Notes under the pieces: generated by a model
Seen by the model: the letters and a program-made list of their open reading frames with translations, nothing else
What the model was told of the DNA's origin: nothing
The model's database searches: none
Assembly (NCBI RefSeq): GCF_019656075.1
Contig: NZ_BPKZ01000007.1
Location: 1 to 64,000, forward strand
Length of the DNA stretch: 64,000 bases
Direction: 5' to 3'
Origin: Leuconostoc palmae
Lineage (GTDB): Bacteria > Bacillota > Bacilli > Lactobacillales > Lactobacillaceae
Program-made: the position numbers and the translations under genes
Shown here: piece after piece, positions 1-64,000 of the stretch
Layout: every line of letters starts with the position of its first letter
Position numbering within the stretch: position 1 is the stretch's first letter

Positions 1-72
1 TGTCTCCCAATTAGATATGGTTTTATTAGAGACCAACAATTTATTAGCCAAATCCATTTGTGTTAGAGACAT
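1..72 (-). CDS. XRE-family transcriptional regulator, N-terminal part (cut by window edge)
   Basis: The minus strand opens with ATG at 72-70 behind AGAGGAAA and reads MSLTQMDLANKLLVSNKTIS, followed by NWE, to the window edge. This is the first two helices of an HTH_3/XRE DNA-binding domain: the Q-x-x-LA-x-x-L motif, then the recognition helix with S-x-W-E. Only 24 residues are present, so length and C-terminal domain are unknown. It is divergent from the XRE gene at 400 and may share its control region. Confidence 0.7.
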   Translation of the reverse strand, partial: MSLTQMDLANKLLVSNKTISNWET

Positions 73-399
73 TTTTTTCCTCTTTTCCTTTATCAAATTA
101 TGGAATATCACGACTATCCTCCCTGTACTTGTTATGACATTAAACATAATACTGTGACATTATTTTAGCAATGGAAAGTCCTTACCAATCCTTATGATAA
201 AGGGTCTTATCATGATTATGATATTTAAATCTAACAAAACTTGATTTGATATTCTTTCATTGCAGTTAATAAACATTATGGTAGATATAATCAATCTTAT
301 TCGTTCTAAATACTTTCATATCAACATGCAAAAGGATACTTGCTCGACCTTTACGTGTCTATTTCGTATACTTAATTTCAAGTACAAGGAGAAATTAAT
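73..399. other. Intergenic region between two divergent XRE genes
   Basis: This 327-bp AT-rich stretch separates the divergent regulators. A reading frame at 260-442 has no ribosome binding site and overlaps the next gene, so it is not taken as a gene. I see no convincing terminator or RNA gene here. It must hold the promoters of both flanking genes, but I could not place them with confidence. Confidence 0.4.
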
Positions 400-1158
400 A
401 TGGAACTCGGTCAAAGACTCAAGGAATGTCGAATTGCTTTAAATAAAACTCAGCAACAGATGGCTATGGACTTACATGTCACTAGGCAAACTGTATCCCA
501 TTGGGAAAATAACGATACCTATCCCAGTTTGGATATGTTGGTGACGTTAAGTGATTATTTAGGCTTTTCTTTGGACACCACACTAAAGGAAGAGGGAACA
601 GAAATGATTGACAGCATTAATAAGGAGTTAGTAATGGGGAAGAAATACAAGAAATTTGTTTTGCTAATCGGGGGAATAGCAATTGCTTTTTTACTATTTA
701 TCAGTATTTTAACTTATGGTAGAGCGACTCAAAATGGGTTAATCGATCGGTTTAATCCATTTTTAAAGGAAACTTATGGATATGCATTACTACCTGAACA
801 GATAGAAACCAAAAAAGCTAAGGTTCCAGAAACAATTGTTCATAAAGATGGCACAAAGACAACTAAAAATATTATTACTGATGTAGCAAAGCCAGTAGAT
901 GCCTTTGTTCTAAGCAATATTTTTGGTGAGGGAGAATGGTTAAAATTTCAAGTAGGCATGATTCCAAAAGGACAGAACTATGCCGTCGTATTACACAAAG
1001 GATCTTATGTTAAACGGGCCAAATTGATTACTAAAAATGAAGTCCCATCACTATATCGAAATAATATTGGAAACTCAGATCAGTATATGAAGTACGATAA
1101 AAATAATATGGGTCCTCGTAATTCATTTAATCCATTTTCCAATACAAGTGGACTATAA
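400..1158 (+). CDS. XRE-family regulator with a membrane anchor and extracytoplasmic C-terminal domain
   Basis: Residues 1-60 form an HTH_3 domain (LKECRIALNKTQQQMAMDLH, then TRQTVSHWEN). A single hydrophobic segment at about 85-106 (KKFVLLIGGIAIAFLLFISI) follows, and the last ~145 residues should lie outside the membrane. The start ATG has AAGGAG 7 nt upstream. The layout suggests a one-component membrane-bound regulator that senses something at the cell surface, which is inference. The C-terminal region matches no family I recognise. A divergent XRE gene lies upstream and a recombinase converges from downstream. Confidence 0.75.
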   Translation: MELGQRLKECRIALNKTQQQMAMDLHVTRQTVSHWENNDTYPSLDMLVTLSDYLGFSLDTTLKEEGTEMIDSINKELVMGKKYKKFVLLIGGIAIAFLLFISILTYGRATQNGLIDRFNPFLKETYGYALLPEQIETKKAKVPETIVHKDGTKTTKNIITDVAKPVDAFVLSNIFGEGEWLKFQVGMIPKGQNYAVVLHKGSYVKRAKLITKNEVPSLYRNNIGNSDQYMKYDKNNMGPRNSFNPFSNTSGL

Positions 1159-1191
1159 CAATAAGAGTTAAATTAATTTTATTGATAACAT

Positions 1192-1782
1192 TTAGCCAAA
1201 ATTAATTTGATCTAAAATGGTTTCACGGCTCGCTTGATCTAAACCTAAATAAGTTAAAGTCATGGCTTCACTAGAATGATTTAATAATTGCATGACTAAG
1301 CCAATATTGTAATTTGACTGTGTATAGACACGATAAGCGCCAGTTTTACGCATGGTATGTGTTCCGAGATAGTTGATACCTAATAGATCACCCACCTTAG
1401 CCATAACTTTGTAGAATTGTTTCTCGGTAATATGACGCTCTGAGTGCTGAATTGAAGGGAAAAGCCACTCAGAAATCAGATTTTGTTGCTGAAGCCAATC
1501 ATAGTAAGCCAGTAAATCAGTGTGAACAGGTTTCAGGTAAAGAGTGTTGGCTTTACCTGTTTTTTGATCGTGGATAAATGTATTTTGCTTAATCGTTCCA
1601 TCTGCGGTGAATACATCAGACTTTTTCAGCTGCATGACATCACTGACCCGCAGTAGGGTTGCTTTACCCAGTTGAAAAATGGTGTAATTACGCCGACCAG
1701 CTCGAAAACTATCCAATAGTGTCTCCTGGACACTTGTTAGGACGTTAGAATCTTTGATTGGTAAAACAAGTTGTTGCACCAT
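1192..1782 (-). CDS. Small tyrosine recombinase (catalytic domain only)
   Basis: A 196-residue phage-integrase-family protein. The expected catalytic residues are visible: Arg in LLRVSD near residue 45, H-x-x-R in GTHTMRKT near 143, His in LLNHSS near 168, and the nucleophile Tyr in LTYLGLDQ near 178. The N-terminal SAM-like DNA-binding domain of XerC/D and phage integrases is absent. The length resembles FimB/FimE-type inversion recombinases and other short stand-alone integrases. Minus-strand ATG at 1782-1780 is preceded by AGAGGTGA. No phage structural genes are nearby, so this looks like a lone recombinase or the relic of a small element. Confidence 0.8.
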   Translation of the reverse strand: MVQQLVLPIKDSNVLTSVQETLLDSFRAGRRNYTIFQLGKATLLRVSDVMQLKKSDVFTADGTIKQNTFIHDQKTGKANTLYLKPVHTDLLAYYDWLQQQNLISEWLFPSIQHSERHITEKQFYKVMAKVGDLLGINYLGTHTMRKTGAYRVYTQSNYNIGLVMQLLNHSSEAMTLTYLGLDQASRETILDQINFG

Positions 1783-1850
1783 AACCTAGTCACCTCTTTT
1801 TTAAGCATTAGAATCAAACCATTACAGGCGTTATTTTAAGTATAAGCTAA

Positions 1851-1895
1851 AAAACAGCCCCTAACAAACCAAGTTGATTTGTTAGGGGCTGTTTT
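1851..1895 (-). terminator. Rho-independent terminator (bidirectional form)
   Basis: An 18-bp perfect inverted repeat (AAAACAGCCCCTAACAAA and its complement) with a 9-nt loop, flanked by A- and T-runs. On the minus strand it follows the small gene ending at 1973 and sits just upstream of the recombinase, so it should insulate the two. Confidence 0.8.
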
Positions 1896-1972
1896 ATTAG
1901 GTTTTTTAAGGGGTTATTTGTTAATTATGGACCCTAAATTAATTTATATCTGAATAAGCTAGATTATGTTAA

Positions 1973-2197
1973 CTAACTCTTCAACCCATCACGATGACCA
2001 GCCATATATTCCGTATTTTTTTTATCATATGATCGCAAGGAATCTTGCACCTTTTTACCTAACTGATAAAAGAATATACGTAAAAAATGCTTCCGATTAT
2101 CGTCATAGATGTGTTTCTCGATGGTACCATCTTTAAATCCTTTTAAATAACTTTTATTATTAAAATTTTTTTCTATAGACACAATTATTTTCCCCAA
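1973..2197 (-). CDS. Small hypothetical protein
   Basis: A 74-residue basic, soluble-looking protein that I do not recognise. It contains two similar short motifs, SYLKGFKDG near residue 16 and EYMAGHRDG near residue 63 (Y-x-x-G-[F/H]-x-D-G). The gene fragment at 2553-2687 contains a related YVKGFRKA motif and the gene at 2268-2563 contains EFIDGYNSY, so this may be one of a set of related small proteins. The start is ATG at 2197. A strong terminator follows. Confidence 0.45.
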   Translation of the reverse strand: MGKIIVSIEKNFNNKSYLKGFKDGTIEKHIYDDNRKHFLRIFFYQLGKKVQDSLRSYDKKNTEYMAGHRDGLKS

Positions 2198-2267
2198 AAG
2201 ATTTTGTTTTAATTATACACCTATGTATATGTTATTAACGAAAAACATATATATTTCATAACAAGCA

Positions 2268-2563
2268 TTAGTCCTTATCAAAATTTAGTTTATAAGAATT
2301 ATACCCATCAATAAATTCACTAATTTCAGAAGCCTTATTAGAAAATAATTTGTTCAAAATATCAATAGCCAACCTTGGATATGTCGCAAAATATCCATGT
2401 TGATCATAATCTGTCTGAGCCTTCTGTACACCCATTTCAAAGTCAGTCATACTAGTTTGTTTATTTTTCTCATATTCCCAAGAAGCATAGGCTGACTTGA
2501 TATCATCATAGTTGCCAGCCTCATAATTTTTTTCACATAATCATGCAAATCTTTAAACATCAT
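2268..2563 (-). pseudogene. Small hypothetical gene interrupted by a -1 frameshift at an A7 tract
   Basis: Translation from ATG at 2563 (behind GGGGGA) gives MMFKDLHDYVKK up to seven A residues (T-run 2527-2533 on the + strand). A shift of -1 there continues as NYEAGNYDDIKSAYASWEYE into the downstream frame that starts MTDFEMG and ends FDKD at 2268. The joined product would be about 98 residues and contains GVQKAQTDY and EFIDGYNSY. Either a one-base indel in the homopolymer broke the gene or slippage restores it. I do not recognise the family. Without slippage, a 60-residue product from ATG 2450 is possible. Confidence 0.5.
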
Positions 2564-2687
2564 TATTCCCCCATTCACTTTTAGAACCCTCATGATAAAA
2601 AGCAATATCAGATGGGTTCTTTTTATTATAAGTCTCAACAATAGCTTTTCGAAAGCCTTTTACATAAACCTTATAAATTATAGTGGA
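2553..2687 (-). pseudogene. 3' fragment of a small hypothetical gene
   Basis: An open frame after a TAG at 2690-2688 encodes about 44 residues with no start codon, including YKVYVKGFRKAIVETYNKK and ending SEWGNNDV. Its TAA (2555-2553) overlaps the start of the next small gene, as in a compact operon. The Y-V-K-G-F-R-K motif resembles YLKGFKDG in the protein at 1973-2197. It looks like the tail of a lost paralogue. The 170 bp upstream hold no gene I can support. Confidence 0.4.
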
Positions 2688-2813
2688 CTAAAATAACAAT
2701 AACAAGGTCAATCATTTCGATTAAAACATCTGCCACCACAACAGTTAAGCTCGCCCGTGGTTATTAAATTTATAGACCCCATAGTCGTTGATACCAGAAT
2801 ACTATTCACTATA

Positions 2814-2839
2814 TTTAATTAAGTATATACTTAATTAAA
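2814..2839. promoter_or_regulatory. 26-bp perfect palindrome upstream of the SemiSWEET gene
   Basis: The left arm is TTTAATTAAGTAT (2814-2826) and the right arm is its exact complement, with no spacer. It ends 6 nt before the AAGGAGG ribosome binding site of the gene at 2860. Such a symmetric AT-rich site suits a dimeric repressor operator. It is not followed by a T-run, so it is not a terminator for transcription entering from upstream. Confidence 0.45.
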
Positions 2840-2859
2840 CAGTTCAAGGAGGAAAATAA

Positions 2860-3120
2860 GTGAAAAACATAATACATAGAAGTATTGGTTCTATTGGTGC
2901 ATTTATTGGTATTGCTGTTTTTTTAGCGTACATACCACAGATATTTGCTAACTTAAGCGGTGACAAAGGCCAACCTTGGCAACCTGCTATAGCAGCTTTT
3001 TCTTGTTTATTATGGGTAATTTATGGTTGGACTAATGAACCAAAAAAAGATTACATATTGATTATTCCCAACATAGCTGGAGTTCTATTTGGGACATTAA
3101 CTTTTATAACATCTTTTTAG
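2860..3120 (+). CDS. SemiSWEET-type small sugar transporter
   Basis: An 86-residue membrane protein with three predicted helices (about 8-28, 42-58, 64-84). It has the PQ-loop signature AYIPQIFANL in helix 1 and LLWVIYGW in helix 2, typical of bacterial SemiSWEETs, which dimerise to carry sugars down their gradient. The start is GTG at 2860 with AAGGAGG 8 nt upstream. The gene is monocistronic: a 26-bp palindrome lies upstream, a terminator downstream, and an IS element follows. The substrate cannot be told from sequence. Confidence 0.8.
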   Translation: MKNIIHRSIGSIGAFIGIAVFLAYIPQIFANLSGDKGQPWQPAIAAFSCLLWVIYGWTNEPKKDYILIIPNIAGVLFGTLTFITSF

Positions 3121-3132
3121 AATAACTAAATT

Positions 3133-3172
3133 AAAAAAGGAAATCTTTATAAAAAATAAGGATTTCTTTTTT
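3133..3172 (+). terminator. Rho-independent terminator
   Basis: AAAAAAGGAAATC (3133-3145) pairs with GGATTTCTTTTTT (3160-3172) around an AT-rich loop, ending in a T-run directly after the SemiSWEET gene. Confidence 0.75.
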
Positions 3173-3203
3173 AATCCAATAATTTTTAAATACCTTTATT
3201 TAT

Positions 3204-3998
3204 GGTTCTGGTGCAAAAATTTTCAGTTTAAATTATAATTAGCCTAAAAATGAGGTATCTGTGGTGGAAAATTATTTTAAAGGTCGACATTTCCAAAAAG
3301 ACATTATTTTGGTAGCCGTTGGCTACTATTTTAGGTTTTCATTGAGCTACCGTGACATTGTCGAAATCTTACGTGATCGTGGAATTACAGTTCATCATAC
3401 GACCGTTATGCGCTGGGTTCACCATTATGGTCCGCTATTCAAGTTATTGTGGCGGAAACAGCGATGCTCACATAGTCAGAGTTAGCGAGTTGATGAGACC
3501 TATATCAGAATCAAAGGTCGTTGGTGTTATTTCTATCGTGCCATTGATAGTCATGGATTAACGCTAGACTTTGAGTTACGTAAACATCGTGATTATCAGT
3601 CAGTTTATCATTTTTTGAAACGCCTATTAACGACCTATGGTCGTCCTAGTTGTTTGGTCACTGATCAGTATGGTGGGACTTTGAAAGCAATTAAGGATGG
3701 CTTATTGGCGAAAGGAAATCACCAATGTTCTAAATATCGAAATAATTTAATTGAACAAGATCATCGGTTCATTAAGCGACATCGGGTTCGCTCAGCTGAT
3801 TTTCAAACCATCCGAACAGCTACCAGAACTTTATCGGGTGTTGAAGTTGTCCATGCAATTCAAAAAGAAACCCGAAGAAATGTTAGTCTCTTCGGGTTTT
3901 CAGTAACCACTGAATTGAAATAACTATTGATGGTGTAAACTTCCAATGGTTAAGAAAAACAGTTAATATACTTTTGTTTTAAATTTTGCACCAGAACC
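3204..3998 (+). mobile_element. IS6-family insertion sequence (about 795 bp)
   Basis: The terminal inverted repeats start GGTTCTGGTGCAAAA at both ends (3204 onward, and complementary to 3981-3998). One transposase frame fills the element. The length of ~0.8 kb and the DDE protein fit IS6 (IS26/IS240/IS1216 group). The 8 bp on each side, TTATTTAT and AAATAGAC, do not match, so no target duplication is visible. The right end lies only 9 bp from the stop codon of the epimerase-like gene on the other strand. Confidence 0.85.
3261..3923 (+). pseudogene. IS6-family transposase with an in-frame amber codon
   Basis: The N-terminal part carries the HTH (YRDIVEILRDRGITVHHTTV), then TAG at 3483-3485, then the same frame resumes with RVDETYIRIKGRW. 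The DDE triad is present: D in VDETYI, D in LVTDQ, E in LIEQDH. Family members normally read S-W-(R/K)-x-D-E-T-Y-I here, so the stop most simply arose from TGG to TAG. With the stop, only a 74-residue DNA-binding fragment would be made, so the copy should be inactive unless the codon is suppressed. The true start may be the GTG at 3261. Confidence 0.85.
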
Positions 3999-4007
3999 AA
4001 ATAGACA

Positions 4008-4637
4008 TCATATTGTTCGCTTTTCTAGTGGGCTATTTTTCCCAATTAAAATTTTTTCAATTTCTCTGGCAAATTGTTTTCTAGGCACAGGGCGTAAATT
4101 GTAGAAGTAACGAATACTTTTAAGTTTAGACAAAATTAATCCAGGATAATATGAGCTTTTTCTATCTTTATCATAAATAACACCGGGATAGATAGTATAA
4201 GCACGATCTGGAATAGCACTGTACATATAGGTTTCAACGTCATGTTTAGCATCAAGATATGATTTCATAAAGAAAGGACCAGTGTTTGCAGAGATAAACA
4301 AAAATTTGGGTTTAGTCTCTGTTACTAATACATCAATCAGGTGTTTAGCTGGCTCAAAACTACTGTTTTTATAGGTCTGATTTTTAGAGATACTGGGGAA
4401 CAGAATGCCAACAGCATCGATAACCCAATCAGCATCAGCAACAATGTTACGCCACTGTTCAGGTTTGCTGAGATCAACAGCGTGATAGGTTGTGGGGTCA
4501 TTGTTATTAGATTGGTGTGAATGTCTTGATAAACTATGAACCTCAAATTTATCTGGAGAAAGCTGTTTTATAATGCCTTGACCTACAAAACCTGTGCCGC
4601 CAGCAATAATCACTTTTTGTTTTTTTGTCTCAGTCAT
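4008..4637 (-). CDS. NAD(P)-binding epimerase/dehydratase-like SDR protein
   Basis: About 209 residues with a Rossmann nucleotide-binding start, KVIIAGGTGFVGQGI, typical of atypical short-chain dehydrogenases (NmrA/complex I NDUFA9-like). LFISANTG and a Tyr in RAYTIYPG follow the usual fold order. The start is taken at 4637 because GGAGG lies 7-11 nt upstream of it; the ATG at 4652 overlaps that Shine-Dalgarno. The substrate is unknown. The stop codon is 9 bp from the IS6 right end, so the C-terminus could have been trimmed by the insertion. Confidence 0.7.
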   Translation of the reverse strand: MTETKKQKVIIAGGTGFVGQGIIKQLSPDKFEVHSLSRHSHQSNNNDPTTYHAVDLSKPEQWRNIVADADWVIDAVGILFPSISKNQTYKNSSFEPAKHLIDVLVTETKPKFLFISANTGPFFMKSYLDAKHDVETYMYSAIPDRAYTIYPGVIYDKDRKSSYYPGLILSKLKSIRYFYNLRPVPRKQFAREIEKILIGKNSPLEKRTI

Positions 4638-4856
4638 AGTACTATCCTCCATTTTTTTAATATTAAAACAATCATCGTTAATTCTAATCTAATTATATCA
4701 ATGTTAGGATTAAAACACGATTGATATACGTTATGTGTTTCTGAAATAACCGTTAAACAACTGCTATTGAGACCGTATAAAGAATAAATTTTAAGAAAAT
4801 ACATAATGTTCGTGTTCAATCGTGCTACAATTAGCAAGTCGAAAGACAAATAAAAC

Positions 4857-4946
4857 AGGGGTAGATATTTGTGCGTTAAGTGTGAAGGAGACGGAATGTG
4901 AGCCTTCAACGAAATGTCATTGACATGCGATGCAAATATCACATTC
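4857..4946 (+). ncRNA. THF (tetrahydrofolate) riboswitch
   Basis: All expected elements can be traced. GATATTTG (4864-4871) pairs with CAAATATC (4933-4940). The conserved GCGTTAAGTG begins at 4874. The hairpin GAAGG/CCTTC (4884-4888 with 4903-4907) is followed by CAACGAA. The pseudoknot GAATGTG (4894-4900) pairs with CACATTC (4940-4946). Downstream, TTCACC/GGTGAA and CTCC/GGAG (4976-4979 with 4984-4987) can form hairpins, the last covering the Shine-Dalgarno of folT, which points to translational control. An extended -10 (TGCTACAAT) lies upstream near 4833. This class typically precedes folT or folE. Confidence 0.88.
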
Positions 4947-4997
4947 ACCAATAAATATATTATTTGCGGTGAACACTCCACTCGGAGGTTCAGAACA

Positions 4998-5567
4998 ATG
5001 GAAGTTCAGAAAGATTCAAGATTATGGCGTATTCCAAAGTTGGATACACGTCAGTTTGTTGTTTTAGCATTCTTGATGGCATTGTATTTAGCAATTAGTA
5101 AGCTAACTGTTGGGACAAACGTGTTAAAAATTAGTTTTGTTTTTATTGTTATGTCACTAATTGCCAAATGGTATGGTCCAATATGGACTGTGTTTACTGC
5201 AATTGTCTTAGATATTGTTAACAGTACAATAGTTAATCCAAGTGGGCCGTTTTTTATCGGTTTTACATTTTCGGCTATTGTTACTGCTTTGATTTACGCG
5301 ATTGGATACTATCATCAATCGCACTTGAGTTGGTTTAGGGTTATTATTACGCAAGGTTTAGTTGTTCTGATTGTGAATATCGTTTTAAATACCATTTGGC
5401 TATTTATTATGTACTCCCACGTCCACACTGTTGATACATTTGTCACGTTACTTGGACCAAGGTTTTTAAAATCAGCAATTCTTTATCCTATTGAAGTCAT
5501 CATTGTTTATGCGTTTTTAAATAATAATGCTGTAAAACAAGCAACACAAAAGATATTTATGTCATAA
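4998..5567 (+). CDS. folT: Folate ECF transporter substrate-binding (S) component
   Basis: A 189-residue protein with about six membrane helices. The N-terminal region DTRQFVVLAFLMALYLAISK and the helix-1 A-x-x-x-A pattern suit ECF S components, which bind a vitamin and dock on the shared EcfA-EcfA'-EcfT module (not in this part of the window). The start at 4998 follows CGGAGG by 9 nt. Identity as the folate S component rests on the THF riboswitch immediately upstream plus the S-component pattern. A terminator follows, so it is transcribed alone. Confidence 0.85.
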   Translation: MEVQKDSRLWRIPKLDTRQFVVLAFLMALYLAISKLTVGTNVLKISFVFIVMSLIAKWYGPIWTVFTAIVLDIVNSTIVNPSGPFFIGFTFSAIVTALIYAIGYYHQSHLSWFRVIITQGLVVLIVNIVLNTIWLFIMYSHVHTVDTFVTLLGPRFLKSAILYPIEVIIVYAFLNNNAVKQATQKIFMS

Positions 5568-5573
5568 AATTGG

Positions 5574-5597
5574 AAACGGCTGACGCCGTTTTTTTAT
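5574..5597 (+). terminator. Rho-independent terminator of folT
   Basis: AAACGGC-TGAC-GCCGTTT followed by a T-run, 7 bp after the folT stop codon. Confidence 0.9.
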
Positions 5598-5659
5598 TGT
5601 TATCAAAAAAATAGAATGGTAGAATTAAACAAATAATATGAAAAGTATGGGGGAGTTGC

Positions 5660-6142
5660 ATGACAGCATGGCAAGCACTAGGGGATTTTTTCAAAAAATA
5701 TGCCGTTTTTCAAGGCACTAGTTCACGCAGTGCTTTCAATTGGATTACATGGTTTTGGAGCATCGTGTATTTCATATTAGCTGCTACAATCATTGTAATT
5801 GCACTTTTAGGTGCTAATTTTGGTAGCAAAAGTGCTGAACCAATGAACATGTCCTCTGTCTTAGGCACACTTTCTGTTGTGATTGTTGTCTCGTTTTTAT
5901 TAGCTATCATCATGATAGTGCCAAATATGGCTCTTTATGCACGCCGACTTCATGATGCAGGCTTTTCTGGATGGTGGCAAGCCATTCCAGTCCTTATTGC
6001 TGTGGTTGCTTTGATCATTGAGGTTATTTTTCATCCAACAGGGATTTTTTTGCTTACTCTACAAATTGGGCCAATGATTGTGAGTTTGTTTTTTAGAATT
6101 TGGTTATCATTGGTTGATAATAAAATAAAAAAATTAATTTAA
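5660..6142 (+). CDS. DUF805 membrane protein
   Basis: A 160-residue integral membrane protein with about four helices. It has the DUF805 hallmarks: F-x-G-x-x-S-R-x-x-F-N-W near the start (YAVFQGTSSRSAFNWITWFW) and ARRLHDAGFSGWW between helices 2 and 3. The function of the family is unknown. GGGGGAG lies 6 nt before the ATG. It stands alone between terminators and converges with the YczE-like gene. Confidence 0.85.
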   Translation: MTAWQALGDFFKKYAVFQGTSSRSAFNWITWFWSIVYFILAATIIVIALLGANFGSKSAEPMNMSSVLGTLSVVIVVSFLLAIIMIVPNMALYARRLHDAGFSGWWQAIPVLIAVVALIIEVIFHPTGIFLLTLQIGPMIVSLFFRIWLSLVDNKIKKLI

Positions 6143-6172
6143 AAAGCTTGGTATTTATATACCAAGCTTTTT
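6141..6172. terminator. Bidirectional terminator
   Basis: AAAAAGCTTGGTAT (6141-6154) and its exact complement (6159-6172) form a hairpin with A/T tracts on both sides, serving both the DUF805 gene and the converging minus-strand gene. Confidence 0.9.
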
Positions 6173-6851
6173 AATCACCTCGAACATCACCATGCACTAA
6201 ATGTTTAAAAATGTGTTTATCTGCCCAAGCAATATTTTTACCTTGAAAGAAAAACGACACGATAGTGCCAATGCCTAGGGCAACAAACTGATGACTGAAT
6301 ATAAAAGCGACTAAGGAAATTAAAATAGCAACGATGAAGTTACTCATTTGTGCTTTAGAAGCGTTACCGTGAAAATAATCAAATCGGAGGATATTAGTTA
6401 AGTCATCTAGAGGATGTAGTACCCAATTCACGCGCTGATAAATAGAAATAGCGACACCAATATTCCAAATGGCAAAAAAGTCGATTGGTAATCTTATCCA
6501 CCAAGGCAACTGGTGAATGCCGAAACTAATAAAAAATGCCGAAAATAGGCTTACTAGGAAACTAAACGATAAGCCAAAAATAATGTTTCCTGTTAGTCTA
6601 GCCCAATTAAAATTCATAGCTAACACCATATTTAAAAAAGCAATAATCGTGGCAAATGCTGCGAGAAAAATACCAATTTGCCAGCCAGTTAAGTTAGCTA
6701 AATTTGCAGCACCAGCGGTCCATGGTGCTGAGCCCATACTTGAAGCAACACTCAAACCATTACCAAAAGAATTAATAATAAGAGAAATAATAAAAAAACT
6801 GATTTTTTGTTTTAATCCCAGTTGATAAAATTGACCATCGATGTAGTACAT
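6171..6851 (-). CDS. YczE/YitT-like integral membrane protein
   Basis: About 226 residues with five or six membrane helices. The segment GNGLSVASSMGSAPWTAGAAN matches the first conserved block of the YczE family (membrane proteins of unknown function; B. subtilis YczE lies near surfactin genes). The start is taken at 6851 because the upstream ATG at 6872 overlaps the AGGAGA ribosome binding site. It is monocistronic, with a terminator shared with the DUF805 gene. Confidence 0.7.
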   Translation of the reverse strand: MYYIDGQFYQLGLKQKISFFIISLIINSFGNGLSVASSMGSAPWTAGAANLANLTGWQIGIFLAAFATIIAFLNMVLAMNFNWARLTGNIIFGLSFSFLVSLFSAFFISFGIHQLPWWIRLPIDFFAIWNIGVAISIYQRVNWVLHPLDDLTNILRFDYFHGNASKAQMSNFIVAILISLVAFIFSHQFVALGIGTIVSFFFQGKNIAWADKHIFKHLVHGDVRGD

Positions 6852-6937
6852 ATATGTCTCCTGTAAATACAATAGTTTTATTTTATACCAAAGGCAACAA
6901 GCAAGTGTGAAATTATTTCAGAATTATGTTTAATATA

Positions 6938-6955
6938 ATGTTTATTTTTTCACAA
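6938..6955. promoter_or_regulatory. Possible Rex operator upstream of butA
   Basis: ATGTTTATTTTTTCACAA agrees at 15 of 18 positions with the Rex consensus TTGTGAA-W4-TTCACAA; the right half-site is perfect. It lies 47 bp before the butA start. Rex represses NADH-reoxidising genes when NAD+ is high. Similar sites occur upstream of adhE and adhA in this window. Confidence 0.4.
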
Positions 6956-7002
6956 AATGTAGTATATTACTAAGTGTAAATATTAAAACACAGGGAAGAT
7001 AC

Positions 7003-7779
7003 ATGAGCATGACAAAAGTAGCATTAGTAACAGGCGCTGGACAAGGCATAGGAAAGGCAATTGCAGAACGATTGGCACATGATGGTTTTAAGTTGGCACT
7101 GGTTGGTCGTCATTTAGATAAAGTGCAAAAAGTAGCAAACGAAATTAATCAACAAGGCGGCGAAGCTATTGCGATTAAAGCTGATGTCGCAAAGCGTGAT
7201 GAAGTTTTTGCGGCTGTTAAGGAAACAAAAGCCAAGTTTGGTGATTTCTCCGTCATCGTTAACAATGCTGGTGTAGCACCAACAACCCCTATCATGGCGG
7301 TTACTGAAGACGATATGAACTGGACATGGGGAATTAACGTCAACGGTGTTGTTTGGGGAACACAAGCTGCTACCGAAGCTTTTAAAGCATTAGGACATGG
7401 CGGTAAAATTATTAATGCCACATCACAAGCAGGGGTTGAAGGTAATCCTAATTTGACAGTTTACGGGTCAACCAAATTTGCTATTCGTGGTATTACGCAA
7501 ACAACAGCTAAAGAATTGGCAGAGTTTGGTATTACCGTTAATGCTTTTGCACCGGGTATTGTCAAAACGCCTATGATGTGGGATATAGCTCATGAAGTTG
7601 GTCAGAATGCTGGTAAAGACGACGAATGGGGCATGGCACAATTTTCTAATGGCATAGCTCTTGGTCATCTCAGTGAAGCTGAAGATGTGGCTAATGTGGT
7701 TGGATTCCTAGCAGGAGATGATTCAAACTATATTACTGGTCAGACGATTATTGTTGATGGTGGTATGGTATTTCATTAA
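7003..7779 (+). CDS. butA: Acetoin/diacetyl reductase (2,3-butanediol dehydrogenase), short-chain type
   Basis: A 258-residue classical SDR. The NAD-binding motif TGAGQGIG is at residues 10-17, NNAG at about 87-90, catalytic Ser in NATSQAG, YGSTK (Tyr/Lys) near 155-159, and the C-terminal [12 protein letters not shown] block. The enzyme reduces diacetyl to acetoin and acetoin to butanediol, reoxidising NADH. Assignment to the acetoin branch rests on overall resemblance to LAB ButA; related SDRs differ in substrate. ATG 7009 is an alternative start (GGGAAG is 4 or 10 nt upstream). A strong terminator follows. Confidence 0.85.
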
Positions 7780-7784
7780 TAATA

Positions 7785-7830
7785 TGATAAGAAAGTGGAC
7801 AAAATATTTTTGTCCATTTTCTTATCATAT
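7785..7830 (+). terminator. Long-stem terminator after butA
   Basis: TGATAAGAAAGTGGACAAAA pairs with TTTGTCCATTTTCTTATCA with one mismatch, about 18 bp of stem around a short loop. It starts 6 bp after the butA stop. Confidence 0.75.
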
Positions 7831-7980
7831 TGATTTAAATAAACATGTATGTTGTATGGTAAACAGTGCTAAGAAAGAAATTATTTATTCTTTTAACTAG
7901 CATATTATGAAAAAATCTACCTTTTAATGGGCGGTTTTTTTTAACCTTTTCTTGCAACAAAAGGGGATGTTTCTTTTGTA

Positions 7981-7998
7981 TTGTTTAATAATACACAA
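7981..7998. promoter_or_regulatory. adhE: Possible Rex operator upstream of adhE
   Basis: TTGTTTAATAATACACAA matches 15 of 18 positions of the Rex consensus. It lies about 70 bp upstream of the adhE -35 box. Rex control of adhE is well known in Firmicutes; the site itself is an inference. Confidence 0.4.
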
Positions 7999-8012
7999 TA
8001 AGTATTTTATTT

Positions 8013-8026
8013 TAAAAACGCTTACA
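8013..8026 (-). promoter_or_regulatory. cre-like site (CcpA binding) upstream of adhE
   Basis: On the minus strand TGTAAGCGTTTTTA agrees with the cre consensus TGWNANCGNTNWCA at all but one specified position. It lies 43 bp upstream of the -35 box, where CcpA can activate or repress. Confidence 0.4.
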
Positions 8027-8068
8027 AAATCCTTTATATAAGCTTTTTAAGATAAATTAATAAAAAAC

Positions 8069-8097
8069 TTGCTTTTTACAAAGGGGTGTTATATACT
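8069..8097 (+). promoter_or_regulatory. Promoter of adhE
   Basis: TTGCTT (8069-8074), 17-bp spacer, TATACT (8092-8097). A transcript starting near 8104 would have a ~37-nt leader. The region 7831-8068 holds the Rex-like and cre-like sites and nothing else I can support. Confidence 0.65.
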
Positions 8098-8140
8098 TAT
8101 ATTGTTAATAAATGAGCAAACGATAAAAGGAGTATTCACT

Positions 8141-10843
8141 ATGGTAGAAGTAACAACAAAAAAGCCTGCTAAAAAGGTTTTAACACCTGAAGAAAAAGCA
8201 GAATTACAAACACAAGCAGAGCAAATGACAGCTAAATTAGTTGAAAAATCTCAAAAAGCGTTAGCTGAATTTTCTACATTTTCACAAGAGAAGGTCGATA
8301 AAATTGTTGCAGCAATGGCATTAGCTGGATCAGAAAATTCATTGTTATTGGCTCACGAAGCACACGACGAAACTGGTCGAGGTGTTGTGGAAGATAAAGA
8401 TACTAAAAATCGTTTTGCATCGGAATCAGTATATAATGCTATCAAGTTTGATAAAACAGTTGGTGTTATTAATGAAGATAAAATTCAAGGAAAGGTCGAA
8501 TTAGCTGCACCGCTTGGTGTCTTGGCTGGTATTGTACCAACTACTAATCCAACATCAACTACCATTTTTAAATCAATGCTGACTGCTAAAACACGTAATA
8601 CAATCATTTTTGCTTTCCACCCTCAAGCGCAAAAATCATCATCACACGCTGCGCAAATTGTTTATGAGGCAGCTGTCAAAGCTGGAGCACCAGAAAACTT
8701 TATTCAATGGATTGAAAAACCATCAATTTATGGTACGAGTGCCTTAATTCAGAATCCGGGAATTGCATCGATATTGGCTACTGGTGGACCAGCAATGGTT
8801 AATGCAGCTTTGAAATCTGGAAATCCTTCAATGGGAGTTGGAGCTGGAAACGGTGCTGTTTATTTAGATGCTACTGTTGATACAGATAGAGCGGTATCTG
8901 ATTTACTATTATCAAAACGTTTTGATAATGGTATGATTTGTGCAACTGAAAACTCAGCAGTTATTCAAGCACCAATTTATGATGAAGTGCTTCAAAAGTT
9001 ACAAGATCAAGGCGCTTACCTTGTACCAAAGAAAGACTATAAGAAAATTGCAGATTATGTTTTCAAGCCAAATGCTGAAGGGTTTGGTGTTGCTGGACCT
9101 GTGGCAGGTATGTCAGGACGTTGGATTGCAGAACAAGCAGGAGTGAAAGTTCCTGAAGGTAAGGATGTTTTGTTGTTTGAATTGGATCAAAAGAACATTG
9201 GTGAAGCATTATCATCAGAAAAGTTATCACCATTGCTATCAATCTATAAAGTAAACACACGCCAAGAAGCCATTGATACCGTACAAGGTTTATTGAACTA
9301 CCAAGGTGCAGGACACAATGCAGCAATTCAAATTGGTTCACAAGATGATCCATTTATTAAAGAATATGCTGATGCGATTGGTGCATCACGTATCTTAGTT
9401 AATCAGCCAGATTCAATTGGTGGCGTTGGAGATATCTATACAGATGCTATGCGCCCATCATTGACGCTTGGTACCGGATCATGGGGGAAGAATTCATTGT
9501 CTCATAACTTATCAACATATGACCTACTCAATATTAAGACAGTTGCTCGTCGTCGTAATCGTCCACAATGGGTTCGTTTACCAAAAGAAGTTTATTATGA
9601 AGCAAATGCAATCACATATTTGCAAGATTTACCATCAGTTAAGCGCGCGTTTATTGTTGCTGACCCTGGTATGGTGGAATTCGGATTTGTTGGTAAGGTC
9701 TTGAGTCAACTTGAGCTTCGTCAGGAACAAGTCGAAACGAACATTTATGGTTCAGTTAAGCCAGATCCAACGTTGTCACAAGCTGTTGACATTGCCCGTC
9801 AAATGGCTGACTTTAAGCCTGATACAGTGATTTTACTTGGTGGTGGTTCAGCGTTAGATGCCGGAAAAATTGGTCGCTTCTTGTATGAATACTCAACACG
9901 TCATGAGGGTATTTTGTCAGATGAAGTGGGTATCAAAGAATTATTTATGGAATTGCAACAGAAGTTCATGGATATTCGTAAGCGTATCGTTAAGTTCTAT
10001 CATGCGCGTTTGACACAAATGGTTGCTATTCCAACAACTTCAGGAACTGGTTCAGAAGTAACACCGTTTGCTGTTATCACAGATGACCACACTCATGTGA
10101 AGTACCCATTGGCTGATTATGAACTAACGCCTGAAGTGGCTATTGTCGATCCTGAATTTGTCATGACAGTACCAAAGCGTACAGTAGCCTTTTCTGGGTT
10201 AGATGCTTTGTCACATGCCTTTGAATCATATGTATCAGTCATGGCTTCAGAGTTCACACGACCATGGGCATTGCAAGCAATTAAATTGATTTTTGAAAAC
10301 CTCACAACATCTTACAAATATGATCCAAAGCAGCCAACCAAAGAAGGACAGAACGCACGTACAAAAATGCATTACGCTTCAACTTTGGCAGGTATGTCAT
10401 TTGCCAATGCTTTCTTAGGCATTAATCACTCACTTGCACACAAAACTGGTGGTGAGTTCGGATTGCCACACGGTTTGGCCATTGCGATTGCAATGCCACA
10501 TGTGATTAAGTTTAATGCTGTAACAGGTAACGTTAAGCGTACACCATACCCACGTTACGAAACTTACACAGCACAAAAGGACTATGCGGACATTGCGCGT
10601 TACTTAGGTTTGCAAGGGACAACAGATGCAGAATTAGTTGATTCGTTAATCGCAGCCATTAAAGAATTAGCAAAGTCAGTAGAAGTTGACCAAACACTGT
10701 CAGGTAATGGTGTTAAGAAAGCGGATCTTGAAAAAAATATTGATAAGTTGACTGACCTTGTATATAATGACCAATGCACGCCTGGTAACCCACGCCAACC
10801 AAGTTTGGCTGAAATCAAGCAATTATTGATGGAGCAACTTTAA
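8141..10843 (+). CDS. adhE: Bifunctional acetaldehyde-CoA/alcohol dehydrogenase
   Basis: A 900-residue fusion. The N-terminal CoA-acylating aldehyde dehydrogenase (about 20-440) shows the catalytic Cys in NGMICATENS and the cofactor loop ATGGPAMV. The C-terminal iron alcohol dehydrogenase (about 470-895) shows GGGSALDAGK and iron-binding Asp/His residues in DALSHAFESYVS and NHSLAHKTGGEFGLPHG. It converts acetyl-CoA through acetaldehyde to ethanol with two NADH, the main electron sink of heterolactic fermentation. The start is ATG 8141, 10 nt after AAAAGGAG; an in-frame ATG at 8069 lies in the promoter. A terminator follows. Confidence 0.97.
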   Translation: MVEVTTKKPAKKVLTPEEKAELQTQAEQMTAKLVEKSQKALAEFSTFSQEKVDKIVAAMALAGSENSLLLAHEAHDETGRGVVEDKDTKNRFASESVYNAIKFDKTVGVINEDKIQGKVELAAPLGVLAGIVPTTNPTSTTIFKSMLTAKTRNTIIFAFHPQAQKSSSHAAQIVYEAAVKAGAPENFIQWIEKPSIYGTSALIQNPGIASILATGGPAMVNAALKSGNPSMGVGAGNGAVYLDATVDTDRAVSDLLLSKRFDNGMICATENSAVIQAPIYDEVLQKLQDQGAYLVPKKDYKKIADYVFKPNAEGFGVAGPVAGMSGRWIAEQAGVKVPEGKDVLLFELDQKNIGEALSSEKLSPLLSIYKVNTRQEAIDTVQGLLNYQGAGHNAAIQIGSQDDPFIKEYADAIGASRILVNQPDSIGGVGDIYTDAMRPSLTLGTGSWGKNSLSHNLSTYDLLNIKTVARRRNRPQWVRLPKEVYYEANAITYLQDLPSVKRAFIVADPGMVEFGFVGKVLSQLELRQEQVETNIYGSVKPDPTLSQAVDIARQMADFKPDTVILLGGGSALDAGKIGRFLYEYSTRHEGILSDEVGIKELFMELQQKFMDIRKRIVKFYHARLTQMVAIPTTSGTGSEVTPFAVITDDHTHVKYPLADYELTPEVAIVDPEFVMTVPKRTVAFSGLDALSHAFESYVSVMASEFTRPWALQAIKLIFENLTTSYKYDPKQPTKEGQNARTKMHYASTLAGMSFANAFLGINHSLAHKTGGEFGLPHGLAIAIAMPHVIKFNAVTGNVKRTPYPRYETYTAQKDYADIARYLGLQGTTDAELVDSLIAAIKELAKSVEVDQTLSGNGVKKADLEKNIDKLTDLVYNDQCTPGNPRQPSLAEIKQLLMEQL

Positions 10844-10876
10844 ACGATTATCTGTTACCAATCGAAAACTTTTCAG

Positions 10877-10902
10877 AAAGCAAAAGAAATTTTGCTTTTT
10901 TG
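10877..10902 (+). terminator. Rho-independent terminator of adhE
   Basis: AAAGCAAAA-GAAA-TTTTGCTTT followed by T-rich sequence, about 35 bp after the adhE stop. Confidence 0.85.
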
Positions 10903-10903
10903 T

Positions 10904-10932
10904 TTGCATTCTTTTTAATCCGTGTATATAAT
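10904..10932 (+). promoter_or_regulatory. Promoter of the YhgE/Pip gene
   Basis: TTGCAT (10904-10909), 17-bp spacer, TATAAT (10927-10932), directly behind the adhE terminator. CGTGTATA before and TATACG after the -10 form an imperfect inverted repeat that could be a repressor site. Confidence 0.7.
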
Positions 10933-10975
10933 GTATCCATAGATAAAACAAGTATACGAAAAGAGGCTTAACAAG

Positions 10976-13351
10976 ATGAAATTCTGGAAAAGTGCAGAAT
11001 GGCAGCGTATTAGTAAACTACGCGGTCTAAAGCTCCTACTAGTTGGAATTGCTATTATACCCAGTGTTTATGCTGTCATTTTTCTGTCATCACTATGGGA
11101 TACTTACGGTAAGCTTGATAATTTACCAGTGGCCATTGTGAATAATGATCAGAGTGCTAGCATTAATGGTAAAACAGAGAATCTCGGTCAAGATTTGACT
11201 GATAAACTGTTGAAGGAAAAACCTTTAAAACTTTCAGAAGTATCTGAAGACAAGGCTAATGAAGGTTTAAAATCTGGCAAATACTACATGACAATTACTA
11301 TTCCCGAGAATTTTACGGCTAACTCGGGGACATTACTTGACAGACATCCTAAACAATCTAAAATTATGATTGCACAAAATGCGGGACAAAGCTTTATTGC
11401 TGAAAAAATGACAAGTTCGGCTGCCACAAAAATTCAAAGTAATGTTAATCGTTCACTACAGAAAGTCTATAATCAAACTATTTTATCGGCTGCGAATACT
11501 TCAAAAAAAGGATTTCAGTCTGGATCAGATGGTGCTAATCAACTAAATAAAGGATTAGGACAGTTAGCAGATGGTAATAAACAGCTTAATATAGGTGCGC
11601 AATCGCTCACAAATGGTTCGTCAACATTGGCGGGAGGTATTGCGCAATACACAAATGGTGTTACGCAAGCAAACAGTGGTTCTAATCAACTTGTTAGTGG
11701 TGCTAGTTCAGCTGCGAAGGGTGCTAATCAATTAGCCTCAGGAACATCACAATTAGCACAAAACACACCAAAACTAGTAGCTGGAAGTCAGCAACTAGCA
11801 ACTGGTGCTGAAGAATTAGCTAAAAAGTTGCAAGAAGTGAGTGATAGCATCACGACAGGACAGACAAATGGGGCAGTACAAATCAAGCAATTGGAATCTG
11901 GTTTAGCAAGCTTAAGCCAACAGGTTAACAATATCCAATTGCCGGAAAATTCAATTGATAGTAATGCGATGACACAGTCTGGAACGGCGTTACAAGACGG
12001 ATTAACAGGCGCTGGCGTTGATGCGAAAAAAATAGCTTCATTCATGGAAGATCCTAGTTTTCAGGATTTCCTAACAACTCACAAAGATTTTGCGCAACAA
12101 TTTGGTATTACAGCGCAAAGCCTACAAAGCAATCTTGCAAAAAGTGGGCAAGCTGCAGAATCATTGCAGACTAATTTAAATCAGTTACAAGCGTTACTAC
12201 CACAGTTAGCTGCATTCAAAAAACAATTACCACAGCTTCAAGCTGGGTTGTCAGCAGCTCAATCAGGTAATAAGCAAGCTATTGATAGTTTGAATGGTAG
12301 TTTAACACAAGTAAGTCAAGTACTTTCACAACAATTTGTGCCGGCAGCAAATCAATTAGCCAATGGTGCAGCGCAACTAAATGTTGGTCAACAACAAGTC
12401 GCTTCAGCATCATCACAATTAAATAGTGGTGCGAGTCAGTTGGCTAACGGAAATGCACAACTGGTCAATGGTGCTAATCAATTAAATGGTGGCTTAGGCC
12501 AATTAGCAGAAAAAAATAGCCAATTGAATAATGGTGTTGGACAGCTCAATCAAGGTGCACAGAAGTTAGCGGATGGGACTCAACAAGCATCTGTTGGACT
12601 ATCACAAGCACAGACAGGGACAGAAACGTTAGCACAGAAATTGGCTGATGGTGCTATTCAACTAGATAAGGTTCATAACAATAAAGCCAATATTACGGCA
12701 TTAACGCAACCAGTCAAGAGCCAACAATCTAATTTATCAGATGTTGACAATAATGGGACAGGAATGACCCCCTATATGATGTCAGTCGGATTATTTGTTG
12801 GTATGATAACGTTTAGTGCCATTTATGATTTCATTACTGTGGCTAAGAAGCCCAAAAATGGGTTTGCTTGGTGGGCACAAAAGCAAGCAGTTAACGCTCC
12901 TGTTTGGATTGCCCAAGCAATTATTATTACATCATTATTACTACTAGTAGATGGTTTACAGCCCAAAAACACAGCGTTATTATATCTTGTCGCCCTTGTT
13001 GTAGCGTTTGCTTTCAATCAACTTGTATTATTGTTTAGTATCATGTTTGGTAAATTGGGATCAGGGTTAATGATTATTGTATTGGTCTTACAATTGAGTG
13101 CAAGTGCCGGATCATACCCAATCGAGCTTTCAAATGGTTTCTTCCAAGCTATTCATCCTTGGGTACCCATGACCTACTCTGTACATGCATTCCGAGAAGT
13201 TATTTCTATTGGTGGCAGTGTTGCAGTTGACTTGACAATTTTGTTAGCTGTCGGTATTGTATCAATGGTACTAACGTGGGCCACATATCAGTGGAAGCTA
13301 AAGCATAATTTGTTGATTTGGCATGACAATAGTCAAGTAGTACCTGAATAG
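10976..13351 (+). CDS. YhgE/Pip-family membrane protein (ABC-2-like, phage infection protein homologue)
   Basis: A 791-residue protein with the family architecture: an N-terminal helix at about 18-40 (LLLVGIAIIPSVYAVIFLSS), a large external region, and a five-helix ABC-2-type C-terminal domain at about 595-780. The external region has two blocks (about 178-285 and 455-570) of 7-residue repeats of the pattern N-Q-L-x-x-G-x, likely forming an extended coiled-coil or helical rod. Lactococcal Pip is a phage receptor; YhgE homologues occur with secretion systems and drug tolerance. The spacing of 52 bp to the Rrf2 gene and lack of a terminator between them suggest an operon. Confidence 0.85.
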   Translation: MKFWKSAEWQRISKLRGLKLLLVGIAIIPSVYAVIFLSSLWDTYGKLDNLPVAIVNNDQSASINGKTENLGQDLTDKLLKEKPLKLSEVSEDKANEGLKSGKYYMTITIPENFTANSGTLLDRHPKQSKIMIAQNAGQSFIAEKMTSSAATKIQSNVNRSLQKVYNQTILSAANTSKKGFQSGSDGANQLNKGLGQLADGNKQLNIGAQSLTNGSSTLAGGIAQYTNGVTQANSGSNQLVSGASSAAKGANQLASGTSQLAQNTPKLVAGSQQLATGAEELAKKLQEVSDSITTGQTNGAVQIKQLESGLASLSQQVNNIQLPENSIDSNAMTQSGTALQDGLTGAGVDAKKIASFMEDPSFQDFLTTHKDFAQQFGITAQSLQSNLAKSGQAAESLQTNLNQLQALLPQLAAFKKQLPQLQAGLSAAQSGNKQAIDSLNGSLTQVSQVLSQQFVPAANQLANGAAQLNVGQQQVASASSQLNSGASQLANGNAQLVNGANQLNGGLGQLAEKNSQLNNGVGQLNQGAQKLADGTQQASVGLSQAQTGTETLAQKLADGAIQLDKVHNNKANITALTQPVKSQQSNLSDVDNNGTGMTPYMMSVGLFVGMITFSAIYDFITVAKKPKNGFAWWAQKQAVNAPVWIAQAIIITSLLLLVDGLQPKNTALLYLVALVVAFAFNQLVLLFSIMFGKLGSGLMIIVLVLQLSASAGSYPIELSNGFFQAIHPWVPMTYSVHAFREVISIGGSVAVDLTILLAVGIVSMVLTWATYQWKLKHNLLIWHDNSQVVPE

Positions 13352-13403
13352 ATTAAGCTACTTTGTGGATCACATGTTATACCTCAAAGTATTGGAGAAA
13401 TTT

Positions 13404-13892
13404 ATGAAAATGTCAAAAGCAGTTGAGCAAAGCTTAGTTGTACTAGTCATGTTGGCACTTCAAAAAGATCAGTTACCCATTAAAAGTTATTTATTGAGTA
13501 ACTGTTTGGAAGTATCAGAATCGTATTTTAAAAAGACTATGCGTAAATTAGTTGTTGCTGGAATAGTTAAAGCTATTGCGAGTAAAGAAGGAGGTTTTCA
13601 GTTAGCACGACCAATTGAAAGCATTACTTTATTAGATGTTTATGAAGCTATTGAAGGAGATAGTAGTTTTATAAATTCAACACAACTTGCAGATCGTATT
13701 TTCTTGAGTCAAGAGTCTGATAAAAAAGTTGAGGATGTTCAGGAAGCATTAAAAACAGCTACAAATGATGTTTTATCAGCTTTTAATGATGCGGAGCAAG
13801 AATTTAAAAATAGTTTGCGAAAATATACTATTGCACAAGTATTAGATGGCATTCAAAAAGATTCGTTTGAAAAAATAGATTGGCGCCAATAA
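13404..13892 (+). CDS. Rrf2-family transcriptional regulator
   Basis: A 162-residue protein with the Rrf2 winged helix: LVVLVMLALQ, then SYFKKTMRKLVVAGIVKA and SKEGGFQLARP (wing). The start is taken at 13404 because GGAG lies 8 nt upstream; an in-frame GTG/TTG further up has no such site. The three-cysteine Fe-S cluster of IscR/NsrR is missing (one Cys only), so it should not bind a cluster. As the second gene after yhgE it may control that operon, as Rrf2/TetR regulators next to Pip genes often do; this is inference. Confidence 0.85.
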   Translation: MKMSKAVEQSLVVLVMLALQKDQLPIKSYLLSNCLEVSESYFKKTMRKLVVAGIVKAIASKEGGFQLARPIESITLLDVYEAIEGDSSFINSTQLADRIFLSQESDKKVEDVQEALKTATNDVLSAFNDAEQEFKNSLRKYTIAQVLDGIQKDSFEKIDWRQ

Positions 13893-13922
13893 AAAAGCAC
13901 GCATATGATTACGTGCTTTTTT
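13891..13922 (+). terminator. Rho-independent terminator
   Basis: AAAAAAGCACG (13891-13901) and CGTGCTTTTTT (13912-13922) form a hairpin with a terminal T-run right at the Rrf2 stop codon. Confidence 0.88.
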
Positions 13923-13966
13923 ATTTTTTCTAAACTAATTGTGTTAGATTAAAAAAGAAGGTTATC

Positions 13967-14437
13967 ATGCAAGAGGAAGAATCAATTTACGATGAACTTT
14001 GTTTATCAATATATAACACTAACCGTTACTTTCACCGCTTATATGCTTTTGTACTAGACAGATATGATTTATCTTATTTGCAGTATATGAGTTTGTTAGT
14101 CATTCATCAACGTGGTGGTGTTAAACTAATGGACATTGGTGACAAACTAGGATTATCCAGTAACACGTTAACACCAGTAATTGATAAATTGGTTCAAAAA
14201 AATTGGCTTAAAAAAGAGCAAAGTGCTGTTGATAAGCGAATTAATCTTTTAAAGATTAAAGATAGCCAATCAAAGCTATTAAATCGTATTCTTGTAGAAA
14301 TTGAATCTTTGCGTAACGACTTAATTGATCGCAGTGGTGTATCAGTAGAAGAAACCTTGCAATCAAATCAGCACTTAAATCATGTTTTACAATTAATGAT
14401 TCAAGATCATATCGAATCATCTTCACAAAAGGAGTGA
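13967..14437 (+). CDS. MarR-family transcriptional regulator
   Basis: A 156-residue winged-helix protein. The recognition helix SSNTLTPVIDKLVQKNWL and the wing EQSAVDKRINLLK with the conserved D-x-R are typical of MarR/OhrR. Downstream are remnants of a quinone reductase-like gene and a DUF1304 gene, in the order regulator - oxidoreductase - DUF1304. The regulator probably once controlled that operon, responding to a phenolic or oxidative signal. No redox Cys at the N-terminus (the only early Cys is in DELCLS) argues for or against OhrR-type sensing only weakly. Confidence 0.88.
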   Translation: MQEEESIYDELCLSIYNTNRYFHRLYAFVLDRYDLSYLQYMSLLVIHQRGGVKLMDIGDKLGLSSNTLTPVIDKLVQKNWLKKEQSAVDKRINLLKIKDSQSKLLNRILVEIESLRNDLIDRSGVSVEETLQSNQHLNHVLQLMIQDHIESSSQKE

Positions 14438-14447
14438 GATACATCAA

Positions 14448-14564
14448 ATGGAAGTCATTGCGATTCCAGAACCATGTCCTCAGAAAGATGAGGTGCTTGT
14501 TGAAAACATGGTTACCAGTATTAACCCCATTGATTATAAGGCGCGTCATAGTGATGCGTATTAA
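14448..14564 (+). pseudogene. N-terminal remnant of a zinc-type alcohol dehydrogenase / quinone oxidoreductase
   Basis: ATG 14448 behind AAAGGAGTGA starts MEVIAIPEPCPQKDEVLVEN and continues to SINPIDYKARHSDAY, then TAA. E-V-L-V-x-x-x-x-x-S-I-N-P-I-D-Y-K is the characteristic start of the MDR/quinone reductase family (about 310-330 residues when intact). Only 38 residues remain and no further homologous frame is visible before the DUF1304 gene, so most of the gene has been deleted. The ribosome binding site survives. Confidence 0.75.
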
Positions 14565-14583
14565 ACAGGAAAAGGAAGAATAA

Positions 14584-14943
14584 ATGTTTGCAAACATTAT
14601 AACGAGTTTAGTTGCTGTTGAAGCAATTATTATTATGGCTGTTGAAATGTTCGGATCAACCGCACAATAAGCTAAAGCTTTTGATTTCAAAAAGAATGTT
14701 GTTCAGATACCTGAGGTTAAGGTATTATTGGCTAATCAAGGTGTTTATAATGGCTTGTTTGGATTACTTATTTTAATCACAATGTTGCTATTGTCTGTAC
14801 CGCAACAAACCTTGATGCTTCAGTTAGAAATGTTGTTTATTATCATAGTTGCCGTATATGGTAGTTTAACAGCATCACGTAAAATTATAGTCATTCAAGG
14901 ATTACCAGCAATTATTGCGCTTATTGCGTTGTACCTCAAGTAA
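14584..14943 (+). pseudogene. DUF1304 membrane protein with an in-frame ochre codon
   Basis: ATG 14584 reads MFANIITSLVAVEAIIIMAV to FGSTAQ, hits TAA at 14668-14670, and the same frame continues AKAFDF onward through three hydrophobic helices to the stop at 14941-14943. Family members have an uninterrupted protein of about 119 residues with A-K-A-F at this place, so CAA to TAA is the simplest origin. Downstream reinitiation could give a 71-residue piece lacking helix 1. GGAAGAATAA lies just upstream of the start. Confidence 0.85.
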
Positions 14944-14977
14944 AAAACCGACCTTTGTTTGTAGGTCGGTTTTTTTA
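14942..14977 (+). terminator. Rho-independent terminator
   Basis: AAAAAACCGACCT (14942-14954) and AGGTCGGTTTTTTT (14963-14976) form a hairpin with a T-run immediately after the DUF1304 frame. Confidence 0.92.
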
Positions 14978-15189
14978 CATCATAATAGTTTTTTTGATTA
15001 ACAGGTCTTTCATCCAACCCGGTATTTCTTCGTTTGTTTGCCTTTTTCTCTGGGAAAATAGAAACGCATATCAATTAGTGATGTTATTAACAAATATTGA
15101 GTATATTTATTAGCTTATTTGAGAGAACCATCGAATAGTATGTTAAAATTTAGATGTTAATGTTACACAGTATACAAAGAAAGTGAACA

Positions 15190-15970
15190 ATGATTTCAAT
15201 AACTTTTGGTGTCATGACTTTATCAGCCATTGGCATCGGACTGAATTTGGTACTTTTGCCTATTTTAAAATATACAACTAAATACAATGCTGTTGAAAGT
15301 TTTGTTGTGGCAATTTTAATTTTTTGTCCGTTACTGTATAATCTGCTGTCTATTGGGAAATTAACATTAAATGGTTTATACCTCTATAGTTTATTAGCAA
15401 TCATAATTTACACCTATGTTAGTAAGAAAATTGGCTCAGCATTTTTGGAAGAAGTGACCACTGAAATGGGTAATCAAAATTTTCTCCTTTTTGTCACTAG
15501 TCAATTGCAAGAGTATTTACAGCGAGATGGCAAACATTTTTTTTGCTATTAATATTGAAAAAGACAAACGGTTCTCAAGTCGACTTTTATTTTTTTAAAG
15601 ACTATGCAAAATGATGCCAATCGCTTGGTATTAGAAATTACAGAGAGATTATGAAGATATAACTTATCAAGACATTGTACATTTTATCAACTTTGCTAAA
15701 CGTTTAGGGTATAAGGTTTTTCTCGACGATATAGATAACAAGCTCAACAATAACCTATCATTGTGTGCACTTAATATTGTTGATGGGATAAAATTATCAC
15801 GTAGCTTCACTCAAAATTTCAATGACAAATGTTCAGCAATGGTAGGTTTGAAATCAAAATTATCTAACTGTGTTTGGGCAATGAAAGGTATAGAAAATCA
15901 CAAGCAGTATGAACAAGCTTGCTCAATCGGAATAACGTATCAGCAAGGTTTTTTCTTTAAAGGGATGTAA
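15190..15970 (+). pseudogene. Degraded EAL-domain (c-di-GMP phosphodiesterase-like) membrane protein
   Basis: The first frame (15190-15552) encodes three hydrophobic helices and a linker. Frameshifts near 15545-15590 and 15640 then break the reading. Pieces in other frames include RLVLEITER, LGYKVFLDDI and VDGIKLSRSFT, which match the EAL motifs x-L-E-x-T-E, G-x-x-x-x-L-D-D and D-x-I-K-x-x-x-x-F in order. The final segment ends QGFFFKGM at 15970. At least two shifts are needed to join it, so it is non-functional. No GGDEF partner is visible nearby. Confidence 0.75.
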
Positions 15971-15992
15971 GAATAGGTTATTGGCAAGTACC

Positions 15993-17264
15993 ATGAAAAA
16001 TTCATTAAAATCAGTTAGCAACAAAAATAAACAAAACATTGTTTTAGCGTTATCAACTATTATTCTCGGGTTGATAATTGGATTGAGTTCATTACTATTA
16101 TCTTTATTTTTAGAAATGGTTGAGACAGTATTCCTGCATTATCAAGAAACAGCTCACGTCCCTGCACCAATAAACAGCTTACCGATAATCAGACTAACTT
16201 CAGTTATCTGCGGTGGTATTCTGGCGGCAATTATTTGGTGGTTCTTGCGTAATAAAACTAGACCAACAGTTAGCATAAAAAAAGCGCTAAATGGGGAAGA
16301 AATGCCTTTTTGGCAAACGGTTATTCACGTTGTGACACAGATTTTTTACGTGGGAACAGGCGGATCGATTGGTCGTGAATTGGCGCCACGAGAAGCAGGT
16401 GTTTTGTTAGCTCAAAAATGGGAAAAACTGATGGATCGATTCCATTTGACGGAGTTGTCTTCTGAGGATAAAAGATTGCTAATGACAGCAGCAGCAGGTG
16501 CTGGTTTTGCGGGGATTTACATTTCGCCAATTACGGGTATGTTTTTTTCAGTTGAGGTTTTATTGAAAAAATTAAGCTTACGGAATGTCTGCGTGAGTTT
16601 AACTATGTCTACGATTGCCATGTTAATTGGTTCATTAGTTAAGGGGTTTAAGCCTTATTATCTACTGAATGATTTTAAGTTTTCAATGACTAGTATTGTC
16701 TTTGTTATTATCTTAGCCCCTTTGGCGGGATTATCTGGTGGATTGTTCAGAAAATGCTTTCAATGGGCAGAAAAAAGCCACGCTACACAGGCTAATATTT
16801 TATGGCAGTTACCTGGAGCAGCTGTTTTAACAGGAATAATAGCCTATTTTTTTCCGGAAATTATGGGCAATGGACGTTCTTTGGCACAACTTGCTATGAA
16901 TAGTAGTCATTTGAATATGTTAGGTATTCTGGTCATTGGAGCGGTATTAAAAGCACTGGTGACGGTAGCTACAATTCGCGCAGGGGCATCCGGTGGTACA
17001 CTAACGCCATCTATTGCGTTAGGAGCTGCATTAGGAGTAATAGTAGCGATGGTAATGACATGTGTCATGCCAGGAGCAATATCTACAGGTCAGGGGGCGA
17101 TATTGGGCGCTGCTGCATTATTGGCAGCGTCACAACAGGCACCGTTTATGGCAATGTTTATGTTAATTGAAATTACACATCTAGATAGTTCAGCAATTTT
17201 GCCATTGGCACTTGGAATTATGATTTCAAGTGTTGTGTCAAAACGATTTTTGACAAAACAATGA
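15993..17264 (+). CDS. ClC-family chloride channel / antiporter
   Basis: About 423 residues and ten or more membrane helices. The selectivity-filter motif GTGGSIGRELAPREAG near residue 113 corresponds to G-K/R-E-G-P of ClC proteins, with Glu in GRE as the gating-glutamate position. GASGGTLTPSIALGAALG near 330 is the third conserved block. It probably exchanges Cl- or F- for protons. The start is uncertain: ATG 15993 is used, with TTG 15981 as an alternative, and no good ribosome binding site is visible. The degraded EAL gene lies just upstream. Confidence 0.88.
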   Translation: MKNSLKSVSNKNKQNIVLALSTIILGLIIGLSSLLLSLFLEMVETVFLHYQETAHVPAPINSLPIIRLTSVICGGILAAIIWWFLRNKTRPTVSIKKALNGEEMPFWQTVIHVVTQIFYVGTGGSIGRELAPREAGVLLAQKWEKLMDRFHLTELSSEDKRLLMTAAAGAGFAGIYISPITGMFFSVEVLLKKLSLRNVCVSLTMSTIAMLIGSLVKGFKPYYLLNDFKFSMTSIVFVIILAPLAGLSGGLFRKCFQWAEKSHATQANILWQLPGAAVLTGIIAYFFPEIMGNGRSLAQLAMNSSHLNMLGILVIGAVLKALVTVATIRAGASGGTLTPSIALGAALGVIVAMVMTCVMPGAISTGQGAILGAAALLAASQQAPFMAMFMLIEITHLDSSAILPLALGIMISSVVSKRFLTKQ

Positions 17265-17313
17265 TGTTGTCATAGCGCAACTGAATAAACACTGTTAAAT
17301 CAAATAAAAAACG

Positions 17314-17357
17314 GCAATTAGCAAGCTATCCGTGCGCACGGATAGCTTGCTAATTGC
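17314..17357. terminator. 44-bp perfect palindrome acting as terminator
   Basis: GCAATTAGCAAGCTATCCGT followed by GC (17314-17335) is immediately followed by its exact complement (17336-17357) with no loop bases. AAAAAAC lies before and GTTTT after. It sits 50 bp after the ClC gene and upstream of an XRE gene. The stem is far longer than needed for termination. Confidence 0.75.
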
Positions 17358-17439
17358 GTTTTAAAAAGACACTATTGCTAGTAATTTAAATACTTGTATC
17401 AGATAATAAAGTTATTAAAAAGAAGTGGAGTATAAGTTT

Positions 17440-17841
17440 ATGACAGTCATGCTACCGCAACAACTTAAGAAACTACGTTTACAACATAATCTATCTCAAG
17501 AAGATATTGCTTCTAAACTATTTGTTTCTAGACAAGCTGTTTCAAGATGGGAATCAGGAGACGCTACACCGGACTTAACCAATTTGGTAAAACTATCGGA
17601 AATTTTAGAAACTTCCTTAGATAATTTAGTTTTAGGTTTAGAAAATCAAACTAGTTTAGACCAAGAATCCAAAAAAATTGATCCGACTGAATTTGTATTT
17701 GATCCTACAAAAAATGAATATGTGCACAGACATCATCCGATGACTTTTTGGAATTTTTGTGCGGATTATTGGTGGTTGATATTTCCAATTGGCGGATTTC
17801 TAAGCTGGTTTATACCAAAAATAGTTGAATCATTTAAATAA
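17440..17841 (+). CDS. XRE-family regulator with a C-terminal membrane segment
   Basis: A 133-residue protein. Residues 5-60 are an HTH_3 domain (LKKLRLQHNLSQEDIASKLF, then SRQAVSRWESGDATPDL). The last ~25 residues (FCADYWWLIFPIGGFLSWFI) should form one membrane helix. The start is ATG 17440, 8 nt after GTGGAG; an in-frame ATG at 17425 precedes that site. It resembles the anchored XRE protein at 400-1158 in plan but not in its C-terminal part. Target unknown. Confidence 0.8.
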   Translation: MTVMLPQQLKKLRLQHNLSQEDIASKLFVSRQAVSRWESGDATPDLTNLVKLSEILETSLDNLVLGLENQTSLDQESKKIDPTEFVFDPTKNEYVHRHHPMTFWNFCADYWWLIFPIGGFLSWFIPKIVESFK

Positions 17842-17842
17842 A

Positions 17843-17868
17843 AAAGCAGAACGAATTCGTTCTGCTTT
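17843..17868. terminator. Bidirectional terminator
   Basis: AAAGCAGAACGAA and TTCGTTCTGCTTT form a perfect 26-bp palindrome between two converging genes, with A/T tracts on both sides. Confidence 0.88.
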
Positions 17869-17869
17869 C

Positions 17870-18202
17870 TTATTTGTTAGCTTCAATAGTAACAATATTA
17901 CCTTCAGAGTCTTTGATTTTGAATGCAATTTTATTACCAAAGCGTTCTTCAGGGTCACCTAAAATAGGAATAAAGTTATTGCGTAAGTGTTTTTGTAGGT
18001 CATTTTGATGATCACGTACAAGCAGCTCTAAAGACTGTATTTGTTTTCCAGGAACGAATGTAATATCTTCGCCATCCAAAATAAGATGACGCCTATCTAA
18101 TTGCCCAGATTGTGGTAAATCAAATACATCACGCCAGAATCGGTAAGCACGATTGACATCTACAGCAGGAATTGTTTTTATGTTTAGTTTTCGTGGTTTC
18201 AT
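17870..18202 (-). CDS. VOC-superfamily (glyoxalase/bleomycin-resistance-like) protein
   Basis: A 110-residue single VOC module with the order TIPAVDVNRAYRFWRDVFDL, then LELLVRD, then FGNKIAFKIKDSEGNIVTIE near the C-terminus, which carries the terminal Glu metal ligand. Proteins of this size act as dimers. The substrate is not identifiable; LAB relatives are often labelled CppA or glyoxalase-like. Transcribed alone, divergent from the ABC-F gene. Confidence 0.75.
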   Translation of the reverse strand: MKPRKLNIKTIPAVDVNRAYRFWRDVFDLPQSGQLDRRHLILDGEDITFVPGKQIQSLELLVRDHQNDLQKHLRNNFIPILGDPEERFGNKIAFKIKDSEGNIVTIEANK

Positions 18203-18302
18203 AATAGTTATAAGTATAGCGAAATTTAACTAATTTTCAACTTATCAGTGTATGTATAATTATACTCACCCAAAAAAGCCTATATATGGTAAACTTAGAC
18301 TT

Positions 18303-19859
18303 ATGGCATTATTAGAAGTAAGTGGCCTTAGTATGGCCTACGCAGAAAAAACTTTATATGAAGACGCAGCCTTTGAACTACAGCAAGGCGAACATATGGG
18401 AATTGTTGGACAAAACGGTGCAGGTAAGTCAACGCTTATTAAAATCGTGACAGGGCAAGAATTACCGTTGTCTGGCAAAATTGATTGGCAAAAAGGGCTT
18501 AAAATTGGATACTTAGATCAGTACGCAGAGATTCCAGATGGTATGAATTTGGTCGCTTTTTTGCATACAGCTTATCAAGATTTATATGATAAACAAGATC
18601 GTATTACAGCACTTTATAACGAATACGCAGAATCAATGAATGACAAACTACTAGAACGCGCTGGACGTATGCAAGAAGAATTGGATGCTGCAGGGTTCTA
18701 CGATGTAGATACGCAAATTGAACGAGTGATTTCTGGATTAGGGTTAGAAGCCATTGGGAGAGACCGTGAACTTGAGCAGATGTCAGGAGGACAACGTGCT
18801 AAAGTTATTTTAGCTAAACTATTGTTAGAAAATGATGATGTCATTATCTTAGATGAGCCAACCAATTACCTTGATGTTGCGCACATCAATTGGCTAGAAG
18901 ATTTTCTACAAAGTTATGAAGGATCAGCAATGATCATTTCGCATGATTTTGATTTCCTTGATAAAGTAACTAATGCAATTATTGATGTTTCTTTTGGTAA
19001 AATAACTAAGTTTAGAGGGTCTTTCAAAAAGGCAATGCGACAAAAAGAAGAACGAGCAGAGCAACAGTTGCGTCAGTATGAAAAGCAACAGGGAGAGATT
19101 GAAAAAGCACAAAAGTTTATCGCTAAAAACAAAGCGCGTGCATCAACTTCTAAACAAGCAAAGTCCAGAGAAAAAATGCTTGCACGTATGGATAAGGTTG
19201 ATCCACCATCAGAGACGTTGCAAGCTAAATTTAATTTCCCGTATGTGAATTCCCAGTCTGCCAATGCCTTAACAGTGAGCGATCTATCAGTGGGCTATGT
19301 AACACCTGTACTTGAACCTGTTACATTTTCTATCACAACAGGTCAAAAAATTGTTTTTAAAGGCTTTAACGGCGCAGGTAAATCAACACTCATTAAATCT
19401 ATTCTTGGTATTATTCCTGCACTACATGGTGAGTCAGAATTTTCACCTTCAGCAGTTGTTAACTATTTTGACCAAGATTTAGAGTGGGAAAATGATAGCA
19501 AAACACCTTTGCAAGAAATGCAAGATAGATTTCCAACATTAGAACCTAAAGCATTGCGTACCCGGTTAGCAGCAGCCGGAATTAATGCCGAAAATGCTCA
19601 GAAACCATTGCAACAGCTTTCGGGTGGTGAGCAAACTAAAGTTAAATTGGCCATCATGGAAATGAAACCAAGTAATTTCTTAATTTTAGATGAGCCGACA
19701 AATCATCTTGATGAAGGAACTAAAAACGCATTACGTTCCGCCATCGATAAATTCCCTGGAAATGTCATTATTGTTTCCCACGAAGTTAGTTTTACCAAGG
19801 GATTTGGAGATCGCGAATTAAACGTTGCTGCGTTGTCATTTAAAAAGGAAACAGACTAA
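18303..19859 (+). CDS. ABC-F family ATPase
   Basis: A 518-residue protein with two ABC domains and no membrane helices. Domain 1 has Walker A GIVGQNGAGKST, signature MSGGQRAKV and Walker B VIILDEPTNYLD. Domain 2 has GFNGAGKST, LSGGEQTKV and FLILDEPTNHLD. The linker at about 235-310 is rich in Lys/Gln/Glu, as in ABC-F proteins, which act on the ribosome. ATG 18303 is chosen as the domain starts there; the ribosome binding site is weak. Whether it is a housekeeping translation factor or confers antibiotic protection cannot be told. Confidence 0.9.
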   Translation: MALLEVSGLSMAYAEKTLYEDAAFELQQGEHMGIVGQNGAGKSTLIKIVTGQELPLSGKIDWQKGLKIGYLDQYAEIPDGMNLVAFLHTAYQDLYDKQDRITALYNEYAESMNDKLLERAGRMQEELDAAGFYDVDTQIERVISGLGLEAIGRDRELEQMSGGQRAKVILAKLLLENDDVIILDEPTNYLDVAHINWLEDFLQSYEGSAMIISHDFDFLDKVTNAIIDVSFGKITKFRGSFKKAMRQKEERAEQQLRQYEKQQGEIEKAQKFIAKNKARASTSKQAKSREKMLARMDKVDPPSETLQAKFNFPYVNSQSANALTVSDLSVGYVTPVLEPVTFSITTGQKIVFKGFNGAGKSTLIKSILGIIPALHGESEFSPSAVVNYFDQDLEWENDSKTPLQEMQDRFPTLEPKALRTRLAAAGINAENAQKPLQQLSGGEQTKVKLAIMEMKPSNFLILDEPTNHLDEGTKNALRSAIDKFPGNVIIVSHEVSFTKGFGDRELNVAALSFKKETD

Positions 19860-19860
19860 A

Positions 19861-20601
19861 ATGAATGAACTACTCACACAAACCAACATGCCAGCGAACA
19901 TAACGGTAATGGATGTAGTCGATTCAACAATGATAAAAGGTCGAGAAATGCTTGAAAAGGGTATTTCTCGGCCTTTTGCTGTTGTTGCAAATAAGCAAAC
20001 TGCCGGGTACGGTAAATTTGGCAGACAATTTTTTTCGCCTCATGGCAGTGGTATGTATATGACATTTGTTTTTGACATTGCTGGGATATTTGATGCTGGT
20101 CTATTAACGACAGGTGTTGCTTCAACAATCGCTAAAGAAATCTTTAAAGAGACCGGCATCCAAGTATCGTTGAAGTGGGTGAACGATTTGTACTATCAAG
20201 ATCGTAAAATAGCTGGTATTTTGGCAGAAGGTATTTTAGTAGAGGGAAAAGTTAAATATGTTAGTATTGGTGTGGGATTAAATATCTTATCCACTGTTGT
20301 TCCTGAAGAATTAAGGGATAAGATTGGTGCTTTGAACATTCATGTGGATAAAAACAAGTTATTACGCAATATTTTCACAGCAATGCAACAAGAATTCAAA
20401 GGTTATCAACAAGGTATACATTTACCCTACTATGCCGAGCATGCTTATCTAAAAAAACGAGATGTTTCAGCACATGTTGGTCAACAAATTATTTCTGGAA
20501 CGGTTAACGGTATCGGTAGCCATGGACAGTTACTAATTACTGACCATAATGGGATTAAACATGAATTATTCAGTGGCGAAGTTACCAAAATTAATTTTTA
20601 A
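19861..20601 (+). CDS. birA: Biotin--[acetyl-CoA carboxylase] ligase (monofunctional)
   Basis: A 246-residue BPL/LplA catalytic domain with the biotinyl-AMP loop TAGYGKFGRQFFSPHGSGMY (equivalent to G-R-G-R-x-G-R-x-W), KWVNDLYYQDRKIAGIL, and a C-terminal SH3-like part (GTVNGIGSHGQLLI). It attaches biotin to the BCCP subunit of acetyl-CoA carboxylase. There is no N-terminal HTH, so unlike E. coli or B. subtilis BirA it cannot act as a repressor. The ATG follows the ABC-F stop codon by one base, so the two are translationally coupled. Confidence 0.92.
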   Translation: MNELLTQTNMPANITVMDVVDSTMIKGREMLEKGISRPFAVVANKQTAGYGKFGRQFFSPHGSGMYMTFVFDIAGIFDAGLLTTGVASTIAKEIFKETGIQVSLKWVNDLYYQDRKIAGILAEGILVEGKVKYVSIGVGLNILSTVVPEELRDKIGALNIHVDKNKLLRNIFTAMQQEFKGYQQGIHLPYYAEHAYLKKRDVSAHVGQQIISGTVNGIGSHGQLLITDHNGIKHELFSGEVTKINF

Positions 20602-20767
20602 TTAGTAAAATTTAGTAAAAGACGAATTGATTATTTGTTAATTACAAGTATGGTAATTATAACTAAAACATCTGCTATAAAGTGAGTAAATATATTATTT
20701 TGGACTATTAGAGAAAGTATCAAGTGCATGACGTTCATTTAAATCAAACTTATTATCATTGATTCTG

Positions 20768-20796
20768 TTGACAAATTAAAAAAATTAAAATAGAAT
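20768..20796 (+). promoter_or_regulatory. Promoter of the lysine riboswitch-alr-asd transcript
   Basis: TTGACA (20768-20773), 17-bp AT spacer, TAGAAT (20791-20796), ending 16 bp before the riboswitch P1 stem. The 165 bp between birA and this promoter show nothing further. Confidence 0.8.
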
Positions 20797-20812
20797 GAAA
20801 ACAATGAGAAAA

Positions 20813-20970
20813 TCATAGAGGTTGCTACAAACAAGAGTCACTTGTGGAGTATGAATAGATACTGTGAAGCAAGTAAAAGGGGATGTAGCCGAAGCGCTGA
20901 AACTATTCAATCAGTTAGCTGGGGCATAAGTTAATAGCTTATGAACTGTCGCAGTTGCGGGGTGCTATGA
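20813..20970 (+). ncRNA. Lysine riboswitch (L box)
   Basis: P1 is TCATAG (20813-20818) with CTATGA (20965-20970). Conserved lysine-element sequences occur in order: AGAGGTTGC, GTAGCCGAAGCGC near 20885, GCTGGGGCAT near 20918 and ACTGTCGCAG near 20944. A rho-independent terminator lies 22 nt downstream, so high lysine should stop transcription before alr-asd. The presence of asd, an aspartate-pathway gene, in the operon agrees with this. Confidence 0.9.
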
Positions 20971-20991
20971 CAGATACGATTGTTTTTGACA

Positions 20992-21034
20992 ATCCGTGAC
21001 TGCCGTGTCTGGTAGCCACGGATTTTTATTTTTA
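20992..21034 (+). terminator. Riboswitch-controlled terminator
   Basis: ATCCGTG-A-CTGCC pairs with GGTAG-C-CACGGAT and runs into TTTTATTTTT. It lies between the lysine riboswitch and alr and is the expected expression platform. Confidence 0.85.
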
Positions 21035-21053
21035 TGTGAAAAGAGTGTGAAAA

Positions 21054-22166
21054 ATGGTAGAAGCGATAACGCGACCAACCCGAATAGAAATATCCAAAAA
21101 AGCACTAAAAAATAATGTTTCAGTTGTCAAAAAAACATCTGGGGCGGATAAAATTTTTTTGGCGGTAAAGTCAAATGCTTATGGGCTAGGCTTGATTCCG
21201 ACGTCTAAAGCAGCTGTTGAGGGTGGTGTATACGGATTAGCAGTTGCAATTGTTGATGAAGCGTTGGCCTTACGACACGAACGTATTACTGAACCAATAC
21301 TCATTTTAGGTATCTCACCAGTTGAATATGCAGAAGTGATGGCAGTACAACATATCATGGCAACAGTTGTGTCGTTAGATTGGCTTAAAGAAGCAACAAA
21401 GTACTTAAGTGGGGAACAAAGATTACATGTTTCCTTGGGAATTGATACGGGGATGGGACGTATAGGATTCCGAGAACGTAGCCAACTGGCTGAAGCGATA
21501 AGTTATGTTCAAGAACATGCGGATTTGTTCGATTATGTCGGGCTAGCGACTCACTTTGCTGAGTCTGATTCAGAAGATACAAGTTATTTTGAAATGCAAT
21601 TAAATCGTTGGCACCAATTAACAGATGGCTTATCAAAACCAGAATACTACCATGTAGCAAATTCTGGGGCTGCTATGTACCATGCAGATGAAGTGCCACA
21701 TGAAGTTATTCGAGTGGGGACTGTATTGTATGGTGTAGAACCATCTCGCGGTCAACTTGCTGATGGCAAAGAACTGCAACCAGTGATGTCGTTACATAGT
21801 GAAATTAATTTTGTTAAGAAACTATCAGCTGGTGAAGGAATCAGCTATTCTCATAAATACACAACTTCTGGTGAAGAGTGGATTGGTACTGTTCCTATAG
21901 GATACGGTGATGGCTGGTTAAGGAAAATGACTGGCTTTAAATTAATTATCAACGGGGAGTATGCACCAATTGTTGGGCAAGTCGCAATGGATCAAATGAT
22001 GATCAGATTACCACAAGAATATCCTGTGGGTACTAAGGTCACTTTGATTGGAGAAAATGGTGGTTTGGAAAACACGATTGAAGATGTTGCTCAACACGCA
22101 GGTCTTGCACCGTGGGAGATAATGACTGGAATGCAAGATCGCTTACATCGCATTTTAGTCGATTAA
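21054..22166 (+). CDS. alr: Alanine racemase-family PLP enzyme in a lysine-regulated operon
   Basis: A 370-residue fold-III PLP racemase. The PLP lysine is K39 in AVKSNAYGLG, and the second catalytic base is the Tyr in ISYSHKYTT near 265, followed by VPIGYGDGW. It has the standard two-domain size. Alanine racemase supplies D-Ala for the cell wall. However, the gene is the first in an operon under a lysine riboswitch and 32 bp ahead of asd, which is odd for a D-Ala enzyme. It may be a second copy with a role tied to lysine or diaminopimelate metabolism; this is inference. Confidence 0.88.
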   Translation: MVEAITRPTRIEISKKALKNNVSVVKKTSGADKIFLAVKSNAYGLGLIPTSKAAVEGGVYGLAVAIVDEALALRHERITEPILILGISPVEYAEVMAVQHIMATVVSLDWLKEATKYLSGEQRLHVSLGIDTGMGRIGFRERSQLAEAISYVQEHADLFDYVGLATHFAESDSEDTSYFEMQLNRWHQLTDGLSKPEYYHVANSGAAMYHADEVPHEVIRVGTVLYGVEPSRGQLADGKELQPVMSLHSEINFVKKLSAGEGISYSHKYTTSGEEWIGTVPIGYGDGWLRKMTGFKLIINGEYAPIVGQVAMDQMMIRLPQEYPVGTKVTLIGENGGLENTIEDVAQHAGLAPWEIMTGMQDRLHRILVD

Positions 22167-22197
22167 TTAGTAATCATTCTTGGGAGGGAATCAAAAC

Positions 22198-23295
22198 ATG
22201 TCAGAAAATCAATATAATGTTGCTATTTTAGGAGCTACTGGAGCTGTTGGCACGAGATTAATTGAACAATTAGAGTCATCAACCATTTCTGTAAAAAACT
22301 TAAAATTATTAGCATCAAAACGTTCAGCTGGTAAACAATTAACTTTTCATGGGCAGAAACATATTGTAGAAGAGGCAACACCAGAAAGCTTTGAAAATAT
22401 TGATATTGTTTTGGCATCAGGTGGTGGTGCAGTCTCGCAAAAGTTTGCGCCTGAAGCAGTCAAACGTGGTGCAGTGGTGGTCGATAATTCGAGCTTTTGG
22501 CGAATGAATGACAATGTACCACTTGTCGTGCCTGAGGTTAACGAAGCTGATTTAAAGAATCATAATGGTATTATTGCTAATCCAAATTGCTCCACTACGC
22601 AAATGGTAGTGGCATTAGAACCAATACGTCGAGCATTTGGCTTAAAGCGTGTTATTGTGTCCACTTATCAGGCAGCCTCAGGAGCCGGTCAATCTGCTTG
22701 GAATGAGTTAGTTGATCAGACGACCGCATATAATAATCATCATGAAATGATGCCAAATATTTTACCAGTGAAAGGTGAAAAAAAGCACTATCCTTTAGCG
22801 TACAATTTGTTACCCCAAATTGATGTATTTGAACCAGATGGTTATACACATGAAGAATGGAAAATGATTCATGAGACTAAAAAAATTATGTTCGGTGATA
22901 AAAACTCTAAAGCTATTAAAGTAACTGGTACAGCTGTTCGTGTGCCCGTTCTAGTTGGGCATGGGGAGGCAGTTTATTTTGAAACAAATGATCATTCTGG
23001 TGCAAAAACTGCTGATATTCAAGCGGTCCTAGATAGTGCCGAAGGTGTTATTTTGCAAGACAATCCAAAAGAGCAGCTCTATCCACAACCACTAACGGCT
23101 GAGGGAAAGCGTGAGACTTTCGTTGGACGTGTTCGTGAGGATTTAGAAACGGATGATGCCTTTCATATGTGGGTTGTGTCAGATAACTTGTTAAAAGGAG
23201 CAGCCTGGAATACGGTTCAAATAGCTGAACGACTAGTAGCATTAGATTTAGTACGCGTACCTGAGGGTGGAGCTGATAAATTCTCGACGATGTAA
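22198..23295 (+). CDS. asd: Aspartate-semialdehyde dehydrogenase
   Basis: A 365-residue enzyme. The NADP-binding start ILGATGAVGTRL, GGGAVSQKFAPEA, the active-site Cys in NPNCSTTQMV near 127, and the catalytic His region RVPVLVGHGEAV are all present. It reduces aspartyl phosphate to the semialdehyde, the branch point to lysine/DAP, threonine and methionine. The start is ATG 22198, 8 nt after GGGAGG. It is cotranscribed with alr under the lysine riboswitch. Confidence 0.95.
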   Translation: MSENQYNVAILGATGAVGTRLIEQLESSTISVKNLKLLASKRSAGKQLTFHGQKHIVEEATPESFENIDIVLASGGGAVSQKFAPEAVKRGAVVVDNSSFWRMNDNVPLVVPEVNEADLKNHNGIIANPNCSTTQMVVALEPIRRAFGLKRVIVSTYQAASGAGQSAWNELVDQTTAYNNHHEMMPNILPVKGEKKHYPLAYNLLPQIDVFEPDGYTHEEWKMIHETKKIMFGDKNSKAIKVTGTAVRVPVLVGHGEAVYFETNDHSGAKTADIQAVLDSAEGVILQDNPKEQLYPQPLTAEGKRETFVGRVREDLETDDAFHMWVVSDNLLKGAAWNTVQIAERLVALDLVRVPEGGADKFSTM

Positions 23296-23312
23296 CGTGT
23301 TACAATACAGTT

Positions 23313-24260
23313 ATGGAATTTATCATCTTACTCACTTTTACAATTATATTAATGTTTGGTATGCAATACCAAATTAAAAGAAATCCTGCAACGCTGTCAG
23401 TTGGCACTTATGGGATTTTTATTATACTTATTTTTATTGGAATGATTGCACTTGCATTCAATAGTCCTCTGGTGGGTATGTATCATATTTTCGTATTAAG
23501 TTATTTTTTTGCTAGTATAGTGGGGATTTTTTTACTTTTAAGCATTGGGTGGTACAGTTATAAAAAAACGAAAAAAAGCTATATTCTGAGCTTAATACTA
23601 GTCTATTTAGCTATCAACATCATGTTGTTTAATTATCATGACGTCTTTTTTTCTTTGATGATGTTACCCAGTTATTTTTTGATACAATTTGTCCGTTTTT
23701 TGATTAGCAGCATTGTTTACGGTATGGTCATCAAAGCACCAAAAAAGGGGCCATTAGTTGTATTAGGTGGTGGTCTGGTGAATGGCTACCAAATTGGAGA
23801 TATTGTTGACCAGCGTATAGCAGCTGCTGTCAACGATGCTAAAACAATTAATCCGTTTCCGACAATTGTTTTTTCAGGGGGACAGGGGGAAGACGAATTG
23901 ATTAGTGAAGCGGAGGCAATGAGAGACTGGGCAGTTAAAAAGTATCAAGTGCCGTTTAGTAAAACGATGTTGGAAAATAGATCGCGTAATACGTATCAAA
24001 ATTTGCAATTTTGTCATGAGATGCTGCCAGAGCAATCATTTACTTTTTATACGAGTAATTATCACGTGTTGCGCGGGGCGTTACTGGCACAAAAACAAAA
24101 TATCAATGTGCAGGGACGCGGTGGCTATGTTAACTGGCAATACCGTATTCCGGCATTTATTAGAGAGTTTGCTGGTACTATGAGTATTTATAAATGGCGA
24201 CAAGTATTTTGTGCTTTTTCTTGGGTGGTTATTGTCTTTATAGGCTTAATTTTTAAATAA
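23313..24260 (+). CDS. YdcF/SanA/ElyC-like membrane protein (DUF218)
   Basis: A 315-residue protein. About five hydrophobic helices fill residues 1-145, then a DUF218 domain follows with LVVLGGGLVNG, IVFSGGQGEDE, ISEAEAMRDW, ENRSRNTYQNL and YTSNYHVLRG. DUF218 proteins such as ElyC act in envelope biogenesis or lipid carrier metabolism, but no reaction is firmly known. It starts 17 bp after the asd stop codon with no terminator between, so it may be read through from that operon. Confidence 0.82.
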   Translation: MEFIILLTFTIILMFGMQYQIKRNPATLSVGTYGIFIILIFIGMIALAFNSPLVGMYHIFVLSYFFASIVGIFLLLSIGWYSYKKTKKSYILSLILVYLAINIMLFNYHDVFFSLMMLPSYFLIQFVRFLISSIVYGMVIKAPKKGPLVVLGGGLVNGYQIGDIVDQRIAAAVNDAKTINPFPTIVFSGGQGEDELISEAEAMRDWAVKKYQVPFSKTMLENRSRNTYQNLQFCHEMLPEQSFTFYTSNYHVLRGALLAQKQNINVQGRGGYVNWQYRIPAFIREFAGTMSIYKWRQVFCAFSWVVIVFIGLIFK

Positions 24261-24563
24261 AATAGAAATGATTAACCACAACATAATTAAAATATGATGG
24301 CGTAAAGTAGTTTGTTGTTATATCAGAGTGATACAATCAAAAATTGATAGAATAATAATAATTGTTAAAAATAGCACATGATAATGTCATGTTTCCTGTC
24401 ATGAATTTAGACTAATCTTATCAAAACAAGTAAAATATTTATTAGAACAGAATGGGGTTTACAGACTGCAATTAAGAATATTCTTAATTGTGCTGTCGCC
24501 TTTTTTTGTATCAGAGCTAATTGCTCCGTATGGAAGAGTACAAGAATAAGGAGAAGTTTACGC
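24261..24563. other. Intergenic region before the glutamine-type ABC operon
   Basis: This 303-bp stretch contains the hairpin listed at 24464-24507 and a short GAGC-TAATT-GCTC dyad near 24517-24529. No small ORF with a ribosome binding site and no known riboswitch consensus was recognised. A TTGATA-like -35 candidate near 24343 is not convincing. Confidence 0.4.
24464..24507 (+). terminator. Hairpin with T7 tail ahead of glnQ (terminator or attenuator)
   Basis: CAATTAAGAA and TTCTTAATTG pair around a 2-base turn, with GC and AC/GT extensions, and TTTTTTT at 24501-24507. It is 200 bp after the YdcF stop but only 57 bp before the glnQ start, so it could be a leader attenuator of the ABC operon rather than the end of the upstream transcript. 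Confidence 0.5.
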
Positions 24564-25301
24564 ATGCCAATGATTGAGTTTAAGAATGTCGAAAAATACT
24601 ACGGAAAATTTCACGCGTTAAAAAATATTAACCTGAAAATTGATGAAGGTGAAACCGTTGTTTTAATCGGACCATCTGGGTCAGGGAAATCAACACTTAT
24701 CAGAACAATCAATGGTCTAGAAGAAATTCAAGAAGGGCAATTGCTAGTTAATGGGTTTGATTTGCATGATCCAAAGACTGATATGAACCGTATTCGCAAA
24801 AACGTTGGGATGGTTTTTCAGCATTTTAACTTGTACAATAACAAATCAACCATTGAAAATGTTATGTTAGCACCACGTATTGTCTTGAAACGTAGTGAAT
24901 CTGACAATAAGCAAACAGCAATGGCGCTATTAGAAAAAGTTGGTCTTGCAGATAAAGCTGCAAATATGCCTTCTGAATTATCTGGTGGTCAAAAGCAACG
25001 TGCAGCAATCGCCCGTTCTCTTGCTATGAAGCCCAAGGCACTATTATTTGATGAACCAACTTCGGCGTTAGATCCGGAAATGATTGGGGATGTTCTCGAT
25101 GTTATGAGGGATATTGCTAAAGATTCTTCTATGACAATGTTAGTTGTGACGCATGAAATGAGTTTTGCCAAAGCAGTGGCTGACCGAGTGATTTTCATGG
25201 CGGATGGTGAAATTTTGGAAGACAGCTCGACTAAAGAATTCTTTGAAAATCCTAAAGAAGAGCGTGCCAAGAAGTTCCTTAGCCAAGTTGCAGATCATTA
25301 A
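24564..25301 (+). CDS. glnQ: Polar amino acid (glutamine-type) ABC transporter ATPase
   Basis: A 245-residue ATPase with Walker A GPSGSGKST, Q-loop VFQHFNLY, signature LSGGQKQRAAIA, Walker B ALLFDEPTSALDPE and switch His in VVTHEMSFA. These are typical of the GlnQ/HisP group that energises amino acid uptake. GGAGAAG lies 11 nt upstream of the ATG. First gene of a four-gene operon with the binding protein and two permeases. Confidence 0.93.
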   Translation: MPMIEFKNVEKYYGKFHALKNINLKIDEGETVVLIGPSGSGKSTLIRTINGLEEIQEGQLLVNGFDLHDPKTDMNRIRKNVGMVFQHFNLYNNKSTIENVMLAPRIVLKRSESDNKQTAMALLEKVGLADKAANMPSELSGGQKQRAAIARSLAMKPKALLFDEPTSALDPEMIGDVLDVMRDIAKDSSMTMLVVTHEMSFAKAVADRVIFMADGEILEDSSTKEFFENPKEERAKKFLSQVADH

Positions 25302-25308
25302 AAAGTAG

Positions 25309-25346
25309 AGGAGGGTGTTTAGCGTAAGCAAAACACGCATTTTATT
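25309..25346 (+). promoter_or_regulatory. Shine-Dalgarno separated from the glnH start by a hairpin
   Basis: The only good Shine-Dalgarno, AGGAGG (25309-25314), is 32 nt from ATG 25347. Between them GTGTTT-A-GC (25315-25323), loop GTAA, and GC-A-AAACAC (25328-25336) form a hairpin with a GNRA tetraloop. Folding removes 22 nt and leaves 10 nt to the ATG, close to normal spacing. In-frame codons between contain no start codon and a TAG at 25320. Confidence 0.6.
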
Positions 25347-26213
25347 ATGGAAAAAGCTAGAAAGAGACAGTTTGGCATTATAGCAACAATTGTTTTAGCT
25401 GCCGTTATTGTCCTCGGATTAATGTGGGCAACAGCCACAGCTAAGAAAAATGCAGAACATCAAGATACATTAGCCCGTGTTGAAAAGTTGGGAAGAATTG
25501 TTTGGGGCGTTAAAGCCGATACTAAATTATTTGGCTTGATGAACACAAAAACAGGGATACCCGAAGGGTTTGATATTGATATTGCAAAAGCATTGACTGT
25601 TCAAATCTCAAAACAGACAGGTGTGCCAATGTCCGCTGAGTTCGTACCCGTATCGTCTTCATCCAAAATGCAATTAATCAAAAATACAAACATAGATGGC
25701 TCGGTTTCAACAATGACAATTACGCCAGAACGTAAAAAAATAATAGATTTTACTGATCAATACTTTGATGCAGGACAATCAATTTTAGTCAAAAAAGATT
25801 CTGGCATTAATTCCATTAAAGATATGAATGATTCAAAATATACAGTTATTGTTGTTGTTGGTACAACAGCAGCCACTGAAACTAAAAAATTTGCACCAAA
25901 AGCTAAAATATTAGCTGTTCAGGATTATGCTACAGGTATGCAAGCTTTGAAGAGTGGTCAGGGTCAAGCGATGTCTACAGATAATGCGATTTTATATGGA
26001 TTTGCGACTGAAAATCCTGATTATCATATTGCAGGTAGCACATTTACACATGGACCTTACGGTATAGCATTTGATAAAAACCAAGGACCAATGATACGTG
26101 AAGCAAACCAGGCTTTAGCAACGATCAAAGAAAATGGCGAATACAATAAGCTAATTAAAAAGTGGTTTAGTGATGTCCCTGGTCTTGATTGGCATAGTTT
26201 GGAGGCAAAATGA
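25347..26213 (+). CDS. glnH: Amino acid ABC transporter substrate-binding protein, membrane-anchored
   Basis: A 288-residue SBP_bac_3 protein. The N-terminus KRQFGIIATIVLAAVIVLGL is one uncleaved hydrophobic anchor with no Cys, so it is not a standard lipoprotein. GIPEGFDIDIAKAL and STMTITPERKKIIDFTDQYF are typical of the glutamine/glutamate/aspartate binding family. It should sit outside the membrane and deliver an amino acid to the two permeases. The translation start is preceded by the hairpin described above. Its stop overlaps the start of the first permease. Confidence 0.88.
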   Translation: MEKARKRQFGIIATIVLAAVIVLGLMWATATAKKNAEHQDTLARVEKLGRIVWGVKADTKLFGLMNTKTGIPEGFDIDIAKALTVQISKQTGVPMSAEFVPVSSSSKMQLIKNTNIDGSVSTMTITPERKKIIDFTDQYFDAGQSILVKKDSGINSIKDMNDSKYTVIVVVGTTAATETKKFAPKAKILAVQDYATGMQALKSGQGQAMSTDNAILYGFATENPDYHIAGSTFTHGPYGIAFDKNQGPMIREANQALATIKENGEYNKLIKKWFSDVPGLDWHSLEAK

Positions 26214-26854
26214 TGGCACTATTAGAAAACAATTTTCCGACTTTTATGCAAGGGTTCGGGTACACATTATTATCTAGTATTATTGCACTGATTGGGTCAA
26301 TGATTTTAGGAACAGGATTTGCCATTATGCAAATTATGCCTCAAGTATGGATACGTAAAATCGGCAATATTTATGTTCAAATTTTTCGAAATATTCCTTT
26401 ATTAGTAATTACTTTCTTTTTTTTCTTAGTCGTATCTAAGTACGTTAAGATGAGTGGATTTACATCAGGTACTGTTGCTCTCATGCTATATACATCTGCT
26501 TTTATTGCTGAAACAGTACGTGCGGGTATTTTATCAGTTGATGCAGGTCAGATGGAAGGTGCAAGAGCAAATGGTTTATCTTTTGGACAAGCTTTGAGAT
26601 TTATTATTTTGCCACAAGCATTTCGTGTTGCTTTACCATCTTTGGGGAATCAGTTTATTAATTTGGTTAAAAATTCGTCAATTTTGGCGTTTGTCGGTGG
26701 ATTGGATTTAATGTATCAAGGGAACATGATTGCAGCCACTACATTTGAAACGTTTAGTACGTATATCGTAGTTGGTATTTTCTACCTGATTATTACTTTG
26801 CCACTCAGCTACTATATGCAACACCTTGAGCGTAAGCTCAAGCACGCAGCTTAA
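26210..26854 (+). CDS. Amino acid ABC transporter permease (HisM/GlnP-like)
   Basis: A 214-residue permease with five helices and the EAA loop EGARANGLSFGQALRFIILP. The first helix block (GFGYTLLSSIIALIGSMI) is the usual His/Glu/Gln/Arg/opine permease TMD start. It overlaps the glnH stop codon by 4 bp (ATGATGG), with GGAGG upstream. It forms a heterodimer with the next gene. Confidence 0.9.
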   Translation: MMALLENNFPTFMQGFGYTLLSSIIALIGSMILGTGFAIMQIMPQVWIRKIGNIYVQIFRNIPLLVITFFFFLVVSKYVKMSGFTSGTVALMLYTSAFIAETVRAGILSVDAGQMEGARANGLSFGQALRFIILPQAFRVALPSLGNQFINLVKNSSILAFVGGLDLMYQGNMIAATTFETFSTYIVVGIFYLIITLPLSYYMQHLERKLKHAA

Positions 26855-26863
26855 GGAGGAATT

Positions 26864-27523
26864 ATGGTTACATTAGGAATTTTTAGTGCCTTTACACCAC
26901 AAAATATCCTTTACTTGTTGGGTGGATTGGGCATCACGGTTGGGGTATCTATTATCTCAGTGATTTTAAGTTTAATTTTTGGGTCAATAGTCGGCATTAT
27001 TCAGTTTGAAAGGTTACCGTACTTTTCAAAATTCGTTGGTACAATAAACAACGTTATCAGAAATTTGCCACTGTTGTTAATTATTTTCTGCGTTTATTTT
27101 GCCCTACCTAAAATTGGGATTCACTTACCAATTTTTTGGGCAACAGTTGTTGCTATGAGTACATTTGAATCAGCTATGTTGGCTGAAATTGTTCGTGGCG
27201 GATTAGAATCTATTGATAGAGGCCAATTTGAAGGCGCTCGCGCTAATGGATTATCAAATATGCAAACAATGTTCTATATTGTATTGCCACAAGCATATAA
27301 AAAAATGATTCCACCCATTATTTCTCAGTTGATTTCTTTGGTTAAGGATACAAGTTTGGCAATGGGAATTGTATTAGCTGAAATGACTTATCGAGGACAA
27401 ATTGTTTATGCACAAAATTCAACTTATATTATCCCTGTCTTGATTGCAATTACGTTAGTGTATTTCATTTTGAACTATGGTTTATCATTAGTTGCTCGTT
27501 GGGCAGATCGAAAATTAGCTTAG
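26864..27523 (+). CDS. Amino acid ABC transporter permease, second subunit
   Basis: A 219-residue permease homologous to the preceding one; the EAA loop reads EGARANGLSNMQTMFYIVLP. The GGLGITVGVSIISVILSLIF start is typical of the family. AAGGAGG precedes the ATG, 9 bp after the first permease. This is the last gene of the operon. Substrate (glutamine, glutamate or aspartate) cannot be fixed from sequence. Confidence 0.9.
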   Translation: MVTLGIFSAFTPQNILYLLGGLGITVGVSIISVILSLIFGSIVGIIQFERLPYFSKFVGTINNVIRNLPLLLIIFCVYFALPKIGIHLPIFWATVVAMSTFESAMLAEIVRGGLESIDRGQFEGARANGLSNMQTMFYIVLPQAYKKMIPPIISQLISLVKDTSLAMGIVLAEMTYRGQIVYAQNSTYIIPVLIAITLVYFILNYGLSLVARWADRKLA

Positions 27524-27627
27524 AATATTAATAATATAATTTGTAAATGAGAAAAATGAGTGATAAACTAATTATTACAGATTAACATTAAAAATATATT
27601 GATATATATCTTAGGAGGATATATAGT

Positions 27628-29262
27628 ATGGAAACTTGGAAAAAGGTAGCTATCGGTGCCGCCGCGGTTGTTGTCGTTGGTGGCGGAACCCGTGCAGCTG
27701 GTTTATGGGGTGGAGACAAAAGTTCATCTAAGGATACATTAAACTTTTCTTTGCCTACAGACATTCAAACACTGGATATCTCAAAAAATACGGATCAGTA
27801 TTCTAACCAGATTATTGGTAACACCGGTGCAAACTTGTTACGTGTAGATAAGAAAGGGAAACTAGCACCCGAACTAGCTAAGTCAGTTAAGGCCTCTAAA
27901 GATGGGCTAACATATACTGCTACCTTACGCGATAATTTAAAATGGTCAGACGGTAGTAAGCTAACAGCACAAGATTTTGTGTATTCTTGGCAGAGAATTG
28001 TAAACCCAAAAACAGCTTCACAGTATGCATATTTAGCTACTGGTGTTAAAAATGCTGATGATATAATGAAGGGTAAGGCTGATGTCAAAACATTAGGCGT
28101 TACAGCAAAGGGAAATGTTATTACTTTCCAGCTCGATCATCCGATGCCACAGTTTGAATATTTACTCTCATTCAGTAACTTTATGCCACAAAAAGAATCG
28201 TTTGTAGACAAGCAAGGTAAAAGTTATGGTACGACCTCTGATAAGCAAATTTATTCAGGGCCATACAAATTTGCAGGGTGGAATGGAACAAATGGTTCAT
28301 TTAAATTAGTTAAAAATGATAATTATTGGGATAAAGATGCTGTCAAGACCAAGACAGTGAATTATCAGGTAATTCAAAAACCTGAAACAGCAGTACAAAT
28401 GTATAAACAAGGTAAATTGGATGAAGCTGATTTGCTAACTACTGATTTATATCAAGCAAACAAGAATCAAAAAGGAATTGTCAAAGTACCTGAAGCTCGA
28501 ACAGATTATATTGAGTACAACCAGACAGGCAAAAATAAATTCTTGTCAAATGACAAAATTCGTGAAGCGCTTAATTTAGCAACAAATCGTGACGAATTAG
28601 TTAAAGAAGTAACAGGTGGTGTGTCAACAGCAGCTACAGCATTAGTACCTGCTGGATTGGCTAAAACAGCCTCAGGTGAAGACTTAGCAAAATACGTTGC
28701 GCCAGGATATACCTATGATAAGTCTAAAGCTGCAGAGCTTTTCAAAGAAGGATTGAAGGAGTTAGGTACAGATAAAGCTACTCTGACTATTGAAGCAGCC
28801 TCAGATGCACCAGTTAACAAGACGATGGTTGATTATTTGCAGGGATCATGGCAAAAAGCATTGCCTGGTTTAACTGTCAATGAAAAATTTGTACCATTCA
28901 AACAACGTTTGCAAGATGCACAAACACAGAACTTTGAAGTATTATTGACAGCTTGGGGTGGTGATTATCCAGAAGGTTCAACATTCTATGATCTGTTCAA
29001 GAATGGTAGTTCTTACAATGACGGTCAGTTTACTAATGATGCTTATACTGCCGCAGTTAACAAGGCTGAGACAACCGATGCGTTGAATCAGGCAGGTCGA
29101 GATCAAGATTATAAGGATGCTGAGTCAGCTTTGTTTAAGAATTCTAACTATAATCCATTAGTTTCTAAAGCACATTACTCATTACAAAATAGTAACGTTA
29201 AAGATGTTATTCGCAGTACAACTGGATTAATCGAAGATTTCAAATACGCTTATCGTAAATAA
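27628..29262 (+). CDS. oppA: Oligopeptide ABC transporter substrate-binding protein
   Basis: A 544-residue SBP_bac_5 protein. ELAKSVKASKDGLTYTATLR, then WSDGSKLTAQDFVYSWQRIV, are characteristic. It captures external peptides for import. The N-terminus KKVAIGAAAVVVVGGG is hydrophobic but has no lipobox Cys, so it would be held by an uncleaved anchor or released by signal peptidase I. The ATG is 9 nt after AGGAGG. It heads oppABCDF; a hairpin follows that could raise the ratio of oppA to the rest. Confidence 0.92.
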   Translation: METWKKVAIGAAAVVVVGGGTRAAGLWGGDKSSSKDTLNFSLPTDIQTLDISKNTDQYSNQIIGNTGANLLRVDKKGKLAPELAKSVKASKDGLTYTATLRDNLKWSDGSKLTAQDFVYSWQRIVNPKTASQYAYLATGVKNADDIMKGKADVKTLGVTAKGNVITFQLDHPMPQFEYLLSFSNFMPQKESFVDKQGKSYGTTSDKQIYSGPYKFAGWNGTNGSFKLVKNDNYWDKDAVKTKTVNYQVIQKPETAVQMYKQGKLDEADLLTTDLYQANKNQKGIVKVPEARTDYIEYNQTGKNKFLSNDKIREALNLATNRDELVKEVTGGVSTAATALVPAGLAKTASGEDLAKYVAPGYTYDKSKAAELFKEGLKELGTDKATLTIEAASDAPVNKTMVDYLQGSWQKALPGLTVNEKFVPFKQRLQDAQTQNFEVLLTAWGGDYPEGSTFYDLFKNGSSYNDGQFTNDAYTAAVNKAETTDALNQAGRDQDYKDAESALFKNSNYNPLVSKAHYSLQNSNVKDVIRSTTGLIEDFKYAYRK

Positions 29263-29276
29263 GAAAGCAAAAATTG

Positions 29277-29320
29277 AGCTAATAGCCAAAAGAAATCTGT
29301 AGGCTATTAGCTTTAATTTT
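29277..29320 (+). terminator. oppA-oppB intercistronic hairpin (partial terminator)
   Basis: AGCTAATAGCC (29277-29287) pairs with GGCTATTAGCT (29302-29312) and is followed by TTAATTTT. It could stop part of the transcripts or protect the 3' end of oppA mRNA, giving excess binding protein, as is common in ABC operons. Confidence 0.6.
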
Positions 29321-29333
29321 GAGGAAGAAGAGT

Positions 29334-30251
29334 ATGTGGAAATATATTTTAAAGAGACTTGTACTGATGGTCTTTACGTTATTCTTGGTGATCACGGCAA
29401 CATTTTTCTTAATGCAAATAATGCCTGGGACCCCGTTCAATAATCCTAAGTTAACCCCACAGGCATTAGCTCAGCTGAAAACAACTTATGGTTTGGACTT
29501 ACCCCTTTGGCAACAATATTTAAGTTATCTAGTGGGGGCAGTTCATGGTGATTTTGGAACGTCATTTCAATACCAAAATCAATCTGTTAGTATGTTGATA
29601 GGGCAAAGGCTACCTGTTTCAGCCCACTTGGGTGCACAAGCACTAGTTGTGGGTATAATTGCTGGGCTAATCATGGGAGCAGTATCGGCAAGGAATAAGA
29701 ACAACAAAATTGACGGCACCTTAGGCATCTTGTCAACACTTGGGATATCTGTTCCTAGTTTTATTTTAGGTATTGTATTTGTTTACCTTTTTGGATTTAA
29801 ATGGCCTATTTTTCCAGTATCAGGATGGGGAGATTCGTTTTCACAAACGATTTTACCAACCTTAGCTCTGGCGGCTAGTCCAGCAGCCATTACGACACGA
29901 TTTGTGCGATCTGAAATGATTGAATCATTGAGTTCTGACTACGTTCAATTAGCAAAAGCTAAGGGATTAAGTGACAAGGAAATTGTTAATAAACATGCTT
30001 ATCGAAACTCAATGATTCCGGTATTGACACTTGTTGGACCAATGGCAGCAGGTTTATTAACAGGATCAACATTGATTGAACAAATATTTTCAATTCCAGG
30101 TATTGGACAACAATTCGTTACATCTATTCCATCAAAAGATTTTCCAGTTATTATGGGAACAACCATTGTCTATGCAGCAATGTTAATGGTTATGATTTTG
30201 ATCACGGATATATTGACAGCAATTATTGATCCACGTGTTCGTTTGCAATAA
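29334..30251 (+). CDS. oppB: Oligopeptide ABC transporter permease OppB
   Basis: A 305-residue permease with six helices. The OppB/DppB N-terminal block WKYILKRLVLMVFTLFLVIT and LMQIMPGTPF, and the EAA region LAKAKGLSDKEIVNKHAYRN, are present. The ATG follows GAGGAAG by 6 nt; an upstream TTG at 29319 overlaps the ribosome binding site. Partner of OppC. Confidence 0.93.
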   Translation: MWKYILKRLVLMVFTLFLVITATFFLMQIMPGTPFNNPKLTPQALAQLKTTYGLDLPLWQQYLSYLVGAVHGDFGTSFQYQNQSVSMLIGQRLPVSAHLGAQALVVGIIAGLIMGAVSARNKNNKIDGTLGILSTLGISVPSFILGIVFVYLFGFKWPIFPVSGWGDSFSQTILPTLALAASPAAITTRFVRSEMIESLSSDYVQLAKAKGLSDKEIVNKHAYRNSMIPVLTLVGPMAAGLLTGSTLIEQIFSIPGIGQQFVTSIPSKDFPVIMGTTIVYAAMLMVMILITDILTAIIDPRVRLQ

Positions 30252-30259
30252 GGAGGCTT

Positions 30260-31294
30260 ATGATGACAGCAAATACTGAAGACTTTGTCATCGTTGGTGC
30301 AAAAAATTCTGATGCCAACGAACATATTTCAAAGCCAGCTTTATCGTTTTGGCAAGATGCATGGCGTCGACTCAAGTTAAATAAACTAGCAGTTATTTCA
30401 ATGTGGTTTTTAATTTTAATTTTAGCGTTTGCTGTGATATCAAACATTTTTGTACCACAAAAAGATGCCAATGCTTTTAATTCTGATAAAGTTGGTGTTT
30501 ATAAAAATCTACCGCCAAACTCTGGTTTACCTATTCCAGGATGGGATGGTAAGATTAAAGCGCCCGGAGATAATGCATCAACAGATGTTTATGAATCACA
30601 AGGTGTTCCTGATGGTGAAAAGTTTATTTTGGGAACAGATAATATTGGCCGTTCCGTAGCTAAACGTGTGACTGTTGGTTTGAGAATTTCCTTGTTAGTA
30701 GCAATTGTTGCTACTTTAATTGACCTACTTATCGGTGTTGCTTATGGGGTTTTTGCCGGTTGGAAGGGTGGCTGGATTGATAATACTATGCAACGTATTA
30801 TCGAAATTTTGTCTTCCATCCCTAATTTAATTATTGTGACGATGCTAGGTCTATTATTAGGTAATGGTATTCTCTCAATTATATTGGCTATTGCCATGAC
30901 TGGTTGGCTCGGCATGGCAAGACAAGTTCGTAATATGACACTATCCTTAAAAGAACGAGATTATGTGTTAGCAGCACAATCTCTAGGTGAAAGTTCATTT
31001 AAAATTGCGATTAAACATTTAATCCCTAATATGGCGGGAACCATCATTGTGCAGGTCATGATGACGGTGCCAACAGCAATCATGTTTGAAGCTGTTTTGT
31101 CAGCAATTAACCTAGGTGTTAAACCGCCAACCGCATCTTTGGGATCTTTGATTTCAGATGCGCAAGCGATGTTACAATTTTACCCATACCAGGTGTTAAT
31201 TCCATCTGCAATTTTGGTCGTAGTATCATTAGCATTTGTGCTGTTGGGTGACGGATTGCGTGATGCATTTGACCCACGCGCGAGTGAAGATTAA
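30260..31294 (+). CDS. oppC: Oligopeptide ABC transporter permease OppC
   Basis: A 344-residue permease. It has the OppC_N segment FWQDAWRRLKLNKLAVISMW, a large external loop at about 85-125 (GTDNIGRSVAKR), and an EAA region LAAQSLGESSFKIAIKHLIP. ATG 30260 follows AAGGAGG; ATG 30263 is an alternative. The gap to oppB is 8 bp. Confidence 0.93.
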   Translation: MMTANTEDFVIVGAKNSDANEHISKPALSFWQDAWRRLKLNKLAVISMWFLILILAFAVISNIFVPQKDANAFNSDKVGVYKNLPPNSGLPIPGWDGKIKAPGDNASTDVYESQGVPDGEKFILGTDNIGRSVAKRVTVGLRISLLVAIVATLIDLLIGVAYGVFAGWKGGWIDNTMQRIIEILSSIPNLIIVTMLGLLLGNGILSIILAIAMTGWLGMARQVRNMTLSLKERDYVLAAQSLGESSFKIAIKHLIPNMAGTIIVQVMMTVPTAIMFEAVLSAINLGVKPPTASLGSLISDAQAMLQFYPYQVLIPSAILVVVSLAFVLLGDGLRDAFDPRASED

Positions 31295-31305
31295 GGAGTC
31301 TGCAA

Positions 31306-32361
31306 ATGATGAGTAATCCTATTTTGAAAGTTGAAAATTTGCATGTTAACTTCAATACTTATGCAGGGACAGTGCAAGCCATACGAGATGTTTCATTTGA
31401 TTTGAATAAAGGGGAAACACTGGCAATTGTTGGTGAATCAGGTTCAGGAAAGTCAGTTACAACTAAGACATTAATGGGACTTAATGCCAAAAATGCGGTT
31501 ATACCGGAAAATTCTCGTCTAATATTTAAGGATCGTAATTTACTTGATTTAAAAGAAGAAGAATGGCAATCTGTACGTGGCAATGAAATTGCCATGATTT
31601 TCCAAGATCCGATGACTAGTTTAGATCCGACAATGAAAATCGGGATGCAAATTGCTGAACCGCTCATTAAACATCGTCATATTAAAAAAGAAGCAGCATT
31701 AACACGTGCTTTGGAATTGATGAAAGGGGTTGGCATTCCTAATGCTGAAGAGCATATTAATGATTATCCTCATCAATGGTCTGGTGGTATGAGGCAAAGA
31801 GCTGTGGTCGCAATTGCGTTAGCAGCCGATCCAGAAATCCTCATTGCTGATGAGCCCACTACGGCTTTGGATGTAACGATTCAAGCACAAATTCTGACTT
31901 TGATGAAAAAATTACAGCAGGAAACCGAGAGTTCAATCATTTTCATTACCCATGATTTAGGTGTTGTGGCAGGAATGGCAGATAGGGTTGCTGTGATGTA
32001 TGCTGGCAAAATTGTTGAGTATGGTACAGTGGATGAGATTTTCTTTAATCCACAACATCCATATACTTGGGGATTGCTTAATTCTATGCCCACAACAGAT
32101 ACTCAAGTAGGAACACTTGAAGCTATCCCCGGAACGCCACCAGATTTGTTGGAACCGCCTAAGGGGGATGCGTTTGCTGCGCGTAATGTTTACGCACTTG
32201 GAATTGATTCTAAACAGGAACCACCTTTCTTCAAAGTGAGTGAGACGCACTTTGCAGCAACATGGTTATTGGATGAACGTGCGCCTAAAGTGATCCCACC
32301 CGTTCAGATACAAAAACGCTGGGCTCATTGGCTTGAAATGCAAGGACAGGAGGCTTATTAA
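31306..32361 (+). CDS. oppD: Oligopeptide ABC transporter ATPase OppD
   Basis: A 351-residue ATPase with Walker A GESGSGKSV, signature WSGGMRQRAVVA, Walker B EILIADEPTTALD and switch FITHDLGVV. The C-terminal oligo_HPY domain has AIPGTPPDLLEPPKG but lacks the usual Cys residues of the peptide-transporter Fe-S region (D-A-F-A-A-R where C-x-F-x-x-R-C is common). Its TAA shares a base with the oppF start codon (TAATG), so translation is coupled. Confidence 0.93.
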   Translation: MMSNPILKVENLHVNFNTYAGTVQAIRDVSFDLNKGETLAIVGESGSGKSVTTKTLMGLNAKNAVIPENSRLIFKDRNLLDLKEEEWQSVRGNEIAMIFQDPMTSLDPTMKIGMQIAEPLIKHRHIKKEAALTRALELMKGVGIPNAEEHINDYPHQWSGGMRQRAVVAIALAADPEILIADEPTTALDVTIQAQILTLMKKLQQETESSIIFITHDLGVVAGMADRVAVMYAGKIVEYGTVDEIFFNPQHPYTWGLLNSMPTTDTQVGTLEAIPGTPPDLLEPPKGDAFAARNVYALGIDSKQEPPFFKVSETHFAATWLLDERAPKVIPPVQIQKRWAHWLEMQGQEAY

Positions 32362-33296
32362 TGACTGAATCAATCCCTAAAAAATTAATTGAGCTAAAAG
32401 ATTTGCAATTATATTTTAACCAAGGAAAAGCAAATGAAGTTCGTGCGATTGACCATGTTAGTTTTGACATATATGAAGGCGAAATATTTGGTCTTGTTGG
32501 TGAATCAGGTTCGGGGAAAACAACGATAGGACGTTCAATTCTAAAATTATATGAACCAACAGCTGGAGATATTTTATTTGAAGGTAAGGACATATCGTAT
32601 CTAAAAGGAAAGCAATTATCGGATTTTAGAAAAAAGGCACAAATGATTTTTCAAGATCCGCAAGCAAGTTTGAATGGGCGTATGAAGGTGCGTGATATCA
32701 TTGCTGAGGGTATTGATGTTAATAAATTGGCTACATCGAAATCTGATCGTGACCAAAAAGTTCAGAAGCTTCTGGATTTAGTCGGGTTAAACAAAGATCA
32801 TGCGACACGTTATCCACATGAATTTTCAGGTGGACAGCGTCAGCGTATTGGAATTGCACGTGCATTAGCAGTTGACCCTAAATTTATCATTGCTGATGAA
32901 CCAATTTCTGCACTAGATGTTTCAATTCAAGCTCAAGTTGTCAATCTAATGAAAGAGTTACAAAAACGTCATTCATTGACTTATTTATTTATCGCACATG
33001 ATTTATCTATGGTTAAGTACATTTCTGACCGCATTGGCGTTATGCACTGGGGTAAGTTACTAGAAATAGGATCAGCCGATGCCGTTTACAACCATCCACT
33101 GCATCCGTATACAAAAAGCTTGTTATCAGCTATTCCGGTTCCTGATCCAGAAGTTGAAAAAGCTCGTCAACATATAGATTATGATACGCATATCGAAACT
33201 GATGGTAAAGAAAGAACGATGATAGAAGTTAACGAAGGACATTTTGTTTTAGCAACTGCTGAAGAGGCAGCTGAATATAAAGCACAACAAATTTAA
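32361..33296 (+). CDS. oppF: Oligopeptide ABC transporter ATPase OppF
   Basis: A 311-residue ATPase with Walker A GESGSGKTT, FQDPQASLNGRM, signature FSGGQRQRIGIA, Walker B FIIADEPISALDVS and switch His FIAHDLSMV. It pairs with OppD at the cytoplasmic face. Last gene of the opp operon; a strong terminator follows within 4 bp, and pepO is next. Confidence 0.94.
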   Translation: MTESIPKKLIELKDLQLYFNQGKANEVRAIDHVSFDIYEGEIFGLVGESGSGKTTIGRSILKLYEPTAGDILFEGKDISYLKGKQLSDFRKKAQMIFQDPQASLNGRMKVRDIIAEGIDVNKLATSKSDRDQKVQKLLDLVGLNKDHATRYPHEFSGGQRQRIGIARALAVDPKFIIADEPISALDVSIQAQVVNLMKELQKRHSLTYLFIAHDLSMVKYISDRIGVMHWGKLLEIGSADAVYNHPLHPYTKSLLSAIPVPDPEVEKARQHIDYDTHIETDGKERTMIEVNEGHFVLATAEEAAEYKAQQI

Positions 33297-33299
33297 TTG

Positions 33300-33342
33300 A
33301 AAAAGCTACATTGACACAATTACATTGTCAATGTAGCTTTTT
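33300..33342 (+). terminator. Terminator of the opp operon
   Basis: AAAAAGCTACATTGACA (33300-33316) and its exact complement (33326-33342) form a 17-bp stem with a terminal T-run. Confidence 0.93.
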
Positions 33343-33409
33343 AAACTAAACAAAATAACGATGACGCGTATAATTATAAGCAATAGAAGATAAACAATGA
33401 GGAAATGTT

Positions 33410-35302
33410 ATGATACGTAAACAAGATGACTTCTACGAAGCAATTAATGGTAATTGGGAGAAAACAGCAGTTATTCCAGAAGATAAAGTTAGAACTGGCG
33501 GTTTTAGTGATTTAGCTGACGATATTGAAGATTGGTTATTACAAGTTACTAAAGATTGGCAGGCAAGGAAGAATCTTCCTAAGTCAGTTATTTTAAAGAA
33601 TTTTATAGCTTATCATCGTTTGGCTAGTGATATCAATGCACGAAAAGAATTAGGTGTAAAACCAGTTCAAAAAATTTTGAAGACTTATCAAAACTTTGAG
33701 TCATTCTCAGATTTTGCTAACCATATTGTTGATTTAGAAAAAGATGGGTTACCAAATATGTTACCACTGTCTGTTGCGCCAGATTTTAAAGATGCACGAA
33801 ACAATGTATTGTGGGCTGGCGCATTTAGATTGGTTTTACCAGATACGACTTATTATGAACCTGGACATGCACAAGGAGAGGCGTTACTTGGTAAATTTCG
33901 TAACGCGCAAACAGCATTGTTATCAGAATTTGGCTTTTCGTCGACAGAAATTGACCAGTTAATCACGGATTATTTGGCGCTTGATGCAAAGGCTGCTACG
34001 GTTGTTTTGAGCCAAGAAGAAGGTCACGAATATGCTAAATTATATCATCCCTATGAATGGCATAAATTTACTGAATTGGCTCCTGAGCTGCCTTTAAATG
34101 ATATTTTGCAGCAGTTAATTGGTGAAATACCCGATCAAATAATTGTGCCAGAAGAACGTTTCTGGGCAATTGCCAATCAATTTTATTCACAAGAATCTTG
34201 GCCATTGCTAAAATCTTATCTCATTGTGAAAGTGGTGAATCAGTTTACCGATTACCTCTCTGAGAAAGTTCGAGTTTTAGGTGGTCAGTATGCACGTGAT
34301 TTAACTGGGTTACCAGAAGCTATGAAAAGTGATAAAGCTGCCTTTTATCTTGCTGCTAGTCCGTTTAGTCAAGCAATTGGTTATTATTATGCGCAACAAA
34401 AATTTTCGCCTGAAGCGAAGGCTGACGTTGAACATAAGGTGACAACTATGATTGACATATTTAAACAGCGATTACAAACGAATCAGTGGCTCAATGAACA
34501 AACAATTAGCAAGGCGGTTACTAAATTAAATACAATTGTGCCACATATTGGTTATCCTGAAACGCTTCCGGAAAGATTATCTCGAAAAATTGTTGATCCT
34601 AGTGCCAGTTTGTTGGAAAATGCATTGAATTTCAAAAAAATAGAGATAGAACACCACTGGTCTCAATGGCATCAACCTGTTGACCGTGATGAGTGGCATA
34701 TGCCAGCACATTTAGTAAATGCGTATTATGACCCACAACAAAATCAAATTGTATTCCCTGCTGCTATTTTACAATCACCATTCTATAGTCTATCTCAATC
34801 GTCATCAGCGAATTATGGCGGTATTGGTGCTGTGATTGCTCATGAGATTTCACATGCGTTTGATACCAATGGGGCGTCATTCGATGAATTTGGAAGCTTG
34901 AATAATTGGTGGACTGATGATGATTTTGCTGCATTCAAATTGAGAACGAACCAAGTGGTACAACAATTTGATGGTCTGGAATCCTACGGTGCCAAAATAA
35001 ATGGAAATTTAACTGTTTCTGAAAACGTTGCCGATCTTGGTGGCTTAGCAGCAGCATTAGCAGCAGCAAAACAAGATGATGATTTTTCGGCACAAGATTT
35101 TTTTGAGAATTGGGCAGCCATTTGGCGTATGAAAGCGCGTCCGGAATATATGCAATTATTAGCTGCCTCTGATCCTCACGGACCAGCAAAATTACGTGTG
35201 AACGTTCAAGTGAAGAATTTTGACACGTTCTTTGCCACCTTTAATGTTCAACCAAAAGATGAGATGTGGTTAGACCCAGCAAAACGCATTCAAATTTGGT
35301 AA
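33410..35302 (+). CDS. pepO: Neutral endopeptidase (M13 family)
   Basis: A 630-residue M13 metallopeptidase. The zinc motif VIAHEISHAFD is near residue 480, the third ligand is in SENVADLGG near 540, and the substrate-site NAYYDPQQNQIVFPAAIL matches neprilysin N-A-Y-Y-x-P. There is no signal peptide, so it acts in the cytoplasm on imported oligopeptides. Its place directly after oppABCDF matches lactococcal opp-pepO loci, but here it has its own transcript (opp terminator upstream). Confidence 0.95.
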   Translation: MIRKQDDFYEAINGNWEKTAVIPEDKVRTGGFSDLADDIEDWLLQVTKDWQARKNLPKSVILKNFIAYHRLASDINARKELGVKPVQKILKTYQNFESFSDFANHIVDLEKDGLPNMLPLSVAPDFKDARNNVLWAGAFRLVLPDTTYYEPGHAQGEALLGKFRNAQTALLSEFGFSSTEIDQLITDYLALDAKAATVVLSQEEGHEYAKLYHPYEWHKFTELAPELPLNDILQQLIGEIPDQIIVPEERFWAIANQFYSQESWPLLKSYLIVKVVNQFTDYLSEKVRVLGGQYARDLTGLPEAMKSDKAAFYLAASPFSQAIGYYYAQQKFSPEAKADVEHKVTTMIDIFKQRLQTNQWLNEQTISKAVTKLNTIVPHIGYPETLPERLSRKIVDPSASLLENALNFKKIEIEHHWSQWHQPVDRDEWHMPAHLVNAYYDPQQNQIVFPAAILQSPFYSLSQSSSANYGGIGAVIAHEISHAFDTNGASFDEFGSLNNWWTDDDFAAFKLRTNQVVQQFDGLESYGAKINGNLTVSENVADLGGLAAALAAAKQDDDFSAQDFFENWAAIWRMKARPEYMQLLAASDPHGPAKLRVNVQVKNFDTFFATFNVQPKDEMWLDPAKRIQIW

Positions 35303-35405
35303 GTGCATATATTAAGTAATTTATAATTACCGACTTCAATAGTGGGTTATATCTTGGATAGCATGTATAATTTATCATGATAAATTATGTTATTTGGAGA
35401 ACAAA

Positions 35406-37178
35406 ATGAAGCGTATAAAAAATGTGGCATGGTGGCAAGTGGTGGCTTTATTTACTGCTTTGGCTATTATTGCTTTATTACCACAGTTGCATAAGCAGCT
35501 AATGTACATTAATTCTTGGGATGTCCCTTTTCATCTTTCACGTATGTATGAAATTAAAAAGGGATTTGAAGTAGGAAAATGGGTACCCGATGTTTCTGCC
35601 TATACATTTGGACAAAATGGGTATGGCGTTAACTTGTTTTATGGCTATTCATTCACATACATGGTGGCGTTGGTTTATTTTTTAACAAACCAGGCTGTCG
35701 CTGCGGTGCTAATAAGCTATGTTATCCTGTTAGCAGGTGCCATGTGTATTAACTTTTATGCGACCAAGCAATTTTTCATTGGTGAAAATGCTAAACTCAA
35801 GGCATTGTATTTTAGCATATTGTACGTCATAGCCCCAGTCACCTTTGGCCAAATGCAGGTACGTGGCATACCAGGAGAGCTGGTTGGTATTTTATTGTTC
35901 CCAGCAGTTTTAATTGCGTTTTATGGCATGATGTTTCGTAATCAAAAAAACTATATTTTTGCGGGTGTTATGACTGCCATTGTGGTCACTAACCACGTAT
36001 TGTCGGCATTTTTACTGGTTATTATATTAACTATACTATTTATAGTTTATATCTACCAACGGCGAGTAAACTTAATGAATGCAATTGAGTTATTGAAATC
36101 AATAATCTTATCTTTTGCGTTATCCGCTTTTTATGTCTTACCTTTTTTAGAACATCTATTGTATGATCATATTGCTGGTGCCAACAATATTTGGGGGACA
36201 GTTGATGTTTGGGGATCTATTGCTTCATCATTAGGTAACCAAGCGACACTAAACTGGACAGCTATCTCTGTTGGTGTATTTGTATTTGTGATGACACTAA
36301 GTATTGCTATCACATTGTTTTGTCTAAGAATGTTTACTGGATATATAGCAAAGATAGGTTTTGTTCTATTGATTAGTATCATGATGGTTTTTTATTTTCC
36401 AACAAACATTTTTGCTAAAACGCCATTGCATGTCTTTCAAATGATGGCACGTTTTTACCCACTTATTATGACGCTATCATTAATTTTTGTAATAGAAGGT
36501 ATGGACAATTTATACCAAATTAAATGGTTAAAGCTCAAGACAGTTACTGTACTAGTTGGTTTAGGAGTAACATTAGCGATTTCGAGTGCATGGCAGATGC
36601 AATTTGCAAGTTACTATCACAATACGGTACCGATGGCAAACTATCAAAAAAACAAGCAGATATTTCCTAAACTAGTTTCTAATAAGGATTTTACTTATCA
36701 GTTAACACATTACTATCAATTACCACTCGGTAGTAAAGATTACCTTGGTAAGGGCCGTGTTAAATTTGATAATGGCTATCAGGTTGCCAGTTGGGGGGAT
36801 GTTAAGGATGCTAGTCAAATATATGTAGATGGGCGTTTAAGCAAGTTAAAGTTAACCCATGACCAATATAGATTCAATGTTAAAAATATACCCAGTTATG
36901 CTAGTCATATTTTATTACCAATGACTAACTACAAAGGTTGGTACGTTACTTCAGAGTCTGGCAAAAGGTTACCAGTCACTGTTGAAAACGGGAAGATGTT
37001 AGTTTCGGTAAAAAATGTACAATCAATAAATTTGGTTTATCATAAAACAACATTACATTTATTAGGCATTATTGTATCGGTCACGACGATTTTATTTTTA
37101 ATAGTTTTAATTTGTTTTAAAAGTATTTTTTCAAAAAAAATTAATCTTAAAAGCACTGATAATGGTTGTGAGATATAA
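35406..37178 (+). CDS. Large polytopic membrane protein, GT-C-like
   Basis: A 590-residue protein with about twelve membrane helices and a C-terminal external domain (about 400-550) before a last helix. The first external loop carries SWDVPFHLSRMYEIKKG, in which an Asp early after helix 1 and the F-H-L-x-R pattern resemble GT-C glycosyltransferases and YfhO-like proteins. Databases often label relatives '6-pyruvoyl-tetrahydropterin synthase related', which is unlikely to be right. A role in modifying envelope polymers is plausible but not shown. ATG 35406 is 7 nt after GGAG. Confidence 0.6.
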   Translation: MKRIKNVAWWQVVALFTALAIIALLPQLHKQLMYINSWDVPFHLSRMYEIKKGFEVGKWVPDVSAYTFGQNGYGVNLFYGYSFTYMVALVYFLTNQAVAAVLISYVILLAGAMCINFYATKQFFIGENAKLKALYFSILYVIAPVTFGQMQVRGIPGELVGILLFPAVLIAFYGMMFRNQKNYIFAGVMTAIVVTNHVLSAFLLVIILTILFIVYIYQRRVNLMNAIELLKSIILSFALSAFYVLPFLEHLLYDHIAGANNIWGTVDVWGSIASSLGNQATLNWTAISVGVFVFVMTLSIAITLFCLRMFTGYIAKIGFVLLISIMMVFYFPTNIFAKTPLHVFQMMARFYPLIMTLSLIFVIEGMDNLYQIKWLKLKTVTVLVGLGVTLAISSAWQMQFASYYHNTVPMANYQKNKQIFPKLVSNKDFTYQLTHYYQLPLGSKDYLGKGRVKFDNGYQVASWGDVKDASQIYVDGRLSKLKLTHDQYRFNVKNIPSYASHILLPMTNYKGWYVTSESGKRLPVTVENGKMLVSVKNVQSINLVYHKTTLHLLGIIVSVTTILFLIVLICFKSIFSKKINLKSTDNGCEI

Positions 37179-37197
37179 CTGTATATCAGTGCTTTTT
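37149..37197 (+). terminator. Terminator overlapping the gene end
   Basis: AAAAGCACTGATA (37149-37161, inside the last codons of the preceding gene) pairs with TATCAGTGCTTTTT (37184-37197). Confidence 0.85.
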
Positions 37198-37281
37198 AAA
37201 ACTGCACATTATCATAAAAGTAAGGTAATTATAATTTTTTTCTGATACAATAATTAGTATTGATTTTAGAGAGAAGCAAAA

Positions 37282-38178
37282 ATGATGCATGAACATACAG
37301 TCCTGTTACTAATACAAATGCTACTCGTTATCGTGATGTTGACGATGATTGTTGTGGTAGTAAAAGCCTTTATTTTTAAGAAAAAGCCGATTTTTGAACG
37401 TTTTAGTTTAGGACTGGTTATTGGTTTTTTTACTGACTTTGGCGATACTTTGGGTATTGGCTCTTTTGCAACAACAACAGCAGCATTTAGAGCTACAAAT
37501 TTTGTTGAGGATGACCGTCAATTACCTGGTACTCTGAATGCAATGCATGCTATTCCAGTTATTATTGAAGCGCTTTTCTTCATTACTGCTGTGAAAGTTG
37601 AATTGCTGACTTTAATACCAATGACAACGGCTGCAGTTGTAGGAGCGTATGTTGGTACTCATGTGACAAAAAATTGGCATGCACCTACGGTTCAACGGGT
37701 TATGGCAGGTGCCTTGTTTATTGCGGTGATCATTATGATTATCCGAATGGTAACAACGCCTGGGGCGGATAATGCGATGTCAGTTCATGGCTTACATGGT
37801 TGGTGGTTAGCTTTAGGTATAGCATTTAATTTAGGTATTGGAATATTAATGACAATGGGACTTGGTAATTACGCACCGGAATTGATTTTCTTTTCATTGA
37901 TGGGAGTCAATCCTGCCGTTGCTTTTCCTGTTATGATGTTAGATGCGGCTCTGATTATGCCGACAACTGCATGGAATGTTATCAAAATGGATCGTATCTC
38001 TTGGCGGGGATTTGCTGGCGTTGCAATTGGGGGCATTATAGGCGTTATAGTTGCTGCTAAGTTTTTCACTAGTTTAGATACTCAGTTGCTAAAAATTCTA
38101 ATTATAGTTGTATCACTATGGACAGTGTTTGGTTTATTACGTGATTCATTCAAACAAAATTCGAAAAAAATACACTAA
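37282..38178 (+). CDS. TauE/SafE-family (TSUP) anion exporter
   Basis: A 298-residue protein with eight membrane helices. The two-fold repeat of the TSUP family is visible: GLVIGFFTDFGDTLGIGSFA in the first half and GIAFNLGIGILMTMGLGNYA in the second. Family members move sulfite, sulfoacetate or related organic anions; the substrate here is unknown. GAGAGAAGC precedes the ATG. It lies just upstream of two tRNA genes. Confidence 0.82.
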   Translation: MMHEHTVLLLIQMLLVIVMLTMIVVVVKAFIFKKKPIFERFSLGLVIGFFTDFGDTLGIGSFATTTAAFRATNFVEDDRQLPGTLNAMHAIPVIIEALFFITAVKVELLTLIPMTTAAVVGAYVGTHVTKNWHAPTVQRVMAGALFIAVIIMIIRMVTTPGADNAMSVHGLHGWWLALGIAFNLGIGILMTMGLGNYAPELIFFSLMGVNPAVAFPVMMLDAALIMPTTAWNVIKMDRISWRGFAGVAIGGIIGVIVAAKFFTSLDTQLLKILIIVVSLWTVFGLLRDSFKQNSKKIH

Positions 38179-38232
38179 AAAGGTTGCTAAGTGAAAAAAA
38201 ATTTGTTATGATAATATAGTTGTTTGAGATAT

Positions 38233-38315
38233 GGGAGTGTAGCGAAGTCTGGCTAAACGCGACGGACTGTAACTCCGTTCCTTCGGGTTCGTAGGTTCGA
38301 ATCCTACCGCTCCCA
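38233..38315 (+). tRNA. tRNA-Tyr (GTA)
   Basis: The acceptor stem GGGAGTG (38233-38239) pairs with CGCTCCC (38308-38314), with discriminator A at 38315. The anticodon loop contains CTGTAAC, giving GTA. A long variable arm (class II) precedes GGTTCGAATCC. CCA is not encoded. Confidence 0.95.
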
Positions 38316-38354
38316 TAGCCGATCTAATAGTTAGCGGCTAAATAAATTAACTAT

Positions 38355-38426
38355 TGCCCCTTCGCCAAGCGGTAAGGCAGCGGTTTTTGGTACCGCCATG
38401 CGCTGGTTCGAATCCAGCAGGGGCAA
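38355..38426 (+). tRNA. tRNA-Gln (TTG)
   Basis: The acceptor TGCCCCT (38355-38361) pairs with AGGGGCA (38419-38425), with discriminator A. The anticodon stem-loop is GCGGT-TTTTGGT-ACCGC, so the anticodon is TTG. The T-loop is GGTTCGAATCC. It is 39 bp after tRNA-Tyr and probably cotranscribed. CCA is not encoded. Confidence 0.95.
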
Positions 38427-38430
38427 TACA

Positions 38431-38463
38431 AAAAAAGCAGTCACAATAATGTGACTGCTTTTT
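38431..38463. terminator. Bidirectional terminator between the tRNAs and aspA
   Basis: AAAAAGCAGTCACA and TGTGACTGCTTTTT pair around ATAA, with A- and T-tracts on both sides. It ends the tRNA transcript and the converging aspA transcript. Confidence 0.92.
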
Positions 38464-39886
38464 ATATTTTTGGTGCATGTAATACCAGCCCATGTTCTGG
38501 AGTGCGGGCATTAATGACAATATCTTCTGCCTTGAATATATGTTCTAATTCGTCTGGAGTAAAATAGGCATGTTTTTCGGCTATTTGTCTGAGAGATTTT
38601 CCAGTTTGTAATGATTCTTTAGCTAGTTTAGCTGCTGTTTGATAACCAACAATCGGAGCCATAGCTGTAGCGAAACTAACAGAGAGGTCGATATCTTGTG
38701 CTAACCTCTGTTTGTTACTTGTAATACCATCTATGGCATTAACGCGTAGTGTCCTCATGGCGCTAGTCAGATGTTCAATGGTAGCAAAAAGTGACTTAAA
38801 AATAATGGGCTCAAAAGCATTCAGTTCTAATTGTCCCGCCTCGGCCGCTGCGGTGATGGTTGCATCAAACCCAAACACTTCAAAAGCAACTTGGTTAACT
38901 ACTTCGGGAATCACGGGATTAATTTTTCCTGGCATAATAGACGAACCAGCTTGTTTAGCTGGCAAGTTAATTTCGAGAAATCCTGATCTTGGGCCTGAAC
39001 TCAGTAGACGTAAATTGTTTGACATTTTTGATAAGGATACGGCTAGCGTTTTTAATGTGCCTGAGAGTGTCACAAAAGCGTCTAAGTTTTGAGTAGCATC
39101 AAATAAATCATGCGCTTGTTTAAGTGGTAGTTTAGTTATTCCTGCTAAATTAGGAATAATATGAACTTGGTAATGGTAGCTTACGTTTATACCAGATCCA
39201 ATTGCAGAACCACCCATGTTGAGCGTGTATAACGTATCACGAGCAGCAGCTATACGATCCATATCGCGAAGTAATGGTTTCAACCAAGCATGAAAGCTGT
39301 TACCTAAGGTCATAGGAACAGCATCTTGTAATTGGGTACGCCCCATTTTGTATGTACTAGAAAATTCATCTGCTTTATTACCTAATGCATTTACTAAGGA
39401 TCGTAATTCATCAAGTAACGGTACTAGTAAACGTATTAATGCAATTTTTCCAGCACTAGGATAGGTGTCATTGGTGCTTTGACCCATGTTAACGTGATCA
39501 TTTGGATTAATGAATTGATAATCACCGCGTTTTCGCCCGATTTGTTCTAAGGCAGTATTGGCAATAACCTCATTAACATTCATATTTGTTGAAGTGCCAG
39601 CACCTCCCTGTATATCACCAATTGGAAAATCTTCAAGGTTAATTGGCTGATTGAGTAGTGTTCGTGTGGCGCTAACAATATGTTTTGCTATTGAGCGCTC
39701 TAAGTTACCTGACGTTGCGTTAGTTTGAGCTGCAGCCTGCTTGATTTCAAGAAATGCACGGATTAGTTCCCGATGAGTTTTGGTTTGCGAGATAGGAAAA
39801 TTTTGTAATGCTCTTTCTGTGTGAATGCCATAATATGCTACTTGTGGTATGTTTAATTGTCCTAAATAATCAGATTCAATGCGCAT
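38462..39886 (-). CDS. aspA: Aspartate ammonia-lyase
   Basis: A 474-residue class II fumarase/aspartase. The signature GSSIMPGKINPVIPEVVNQV, GAGTSTNMNVNEVIAN and HVNMGQSTNDTYPS are all there. The start MRIESDYLGQLNIPQVAYYG and AAEAGQLELNAFEP after the signature are closer to aspartase than to fumarase. It deaminates aspartate to fumarate. The start ATG (39886) follows AGGAGA on the minus strand. Monocistronic. Fumarase activity cannot be excluded from sequence alone. Confidence 0.85.
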   Translation of the reverse strand: MRIESDYLGQLNIPQVAYYGIHTERALQNFPISQTKTHRELIRAFLEIKQAAAQTNATSGNLERSIAKHIVSATRTLLNQPINLEDFPIGDIQGGAGTSTNMNVNEVIANTALEQIGRKRGDYQFINPNDHVNMGQSTNDTYPSAGKIALIRLLVPLLDELRSLVNALGNKADEFSSTYKMGRTQLQDAVPMTLGNSFHAWLKPLLRDMDRIAAARDTLYTLNMGGSAIGSGINVSYHYQVHIIPNLAGITKLPLKQAHDLFDATQNLDAFVTLSGTLKTLAVSLSKMSNNLRLLSSGPRSGFLEINLPAKQAGSSIMPGKINPVIPEVVNQVAFEVFGFDATITAAAEAGQLELNAFEPIIFKSLFATIEHLTSAMRTLRVNAIDGITSNKQRLAQDIDLSVSFATAMAPIVGYQTAAKLAKESLQTGKSLRQIAEKHAYFTPDELEHIFKAEDIVINARTPEHGLVLHAPKI

Positions 39887-40015
39887 AATTGTCTCCTTTT
39901 AAAATTATAGGTACATTTTAGCGCTTAAATTTGCTATACCAATTAAACATGTTATCTATTATGACATTATATTATCAAGGTTGATAAGTGGTTTTTTTCT
40001 TTTTGAATTGATATA

Positions 40016-40048
40016 CCAAAAAGCAATGAAACGATTGTTTCATTGCTT
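40016..40048 (-). terminator. Terminator of the GNAT-rpiA operon
   Basis: AAGCAATGAAAC-GATT-GTTTCATTGCTT (40021-40048), with a T-run (minus strand) at its end, 9 bp after the rpiA stop codon. Confidence 0.85.
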
Positions 40049-40056
40049 GGACGTTA

Positions 40057-40740
40057 CTATTTAACATCAATAACATTGACTGAATGATCATCGGTACCAA
40101 CAATAACGTGATTGACAACGTCTGTAAATAAACCATGTTCGACCACACCCACCATTTTAATCAATTCATCGCCTAGTTCACGAGGATTCTCAATGATTGG
40201 TAGATGTAAATCGATTAGAAAGTTGGCAGAATCTGTACGTACAGGGTTGCCGTTTTGATCTAACCGCCAAGTTGGATGAAAACCACTAGCAGTGAATCGT
40301 TTGAACAGTTGATCGGATCCGTATGGGATAACCTCAACGGGTAAATATTGATTTAATTTATCAACACGTTTGCTGGCATCGACTACCCATATATTTTCTC
40401 TTGAATTAAATGCAACAATTTTTTCCCATAACAAGGCAGCACCACCACCTTTAATTGCAGAAAAATCATCAGAAATTTGATCTGCACCATCAATTGTTAA
40501 ATCAATTTTATCAATGTCATCAACGTTGTACATTGGAATACCAAGTTGAGCTGCATTACGCCTTGTTTTTTCCGAAGTTGCCACACCAACGATATTCAGT
40601 TGCTCATTAGCTACACGTTCCCCAAGTGCTTCAATGAAGTGAGCAATAGTTGAACCAGAACCAATACCGACAACCATGCCATTTTTGACGAATTCTGCTG
40701 CGCGTCTACCAGCAATTATTTTTTGTAAATCTTGGCTCAT
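40057..40740 (-). CDS. rpiA: Ribose-5-phosphate isomerase A
   Basis: A 227-residue enzyme. GIGSGSTIAHFIEAL near 22, DGADQISDDFSAIKGGGAAL near 82 (catalytic Asp and Glu in the following LLWEK) and a C-terminal GTDDHSVNVI-type end agree with RpiA. It interconverts ribulose-5-P and ribose-5-P, linking nucleotide synthesis with the phosphoketolase pathway. Its ATG overlaps the stop of the GNAT gene (CATGA), so the two are translationally coupled. Confidence 0.95.
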   Translation of the reverse strand: MSQDLQKIIAGRRAAEFVKNGMVVGIGSGSTIAHFIEALGERVANEQLNIVGVATSEKTRRNAAQLGIPMYNVDDIDKIDLTIDGADQISDDFSAIKGGGAALLWEKIVAFNSRENIWVVDASKRVDKLNQYLPVEVIPYGSDQLFKRFTASGFHPTWRLDQNGNPVRTDSANFLIDLHLPIIENPRELGDELIKMVGVVEHGLFTDVVNHVIVGTDDHSVNVIDVK

Positions 40741-41018
40741 GAGTGATATTCGATCTCCTGATATTTGTCTGGATTATTAAGAAATACTTTACGTGCAAAA
40801 GAGCAAACGGGTTGTACTGTCTTATTGTTAGCTTTTGCTTCGTCTACAACGGCATCAACTAATTTTAAAGCAATACCTTGACCTCTTAAAGATGGATCAA
40901 CAACAGTAGAGTCTATCGCATAGGTTTTTCCATTGTTGATGACTGAGTAAACAATTTGAGCAACGACTTTATCGTTTTGCTCTAAATAAAATCGACCAGG
41001 TTCATGTTGAAATAACAT
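40737..41018 (-). CDS. Small GNAT-family N-acetyltransferase (YidJ/YjdJ-like)
   Basis: A 93-residue minimal acetyltransferase. IDSTVVDPSLRGQGIALKLV carries the acetyl-CoA binding R-G-x-G-x-A motif, and VQPVCSFARKVF is the typical C-terminal motif of this short GNAT clade. The start is 41018, as GGAGG lies 7 nt upstream; further upstream frame lacks a site. It overlaps rpiA by 4 bp. Substrate unknown. Confidence 0.8.
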   Translation of the reverse strand: MLFQHEPGRFYLEQNDKVVAQIVYSVINNGKTYAIDSTVVDPSLRGQGIALKLVDAVVDEAKANNKTVQPVCSFARKVFLNNPDKYQEIEYHS

Positions 41019-41233
41019 AATTACCTCCATTGGATAACAGTCCTTTATGCTAGTTTTCAGGTTAGTTTTATTAGTCTCATTATACAATAGGATTGACATG
41101 TTTTGTAAAATTGCACCGAATGACTTTTGGACTATACTTTGTTTAAAAATCCGGTCAATTTAACGTATAATATAATGAAGAATAATTAATGGAGGAAACT
41201 CGACCTGTTAAAGATAGGACGGGAAAACTACTA

Positions 41234-41773
41234 ATGCGTGGATTTGAAATTGTTTCATCTAAAACTAATCAGGAACTCAATTTACCAAAAAGAAGTACAC
41301 AAGCTGCGGCAGGCTATGATTTTGAAGCCTCAGAAGATACGGTAATTCCAAGTGCCTTTAGTAATCCTTTTTTTAAAGGGTTGACTGTTTTAACATTAGG
41401 TAAATTAAAAAATGTAAGAGACAATGAAGACTTGCAATCTATGCTCAAGCCGGTACTTGTACCTACAGGTATCAAAGCTTATATGAATGAAGGAGAATAC
41501 TTACAACTTGTTTCACGATCAAGTGGTCCCATTAAGAAACGTATTATGATGCCTAATGCTGTTGGGATTGTTGATGCTGATTATTATAACAATCCATCCA
41601 ACGAGGGAGAGATATTTTTCCAATTTATTAATTTTGGTATTAAAGATGTTGTTATTAAAAAAGGAGAGCGTATTGGGCAAGGAATTTTCTTACCGTATTT
41701 ATTAGCGGAAGGTGATGAGAACACTGAAAAAGCTCAGAGATCAGGTGGATTTGGTTCTACAGGACAAAATTAA
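41234..41773 (+). CDS. dut: dUTP diphosphatase
   Basis: A 179-residue trimeric-type dUTPase with all five motifs: AAGYDFEASED, SRSSGPIKKR, NAVGIVDADYYNN, KGERIGQGIFLPY and RSGGFGSTGQ. It hydrolyses dUTP to dUMP. Between motif 1 and LVPTGIKAYM there is an extra segment of about 30 residues (SAFSNPFFKGLTVLTLGKLK region), which related LAB enzymes also show. The start MRGFEIV at 41234 matches family N-termini; the upstream ATG 41189 coincides with a GGAGG sequence and is less likely. It is followed closely by radA. Confidence 0.9.
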   Translation: MRGFEIVSSKTNQELNLPKRSTQAAAGYDFEASEDTVIPSAFSNPFFKGLTVLTLGKLKNVRDNEDLQSMLKPVLVPTGIKAYMNEGEYLQLVSRSSGPIKKRIMMPNAVGIVDADYYNNPSNEGEIFFQFINFGIKDVVIKKGERIGQGIFLPYLLAEGDENTEKAQRSGGFGSTGQN

Positions 41774-41790
41774 ATTGAAGGAGAAATACT

Positions 41791-43158
41791 ATCGCAAAAG
41801 TAAAAACGCAATTTATTTGTTCTAACTGTGGCTTTATATCTGCGCGCTATTTAGGCAGATGCACCAATTGTGGCGAATGGGGAACTTTTGTTGAAGAAAA
41901 GATTCAAGCAGAGACAAATGATCGAAAAAGCCGTGTGAGTTTGGATGGACGTGCTGCTAAAGTTGAAAAAATTAACGAAGTTACTTCACAAGAAACCTCA
42001 CGAGTAGCTACCAATTTAAAAGAATTGAATCGTGTTTTAGGTGGGGGGGTTGTACCTGGATCGATGGTACTGATTGGTGGTGATCCTGGTATCGGAAAAT
42101 CAACTTTGTTGTTACAAGTTTCGGGCCAATTAGCACATGAAGGGCGCGTTTTATATGTTACAGGCGAGGAATCAGCAACTCAGGTTAAACTGCGTGCAGA
42201 TCGCTTAGGTGTAGGTAATGATAGTTTTTACTTATATCCAGAAACCGATATGACAGCGATTAAAACACAAATAGATAAATTAAATCCAGACTTTGTTATT
42301 ATTGATTCGGTTCAAACCATGCAAGAGCCTGATGTTACTTCAGCAATTGGATCAGTATCTCAAATACGTGAGGTTACGGCTGATTTATTGCAAATTTCTA
42401 AAACTAACAATATTTCTGTATTCATTGTTGGGCATGTAACGAAAGACGGGGCTATTGCAGGTCCTAAAATTCTTGAACATATGGTTGATACAGTTTTGTA
42501 TTTTGAAGGTGACAGTAATTATAAATATCGTATTTTGCGTGCGGTTAAAAATCGTTTTGGTGCAACAAACGAACTGGGTATTTTTGAAATGAGAAATGGT
42601 GGTTTGATTGAAGTTGCCAATCCTTCAGAAATTTTCTTAGAAGAACGTCTAGCTGGTGCAACCGGATCTGCTATTGTTGTTGCTTTAGAGGGATCACGCC
42701 CAATACTAGTCGAATTACAAGCCTTAGTTACGCCAACTGTTTTTGGGAATGCGCAGCGCACCGCTTCAGGATTAGACCGTAATCGAGTGTCATTAATTAT
42801 GGCAGTTCTGGAAAAACGTGCAAATTTGCTTTTACAAAACCAAGATGCCTATTTGAAAGCTGCTGGTGGTGTAAAGTTGGATGAACCAGCTATTGATTTA
42901 GCAATTGCAATTGCTTTAGCAAGTTCGTACCATGATAAGGAGTCGCGCTCAAGTGATGTTTTTGTTGGCGAAATTGGGCTTACTGGTGAAGTGAGAAGTG
43001 TAGCAGATATTGAAGGTAGACTGAAAGAAGCGAAAAAATTAGGATTCAAGCGTGCAATCGTTCCAAAAAATAACTTGCATGGCATAGATTTACCAAATGG
43101 TATACAGGTTATTGGCGTATCAACTTTGAGTGAAGCATTGAAAATAGCACTGGATTAA
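41791..43158 (+). CDS. radA: DNA repair protein RadA, apparently starting at AUC
   Basis: The coding frame opens at ATC 41791 with [15 protein letters not shown], just where family members begin M-A-K-x-K-T-x-F-x-C. GAAGGAG lies 7 nt upstream of ATC, and no ATG, GTG or TTG exists in frame until GTG 41935, which would delete the zinc finger (C-x2-C...C-x2-C, CSNCG and CTNCG). The rest is complete: Walker [11 protein letters not shown], RadA K-N-R-F-G motif ([13 protein letters not shown]) and a C-terminal Lon-like domain ([17 protein letters not shown]). About 456 residues. RadA aids branch migration in recombination. It follows dut by 17 bp. Confidence 0.9.
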
Positions 43159-43186
43159 TATACTTTTTTGAAATTTTAGGTAAAGT

Positions 43187-43202
43187 TGTTTCACGTGAAA
43201 CA
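43187..43202. promoter_or_regulatory. parS site (ParB/Spo0J binding)
   Basis: TGTTTCACGTGAAACA is identical to the canonical 16-bp firmicute parS sequence. It lies in the radA-gltX gap, 28 bp after the radA stop. Such sites nucleate ParB spreading and SMC loading and cluster around the replication origin, so this supports an origin-proximal location. No parA/parB is in the window. Confidence 0.9.
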
Positions 43203-43254
43203 GGTAATCATATTGATGACCATCATTTTCAGTTGGCAAGTCATATTTTGACAC

Positions 43255-43281
43255 GGCAGGTATAGTTAGCCTGCCTTTTTA
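43255..43281 (+). terminator. Terminator of dut-radA
   Basis: GGCAGG (43255-43260) and CCTGCC (43270-43275) pair across a 9-nt loop, followed by TTTTTATT. Confidence 0.75.
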
Positions 43282-43367
43282 TTAAGCAGGGACATTGGAA
43301 ATTTGGTCAATTAATGTTGTACAATAGAATAGATAAAATACGGAGAAATCGTATAATTGAGGAGGAA

Positions 43368-43409
43368 ATGTATTTATTATCCATCACGGCCAATAAATAC
43401 TCTAGATAA
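43368..43409 (+). CDS. 13-codon upstream ORF / leader peptide before gltX
   Basis: The only strong Shine-Dalgarno in the gltX leader, GAGGAGG (43359-43365), points at ATG 43368, which encodes MYLLSITANKYSR and stops with TAA at 43407-43409. The gltX ATG begins 1 nt after that stop and has no Shine-Dalgarno of its own. Ribosomes finishing this small frame could restart on gltX. The peptide has no Glu codon, so classical attenuation by glutamate starvation is not suggested. Confidence 0.5.
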   Translation: MYLLSITANKYSR

Positions 43410-43410
43410 C

Positions 43411-44907
43411 ATGACAGAAGATATTCGTGTTCGTTACGCACCGTCACCCACAGGTCACTTGCATATTGGGAATGCACGTACAGCTATTTTTAATTGGCTG
43501 TTTGCACGCCACTATAATGGACAATTTATTATTCGTATTGAGGATACGGATTCAGCAAGAAATATTGCAGATGGGGAAAAATCACAGTTAGATAATTTAG
43601 CTTGGCTAGGTCTAGATTGGGATGAATCACCTGAAAAGCCTGGAAAGTATGGTCCGTATCGTCAATCTGAACGAAATGAACAGGGTATTTATCAACCATT
43701 TATTGATGAATTATTGGCTAAGGGGATGGCTTATAAGTCTTATAAAACATCAGAACAATTAGCTTCAGAACGCGAGGCACAACAAGCTGCTAAGCAAGCG
43801 CCACATTATATTTATGAATATGAAGGAATGACTGCTGAAGAGCGTGAAGCTAAGTATGAGGAATTTGAGGCACAGGGTCTCAAACCAGTTATTCGTTTCC
43901 GCGTCCCAGAAGATCGTACTTACGCATGGGAAGATATTGTTAAGGGACACATTGAAATTAGTGGTAAAGAAATCGGTGGTGATTGGGTTATTCAAAAAGC
44001 TGATGGTATGCCAACTTATAACTTTGCTGTTGTTATTGATGACCATTTAATGGCAATTTCACATGTACTTCGTGGCGATGATCATGTATCTAATACGCCT
44101 AAGCAAATGATGATTTTTGAAGCTTTAGGTTGGGATATTCCTCAATTTGGACATATGGCTTTGATTATTAATGGCGAGACAGGCAAGAAATTGTCCAAAC
44201 GAGATGAAAATGTTTTGCAATTTGTGGAACAGTATAAAGAACTTGGCTATCAACCACAAGCAATGGTTAACTTTATTGGACTATTGGGTTGGTCACCTAA
44301 AGGTGAAGATGAAATTTTTTCACTTGATGAATTCAAGCAAATGTTTGATGAAACACGTTTATCCAAGGCAAACGCTAAGTTTGATCAAAAGAAACTGGAA
44401 TGGATTAATAATCAGTGGATGCGTCGTGATTTAGATAATGTCATGCCACAATTAATTCGTGAACTGGTTTCTGCTGGCCTTATTAGTCAAAGTGAAGCAG
44501 ATAACAAAGTTGATTGGTTATCTCAAGTGATTAAAGTTGCAGGTGTTGAAGGAATATCATACACTCGGGAAATTGTGGATTTGGTACGTAAGCCATTTTT
44601 CGAACTTAATGACATTACCGATGAAATGATAACTTATCTCACATCTGAAGATGGTCGCAAAGTATTTGAAGCATGGGAAACAGCTTATTTAGCCATGCCT
44701 GAAACAGCTACTGCAGAAGATTATATGAACACGATTCGTCATATTCAGAGTACGCTTGAAATAAAGGGACGTAATTTGTGGAACCCTATCCGTATTGCAA
44801 CAACACATGAGGTTCAAGGACCAAACCTACCTGAAATGTTAGTTGTATTAGATCGTTCAAAAGTAATAGCGACAATGAATCAGGTTAAGGCAACTTATTT
44901 AGTATAG
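43411..44907 (+). CDS. gltX: Glutamyl-tRNA synthetase
   Basis: A 498-residue class I synthetase. The HIGH motif is in YAPSPTGHLHIGNAR at residues ~8-22 and KMSKS appears as KLSKRDEN near 254; GDWVIQKADGMPTYNFA and HVLRGDDHVSNTPKQ are conserved. It charges tRNA-Glu and probably also tRNA-Gln (mischarged and then amidated), usual in bacteria lacking GlnRS. The start MTEDIRVRYAPSPTG at 43411 agrees with the family; it probably depends on the upstream mini-ORF for translation. An upstream in-frame TTG (43357) precedes the ribosome binding site. Confidence 0.94.
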   Translation: MTEDIRVRYAPSPTGHLHIGNARTAIFNWLFARHYNGQFIIRIEDTDSARNIADGEKSQLDNLAWLGLDWDESPEKPGKYGPYRQSERNEQGIYQPFIDELLAKGMAYKSYKTSEQLASEREAQQAAKQAPHYIYEYEGMTAEEREAKYEEFEAQGLKPVIRFRVPEDRTYAWEDIVKGHIEISGKEIGGDWVIQKADGMPTYNFAVVIDDHLMAISHVLRGDDHVSNTPKQMMIFEALGWDIPQFGHMALIINGETGKKLSKRDENVLQFVEQYKELGYQPQAMVNFIGLLGWSPKGEDEIFSLDEFKQMFDETRLSKANAKFDQKKLEWINNQWMRRDLDNVMPQLIRELVSAGLISQSEADNKVDWLSQVIKVAGVEGISYTREIVDLVRKPFFELNDITDEMITYLTSEDGRKVFEAWETAYLAMPETATAEDYMNTIRHIQSTLEIKGRNLWNPIRIATTHEVQGPNLPEMLVVLDRSKVIATMNQVKATYLV

Positions 44908-44945
44908 AAAAGTGACAGCCCTTTTTACAAGGCTGTCACTTTTTG
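44908..44945 (+). terminator. Terminator of gltX
   Basis: AAAAGTGACAGCC (44908-44920) and GGCTGTCACTTTTT (44931-44944) form a 13-bp stem with a T-run. Confidence 0.93.
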
Positions 44946-44969
44946 TTAGTGGTCAACCAGATGTTATAG

Positions 44970-45137
44970 AATACGGGTACTTACACTATAAAAGATAAGG
45001 TAGTTGGCAACAGTGAAATGGTGGATTATGCGAATACTAATGTTTTGAAAGAATTAAAAGGTAACGTTCCTGATTTTAAACTAAAACAAGAGCCCCTCCT
45101 TTTAGGATCATCCGTTTTGAATGAAGGTGAGTATTGA
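44970..45137 (+). pseudogene. C-terminal remnant of an unknown gene
   Basis: An open frame without a start or ribosome binding site reads NTGTYTIKDKVVGNSEMVDY, then ANTNVLKELKGNVPDFKLKQ, ending NEGEY and TGA. Codon choice looks like real coding sequence. It begins just behind the gltX terminator, after an in-frame TAG, so the 5' part has been lost. I do not recognise the family. From here to the adhA promoter (45138-45293) I see only AT-rich sequence. Confidence 0.45.
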
Positions 45138-45293
45138 TGATTAAGTGGTTGATTTTAGTCTCAGTATATTAAAGATGTTGTAGGGTAGTATAAACATTTT
45201 ATTAAGTAGTAGTCCTAGTAACGTACACATTTTTGTGTATGTTTTTTATTTGTGAATAACTATTTTAAGTTAACTTATATATTTTAGTAAGAC

Positions 45294-45322
45294 TTTACAA
45301 AAACAATATAAACAGGTACAAT
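45294..45322 (+). promoter_or_regulatory. Promoter of adhA
   Basis: TTTACA (45294-45299), 17-bp spacer, TACAAT (45317-45322). Transcription should start near 45329, inside the Rex-like operator. Confidence 0.75.
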
Positions 45323-45326
45323 CATC

Positions 45327-45344
45327 TTGTAAATAAGTTCACAA
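45327..45344. promoter_or_regulatory. Rex operator over the adhA transcription start
   Basis: TTGTAAATAAGTTCACAA matches TTGTGAA-W4-TTCACAA at 16 of 18 positions; the right half is perfect. It covers the expected +1 position, well placed for repression. Rex would lift repression when NADH is high, switching on ethanol formation. Confidence 0.6.
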
Positions 45345-45364
45345 TAAAAGGAGAAATGAATATA

Positions 45365-46417
45365 ATGAAAGCAGCAATTGTACGTGAAGTAAATGATGGC
45401 TATGTTGATCTAGTTGATGATTGGCAACCTCGAGCATTGGGTTTTGGGGATGCTTTGGTTGATGTTGAATATGTCGGTCTTTGCCATACTGATTTGCACT
45501 GTGCTAATGGTGATTTTGGTAATCCAAACGAAATTGGTGAACGCAATGGTCAATTCCGTCGTGTTATCGGTCATGAAGGTGTGGGACGTGTTTCAAAGTT
45601 AGGCGAAGGTGCCAGTGATTATCTTAAAGTTGGTGATCGCGTATCAATTGCTTGGTTCTATGATGCTTGTGGTGTTTGTGACTACTGTGTTTCAGGTAAT
45701 GAAACGTTCTGCCGTAAGGTTCGTAACTCAGGGTACACGATTGATGGGGCGATGTCACAACAAGTTGTTGTCAACTCAAAATATGCAGTGAAAGTCCCAG
45801 AAGGTTTGGATCCTGTTGAAGCAACGTCAATCACTTGTGCCGGTGTGACAATGTATAAGTCACTTAAAGTTGGTGAAACAAAACCAGGTGAATGGGTATC
45901 AGTTCATGGTGCTGGTGGTTTGGGTAACTTGGCTGTGCAATATGCTCACAACGTATTTGGAGCACATGTAGCCGTTATCGATGGTAATGACGATAAGTTG
46001 GCCGCTGCTAAGGCTAATGGTGCTGAAGTACTTGTTAACCGTAAAACCGAAGATGTGGTTGCTAAGGTTAATGAATTAACTGGTGGCGTCCATAACGCAC
46101 AAGTAACTGCTGTTAATGATGCAGCTTTCTCGCAAGCTGTTAATGTTTTGCGACCAATGGGTAAGCTAGTAGCTGTTGCTTTGCCACAAGGTGATATGGC
46201 GCTAAATATTGCTAAAACAGTATTAGACGGCATTGAAGTTCGAGGATCACTTGTTGGTACTCGTGCTGACTTGAAAGAGGCTTTCCAATTTGGTGCTGAA
46301 GGCAAGGTTAAGCCAATCGTAGAAACAGTTGATTTCAAAGATATGAATGATGTGATTGATGAGATGAAGGCTGGTAACATTACTGGACGTAAAGTCTTTG
46401 ACTTCACAACTCTGTAA
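45365..46417 (+). CDS. adhA: Zinc-dependent alcohol dehydrogenase
   Basis: A 350-residue medium-chain dehydrogenase of the propanol-preferring AdhA/AdhP type. Catalytic zinc ligands: Cys in GLCHTDLHC, His in GHEGVGRV and Cys in TCAGVT. The structural zinc Cys are in CGVCDYCVSGNETFC. The NAD fold is HGAGGLGNLAVQYA. It reduces acetaldehyde to ethanol. ATG 45365 is 11 nt after AAGGAG; ATG 45356 would be only 2 nt away, so it is rejected. A Rex-like operator covers the promoter. Confidence 0.93.
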   Translation: MKAAIVREVNDGYVDLVDDWQPRALGFGDALVDVEYVGLCHTDLHCANGDFGNPNEIGERNGQFRRVIGHEGVGRVSKLGEGASDYLKVGDRVSIAWFYDACGVCDYCVSGNETFCRKVRNSGYTIDGAMSQQVVVNSKYAVKVPEGLDPVEATSITCAGVTMYKSLKVGETKPGEWVSVHGAGGLGNLAVQYAHNVFGAHVAVIDGNDDKLAAAKANGAEVLVNRKTEDVVAKVNELTGGVHNAQVTAVNDAAFSQAVNVLRPMGKLVAVALPQGDMALNIAKTVLDGIEVRGSLVGTRADLKEAFQFGAEGKVKPIVETVDFKDMNDVIDEMKAGNITGRKVFDFTTL

Positions 46418-46570
46418 AGTGAGTTAAGCAGACAAAGAACTGATAGGTTGTGTGTTTTTGGGGTTACCATAGTCGTTTATAACTTGTTGTGTTAGAATTG
46501 GGGAAGAAATGTATTGGAGGAACGTGTCTGGAGATAGGGTCGACCAAGTCACTTCAAACACAAATTTGTC

Positions 46571-47107
46571 ATGTCATACTTTATGCAACAACTTTTTAAC
46601 GGACAACGCGATCGAATTTTGCGTGTTGTAGATAGTGAAAATGAAGAACAAACAACAGCGGGGTTTATCCATATTTTTGATGAACGACGTGTGTTTGACT
46701 TTGATTACGCTAAAGAGGTAACAGAAGGTCGTATCACGCGTGAAGAGTTTGACGAAGAAGGAGAAGCAAATAATACTTTCAGCGTTAATTTTATGCCCCT
46801 TGCAGGTGAAAACGAAGAATTGCCAGAAGGTCTATTTGAGTCATGGGCAGGTCTAGTTGGACGTGAGTATGCATTGATGCCACATGTTCACATTAATATG
46901 TACCAACAGCCTTTGCGTCCTGAAATAGAGGTGATTGACAAATCTGTTTTTGAGGAAAGGCTACTTGAACTCGTAAGTCGTATTTTGGGTTCTTCAGTAG
47001 TTGGCTTTAAAGAAAACTCGCTCACAATGTTTCCTAGTTTTTTGGTACAAGAGCAACCAGATGTCAAAGAACAGGGTCCTTCAACACAAATTATTTTGCC
47101 AGATTAA
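46571..47107 (+). CDS. Acidic protein of unknown function
   Basis: A 178-residue soluble, strongly acidic protein that I do not recognise. It contains FDERRVFDFDYAKEVTEGRI, MPLAGENEELPEGLFESWAG and MYQQPLRPEIEVIDKSVFEE. It has no signal peptide, membrane helix or obvious metal motif. Neither ATG 46571 nor ATG 46583 has a Shine-Dalgarno. A strong GGAGG at 46516-46520 instead serves another frame from GTG 46524, which runs past the start to a TAG at 46629-46631. The start is therefore uncertain. It stands between adhA and the ECF locus. Confidence 0.55.
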   Translation: MSYFMQQLFNGQRDRILRVVDSENEEQTTAGFIHIFDERRVFDFDYAKEVTEGRITREEFDEEGEANNTFSVNFMPLAGENEELPEGLFESWAGLVGREYALMPHVHINMYQQPLRPEIEVIDKSVFEERLLELVSRILGSSVVGFKENSLTMFPSFLVQEQPDVKEQGPSTQIILPD

Positions 47108-47122
47108 TAAATAAGATTTACA

Positions 47123-47151
47123 TTGACAAAAAATAAGAATTGTCTTAAAAT
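47123..47151 (+). promoter_or_regulatory. Promoter of the ECF locus leader
   Basis: TTGACA (47123-47128), 17-bp spacer, TAAAAT (47146-47151). It starts 15 bp after the unknown acidic gene and drives a leader of about 300 nt. Confidence 0.75.
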
Positions 47152-47464
47152 CAAAACATGTTAATAAATCGATGAAGCAAAGACATTGATTTACTGAATA
47201 TAGGACATTATTGGCCTTATTTTTAAGATTAATATGATTCAGTATTTTGATGACGTACGTAAATGCGGTGATCAATAAAAAACCAACTTGTACTGGTATT
47301 AACCTAAGAAATTAAAATCAGTGGTCGTACTGGTGAATAAAAAATGGTGCTATAACATTTACGTTCCTGTTAGTCATAATCATGATTAACAGGTTTTTTT
47401 ATTTAATCGGTTAGAAATATGGAGAATGTCAAATATTCGGGGATCATTTTGGATAAAATAGAAT
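47152..47464 (+). promoter_or_regulatory. Unidentified structured leader with terminator (candidate riboswitch)
   Basis: Hairpin AATCGATG/CATTGATT (47168-47192) and TACTGAAT/ATTCAGTA (from 47192; near 47237-47244) are followed by a domain closed by ACGTAAATG (47257-47265) with CATTTACGT (47356-47364), a perfect 9-bp helix. Inside are ACCA/TGGT and CAGT/ACTG hairpins, two copies of GTACTGGT, and AATGGTGCTAT before the closing strand. One base later the terminator begins. The plan is that of a transcriptional riboswitch or T-box, but no known consensus fits. GGTGCTA is reminiscent of the S-box 3' part, while the UGAAACCCGGCAACC core is missing. Confidence 0.55.
47366..47400 (+). terminator. Leader terminator before the ECF locus
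   Basis: CCTGTTAGTCAT (47366-47377), loop AATC, ATGATTAACAGG (47382-47393), then TTTTTTT. One G-T pair in a 12-bp stem. It is 65 bp before the first start codon and so acts within the operon's own leader. Confidence 0.9.
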
Positions 47465-48328
47465 ATGACAAATAATCATCTGGTGTTACAAACTGATTTT
47501 GGTTTACAAGATGGGGCTGTCAGTGCTATGCGAGGGGTATCCCACGCAGTCGCTGATAATATCATAATAAGTGATTTAACACATGGTATTAGTCCGTTCA
47601 ATATTTTTGAAGGATCTTTTCGATTACTTTAAACAGTGGGATATTGGCAACCTGATACGGTTTTTGTATCAGTCATTGATCCTGGAGTGGGGTCTAATAG
47701 ACTATCTTTAGTCGCAAAAACAAAAGCTGGTCATTATATTGTGACACCGGATAATGGCACGTTAACACATTTAATATCGCAAGATCTAATAGAAAGTGCT
47801 CGTGTTATTAATGAAGATACTCATCGTTTACCCGGCTCTGAAAAGTCATCAACGTTTCATGGTAGAGACATCTATGCTTTTAATGGCGCTCGGTTAGCAA
47901 GTGGACAAACTACTTATGAGGATTACGGTCAAGAATTGAAACCAGAAGAGTTAGTGACCTTACCGATTAGACCTGGAAAGTATCAAGTTGATGAATCAAA
48001 TAATGAGACGTTAGTAGGAAATATTGATATTACTGACGTTAATTTTGGTTCCCTATGGTCAAATATTCCATTAGAAACATTTGAAATATTTAAGATAGGT
48101 TATGGGGAATTATTACATGTTCAGATTAAAAATGATGAATTAGTGATGTTTGAAGCTGATCTGCCGTATGTTCATACATTTGCGGATGTTGATCCTGGAC
48201 AACCATTAATTTATATTAATTCAGTGTATACTGTGGCTTTTGGTATCCATACTGGCAGTTTTGAACAAATGTACCATGTTGGTGCAGGACAAGATTGGTC
48301 TGTTACTTTAAGTAAAGTTAACAAATGA
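47465..48328 (+). pseudogene. SAM hydroxide adenosyltransferase (DUF62/SAM hydrolase) with an in-frame ochre codon
   Basis: ATG 47465 reads MTNNHLVLQTDFGLQDGAVS to GSFRLL, then TAA at 47630-47632, then in the same frame TVGYWQPDTVFVSVIDPGVG and onward to NGTLTHL and FHGRDIYAF. Family members read F-x-x-x-Q-T here with D-P-G-V-G following, so CAA to TAA is the simplest cause. Intact proteins of ~285 residues cleave SAM to adenosine and methionine. The remaining GTG 47636 could start a truncated protein, but the N-terminal substrate-site TDFG would be lost. First gene of the ECF locus. Confidence 0.85.
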
Positions 48329-48352
48329 TAACAAACAAGGAGATGTTAAATA

Positions 48353-48913
48353 ATGACTAATAAAAACAGTGGTTTTTCAGTTAAAGCTGTTGTTGCAACA
48401 GGGATTGGCGCAGCAGTATTTTTCGTTTTAATGAAATTTATTGCAATTCCCACAGGTGTTCCTAATACAACGATAAACGTCGCTGAAGGATGGTTGGCGT
48501 TAATAGCTGGATTATTTGGACCAGTCGTAGGTTTGTTGGTGGGATTCATTGGACATACATTAAATGATGCTGTGACTTATGGTTCACCATGGTGGTCTTG
48601 GGTTATTGCGGATGCTATTTTTGGGCTCCTCTTAGGATTAGGGAAAAAATATTTGGCATTAGAATATGGTGACTTATCAACTAAAAAACTCATACAATTC
48701 AACATCTGGCAAGCTATTTCAAATGTTATTGTGTGGTTTGTGATTGCCCCAATTGGTGATATCTTGATCTACAAAGAAGCCGCACAAAAAGTATTTCTTC
48801 AAGGTGGTGTTACAGCGGTAGTCAACACGATTTCTGTTGCCATTATCGGCTCATTGTTATTAGTTGCTTACGTTAAGTCTCGCCCTAAAAAGAGTAGTTT
48901 AAGAAGTGAATAA
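48353..48913 (+). CDS. ECF transporter S component (UPF0397 family)
   Basis: A 186-residue protein with about five helices, matching UPF0397/ECF S components: [20 protein letters not shown], then [20 protein letters not shown] and [16 protein letters not shown]. It should bind a small vitamin-like compound or metabolite; databases often say 'riboflavin', which is unproven for this branch. AAGGAG lies ~9 nt upstream. It is followed by its own ATPase and EcfT genes, a dedicated transporter rather than one sharing the general module. Association with a SAM hydrolase suggests a SAM- or methionine-related substrate (inference). Confidence 0.85.
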
Positions 48914-48966
48914 TGTCAAAGCAAGATTTGTCTTGCGTACATAATTTTAAAAATTAAGGATATTTT

Positions 48967-50658
48967 ATGGTTGCCCCACTCATTGATTTTCAGCATGTTA
49001 CATTTAAATATCATGCCCAAGCGGAAGCTACATTACACGATATTAGTTTTCAAATTTATCCAGGAGAGAAGGTTTTAATTGCAGGAGCTTCTGGTTCTGG
49101 TAAAACGACCTTATTGCGTTTGTTAAATGGTTTAATTCCACAAGCTTATGCTGGTGACATTACTGGTAAACTAGAACTGAATGGTAAAAATATTATTGAT
49201 CAAACGTTATTTGATTTATCATTGCAGGCCGGGACAGTGTTGCAAGATTCAGATGCACAATTTGTTGGATTGACTGTTGCAGAAGATGTTGCTTTTGCAT
49301 TAGAAAACGATCATCAGCCAGTTGACAAAATTAAATCAAAGGTGGCTAAATGGGCATCTCGTTTTGGTTTAGGAGAACGTTTAGACTTAGCACCTCAAAT
49401 GTTATCAGGTGGTCAAAAACAGCGTACAGCCATGGCGGGTGTTTTAGTAGATGATGGGAAGTTATTACTTTTTGATGAACCGCTTGCCAGTCTTGATCCA
49501 GCAGCTGGTAATGTTGCTATGACGATGATCAATCGCTTGCAAGTGGAACGTGATTTGACAGTTGTGATTATCGAACATCGCATTGAAGAAGTGCTACGAG
49601 CAGACGTTGATCGTATTATTGTAATGGCAGATGGCAAGATTGTTGCCAATGATACACCAACAACCATTATTCAATCTGGTATACTGCCAGAAAATGGGTT
49701 GGATGAGCCTTTATTTGTACAGTTGTTAAGAAAAGCTAACGTTGATGTTGCCACGCTAGCTAATGTGGCTGATGTTAATTCAGTCGATGTTCAAGCATAT
49801 AAGCAAGTAATTGAAGACCTAAAAACACCAGTTATTAAGCAAGTGAAAAAAAATAAAAAATTGGTTATCAAAGACTTAGTGTTCAATTATGACGATAAGC
49901 ATCCTATTTTTAATGGTTTAAGTACTGCTATATATCAAGGTGAGATCTTAGGTATTGTTGGGAAAAATGGTTCTGGGAAAACGACGCTATCACATTTGTT
50001 AACCGGGTTCTTAACACCAGAATCAGGTGACATCTTACTCGATGGACAAAGTTTATTGAGTCAGTCTATTAAAGAACGAGCCGATAATATAGGCTATGTT
50101 TTACAAAACCCAAATCATATGATTACTAAATCAACTGTTTATGATGAAGTTGCTAGTGGTCTTGTTTTACGTGAAGTCGATGCGCAAGAAATCGAAACGC
50201 GTACTAGAAAAGTTTTAAAGTTAGTTGATTTGGATAGTATGAGGCATTGGCCAATTTCAGCACTGAGTTTTGGTCAAAAAAAGCGCTTAACGATTGCAGC
50301 TGTTCTAGTACTAGATCCACAAGTTCTAATATTAGATGAGCCGACAGCTGGGCAAGATGCGACACATACAAGTGAGTTACTAAATTTCTTAAAAGAAATT
50401 AATAAAACTGCTAACACAACAATTATTATCATTACGCATGATATGCATTTGCTTGCTAATTTTGTTTCTCGGGCACTGGTTATTGTTGATGGGACACTAC
50501 TAGCCGATACAACGCCCTCTGAATTATTAGCAAATGCAACATTAGTGGAGGCCGCTAGTTTAAGAACAACCAGTATTTATCAATTGGCATCGCGATTAAA
50601 TATTGATCAACCAGAAATGTTGAATGCAGCCATTGTACATCATTCAACAACTATTTGA
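48967..50658 (+). CDS. ECF transporter ATPase with two fused ABC domains
   Basis: A 563-residue fusion. Domain 1: Walker A AGASGSGKTT, signature LSGGQKQRTAMA, Walker B LLLFDEPLASLDP. Domain 2: GKNGSGKTT, LSFGQKKRLTIA, LILDEPTAGQD. The signature in domain 2 has F in place of G. It plays the part of the EcfA-EcfA' pair. AAGGAT is a weak ribosome binding site. Its stop overlaps the region just before the EcfT start. Confidence 0.93.
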   Translation: MVAPLIDFQHVTFKYHAQAEATLHDISFQIYPGEKVLIAGASGSGKTTLLRLLNGLIPQAYAGDITGKLELNGKNIIDQTLFDLSLQAGTVLQDSDAQFVGLTVAEDVAFALENDHQPVDKIKSKVAKWASRFGLGERLDLAPQMLSGGQKQRTAMAGVLVDDGKLLLFDEPLASLDPAAGNVAMTMINRLQVERDLTVVIIEHRIEEVLRADVDRIIVMADGKIVANDTPTTIIQSGILPENGLDEPLFVQLLRKANVDVATLANVADVNSVDVQAYKQVIEDLKTPVIKQVKKNKKLVIKDLVFNYDDKHPIFNGLSTAIYQGEILGIVGKNGSGKTTLSHLLTGFLTPESGDILLDGQSLLSQSIKERADNIGYVLQNPNHMITKSTVYDEVASGLVLREVDAQEIETRTRKVLKLVDLDSMRHWPISALSFGQKKRLTIAAVLVLDPQVLILDEPTAGQDATHTSELLNFLKEINKTANTTIIIITHDMHLLANFVSRALVIVDGTLLADTTPSELLANATLVEAASLRTTSIYQLASRLNIDQPEMLNAAIVHHSTTI

Positions 50659-50675
50659 TTCATAGTGGGAGTAAA

Positions 50676-51500
50676 ATGAACAATTTATTTGGATATAAAC
50701 AACGGGATACGTGGCTCAATCGTGCCACTGGTACAGCCAAACTCATTGGTTTTTTGACACTTACGACTATAGGTATGATATCTTATGATACTCGGTTTTT
50801 AATAGTATTGAGTTTGTTGTCAGTTCTTTTAATGAAGACAGCAAAAATTCAATATCAAGAATATGCTTTGATGCTTAAATTTGTTTTATTTTTTGCAATT
50901 ATTAACTTGGTGATGATTACCATTCTAGCACCTCAATATGGTGTGAGATTATATGGGACAAATCACGTGTTATTTGGTAGTGGTTATTGGACAATAACAG
51001 AAGAACAACTCTTTTATGAGTTTAACTTATTGATTAAATACTTCTTTTCACTACCATTAGCTATTATTTTATTGTTTACTACAAACCCTAGTGAGTTTGC
51101 GGCTGGTCTCAATAAAATAGGAGTGCCATACAAAATAGCCTATGCTTTTGCGATTACCTTACGATACATACCAGACGTCCAGAGTGACTATCGTACTATT
51201 AGTTTGGCCCAACAAGCCAGAGGTTACGAAATATCAAAAAAGGCATCTATATTAGCTAGATCTAGGGGGGCTGTACAGATTATTATGCCGCTGGTGTTCA
51301 CAAGCCTAAATCGTATTGACACAATCAGTCAGGCTATGGAACTTAGACGTTTTGGCCGTGAAAAACAGCGTTCTTGGTATCAAGAACAGGTTTTTTCGAG
51401 ATTAGATATTTTAATTATTGTAGGTTCCATTATTGTGGGGTTTTTAGGTATTACATTATTATTTGTTAACAACGGACGTTTGTATAATCCGTTTAAATGA
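50676..51500 (+). CDS. ECF transporter membrane (T) component, CbiQ family
   Basis: A 274-residue EcfT/CbiQ protein with five or six helices. The two coupling motifs are seen as A-R-G-Y-E (LAQQARGYEISKK) and A-M-E-L-R-R-F-G (ISQAMELRRFGREK), which correspond to the A-R-G signatures contacting the ATPases. ATG 50676 follows GGGAG by 7 nt. Third working gene of the dedicated ECF transporter. Confidence 0.9.
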   Translation: MNNLFGYKQRDTWLNRATGTAKLIGFLTLTTIGMISYDTRFLIVLSLLSVLLMKTAKIQYQEYALMLKFVLFFAIINLVMITILAPQYGVRLYGTNHVLFGSGYWTITEEQLFYEFNLLIKYFFSLPLAIILLFTTNPSEFAAGLNKIGVPYKIAYAFAITLRYIPDVQSDYRTISLAQQARGYEISKKASILARSRGAVQIIMPLVFTSLNRIDTISQAMELRRFGREKQRSWYQEQVFSRLDILIIVGSIIVGFLGITLLFVNNGRLYNPFK

Positions 51501-51549
51501 AAGGTAAGCTTAGTATTTAGTGTCATTGATACAGTAAGTTAGGCGATAA

Positions 51550-53001
51550 ATGGTTAAAACAGCAGATGAGTGGCAAGAAAATGCCCAGAAATATCAGTTT
51601 CAATTGCAAAATGATTTATTACAATTTTTAGCGATACCATCAGTTTTGGATCCTGAAACAGCAACGTTTCAAAAACCTTTTGGTGTTGGTATAGATAAGG
51701 CATTACAATTTATTGCGGATCTGGGTAATCGGGACGGTTTTAGCGTGCAACGAGTAGCTGACAACATGGTAGTTGTGATTGACTATGGTCCGGAAAACGC
51801 TGAAGAAACAGTGGGTGTGCTCTCTCATGTTGATGTTGTACCTGGAAACGATGCGGCATGGCATGTGACATTACCTTTTAGTCCAAAAATTATTGGTGAC
51901 CGATTGTATGGTCGTGGTGTTCACGACATGAAAGCTGATTTAATGGCTAGTTATTATGCATTGAAGCAACTTAAAGATGAAGGATTTGTCCCAAAAAAGA
52001 AAATACGTTTAATTTTTGGGAGTGATGAAGAATCTGATTGGCGCGATATGCAAAAATACTTATCTGAAGTTGGGGAACCGACATTGGGATTTTCTCCAGA
52101 TGGGACATTTCCCGTTGTACCTGGCGAGAAGGGTGTGCAAACTATTGAAATAAAGTTTCAAGCTGACGATGATTTTGACCATAATCTTTATCAATTGCTG
52201 AAGTTTGAGTCTGGAAACCGTGATAACGTTGTCCCAGGTGTTGCTACAGCTTGTGTTAAGTTGCCTGATAATCAAGACATTAACTTATTTTTGGCAAAAT
52301 TTGAACAGTATGTAACATCGACACCATTGATTACAGGTGTCGGACAATATGCTGATGGTAATATACGTCTCACACTGTATGGTAAATCTGTACATGGGGC
52401 TTATCCCGAAGATGGGCTAAACTCAGCAACTTTTTTGGCAAACTTCTTGATGCAATATCCGTTTAAGAATCAAGCACATGCATTTTTATATTTATTAGGA
52501 GAATCAAATCATCAAGATGTGTTTGCTGAACATCTAGGATTAGCTTTTCATGATGCGGTAATGGGTGATTTAACCATGAATATCGGGCAGGTACACTATA
52601 TTCTTGGCAAATCAGGCTATATTAGAATCCAATTTAGATTTCCAGTGGGCGTTACCGAAACAGCCATTTTGACTCAGGTACAAAGACATATGGGCGGTTT
52701 AGATGCAAAAGTTTTTAAAGAATCTAGATTTGGTAGCCAACCACATATGGTAGACTTGAAAGATCCTATCGTTACAACGTTACAAAGTGTGTATGCGCAA
52801 CATACACATACAGATAAAACGTATAAAATATCCAATGGTGGGTCATACGCGCGTTTGTTGAAACGAGGAGTTGCATTTGGTGGACAGTTTCCTGATGTTG
52901 CAGTCATGAGTCATCAACCAGATGAATACGTTGAAATAACGAATATTCCTCGTGCTCAAGCAATTTTTGCTCAAGCGTTATATGAACTCACTAAATCTTG
53001 A
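51550..53001 (+). CDS. pepV: Dipeptidase PepV (M20 family)
   Basis: A 483-residue two-domain metallopeptidase. LSHVDVVPG holds the first metal His and catalytic Asp, GRGVHDMKAD the bridging Asp (family usually G-x-x-D-D-K-G, here with M-K-A), and SDEESDW the Glu pair. A lid domain with NVVPGVA and SVHGAYPEDG follows. It cleaves dipeptides with free N-termini, finishing the degradation of Opp-imported peptides. No clear ribosome binding site. It may be cotranscribed with the ECF genes. Confidence 0.92.
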   Translation: MVKTADEWQENAQKYQFQLQNDLLQFLAIPSVLDPETATFQKPFGVGIDKALQFIADLGNRDGFSVQRVADNMVVVIDYGPENAEETVGVLSHVDVVPGNDAAWHVTLPFSPKIIGDRLYGRGVHDMKADLMASYYALKQLKDEGFVPKKKIRLIFGSDEESDWRDMQKYLSEVGEPTLGFSPDGTFPVVPGEKGVQTIEIKFQADDDFDHNLYQLLKFESGNRDNVVPGVATACVKLPDNQDINLFLAKFEQYVTSTPLITGVGQYADGNIRLTLYGKSVHGAYPEDGLNSATFLANFLMQYPFKNQAHAFLYLLGESNHQDVFAEHLGLAFHDAVMGDLTMNIGQVHYILGKSGYIRIQFRFPVGVTETAILTQVQRHMGGLDAKVFKESRFGSQPHMVDLKDPIVTTLQSVYAQHTHTDKTYKISNGGSYARLLKRGVAFGGQFPDVAVMSHQPDEYVEITNIPRAQAIFAQALYELTKS

Positions 53002-53166
53002 GTTTAATATTTAGTTTTAACGTAATATATTGAAGACTAGTGGGAAATTTTGTGAAGCTCTTGAAATATGTGGTCGGTTTGTAGTATCATTAATAGTTGT
53101 GAATGCATAAATTGCATACACTCCTTGCAGCAAAAGCTGCCAGAGACCAAAAGGAGGAAATAAAAC

Positions 53167-53463
53167 ATGGCTACATCATATGAAATGACATACATCGTTC
53201 GCCCTGACATGGAAGTAGATGCAAAGAAAGCGCTTGTTGAGCGTTTTGATGGCATCTTGACTAACAACGGCGCAACAATCGTTAAGTCAGCTGATTGGGC
53301 AACTCGTCGTTTTGCTTATGAAATTTCTGGTTATCGCGAAGGCGTTTACCATATCATTAATTTCACTGCTGAAGACGACGCAGCTATCAACGAATTTGAC
53401 CGTTTGGCAAAGATTTCTCAAGATATCTTGCGCCACATGATCGTTAAGCGCGACGCAGAATAA
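53167..53463 (+). CDS. rpsF: Ribosomal protein S6
   Basis: A 98-residue S6 ([40 protein letters not shown]). AAGGAGG lies 9 nt upstream. It heads rpsF-ssb-rpsR. The ~120-nt leader contains a GCAGC-AAAA-GCTGC hairpin (53127-53140) and a TTGAAA/TATCAT promoter near 53062-53091. S6:S18 autoregulation through the leader is known in many bacteria, but I could not find the CCG-bulge motif with certainty. Codon use is that of a highly expressed gene. Confidence 0.96.
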
Positions 53464-53496
53464 TTCTGAAATTCCACTGGTGAAGGAGCTTTAATT

Positions 53497-54039
53497 ATGA
53501 TTAATCGAGTAGTATTGATTGGGCGATTGACCCGTGATGTGGAATTGCGCTATACTCAATCGGGTACAGCAGTAGGGACGTTTAGCTTAGCAGTTAATCG
53601 TCAGTTCACCAATCAGTCTGGTGAACGTGAAGCTGACTTTATCAACGCTGTTATCTGGCGTAAAGCAGCTGAAAACTTTTCAAACTTCACTGGCAAAGGC
53701 GCAATGGTTGCCATTGAAGGTCGTTTGCAAACAAGAAATTATGAAAATAATCAAGGTCAACGTGTTTACGTTACCGAAGTTGTTGTTGATAATTTTTCAT
53801 TGCTTGAATCACGCGCTGAAAGTGAAAAGCGTCGTTCACAAAATAATAGCGGATCATCTAACGATGGTGGATATAGTGGTTCAGACAACAATAATTCATT
53901 TAGTGGTGTTGATCCATTTGCTAATGCGAACCAGAGTTCAAATAACCAATATTCAGCACCAAAAAATGATGTTCCTAACCCATTTGCGGCTAGTAATAAA
54001 ACAGAAATTGATATATCAGATGATGATTTACCATTCTAA
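53497..54039 (+). CDS. ssb: Single-stranded DNA-binding protein
   Basis: A 180-residue SSB with an OB-fold N-terminus ([40 protein letters not shown]). A Gly/Asn/Ser-rich linker occupies 110-165, and the acidic tail ISDDDLPF recruits partner proteins. Position between rpsF and rpsR is the conserved Firmicute arrangement. GAAGGAG precedes the ATG. Confidence 0.97.
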
Positions 54040-54079
54040 ATAATATAAATTATAAATTCAAATGAAAGGAGCTTTAATC

Positions 54080-54364
54080 ATGTCAGAACAAAACTCACGT
54101 CCACAAAACTCAGAACGTCCACAACGTTCACGTCGTCCACAAGGCGGACCACGTCGTCGTCGTAAGGTTGACTATATCGCAGCTAACCATATCGAATTTA
54201 TTGACTATAAGAACACAGAATTGTTGGAACGCTTTATCTCAGAACGCGGTAAGATTTTGCCACGTCGTGTAACTGGTACTTCAGCTAAAAATCAACGTAA
54301 GGTAACAACAGCTATCAAGCGTGCTCGTATCATGGCTTTGTTGCCATTCGTTACAGAAGATTAA
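54080..54364 (+). CDS. rpsR: Ribosomal protein S18
   Basis: A 94-residue S18. A long basic N-terminal tail ([20 protein letters not shown]) is followed by the conserved core [20 protein letters not shown] and [20 protein letters not shown]. The start is ATG 54080, with AAAGGAG upstream; the in-frame ATG at 54062 overlaps that site. Highly expressed codon use. A terminator follows. Confidence 0.96.
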
Positions 54365-54379
54365 TATAGTAGTTTTATC

Positions 54380-54407
54380 AAAAAGCCAGATGTATCAGGC
54401 TTTTTTT
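54380..54407 (+). terminator. Terminator of rpsF-ssb-rpsR
   Basis: AAAAAGCC (54380-54387) and GGCTTTTTTT (54398-54407) around a 10-nt loop. Confidence 0.82.
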
Positions 54408-54505
54408 ATTTGGTTTTGAAAAAACTAACTGTGGTAAAATAAGTTATGTGACTTTTGAACGATATAAAAGTTTTACCATGTAAAGAGAAGGCACAGGGGT
54501 TACTT

Positions 54506-56536
54506 GTGAAGAAGATTTTTAATTTTAAAACGCTACCTATTTTTTTTCAAAGCACAAAACTAGGCACAGTTGCACTATTATTACTTTTTGTTAGTTTGAC
54601 GAGTGCTTTTTTTGCATTGCTAGTCAACTGGGTTTTCGGACTAATTTGGTTGATTGTCGTGATTATTGGCTTAATATATTCAGGTCAATCACTTAAAGAG
54701 GTTAATGAAAATGTTCAGGAGTATCTTTCTGGTTTAGGTTATCGTATTTCCAGAAGTGAGCAAGAGGCATTAATTCGTATGCCAATTGGACTGATTTTAT
54801 TGAACAATTCAGAAAAAATTGACTGGGTCAATCCTTATATGCAAAATTATTTGGGAAAACGCGATGTTTTGGGGCTGTCTTTAGCAGAATTAGATCCTAG
54901 TTTGGCTAAGAATGTTAAAAACTATTCTGATGCTAATGAAACAAATACTATCACCTGGCAAGGTAAGCAATTTGCATTATACGTACAACAAAATTTACGT
55001 GTCATTTATATGATGGATATCAGTGAATATGCGGCTATTGAGGTAGAGTACGAAAATCATAGATTGTTTAGTGGCTTAGTATCTGTAGATAATTATGAAG
55101 AAGTTACTGAAGGCATGAATGAGTCTGAGACGTCTAAGTTAAGAACTTATGTCACTGGTGCTTTATCAGATTGGGCAACCGCGCATCATATTTATTTACG
55201 GCGTTTAAATACTGTTCACTATATTATGTTTGGATATCAGGCAGCCTTACAAGACGCAGAAAAAGATAAGTTTCGTGTTTTGAAAGCAATTCGTGAAGCT
55301 ACGGCACAACAAAATTCACCGGTTACGTTATCTATGGGTATCGCTTATGGTGAATCAGACATCATTAAGTTAGCTAAAATGGCACAAACAAATTTGGATT
55401 TAGCGTTAGGTCGTGGTGGGGATCAAGTTGTTGTAAAATCTAATCAGTCTGTAGCCCGATTTTATGGTGGGGCAACAAATCCAATGGAGAAACGTACGCG
55501 CGTGCGAGCAAGAATGATTTCTCAGACTGTGGCAGAATTAATGGAACAGTCTGACAATATAATGATTGTTGGACATGTCCGCCCTGATTTAGATGCAATT
55601 GGAGCAGGATTAGGTATCTGGCGAATGGCACAAACCAAAAATAAGCCAGCTTTTCTAATTGTTGATGAAAAATCAGTTTATAGTGATATTAAATTGTTAC
55701 TAGCGGAAATTAGGAAAAATAAACCAGAAATTGTTGCACCAGGTTCAAACATTAACGATTCTATTGTGGATGAAACACGAGCCATGAAGTTAGTCCGTGA
55801 AAATACCTTGTTAATTTTAGTAGATCATGCGCAATCGATGATAACTAGTGCACCTAATTTACTTACTCGTTTAGAGAATCGTGTTGTTGTTATTGATCAC
55901 CATCGTCTAGCAGAACAAGGATTAAATGAAAAACCACTTTTAACCTATGTTGAACCGTATGCTTCATCTACATCAGAATTAGTTGTTGAAATGTTACAGT
56001 ATCAAGATCAAAGCTATGCGCCTATAACGAAGTTAGAAGCGACAGCTATGTTAGGTGGCATACAGCTAGACACAAATAATTTCACTTTACGTACGGGATC
56101 ACGCACATTTGATGCGGCAAGTTACTTACGTGCTAATGGCGCTGATAGTAATTTAATTCAATCTTTCATGAAAGAAAATCTCACTGATTTCAAAGCACGG
56201 ACGCATCTCGTTAACTTAGCAATTGTAAATAATGGAAATGCTATAGTTACTGGTGAGAGCAATCAAACTTATTCTGGAATCATCACAGCACAAGCAGCTG
56301 ATGAACTACTCCAGATTAGTGGCGTTGAAGCTTCATATGTTATTACAAAGCGTTCGGATGGCCGTGTAGGCATTTCAGCACGATCGACTGGTAAGCGAAA
56401 TGTACAGCGTGTCATGGAATCCATGGGTGGTGGTGGTCATCTATCAAACGCTGCAACTCAAATTCCATCAGTGACTACTGAAGAAGCAACACAACAGTTG
56501 AATACGATTCTGGAAGATATTGATGATGCAGAATGA
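54506..56536 (+). CDS. gdpP: Cyclic-di-AMP phosphodiesterase GdpP
   Basis: About 676 residues. Two helices at the N-terminus are followed by a degenerate PAS domain, a degenerate GGDEF domain (ending GRGGDQVVVK) and DHH-DHHA1 domains. The DHH motifs include GHVRPDLDAIGAG, VDHAQS and VIDHHR; GGGGHLSNAATQ is the DHHA1 end. It hydrolyses c-di-AMP to pApA, affecting osmotic and cell-wall balance. GTG 54506 is taken as start with AGGGG upstream; TTG 54455 is less likely. The gdpP-rplI-dnaC order is conserved in Firmicutes. Confidence 0.93.
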   Translation: MKKIFNFKTLPIFFQSTKLGTVALLLLFVSLTSAFFALLVNWVFGLIWLIVVIIGLIYSGQSLKEVNENVQEYLSGLGYRISRSEQEALIRMPIGLILLNNSEKIDWVNPYMQNYLGKRDVLGLSLAELDPSLAKNVKNYSDANETNTITWQGKQFALYVQQNLRVIYMMDISEYAAIEVEYENHRLFSGLVSVDNYEEVTEGMNESETSKLRTYVTGALSDWATAHHIYLRRLNTVHYIMFGYQAALQDAEKDKFRVLKAIREATAQQNSPVTLSMGIAYGESDIIKLAKMAQTNLDLALGRGGDQVVVKSNQSVARFYGGATNPMEKRTRVRARMISQTVAELMEQSDNIMIVGHVRPDLDAIGAGLGIWRMAQTKNKPAFLIVDEKSVYSDIKLLLAEIRKNKPEIVAPGSNINDSIVDETRAMKLVRENTLLILVDHAQSMITSAPNLLTRLENRVVVIDHHRLAEQGLNEKPLLTYVEPYASSTSELVVEMLQYQDQSYAPITKLEATAMLGGIQLDTNNFTLRTGSRTFDAASYLRANGADSNLIQSFMKENLTDFKARTHLVNLAIVNNGNAIVTGESNQTYSGIITAQAADELLQISGVEASYVITKRSDGRVGISARSTGKRNVQRVMESMGGGGHLSNAATQIPSVTTEEATQQLNTILEDIDDAE

Positions 56537-56571
56537 CAAAAAATATATAATTAATTGGAGGTTTTAGATAA

Positions 56572-57024
56572 ATGAAAGTCGTATTTTTAGAAGATGTAAA
56601 GGGTCGCGGTAAAAAAGGGGAAATTAAAGAAGTACCAGATGGTTATGCTAATAACTTTTTAATTAAAAATAAAAAAGCCGAACCGGCAACTGGTAAAAAC
56701 TTAGGTGCAGTGAAAGGTCGGCAAAAAGCTGAAGAAAAGGCTGCTGCTGAATTATTAGCTGAAGCCAAAGAATTAGAAGCTAAAATGGCAGATGACAATT
56801 TTGTTGTTGAACTTAAGGGTAAGTCTGGTGCTGATGGTCGTTTGTTTGGTGCCGTGTCAACTAAGCAAATTGTTGCAGCATTAGAGTCGCAAAAGAAAAT
56901 TAAAGTTGATAAGCGTAAGTTATTGTTGAATCAACCAATTCATTCACTAGGTTATACTAATGTGCCAATTAAGCTTCATCGTGATGTCACAGCTAACTTG
57001 CGAGTACACGTGAGCGAGGGATAA
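56572..57024 (+). CDS. rplI: Ribosomal protein L9
   Basis: A 150-residue L9. [20 protein letters not shown] and [16 protein letters not shown] are the N-terminal RNA-binding domain; a long helix (about 45-75, rich in Ala/Glu/Lys) links to the C-terminal domain. TTGGAGG precedes the ATG. It lies 2 bp before dnaC, so translation is coupled. Confidence 0.97.
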
Positions 57025-57026
57025 AT

Positions 57027-58493
57027 ATGGATAATCCGGGATCATACGAATATAGGCAAGTACCACAAGATGTGGATGCAGAACGTGCGGTGCTCGGGTC
57101 TATTTTCTTTGACGTTAAGTCAGATAGTGCAATGGTTGAAGCACAAGCGATTCTTACACCTGAAGATTTCTATCGTCAAGCTAATCAAACGATTTTTAAA
57201 GCTATGCAGCAACTTGTTGATGAACAAAGACCAATCGACATGTTGACACTACAAGATAAGTTAAATAGCATGCAACAATTAGAAAATATTGGCGGTATGG
57301 TTTATTTGTCTGAAATTGCTGAAGCATCGGCATCTTCAGCTAATTTAAAGCATTATGCCAACATTGTTCGTGAAAAATCAGTATTGCGCCGGATTATTGA
57401 TACTTTAACGCGAAGTATGTCATTAGCTTATGATTCTGCTGAATCAAGTGAGAATATTTTAGATACTTTGAATCGTAACATTGATTCATTAGCAGAAAAT
57501 CGCGGTGATGAAAATTTTCAAAAAATTAAAGATGTTCTACAAGAATTTCAAACCAATTTAGATAATGCTGTGGAAAACGATAATAGTATAGTTGGTTTAG
57601 CCACAGGTTATCCAGAACTTGATCAATTAACACATGGCTTTAGAGAGGATCAAATGGTTGTTCTGGGAGCCCGCCCGGCTGTGGGGAAAACCGCGTTTGT
57701 ACTTAATATTGCCAAAAATGTTGCAAAAGCTGAACAAGTTCCCGTAGTCGTCTTTAGTTTAGAAATGGGTGCAGTTGATTTAGTGACAAGATTAGTAGCA
57801 GCAGAAGGTGCAATTGATTCGGCTCATTTAACCACTGGACAGATGTCACAAGATGATTGGCAATCACTAACCTTAGCGATGCAATCCTTAGCTAATATGC
57901 AAATATATATGGATGATACGCCAGGAATTAAAATTAATCAAATTAGTGCTAAACTAAGAAAGTTGGAAAAAGATTTATTAAACGATATGTCTACTGACCA
58001 ACGCATTAATAATCCTCATCCAATTGGAATGGTAATTATTGATTATCTAGGACTAATTGAATCTAATAATACGGAAAGTCGTCAGCAAGCAGTTTCGGAA
58101 GTATCGCGTTCCATCAAGAAATTAGCTAAAGAATTACATACACCAATTCTGGCTTTAGCTCAATTAAGCCGAGGCGTAGAACAAAGAACAGATAAAAGAC
58201 CAGTGTTGTCTGATTTACGTGAGTCAGGCTCAATCGAACAAGATGCCGATATTGTTGCTTTCTTATATCGTGATGATTATTATCGAAATGATGACTCCGA
58301 TGAAAATAATAATAGTGATCCACGTGATGAGGATGAGGCTGTACCGATTGAAGTGATTTTAGAGAAGAATCGTGCTGGTGCTAGAGGCACAGCAACCTTG
58401 ATGTTTAATAAACCAACGTTTAAATTCAGTCCAATGGCTCCATTATATCGTGATGAATCAACTTCTGGTTCAAGAAGTAATGCAGGATGGTAA
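57027..58493 (+). CDS. dnaC: Replicative DNA helicase (DnaB type)
   Basis: A 488-residue hexameric helicase. The N-terminal domain starts with PQDVDAERAVLGSIFFDVKS; the RecA-like domain has Walker A GARPAVGKTAF, LEMGAVDLVTRLVAAEG, Walker B IGMVIIDYLGL and DLRESGSIEQDADIVAFLYR. It unwinds DNA at the fork and is usually encoded near the origin in Firmicutes, where it is named dnaC. An acidic insert (DDSDENNNSDPRDEDE) near 435-450 is longer than in B. subtilis. Confidence 0.96.
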   Translation: MDNPGSYEYRQVPQDVDAERAVLGSIFFDVKSDSAMVEAQAILTPEDFYRQANQTIFKAMQQLVDEQRPIDMLTLQDKLNSMQQLENIGGMVYLSEIAEASASSANLKHYANIVREKSVLRRIIDTLTRSMSLAYDSAESSENILDTLNRNIDSLAENRGDENFQKIKDVLQEFQTNLDNAVENDNSIVGLATGYPELDQLTHGFREDQMVVLGARPAVGKTAFVLNIAKNVAKAEQVPVVVFSLEMGAVDLVTRLVAAEGAIDSAHLTTGQMSQDDWQSLTLAMQSLANMQIYMDDTPGIKINQISAKLRKLEKDLLNDMSTDQRINNPHPIGMVIIDYLGLIESNNTESRQQAVSEVSRSIKKLAKELHTPILALAQLSRGVEQRTDKRPVLSDLRESGSIEQDADIVAFLYRDDYYRNDDSDENNNSDPRDEDEAVPIEVILEKNRAGARGTATLMFNKPTFKFSPMAPLYRDESTSGSRSNAGW

Positions 58494-58525
58494 AAAGAGA
58501 TTAGCTTATTAGCTAATCTCTTTTT
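58492..58525. terminator. Terminator of gdpP-rplI-dnaC
   Basis: AAAAAGAGATTAGCT and AGCTAATCTCTTTTT form a 15-bp stem around a short loop, with tracts suitable for both strands, between dnaC and the converging ybaK gene. Confidence 0.92.
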
Positions 58526-58537
58526 ATGAGTTAAAAT

Positions 58538-59032
58538 CTATTCTACTAAATCAACAAATTTAGCCTCGGTTAAATCAGCGATGTCGACAGGATTTACTTT
58601 ATCAGAGCGTCCTAATTCACCACCACTCACTAAAAAGAAAGACATCGTCTGTGCAGTTTTATCTATAAAAATTGGGAAATGTTTGTTTTGCCAAATACCA
58701 ACCGGATTATTAGCACCATGTACATACCCAGTTGTTTTTTGTAATATCTTTAAAGGTAACATGGTTACTTTTTTGTTTCCTGATGTAGCAGCTAGCTTTT
58801 TTAAAGATAGTTGTTCGGTGATTGGTAAGACAGCAATTAAAGGACCTGATTTATCACCAAATAATGCTAATGTTTTATAAATGTCTTGATGATGAATATT
58901 AAATTTATTTAATATTACATCACGTTCAGACTCTGATTTATCCAATATATTGAGCTCTAAAGGCTCATAATCTATCTGGTGTTTTTCCATTACTTGTTCT
59001 GGTAACGTTTTTTTAATTTTTTTCTTTGCCAT
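58538..59032 (-). CDS. ybaK: Cys-tRNA(Pro)/Cys-tRNA(Cys) deacylase YbaK/EbsC type
   Basis: A 164-residue YbaK-domain protein. DIYKTLALFGDKSGPLIAVL contains the catalytic-Lys region (V/I-x-K-T-L), AATSGNKKVTMLP follows, and GYVHGANNPVGIWQNKHFPI matches the G-x-x-x-P-x-G loop. It frees wrongly charged Cys from tRNA-Pro. Monocistronic on the minus strand, divergent from the GntR gene. Confidence 0.9.
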   Translation of the reverse strand: MAKKKIKKTLPEQVMEKHQIDYEPLELNILDKSESERDVILNKFNIHHQDIYKTLALFGDKSGPLIAVLPITEQLSLKKLAATSGNKKVTMLPLKILQKTTGYVHGANNPVGIWQNKHFPIFIDKTAQTMSFFLVSGGELGRSDKVNPVDIADLTEAKFVDLVE

Positions 59033-59076
59033 AGTAACTTGATTTTAACACATATTGGCTCAACCAAAAAGCCACA

Positions 59077-59108
59077 AGGTCCGACCAATTTATGATATAC
59101 TACTTTAC
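59077..59108 (+). promoter_or_regulatory. Extended -10 promoter giving a leaderless gntR mRNA, with possible operator
   Basis: TGATATACT (TG at 59093-59094, -10 TATACT 59096-59101) is an extended -10 element without a clear -35. The expected start point, 7-8 nt further, falls on the A of ATG 59109, and no Shine-Dalgarno is present. GGTCCGACCAATT just before it resembles GGTACGTACCAATT upstream of xpkA and could be a site for autoregulation. Confidence 0.5.
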
Positions 59109-59840
59109 ATGAAACCAGAAGCAATTTATGTGACTATACAAGCAGATTTAAAACAAAAAATATATAAAGGTGATTTTTCGAATTTGAAATTACCAGATGA
59201 ACGAACACTTGCTGAAAATTATAATGTTTCGCGTTCTTCTATTAAGCGAGCCTTGAATGTACTAGTGCAGCAGGGCATTATTTTCAAAAAAAGAGGTAGT
59301 GGTACCTTTGTTAACCCGTTATATTTGAAAAATCATGATTTATTTCAACATGAAGGCTCTAATTTAGGTGTTTCTGATTCATTTAGAGTTGATGGTAAGG
59401 CGCCTAGCATTGAACTATTAGATTTTCGTGTGCTTCCTGCAACCCAAGAACAGCAGCTAGCCCTATTTCTTAATGAAGGAGACTTTGTTTACGAAATTAA
59501 GCGTTTACGTCGTTTAGAAGGTATCCCTTTTATGATTGAGAGGGGATATGTACCAATCAATGTTTTGCCAGGATTGAACAAGGAAATTGTTGCCGGTTCG
59601 GTATACGAGTACGTTGAGAATAGTAAAAACCGTACGGTGACGAAATCTTTCATGACCATTATGGCAGAACCATCTACAGATGAGGATCAAAGATTACTTG
59701 AATTATCCGATAAGGAACCAGTTGGCATTATGGAAGGTATATTTTTTATGGATGACGGGACTCCTTTGGAGTTTTCCACAATGAGATTACACTATAAGTA
59801 CCTACGTTACAACGCATTTGTCAGCATTGATTCAGAGTAA
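59109..59840 (+). CDS. GntR-family regulator (HutC/UTRA subfamily)
   Basis: A 243-residue protein. The winged helix at 1-70 shows LPDERTLAENYNVSRSSIKR and FKKRGSGTFVNP; the UTRA effector domain at 85-240 has LNEGDFVYEIKRLRRLEGIP and EFSTMRLHYKYLRYNAF. HutC-type regulators sense sugars or sugar phosphates. It is followed by xpkA, with a palindrome TGGTACGTACCA in between, so it may control phosphoketolase as well as itself (inference). ATG 59109 is chosen because the in-frame TTG 59055 has no ribosome binding site and lies upstream of the promoter. Confidence 0.88.
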   Translation: MKPEAIYVTIQADLKQKIYKGDFSNLKLPDERTLAENYNVSRSSIKRALNVLVQQGIIFKKRGSGTFVNPLYLKNHDLFQHEGSNLGVSDSFRVDGKAPSIELLDFRVLPATQEQQLALFLNEGDFVYEIKRLRRLEGIPFMIERGYVPINVLPGLNKEIVAGSVYEYVENSKNRTVTKSFMTIMAEPSTDEDQRLLELSDKEPVGIMEGIFFMDDGTPLEFSTMRLHYKYLRYNAFVSIDSE

Positions 59841-59862
59841 AAAGACCTTTAGGTCTTTTTTT
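59839..59862 (+). terminator. Terminator of the GntR gene
   Basis: AAAAAGACCTTTAGGTCTTTTTTT, a compact hairpin overlapping the stop codon. Confidence 0.85.
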
Positions 59863-59875
59863 ATTACTTTTTAAA

Positions 59876-59887
59876 TGGTACGTACCA
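59876..59887. promoter_or_regulatory. TGGTACGTACCA palindrome, possible GntR operator
   Basis: A perfect 12-bp dyad, 59 bp upstream of the xpkA -35 box. HutC-type regulators bind sites such as TGGTCTAGACCA, so the form suits the regulator encoded immediately upstream. A related half-degenerate copy lies at the gntR promoter. Confidence 0.5.
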
Positions 59888-59945
59888 ATTGTTTTTATGA
59901 ACCAACCAAAAAAGAAATCGAAATCAACCAATCAAAGTTTTTTTC

Positions 59946-59974
59946 TTGAACAAATACTTATAATCGGTTATACT
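59946..59974 (+). promoter_or_regulatory. Promoter of xpkA
   Basis: TTGAAC (59946-59951), 17-bp spacer, TATACT (59969-59974). The transcript would carry a ~60-nt leader with AAGGAG at the end. Confidence 0.78.
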
Positions 59975-60043
59975 GTAAGAGTAAATAACGGAGAAAGATT
60001 CGTGGTTTACGATTCTCTCAAAAAATAAGGAGTACTTAATCTC

Positions 60044-62497
60044 ATGGCAGATTTCGATTCAAAAGAGTACTTAGAACTTGTTGATAAGTGGTGGCGCGCA
60101 ACTAACTATTTGTCAGCAGGGATGATCTTCTTGAAGAGCAACCCATTGTTCTCAGTTACTAACACACCAATCCAAGCTGAAGACGTTAAAGTTAAGCCTA
60201 TCGGTCACTGGGGAACAATTTCAGGTCAAACATTCTTGTATGCACACGCAAACCGTTTGATCAACAAGTATGACGTGAACATGTTCTACATCGGTGGACC
60301 AGGACACGGTGGCCAAGTAATGGTTACTAATGCTTACTTGGATGGCGAATATACTGAAGATTACCCAGAAATCACTCAAGATTTGGAAGGTATGAGCCGC
60401 TTGTTCAAGCGTTTCTCATTCCCTGGCGGAATCGGATCACACATGACAGCACAAACACCAGGTTCATTGCATGAAGGTGGTGAATTGGGTTATTCATTGT
60501 CACACGCCTTTGGTGCTGTTTTGGACAATCCTGATCAAATTGCTTTCGCCGTTGTTGGTGATGGTGAAGCCGAAACCGGCCCATCAATGACATCATGGCA
60601 CTCAACAAAGTTCTTGAATGCTAAGAATGATGGTGCTGTTTTGCCAATCTTGGATTTGAACGGATTTAAGATTTCTAACCCAACAATCTTCTCACGTATG
60701 AGTGATGAAGAAATCACAAAGTTCTTTGAAGGTTTGGGTTACTCACCTCGCTTTATCGAAAATGATGACATCCATGACTACGCAGCATACCACGAAATCG
60801 CTGCTAAGGTCTTTGACCAAGCCATCGAAGACATCCAAGCTATCCAAAAGGATGCCCGTGAAAACGGTAAGTACGAAGATGGTACAATTCCTGCATGGCC
60901 TGTAATTATTGCACGTTTGCCAAAGGGTTGGGGTGGTCCAACGCACGATGAAGATGGTAACCCTATCGAAGATTCATTCCGTGCCCACCAAGTGCCATTG
61001 CCTTTGGCACAAAACAAGCTAGAAACATTGCCACAATTCGAAGCATGGATGAACTCATACAAGCCAGAAGAATTGTTCAATGCTGATGGTTCATTGAAGG
61101 ATGAATTGAAGGCGATTGCACCTAAGGGTGACAAGCGTATGTCAGCTAACCCAATCGCTAACGGTGGTCGTCGCCGCGGCGAAAAGGCAACTGATTTGAC
61201 ATTGCCAGATTGGCGTCAATTCACAAACGACATTACAAGTGAAAACCGTGGACATGAATTGCCAAAGACAACGCAAAACATGGACATGACAACACTTTCA
61301 TCATACTTGGAAGAAGTTGCAAAGTTGAACCCAACTTCATTCCGTGTCTTCGGACCTGATGAAACAATGTCAAACCGTTTGTGGGATCTCTTTAACACAA
61401 CTAACCGTCAATGGATGGAAGAAGTTAAGGAACCAAACGATCAATACGTCGGCCCAGAAGGTCGTATCATTGATTCACAATTGTCAGAACACCAAGCTGA
61501 AGGTTGGTTAGAAGGTTACACATTGACTGGTCGTGTTGGAATCTTCGCCTCATACGAATCATTCTTGCGTGTTGTCGACACAATGGTGACACAACACTTC
61601 AAGTGGTTGCGCCACGCTTCAGAACAAGCATGGCGTAATGATTACCCATCATTGAACTTGATTGCAACATCAACTGCCTTCCAACAAGATCACAACGGTT
61701 ACACTCACCAAGATCCAGGTATGTTGACACACTTGGCTGAAAAGAAGTCTGACTTCATCCGTGAATACTTGCCAGCCGATGGTAACTCATTGTTGGCTGT
61801 TCAAGACCGTGCCTTCTCAGAACGTCACAAGGTTAACTTGATCATTGCTTCAAAGCAACCACGTCAACAATGGTTTACTGCTGATGAAGCTGATGTATTG
61901 GCTAACGAAGGTTTGAAGGTTATTGATTGGGCTTCTACTGCACCTTCAGGCGATGTAGATATTACATTTGCATCAGCTGGTACAGAACCAACAATCGAAA
62001 CTTTGGCCGCTTTGTGGTTGATCAACCAAGCCTTCCCAGAAGTTAAGTTCCGCTATGTCAACGTTGTTGAATTGCTTCGTTTGCAAAAGAAGTCAGAATC
62101 ACATTTGAACGACGAACGTGAATTGTCTGACGAAGAATTTAACAAGTTCTTCCAAGCTGACAAGCCAGTTATCTTCGGCTTCCACGCTTATGAAAACTTG
62201 GTAGAATCATTCTTCTTCGAACGTAAGTTCAAGGGTGATGTCTATGTTCACGGTTACCGTGAAGATGGTGACATCACAACAACATATGACATGCGTGTTT
62301 ACTCACACTTGGATCGTTTCCACCAAGCTAAGGAAGCTGCAGAAATCTTGTCAGCTAACGGCACAATTGATCAAGCTGCTGCTGATACATTCATTGCTAA
62401 GATGGACGAAACTTTGGCAAAGCACTTCGAAGTGACTCGCAACGAAGGTCGCGATATCGAAGAATTTACTGAATGGAACTGGTCACCTTTAAAGTAA
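60044..62497 (+). CDS. xpkA: Xylulose-5-phosphate/fructose-6-phosphate phosphoketolase
   Basis: An 817-residue TPP enzyme. The phosphoketolase signatures are clear: [20 protein letters not shown]-type block near residue 85 ([12 protein letters not shown]), the TPP-binding [17 protein letters not shown] and the C-terminal part [20 protein letters not shown]. It splits xylulose-5-P into acetyl-P and glyceraldehyde-3-P, the key step of heterolactic fermentation. Codon use is extreme (TTG for Leu, AAC, AAG, GAA), unlike its neighbours, as expected for one of the most abundant proteins. AAGGAG precedes the ATG. Confidence 0.97.
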
Positions 62498-62528
62498 TTC
62501 CATTGCTTTTTAAATGATTGATCAGATG

Positions 62529-62566
62529 AAAAAGTGAGCTAGAAAATTTTCTAGTTCGCTTTTTTT
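62529..62566 (+). terminator. Terminator of xpkA
   Basis: AAAAAGTGAGCTAGAAAA pairs with TTTTCTAGTTCGCTTTTTTT with one G-T and one mismatch. From here to 62757 I see no gene or known motif. Confidence 0.88.
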
Positions 62567-62757
62567 GTGTCTTTTGAGTAGAATGTTAGTTGACAGCCAA
62601 TCAATGAGAACGGATGTCATTAATTTAAATGAGTTCGAAGTAGTTTAGGTTGATTTTAATCATAGCAAACACGGAACAATTATCAGTATACGCAACTAAA
62701 ATGACAGAAATTAGTTGAGAACTAAAATTAAAATATCTTTATTTCGTACGAGGCATT

Positions 62758-63990
62758 ATGGGAGAATTTTTAAAATTAAATCGCAATATTCAACTGCGCA
62801 TTCTTATGATGTTAATTACCGTTGCTATCGGTTCTTCTGTGGGACCTAATATGACGATATATTATATTGAATATTTTGGACCTTTGGTTATTGGTATCTT
62901 ACTGATTATTGTCCAATTATCAGGTTTTTTAGCTGGTTTATATGGTGGACATTTGTCGGATTTATGAGGCAGAAAGAAAGTTATGCTAAATGGCATTAGT
63001 CTTATGGTTGTTGGTTATAGCATAGCTGCAAGTATGAACTAACCATTCTATGTAAATCCTGACATTACCTTTTTAGGTTTCTTGATGGCTGCTGTTGGGT
63101 TAAGTTTTGCTTCACCCGCTGAGGAAGCTATGATGATTGATGTTTCAACAGTTAAAAATCGAAAATTTATTTATGCAATTATATATTGGGTCATTAATTT
63201 ATCAATCATGATTGGGGTAGCCTTAGGTGGTTGGTTTTTTAAAACAGCAAGATTTGAATTACTGGTTGGCACTGCCATTGGTGCGTTTATAAGTTGGTTA
63301 ATAGTTTGGTTATGGATATCTGAGACATTGACTTTTGAGCGGTTACCAGAACAGGGAAAATCAGTTTGGGCAGTTGTTAAAAGCTATCGTGCTGTTTTTT
63401 TGGACCAAAGATATCTTAAATTTATGGTAGCAAGTGTTGGTGCAACAGTCATTTTTTCATCACCGGATTATTATTTAGCTGCCCATCTTGCTCAGACATT
63501 TCATCAAATTACTTTTTGGGGGATACCGATTTTTGGGCAACGAATGCTATCAATTATTACTGTAACAAATACGTTAATGATTGTTTTAATGATGGGATTA
63601 ATGACTAGATTATTTACTAAATGGTCAGAATTAAAATCTAGTTTAGTGGGGACAGCAATACAAGGTTGTTCGTTTGCAATCATGTTTTTATTAACTGACT
63701 TTTGGCCGTTACTGATTTTTGCGGTTTTACTAACAATCGGGGAGATGATAGTGACACCAGCTAGTCAATCATTAAGAGCAGAGATGATGAATCCAGAAAA
63801 GATTGGTGTGTATAGTGGTTTTAGTTCTGCTACTAGGCCAATAGGATACATTATTTCTTCAGGCATTGTGAGTGTGTCTGTTATAGTTGGGAATGTAGGG
63901 GCAGCTATTTTATTGATGACTATGACAGCTGTTAGTATGTTATTTACATGGTCAGCTGTTATAATGTTAAACAATAAACGCATACGCTGA
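62758..63990 (+). pseudogene. MFS transporter with two in-frame nonsense codons
   Basis: A single frame of about 410 codons encodes a twelve-helix MFS protein but has TGA at 62965-62967, inside motif A (GGHLSDL-stop-GRKKVM), and TAA at 63040-63042 (ASMN-stop-PFYV). The remaining frame continues intact to LNNKRIR. Family motif A has a basic or aromatic residue at the first site, so CGA or TGG to TGA is likely; CAA to TAA explains the second. The C-terminal 302 residues from ATG 63082 lack the first two or three helices. Substrate unknown; drug-efflux-like by layout. Confidence 0.85.
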
Positions 63991-64000
63991 ATCCTACATA

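Follow-up and report, generated by a model that had tools for sequence, protein, structure and literature searches.

Weak and probably regulatory start codons are already known from the bacterial genes infC, pcnB, ccpN and cvfC1. The infC gene, which encodes initiation factor IF3, is described as starting with AUU in E. coli and with AUA in S. aureus (PMC1780047, PMC13009471). In S. aureus, conserved AUA/AUU starts with extended Shine-Dalgarno (SD) motifs are described for infC, ccpN and cvfC1; of the fusions measured, those of cvfC1, ccpN and an AUA start of citZ reached ~10 percent of the AUG level in poor medium, and the ccpN fusion gave up to 30 percent of AUG in rich medium (PMC13009471).

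Natural AUC starts in bacteria seem to be little documented. The papers listed by our literature search on AUC/ATC start codons dealt mostly with mitochondrial and eukaryotic cases, and the two bacterial cases that we considered were an engineered mutation (PMC10303841) and a gene copy of doubtful function (PMC10210955). In the first of these, the start codon of a B. subtilis rny-lacZ fusion was mutated to AUC, which led to much lower, still regulated expression, so that AUC can initiate weakly in a relative.

We describe the radA gene of Leuconostoc palmae, located in a stretch of 64,000 nucleotides that we call the window, which appears to be translated from an AUC codon. Among the known weak starts radA is new, and it is notable for the codon AUC, for the gene itself, and for the two origins that its weak start appears to have had. 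Literature searches over open-licence full texts, several of which yielded mainly unrelated papers, found no report of an AUC start for radA; a word search found no mention of a non-canonical radA start in the main text of the pneumococcal papers PMC11708029, PMC6212727, PMC5512693, PMC9426450 and PMC11701578, and the terms "AUC" and "radA" have no occurrences in the main text of PMC13009471.

Results and Discussion

The radA start site in L. palmae

An earlier note on this DNA had proposed that the RadA frame, including both N-terminal cysteine pairs, extends back to ATC 41791, and this is borne out: the protein read from that codon matches TIGR00416 (sms/radA) with 642.4 bits against a cut-off of 403.05, residues 1-450 aligning with model positions 1-454. 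The N-terminal C4 zinc finger is present, as judged from its CxxC pairs and from a zinc ribbon model. From the upstream stop to the ATC, the in-frame codons read TGA AGG AGA AAT ACT; with only AGG, AGA, AAT and ACT in between, there is no ATG, GTG or TTG 5' of the start. Two further statements of the note hold equally well, namely that a GAAGGAG motif is found at good spacing before the ATC, and that no in-frame ATG, GTG or TTG occurs before GTG 41935, from which translation would yield a RadA lacking both cysteine pairs and thus its zinc finger.

Table 1. Positions of the radA start region, its neighbour and other elements in the window
Feature	Position	Strand	Remarks
dut (dUTPase family)	41189..41773	+	Pfam dUTPase above cut-off; matches to NCBIfam dut models fall short of the cut-offs
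Shine-Dalgarno GAAGGAG	41777..41783	+	7 nt 5' of the AUC
Predicted AUC initiation codon of radA	41791..41793	+	ATC at the matching codon in 19/19 Leuconostoc genomes
radA CDS as read from AUC, 455 codons + stop	41791..43158	+	TIGR00416 match; single match in own genome
N-terminal zinc finger, CxxC at codons 10-13 and 24-27	41818..41871	+	Zinc ribbon model, residues 8-35
First in-frame NTG (GTG, codon 49)	41935..41937	+	3' of both CxxC pairs; not conserved as an alternative start
THF riboswitch aptamer	4855..4952	+	Above gathering score (Rfam)
DUF1304 gene	14584..14943	+	In-frame stop at 14668 after 28 codons; Pfam above cut-off for the part after the stop
Lysine riboswitch aptamer	20808..20975	+	Above gathering score (Rfam)
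Inverted repeat + T run	24468..24507		Upstream of ABC-transporter ATP-binding gene (ATG 24564); attenuator/terminator-like (by eye); no Rfam match

In principle, AUC could be a strong rather than a weak start if a dedicated initiator-like tRNA with anticodon GAU were available. We regard this as exceedingly improbable: among the 48 tRNA matches in the draft genome of our strain, as read by ARAGORN, there is no special AUC initiator tRNA; they include one tRNA-Ile(GAU), whose sequence lacks the features of an initiator, together with an initiator-like tRNA-Met(CAU).

Conservation of the ATC codon across Leuconostoc

The comparison of radA starts across Leuconostoc genomes that the earlier note had proposed gave ATC at the homologous codon in 19/19 genomes, our own included, when the start regions were read on the coding strand. 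The radA genes of L. inhae and L. holzapfelii start with ATC; their records (L004 and L014) are already among the 19 and are not extra counts. One further genome (G004) has radA in two overlapping pieces, and here, too, the start is ATC. No in-frame ATG, GTG or TTG lies between the upstream stop and the ATC in any of the 19. The SD sequence is likewise shared, with AGGAG ending 7 nt upstream of the ATC in 14 genomes, whereas the remaining 5 have AAGGA 7-8 nt before it (by eye).

These data also settle a point that the note had raised, i.e., whether the ATC might be a base error or a mutation of ATG in this one strain. The rarity of AUC starts is all that speaks for such a reading, together with a precedent in Neisseria, where an ATG-to-ATC change was given as the likely reason for an unannotated gene copy of unclear function (PMC10210955). 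Since 18 other Leuconostoc genomes, including those of L. inhae and L. holzapfelii, have ATC as well, both versions are refuted, and we give them practically no credence.

To judge how unusual the constancy of this codon is, codon statistics were compiled for the 18 full-length Leuconostoc radA genes, all of which start with ATC. The 19 other columns that contain isoleucine throughout have ATT 279 times, ATA 32 times and ATC 31 times (342 codons); just 2 of these columns have the same codon in every gene, and no column is ATC throughout. Among 134 conserved fourfold-degenerate columns, the third base is invariant in one, and 81 show all four bases. Compared with synonymous sites, the third-position C of the start is thus far more strongly conserved, and the start ATC does not behave like an elongator isoleucine codon. 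As far as can be read from such patterns, the AUC codon itself is under purifying selection across Leuconostoc.

A different reading is that translation begins at an internal NTG codon, GTG 41935 or one further downstream, to give a RadA without the zinc finger. While GTG 41935 is indeed the first in-frame NTG in the window, the matching codon is GTG in only 12/18 Leuconostoc genes, the remaining 6 having GTC or GTA, and an alternative start at this place is thus not shared. Moreover, the SD sequence sits before the AUC, and the residues preceding GTG 41935 are conserved as protein, both CxxC pairs included: in the relative G012, 46 of 52 aligned residues before the first NTG are identical and there is no stop (the 52 include 4 codons 5' of the ATC). 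We thus consider an internal start very unlikely. A gene finder limited to ATG, GTG and TTG would lose the zinc finger of RadA in Leuconostoc and in Streptococcus.

The comparison with G012 was part of a screen for weak starts in 49 genes of the window that had a match in a 160-kb stretch of that genome or at its radA locus, and radA is the clear outlier among them. Lesser signals, listed from the top 8, were found at 45269, 63043, 32337 and 27592. Three further candidates were rejected as weak-start genes: 24411 is an ordinary ATG gene with a chance extension, 30230 is an apparent overlap with the upstream frame, and 14671 belongs to the interrupted DUF1304 gene. The latter, two riboswitch aptamers and an inverted repeat elsewhere in the window are included in Table 1 as observations in their own right.

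Start codons of radA in Streptococcus and other groups

Outside Leuconostoc, we found comparable starts in Streptococcus. In the following, AUH denotes AUC or AUA starts, and NUG denotes the ATG/GTG/TTG class. In 71 Streptococcus genomes, radA starts with ATC in 48, ATA in 10, ATG in 12, GTG in 1 and ATT in 0, so that 58/71 are AUH; a second radA copy in genome G314 (L244) was left out of this count. Most of the sampled streptococci, among them S. mitis, a relative of the pneumococcus, therefore have an AUH start of radA. For 70 of 79 Streptococcus AUH rows there is no in-frame NTG within 60 nt upstream (one of these reaches no stop), while 9 have one. The structure chain 5lkm, which we take to be the solved pneumococcal RadA, aligns with S. 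mitis RadA beginning directly behind the start residue, at residue 2 of the chain. Two Streptococcus genomes have an additional, incomplete match to the N-terminal portion of radA, situated within 1 kb ahead of the full-length one (G295:C50:5566-5739 and G235:C16:2894-3049).

The same division appears in a set of 80 named loci from the GTDB collection, where both Leuconostoc rows have ATC and 20/21 Streptococcus rows have ATC or ATA. Elsewhere, canonical starts prevail. Among the 24 best non-Leuconostoc radA loci of the family, obtained by searching 151 genomes, every start is ATG or GTG, and 120 other parsed rows, mostly from Lactobacillales, have ATG (61), GTG (33) or TTG (26); these are rows rather than genomes because some entries occur in both the named and the unnamed collection (L045 is L004 and L046 is L014, for instance), and the second fragment of G004 (L020) was left out. 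Seven rows were not parsed (L070, L084, L113, L291, L293, L294 and L298); by eye they have ATG except for L291, which is ambiguous between a TTG start and an ATC one codon later. From a further 121 genomes of Bacilli, 50 rows (the top 30 plus 20 selected ones, L344 included) all have ATG, GTG or TTG, and 20 rows chosen from 101 genomes of further Bacillota have ATG (7), GTG (6), TTG (5) or CTG (2), both by eye. The apparent CTG starts belong to L388 and L390, 2 of the 20 genomes sampled from Bacillota outside Bacilli. Among the parsed Bacillota rows there is thus no AUC, AUA or AUU start of radA outside Leuconostoc and Streptococcus, L291 being ambiguous among those not parsed.

An alternative to selection for a weak start is that AUC is a start without regulation, fixed by chance in two ancestors and kept simply because some initiation codon is needed. 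RadA is described as needed in low amounts (PMC11708029), so a weak start may be tolerated; in addition, some Streptococcus species have ATG or GTG at this position (13/71 genomes), and the weak start is therefore dispensable there. Against chance, ATG, GTG, TTG, ATA and ATT are each only one or two base changes away from ATC but are seen in none of the 19 Leuconostoc genomes, and the start has stayed ATC in the same genes in which most fourfold-degenerate columns have run through all four bases. ATT is absent from the Streptococcus starts as well, and since ATT is the commonest codon at conserved isoleucines of Streptococcus radA (350/602 in 43 genes), codon bias does not account for its being missing from the start. 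Chance fixation thus appears unlikely to us, and selection on the codon is the reading that we prefer.

Phylogeny of RadA

To place the AUH starts, a RadA protein tree was calculated from 134 chosen rows, leaving out the start residue; this was a quick tree with a simple model. Leuconostoc lies inside Lactobacillaceae, adjoining Fructobacillus, with which the nearest-row group g2 also clusters. Streptococcus groups with Lactococcus and Enterococcus in the opposite half. On this tree the start class changes at least 6 times. A single clade of Leuconostoc plus all Streptococcus tree rows was rejected by the AU test (p-AU 4e-56), as was a clade of the AUH rows alone (p-AU 2.5e-6); the former is the fairer test, because NUG Streptococcus rows lie among the AUH rows. 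As judged from the tree, the weak radA start arose independently in Leuconostoc and Streptococcus, and an AUH start inherited from one common ancestor and lost everywhere else would be far less parsimonious.

Upstream gene, SD strength and folding at the start

In L. palmae, the gap between the stop of dut and the AUC of radA is 17 nt. Both the upstream gene and the stop-to-start distance differ among Leuconostoc genomes, while the ATC of radA is constant. In seven genomes (L002, L003, L006, L008, L014, L015 and L016), a frame other than dut ends a few bases from the AUC start or overlaps it; here the AUC was kept although the neighbour changed. In several of the 24 nearest non-Leuconostoc loci, the radA start overlaps or closely follows the dut stop.

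A tentative possibility is that the weak codon accompanies the loss of tight coupling to dut, in that radA has ATG or GTG where it starts at most 12 nt after the dut stop, while AUH is found only where the genes are uncoupled. Within Streptococcus, tight coupling is seen in 6/13 NUG vs 0/58 AUH genomes (Fisher p 1.2e-5, uncorrected for relatedness), and among the tree rows in 18/77 NUG vs 0/57 AUH. However, this reduces to 3 phylogenetically independent pairs on supported branches, for which a sign test is not significant, and 59 NUG rows in the tree are uncoupled. A loss of coupling may in any case be compatible with the selected weak start that we favor.

We also considered whether weak codons are generally compensated by stronger SD sequences, but pairing energies lead us to reject this as a general rule. 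AUH starts do not exceed the ATG starts of other genera in SD pairing (p 0.45), and their pairing is weaker than at GTG/TTG starts of other genera; within Streptococcus, the difference between AUH and NUG starts is borderline (p 0.051). Folding of the radA start region is weak in Leuconostoc (a median of -2.2 kcal/mol over 14 distinct sequences), while folding at Streptococcus AUH starts is only slightly weaker than in other genera (-5.2 vs -6.2 kcal/mol). No Rfam match to an RNA element was found at the radA leader.

AUC as a probable limiter of RadA synthesis

Taken together, we think it likely that radA really starts at this AUC, and that the codon is a weak start under selection, which restricts the synthesis of RadA and probably responds to IF3. 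Initiation at this codon is well supported by sequence comparison; a low output of RadA would follow by analogy with other weak starts, and we are less sure of the IF3 sensitivity. In the mechanism that we propose, radA would be translated from AUC 41791 by the ordinary initiator tRNA, guided by the SD sequence. The third-position mismatch would make initiation inefficient, so that the AUC, kept by selection across Leuconostoc and matched by an independent weak AUH start in Streptococcus, could act as a dosage limiter for RadA, which is presumed to be needed in small amounts as the helicase partner of RecA. Because IF3 discriminates against AUN codons, RadA output might also move with IF3 activity, together with that of infC, which has AUA in both genera.

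Several observations point in this direction. An odd start that is conserved in all Leuconostoc examined and has a separate origin in Streptococcus suggests that the rate of RadA synthesis is being limited, and the appearance of such a conserved start twice in one gene points to selection on the codon as dosage control. The weak expression from published AUN and AUC starts leads us to infer that the AUC would limit RadA dosage. The earlier note had suggested a real regulated start as one option, and as far as sequence goes this is supported by the conservation and selection of the codon, the SD sequence, the two origins, and the presence of infC at an AUN codon. We further speculate, with considerable doubt, that radA was recruited twice to an IF3-sensitive AUN set with infC, tying RadA, recombination and branch migration to the state of translation, and that AUC and AUA were chosen, and AUU avoided, for a particular sensitivity.

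Comparison with known weak starts

With the conserved AUN starts described before, radA shares the lack of any in-frame ATG, GTG or TTG between the upstream stop and the codon (19/19 Leuconostoc genomes), the SD spacing and the conservation across species. The likeness is close to ccpN (AUA) and cvfC1 (AUU) of S. aureus, for which a non-canonical AUN start conserved across species and a strong SD sequence are likewise described (PMC13009471). Those, however, are other genes with AUA or AUU, and their starts were measured by Ribo-Ret and luciferase, while that of radA is predicted here from comparative genomics.

The comparison with infC, whose AUN start is the textbook case of a codon discriminated by IF3, can be made within the same genomes. 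In 19/19 Leuconostoc genomes infC is at ATA, without an in-frame ATG, GTG or TTG before it, and in Streptococcus it is at ATA in 25/25 genomes with a match (26 searched). In 22 of these 25 rows an in-frame GTG overlaps the SD sequence a few codons before the ATA, which leaves L368, L369 and L371 as the only rows where the start must be ATA. Thus infC resembles radA in having an AUN start, in both genera. Unlike radA, infC is autoregulated by its own product IF3, which itself reads the codon; the product of radA is a RadA-family ATPase and not the discriminating factor, and RadA, as a DNA helicase, cannot autoregulate in this manner.

Another start of this kind is reportedly found in pcnB of E. 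coli, whose AUU start is attributed to Binns and Masters (2002). The two cases differ in gene, phylum and codon, AUU rather than AUC, and pcnB is like radA in that a weak start reportedly limits the expression of a chromosomal gene.
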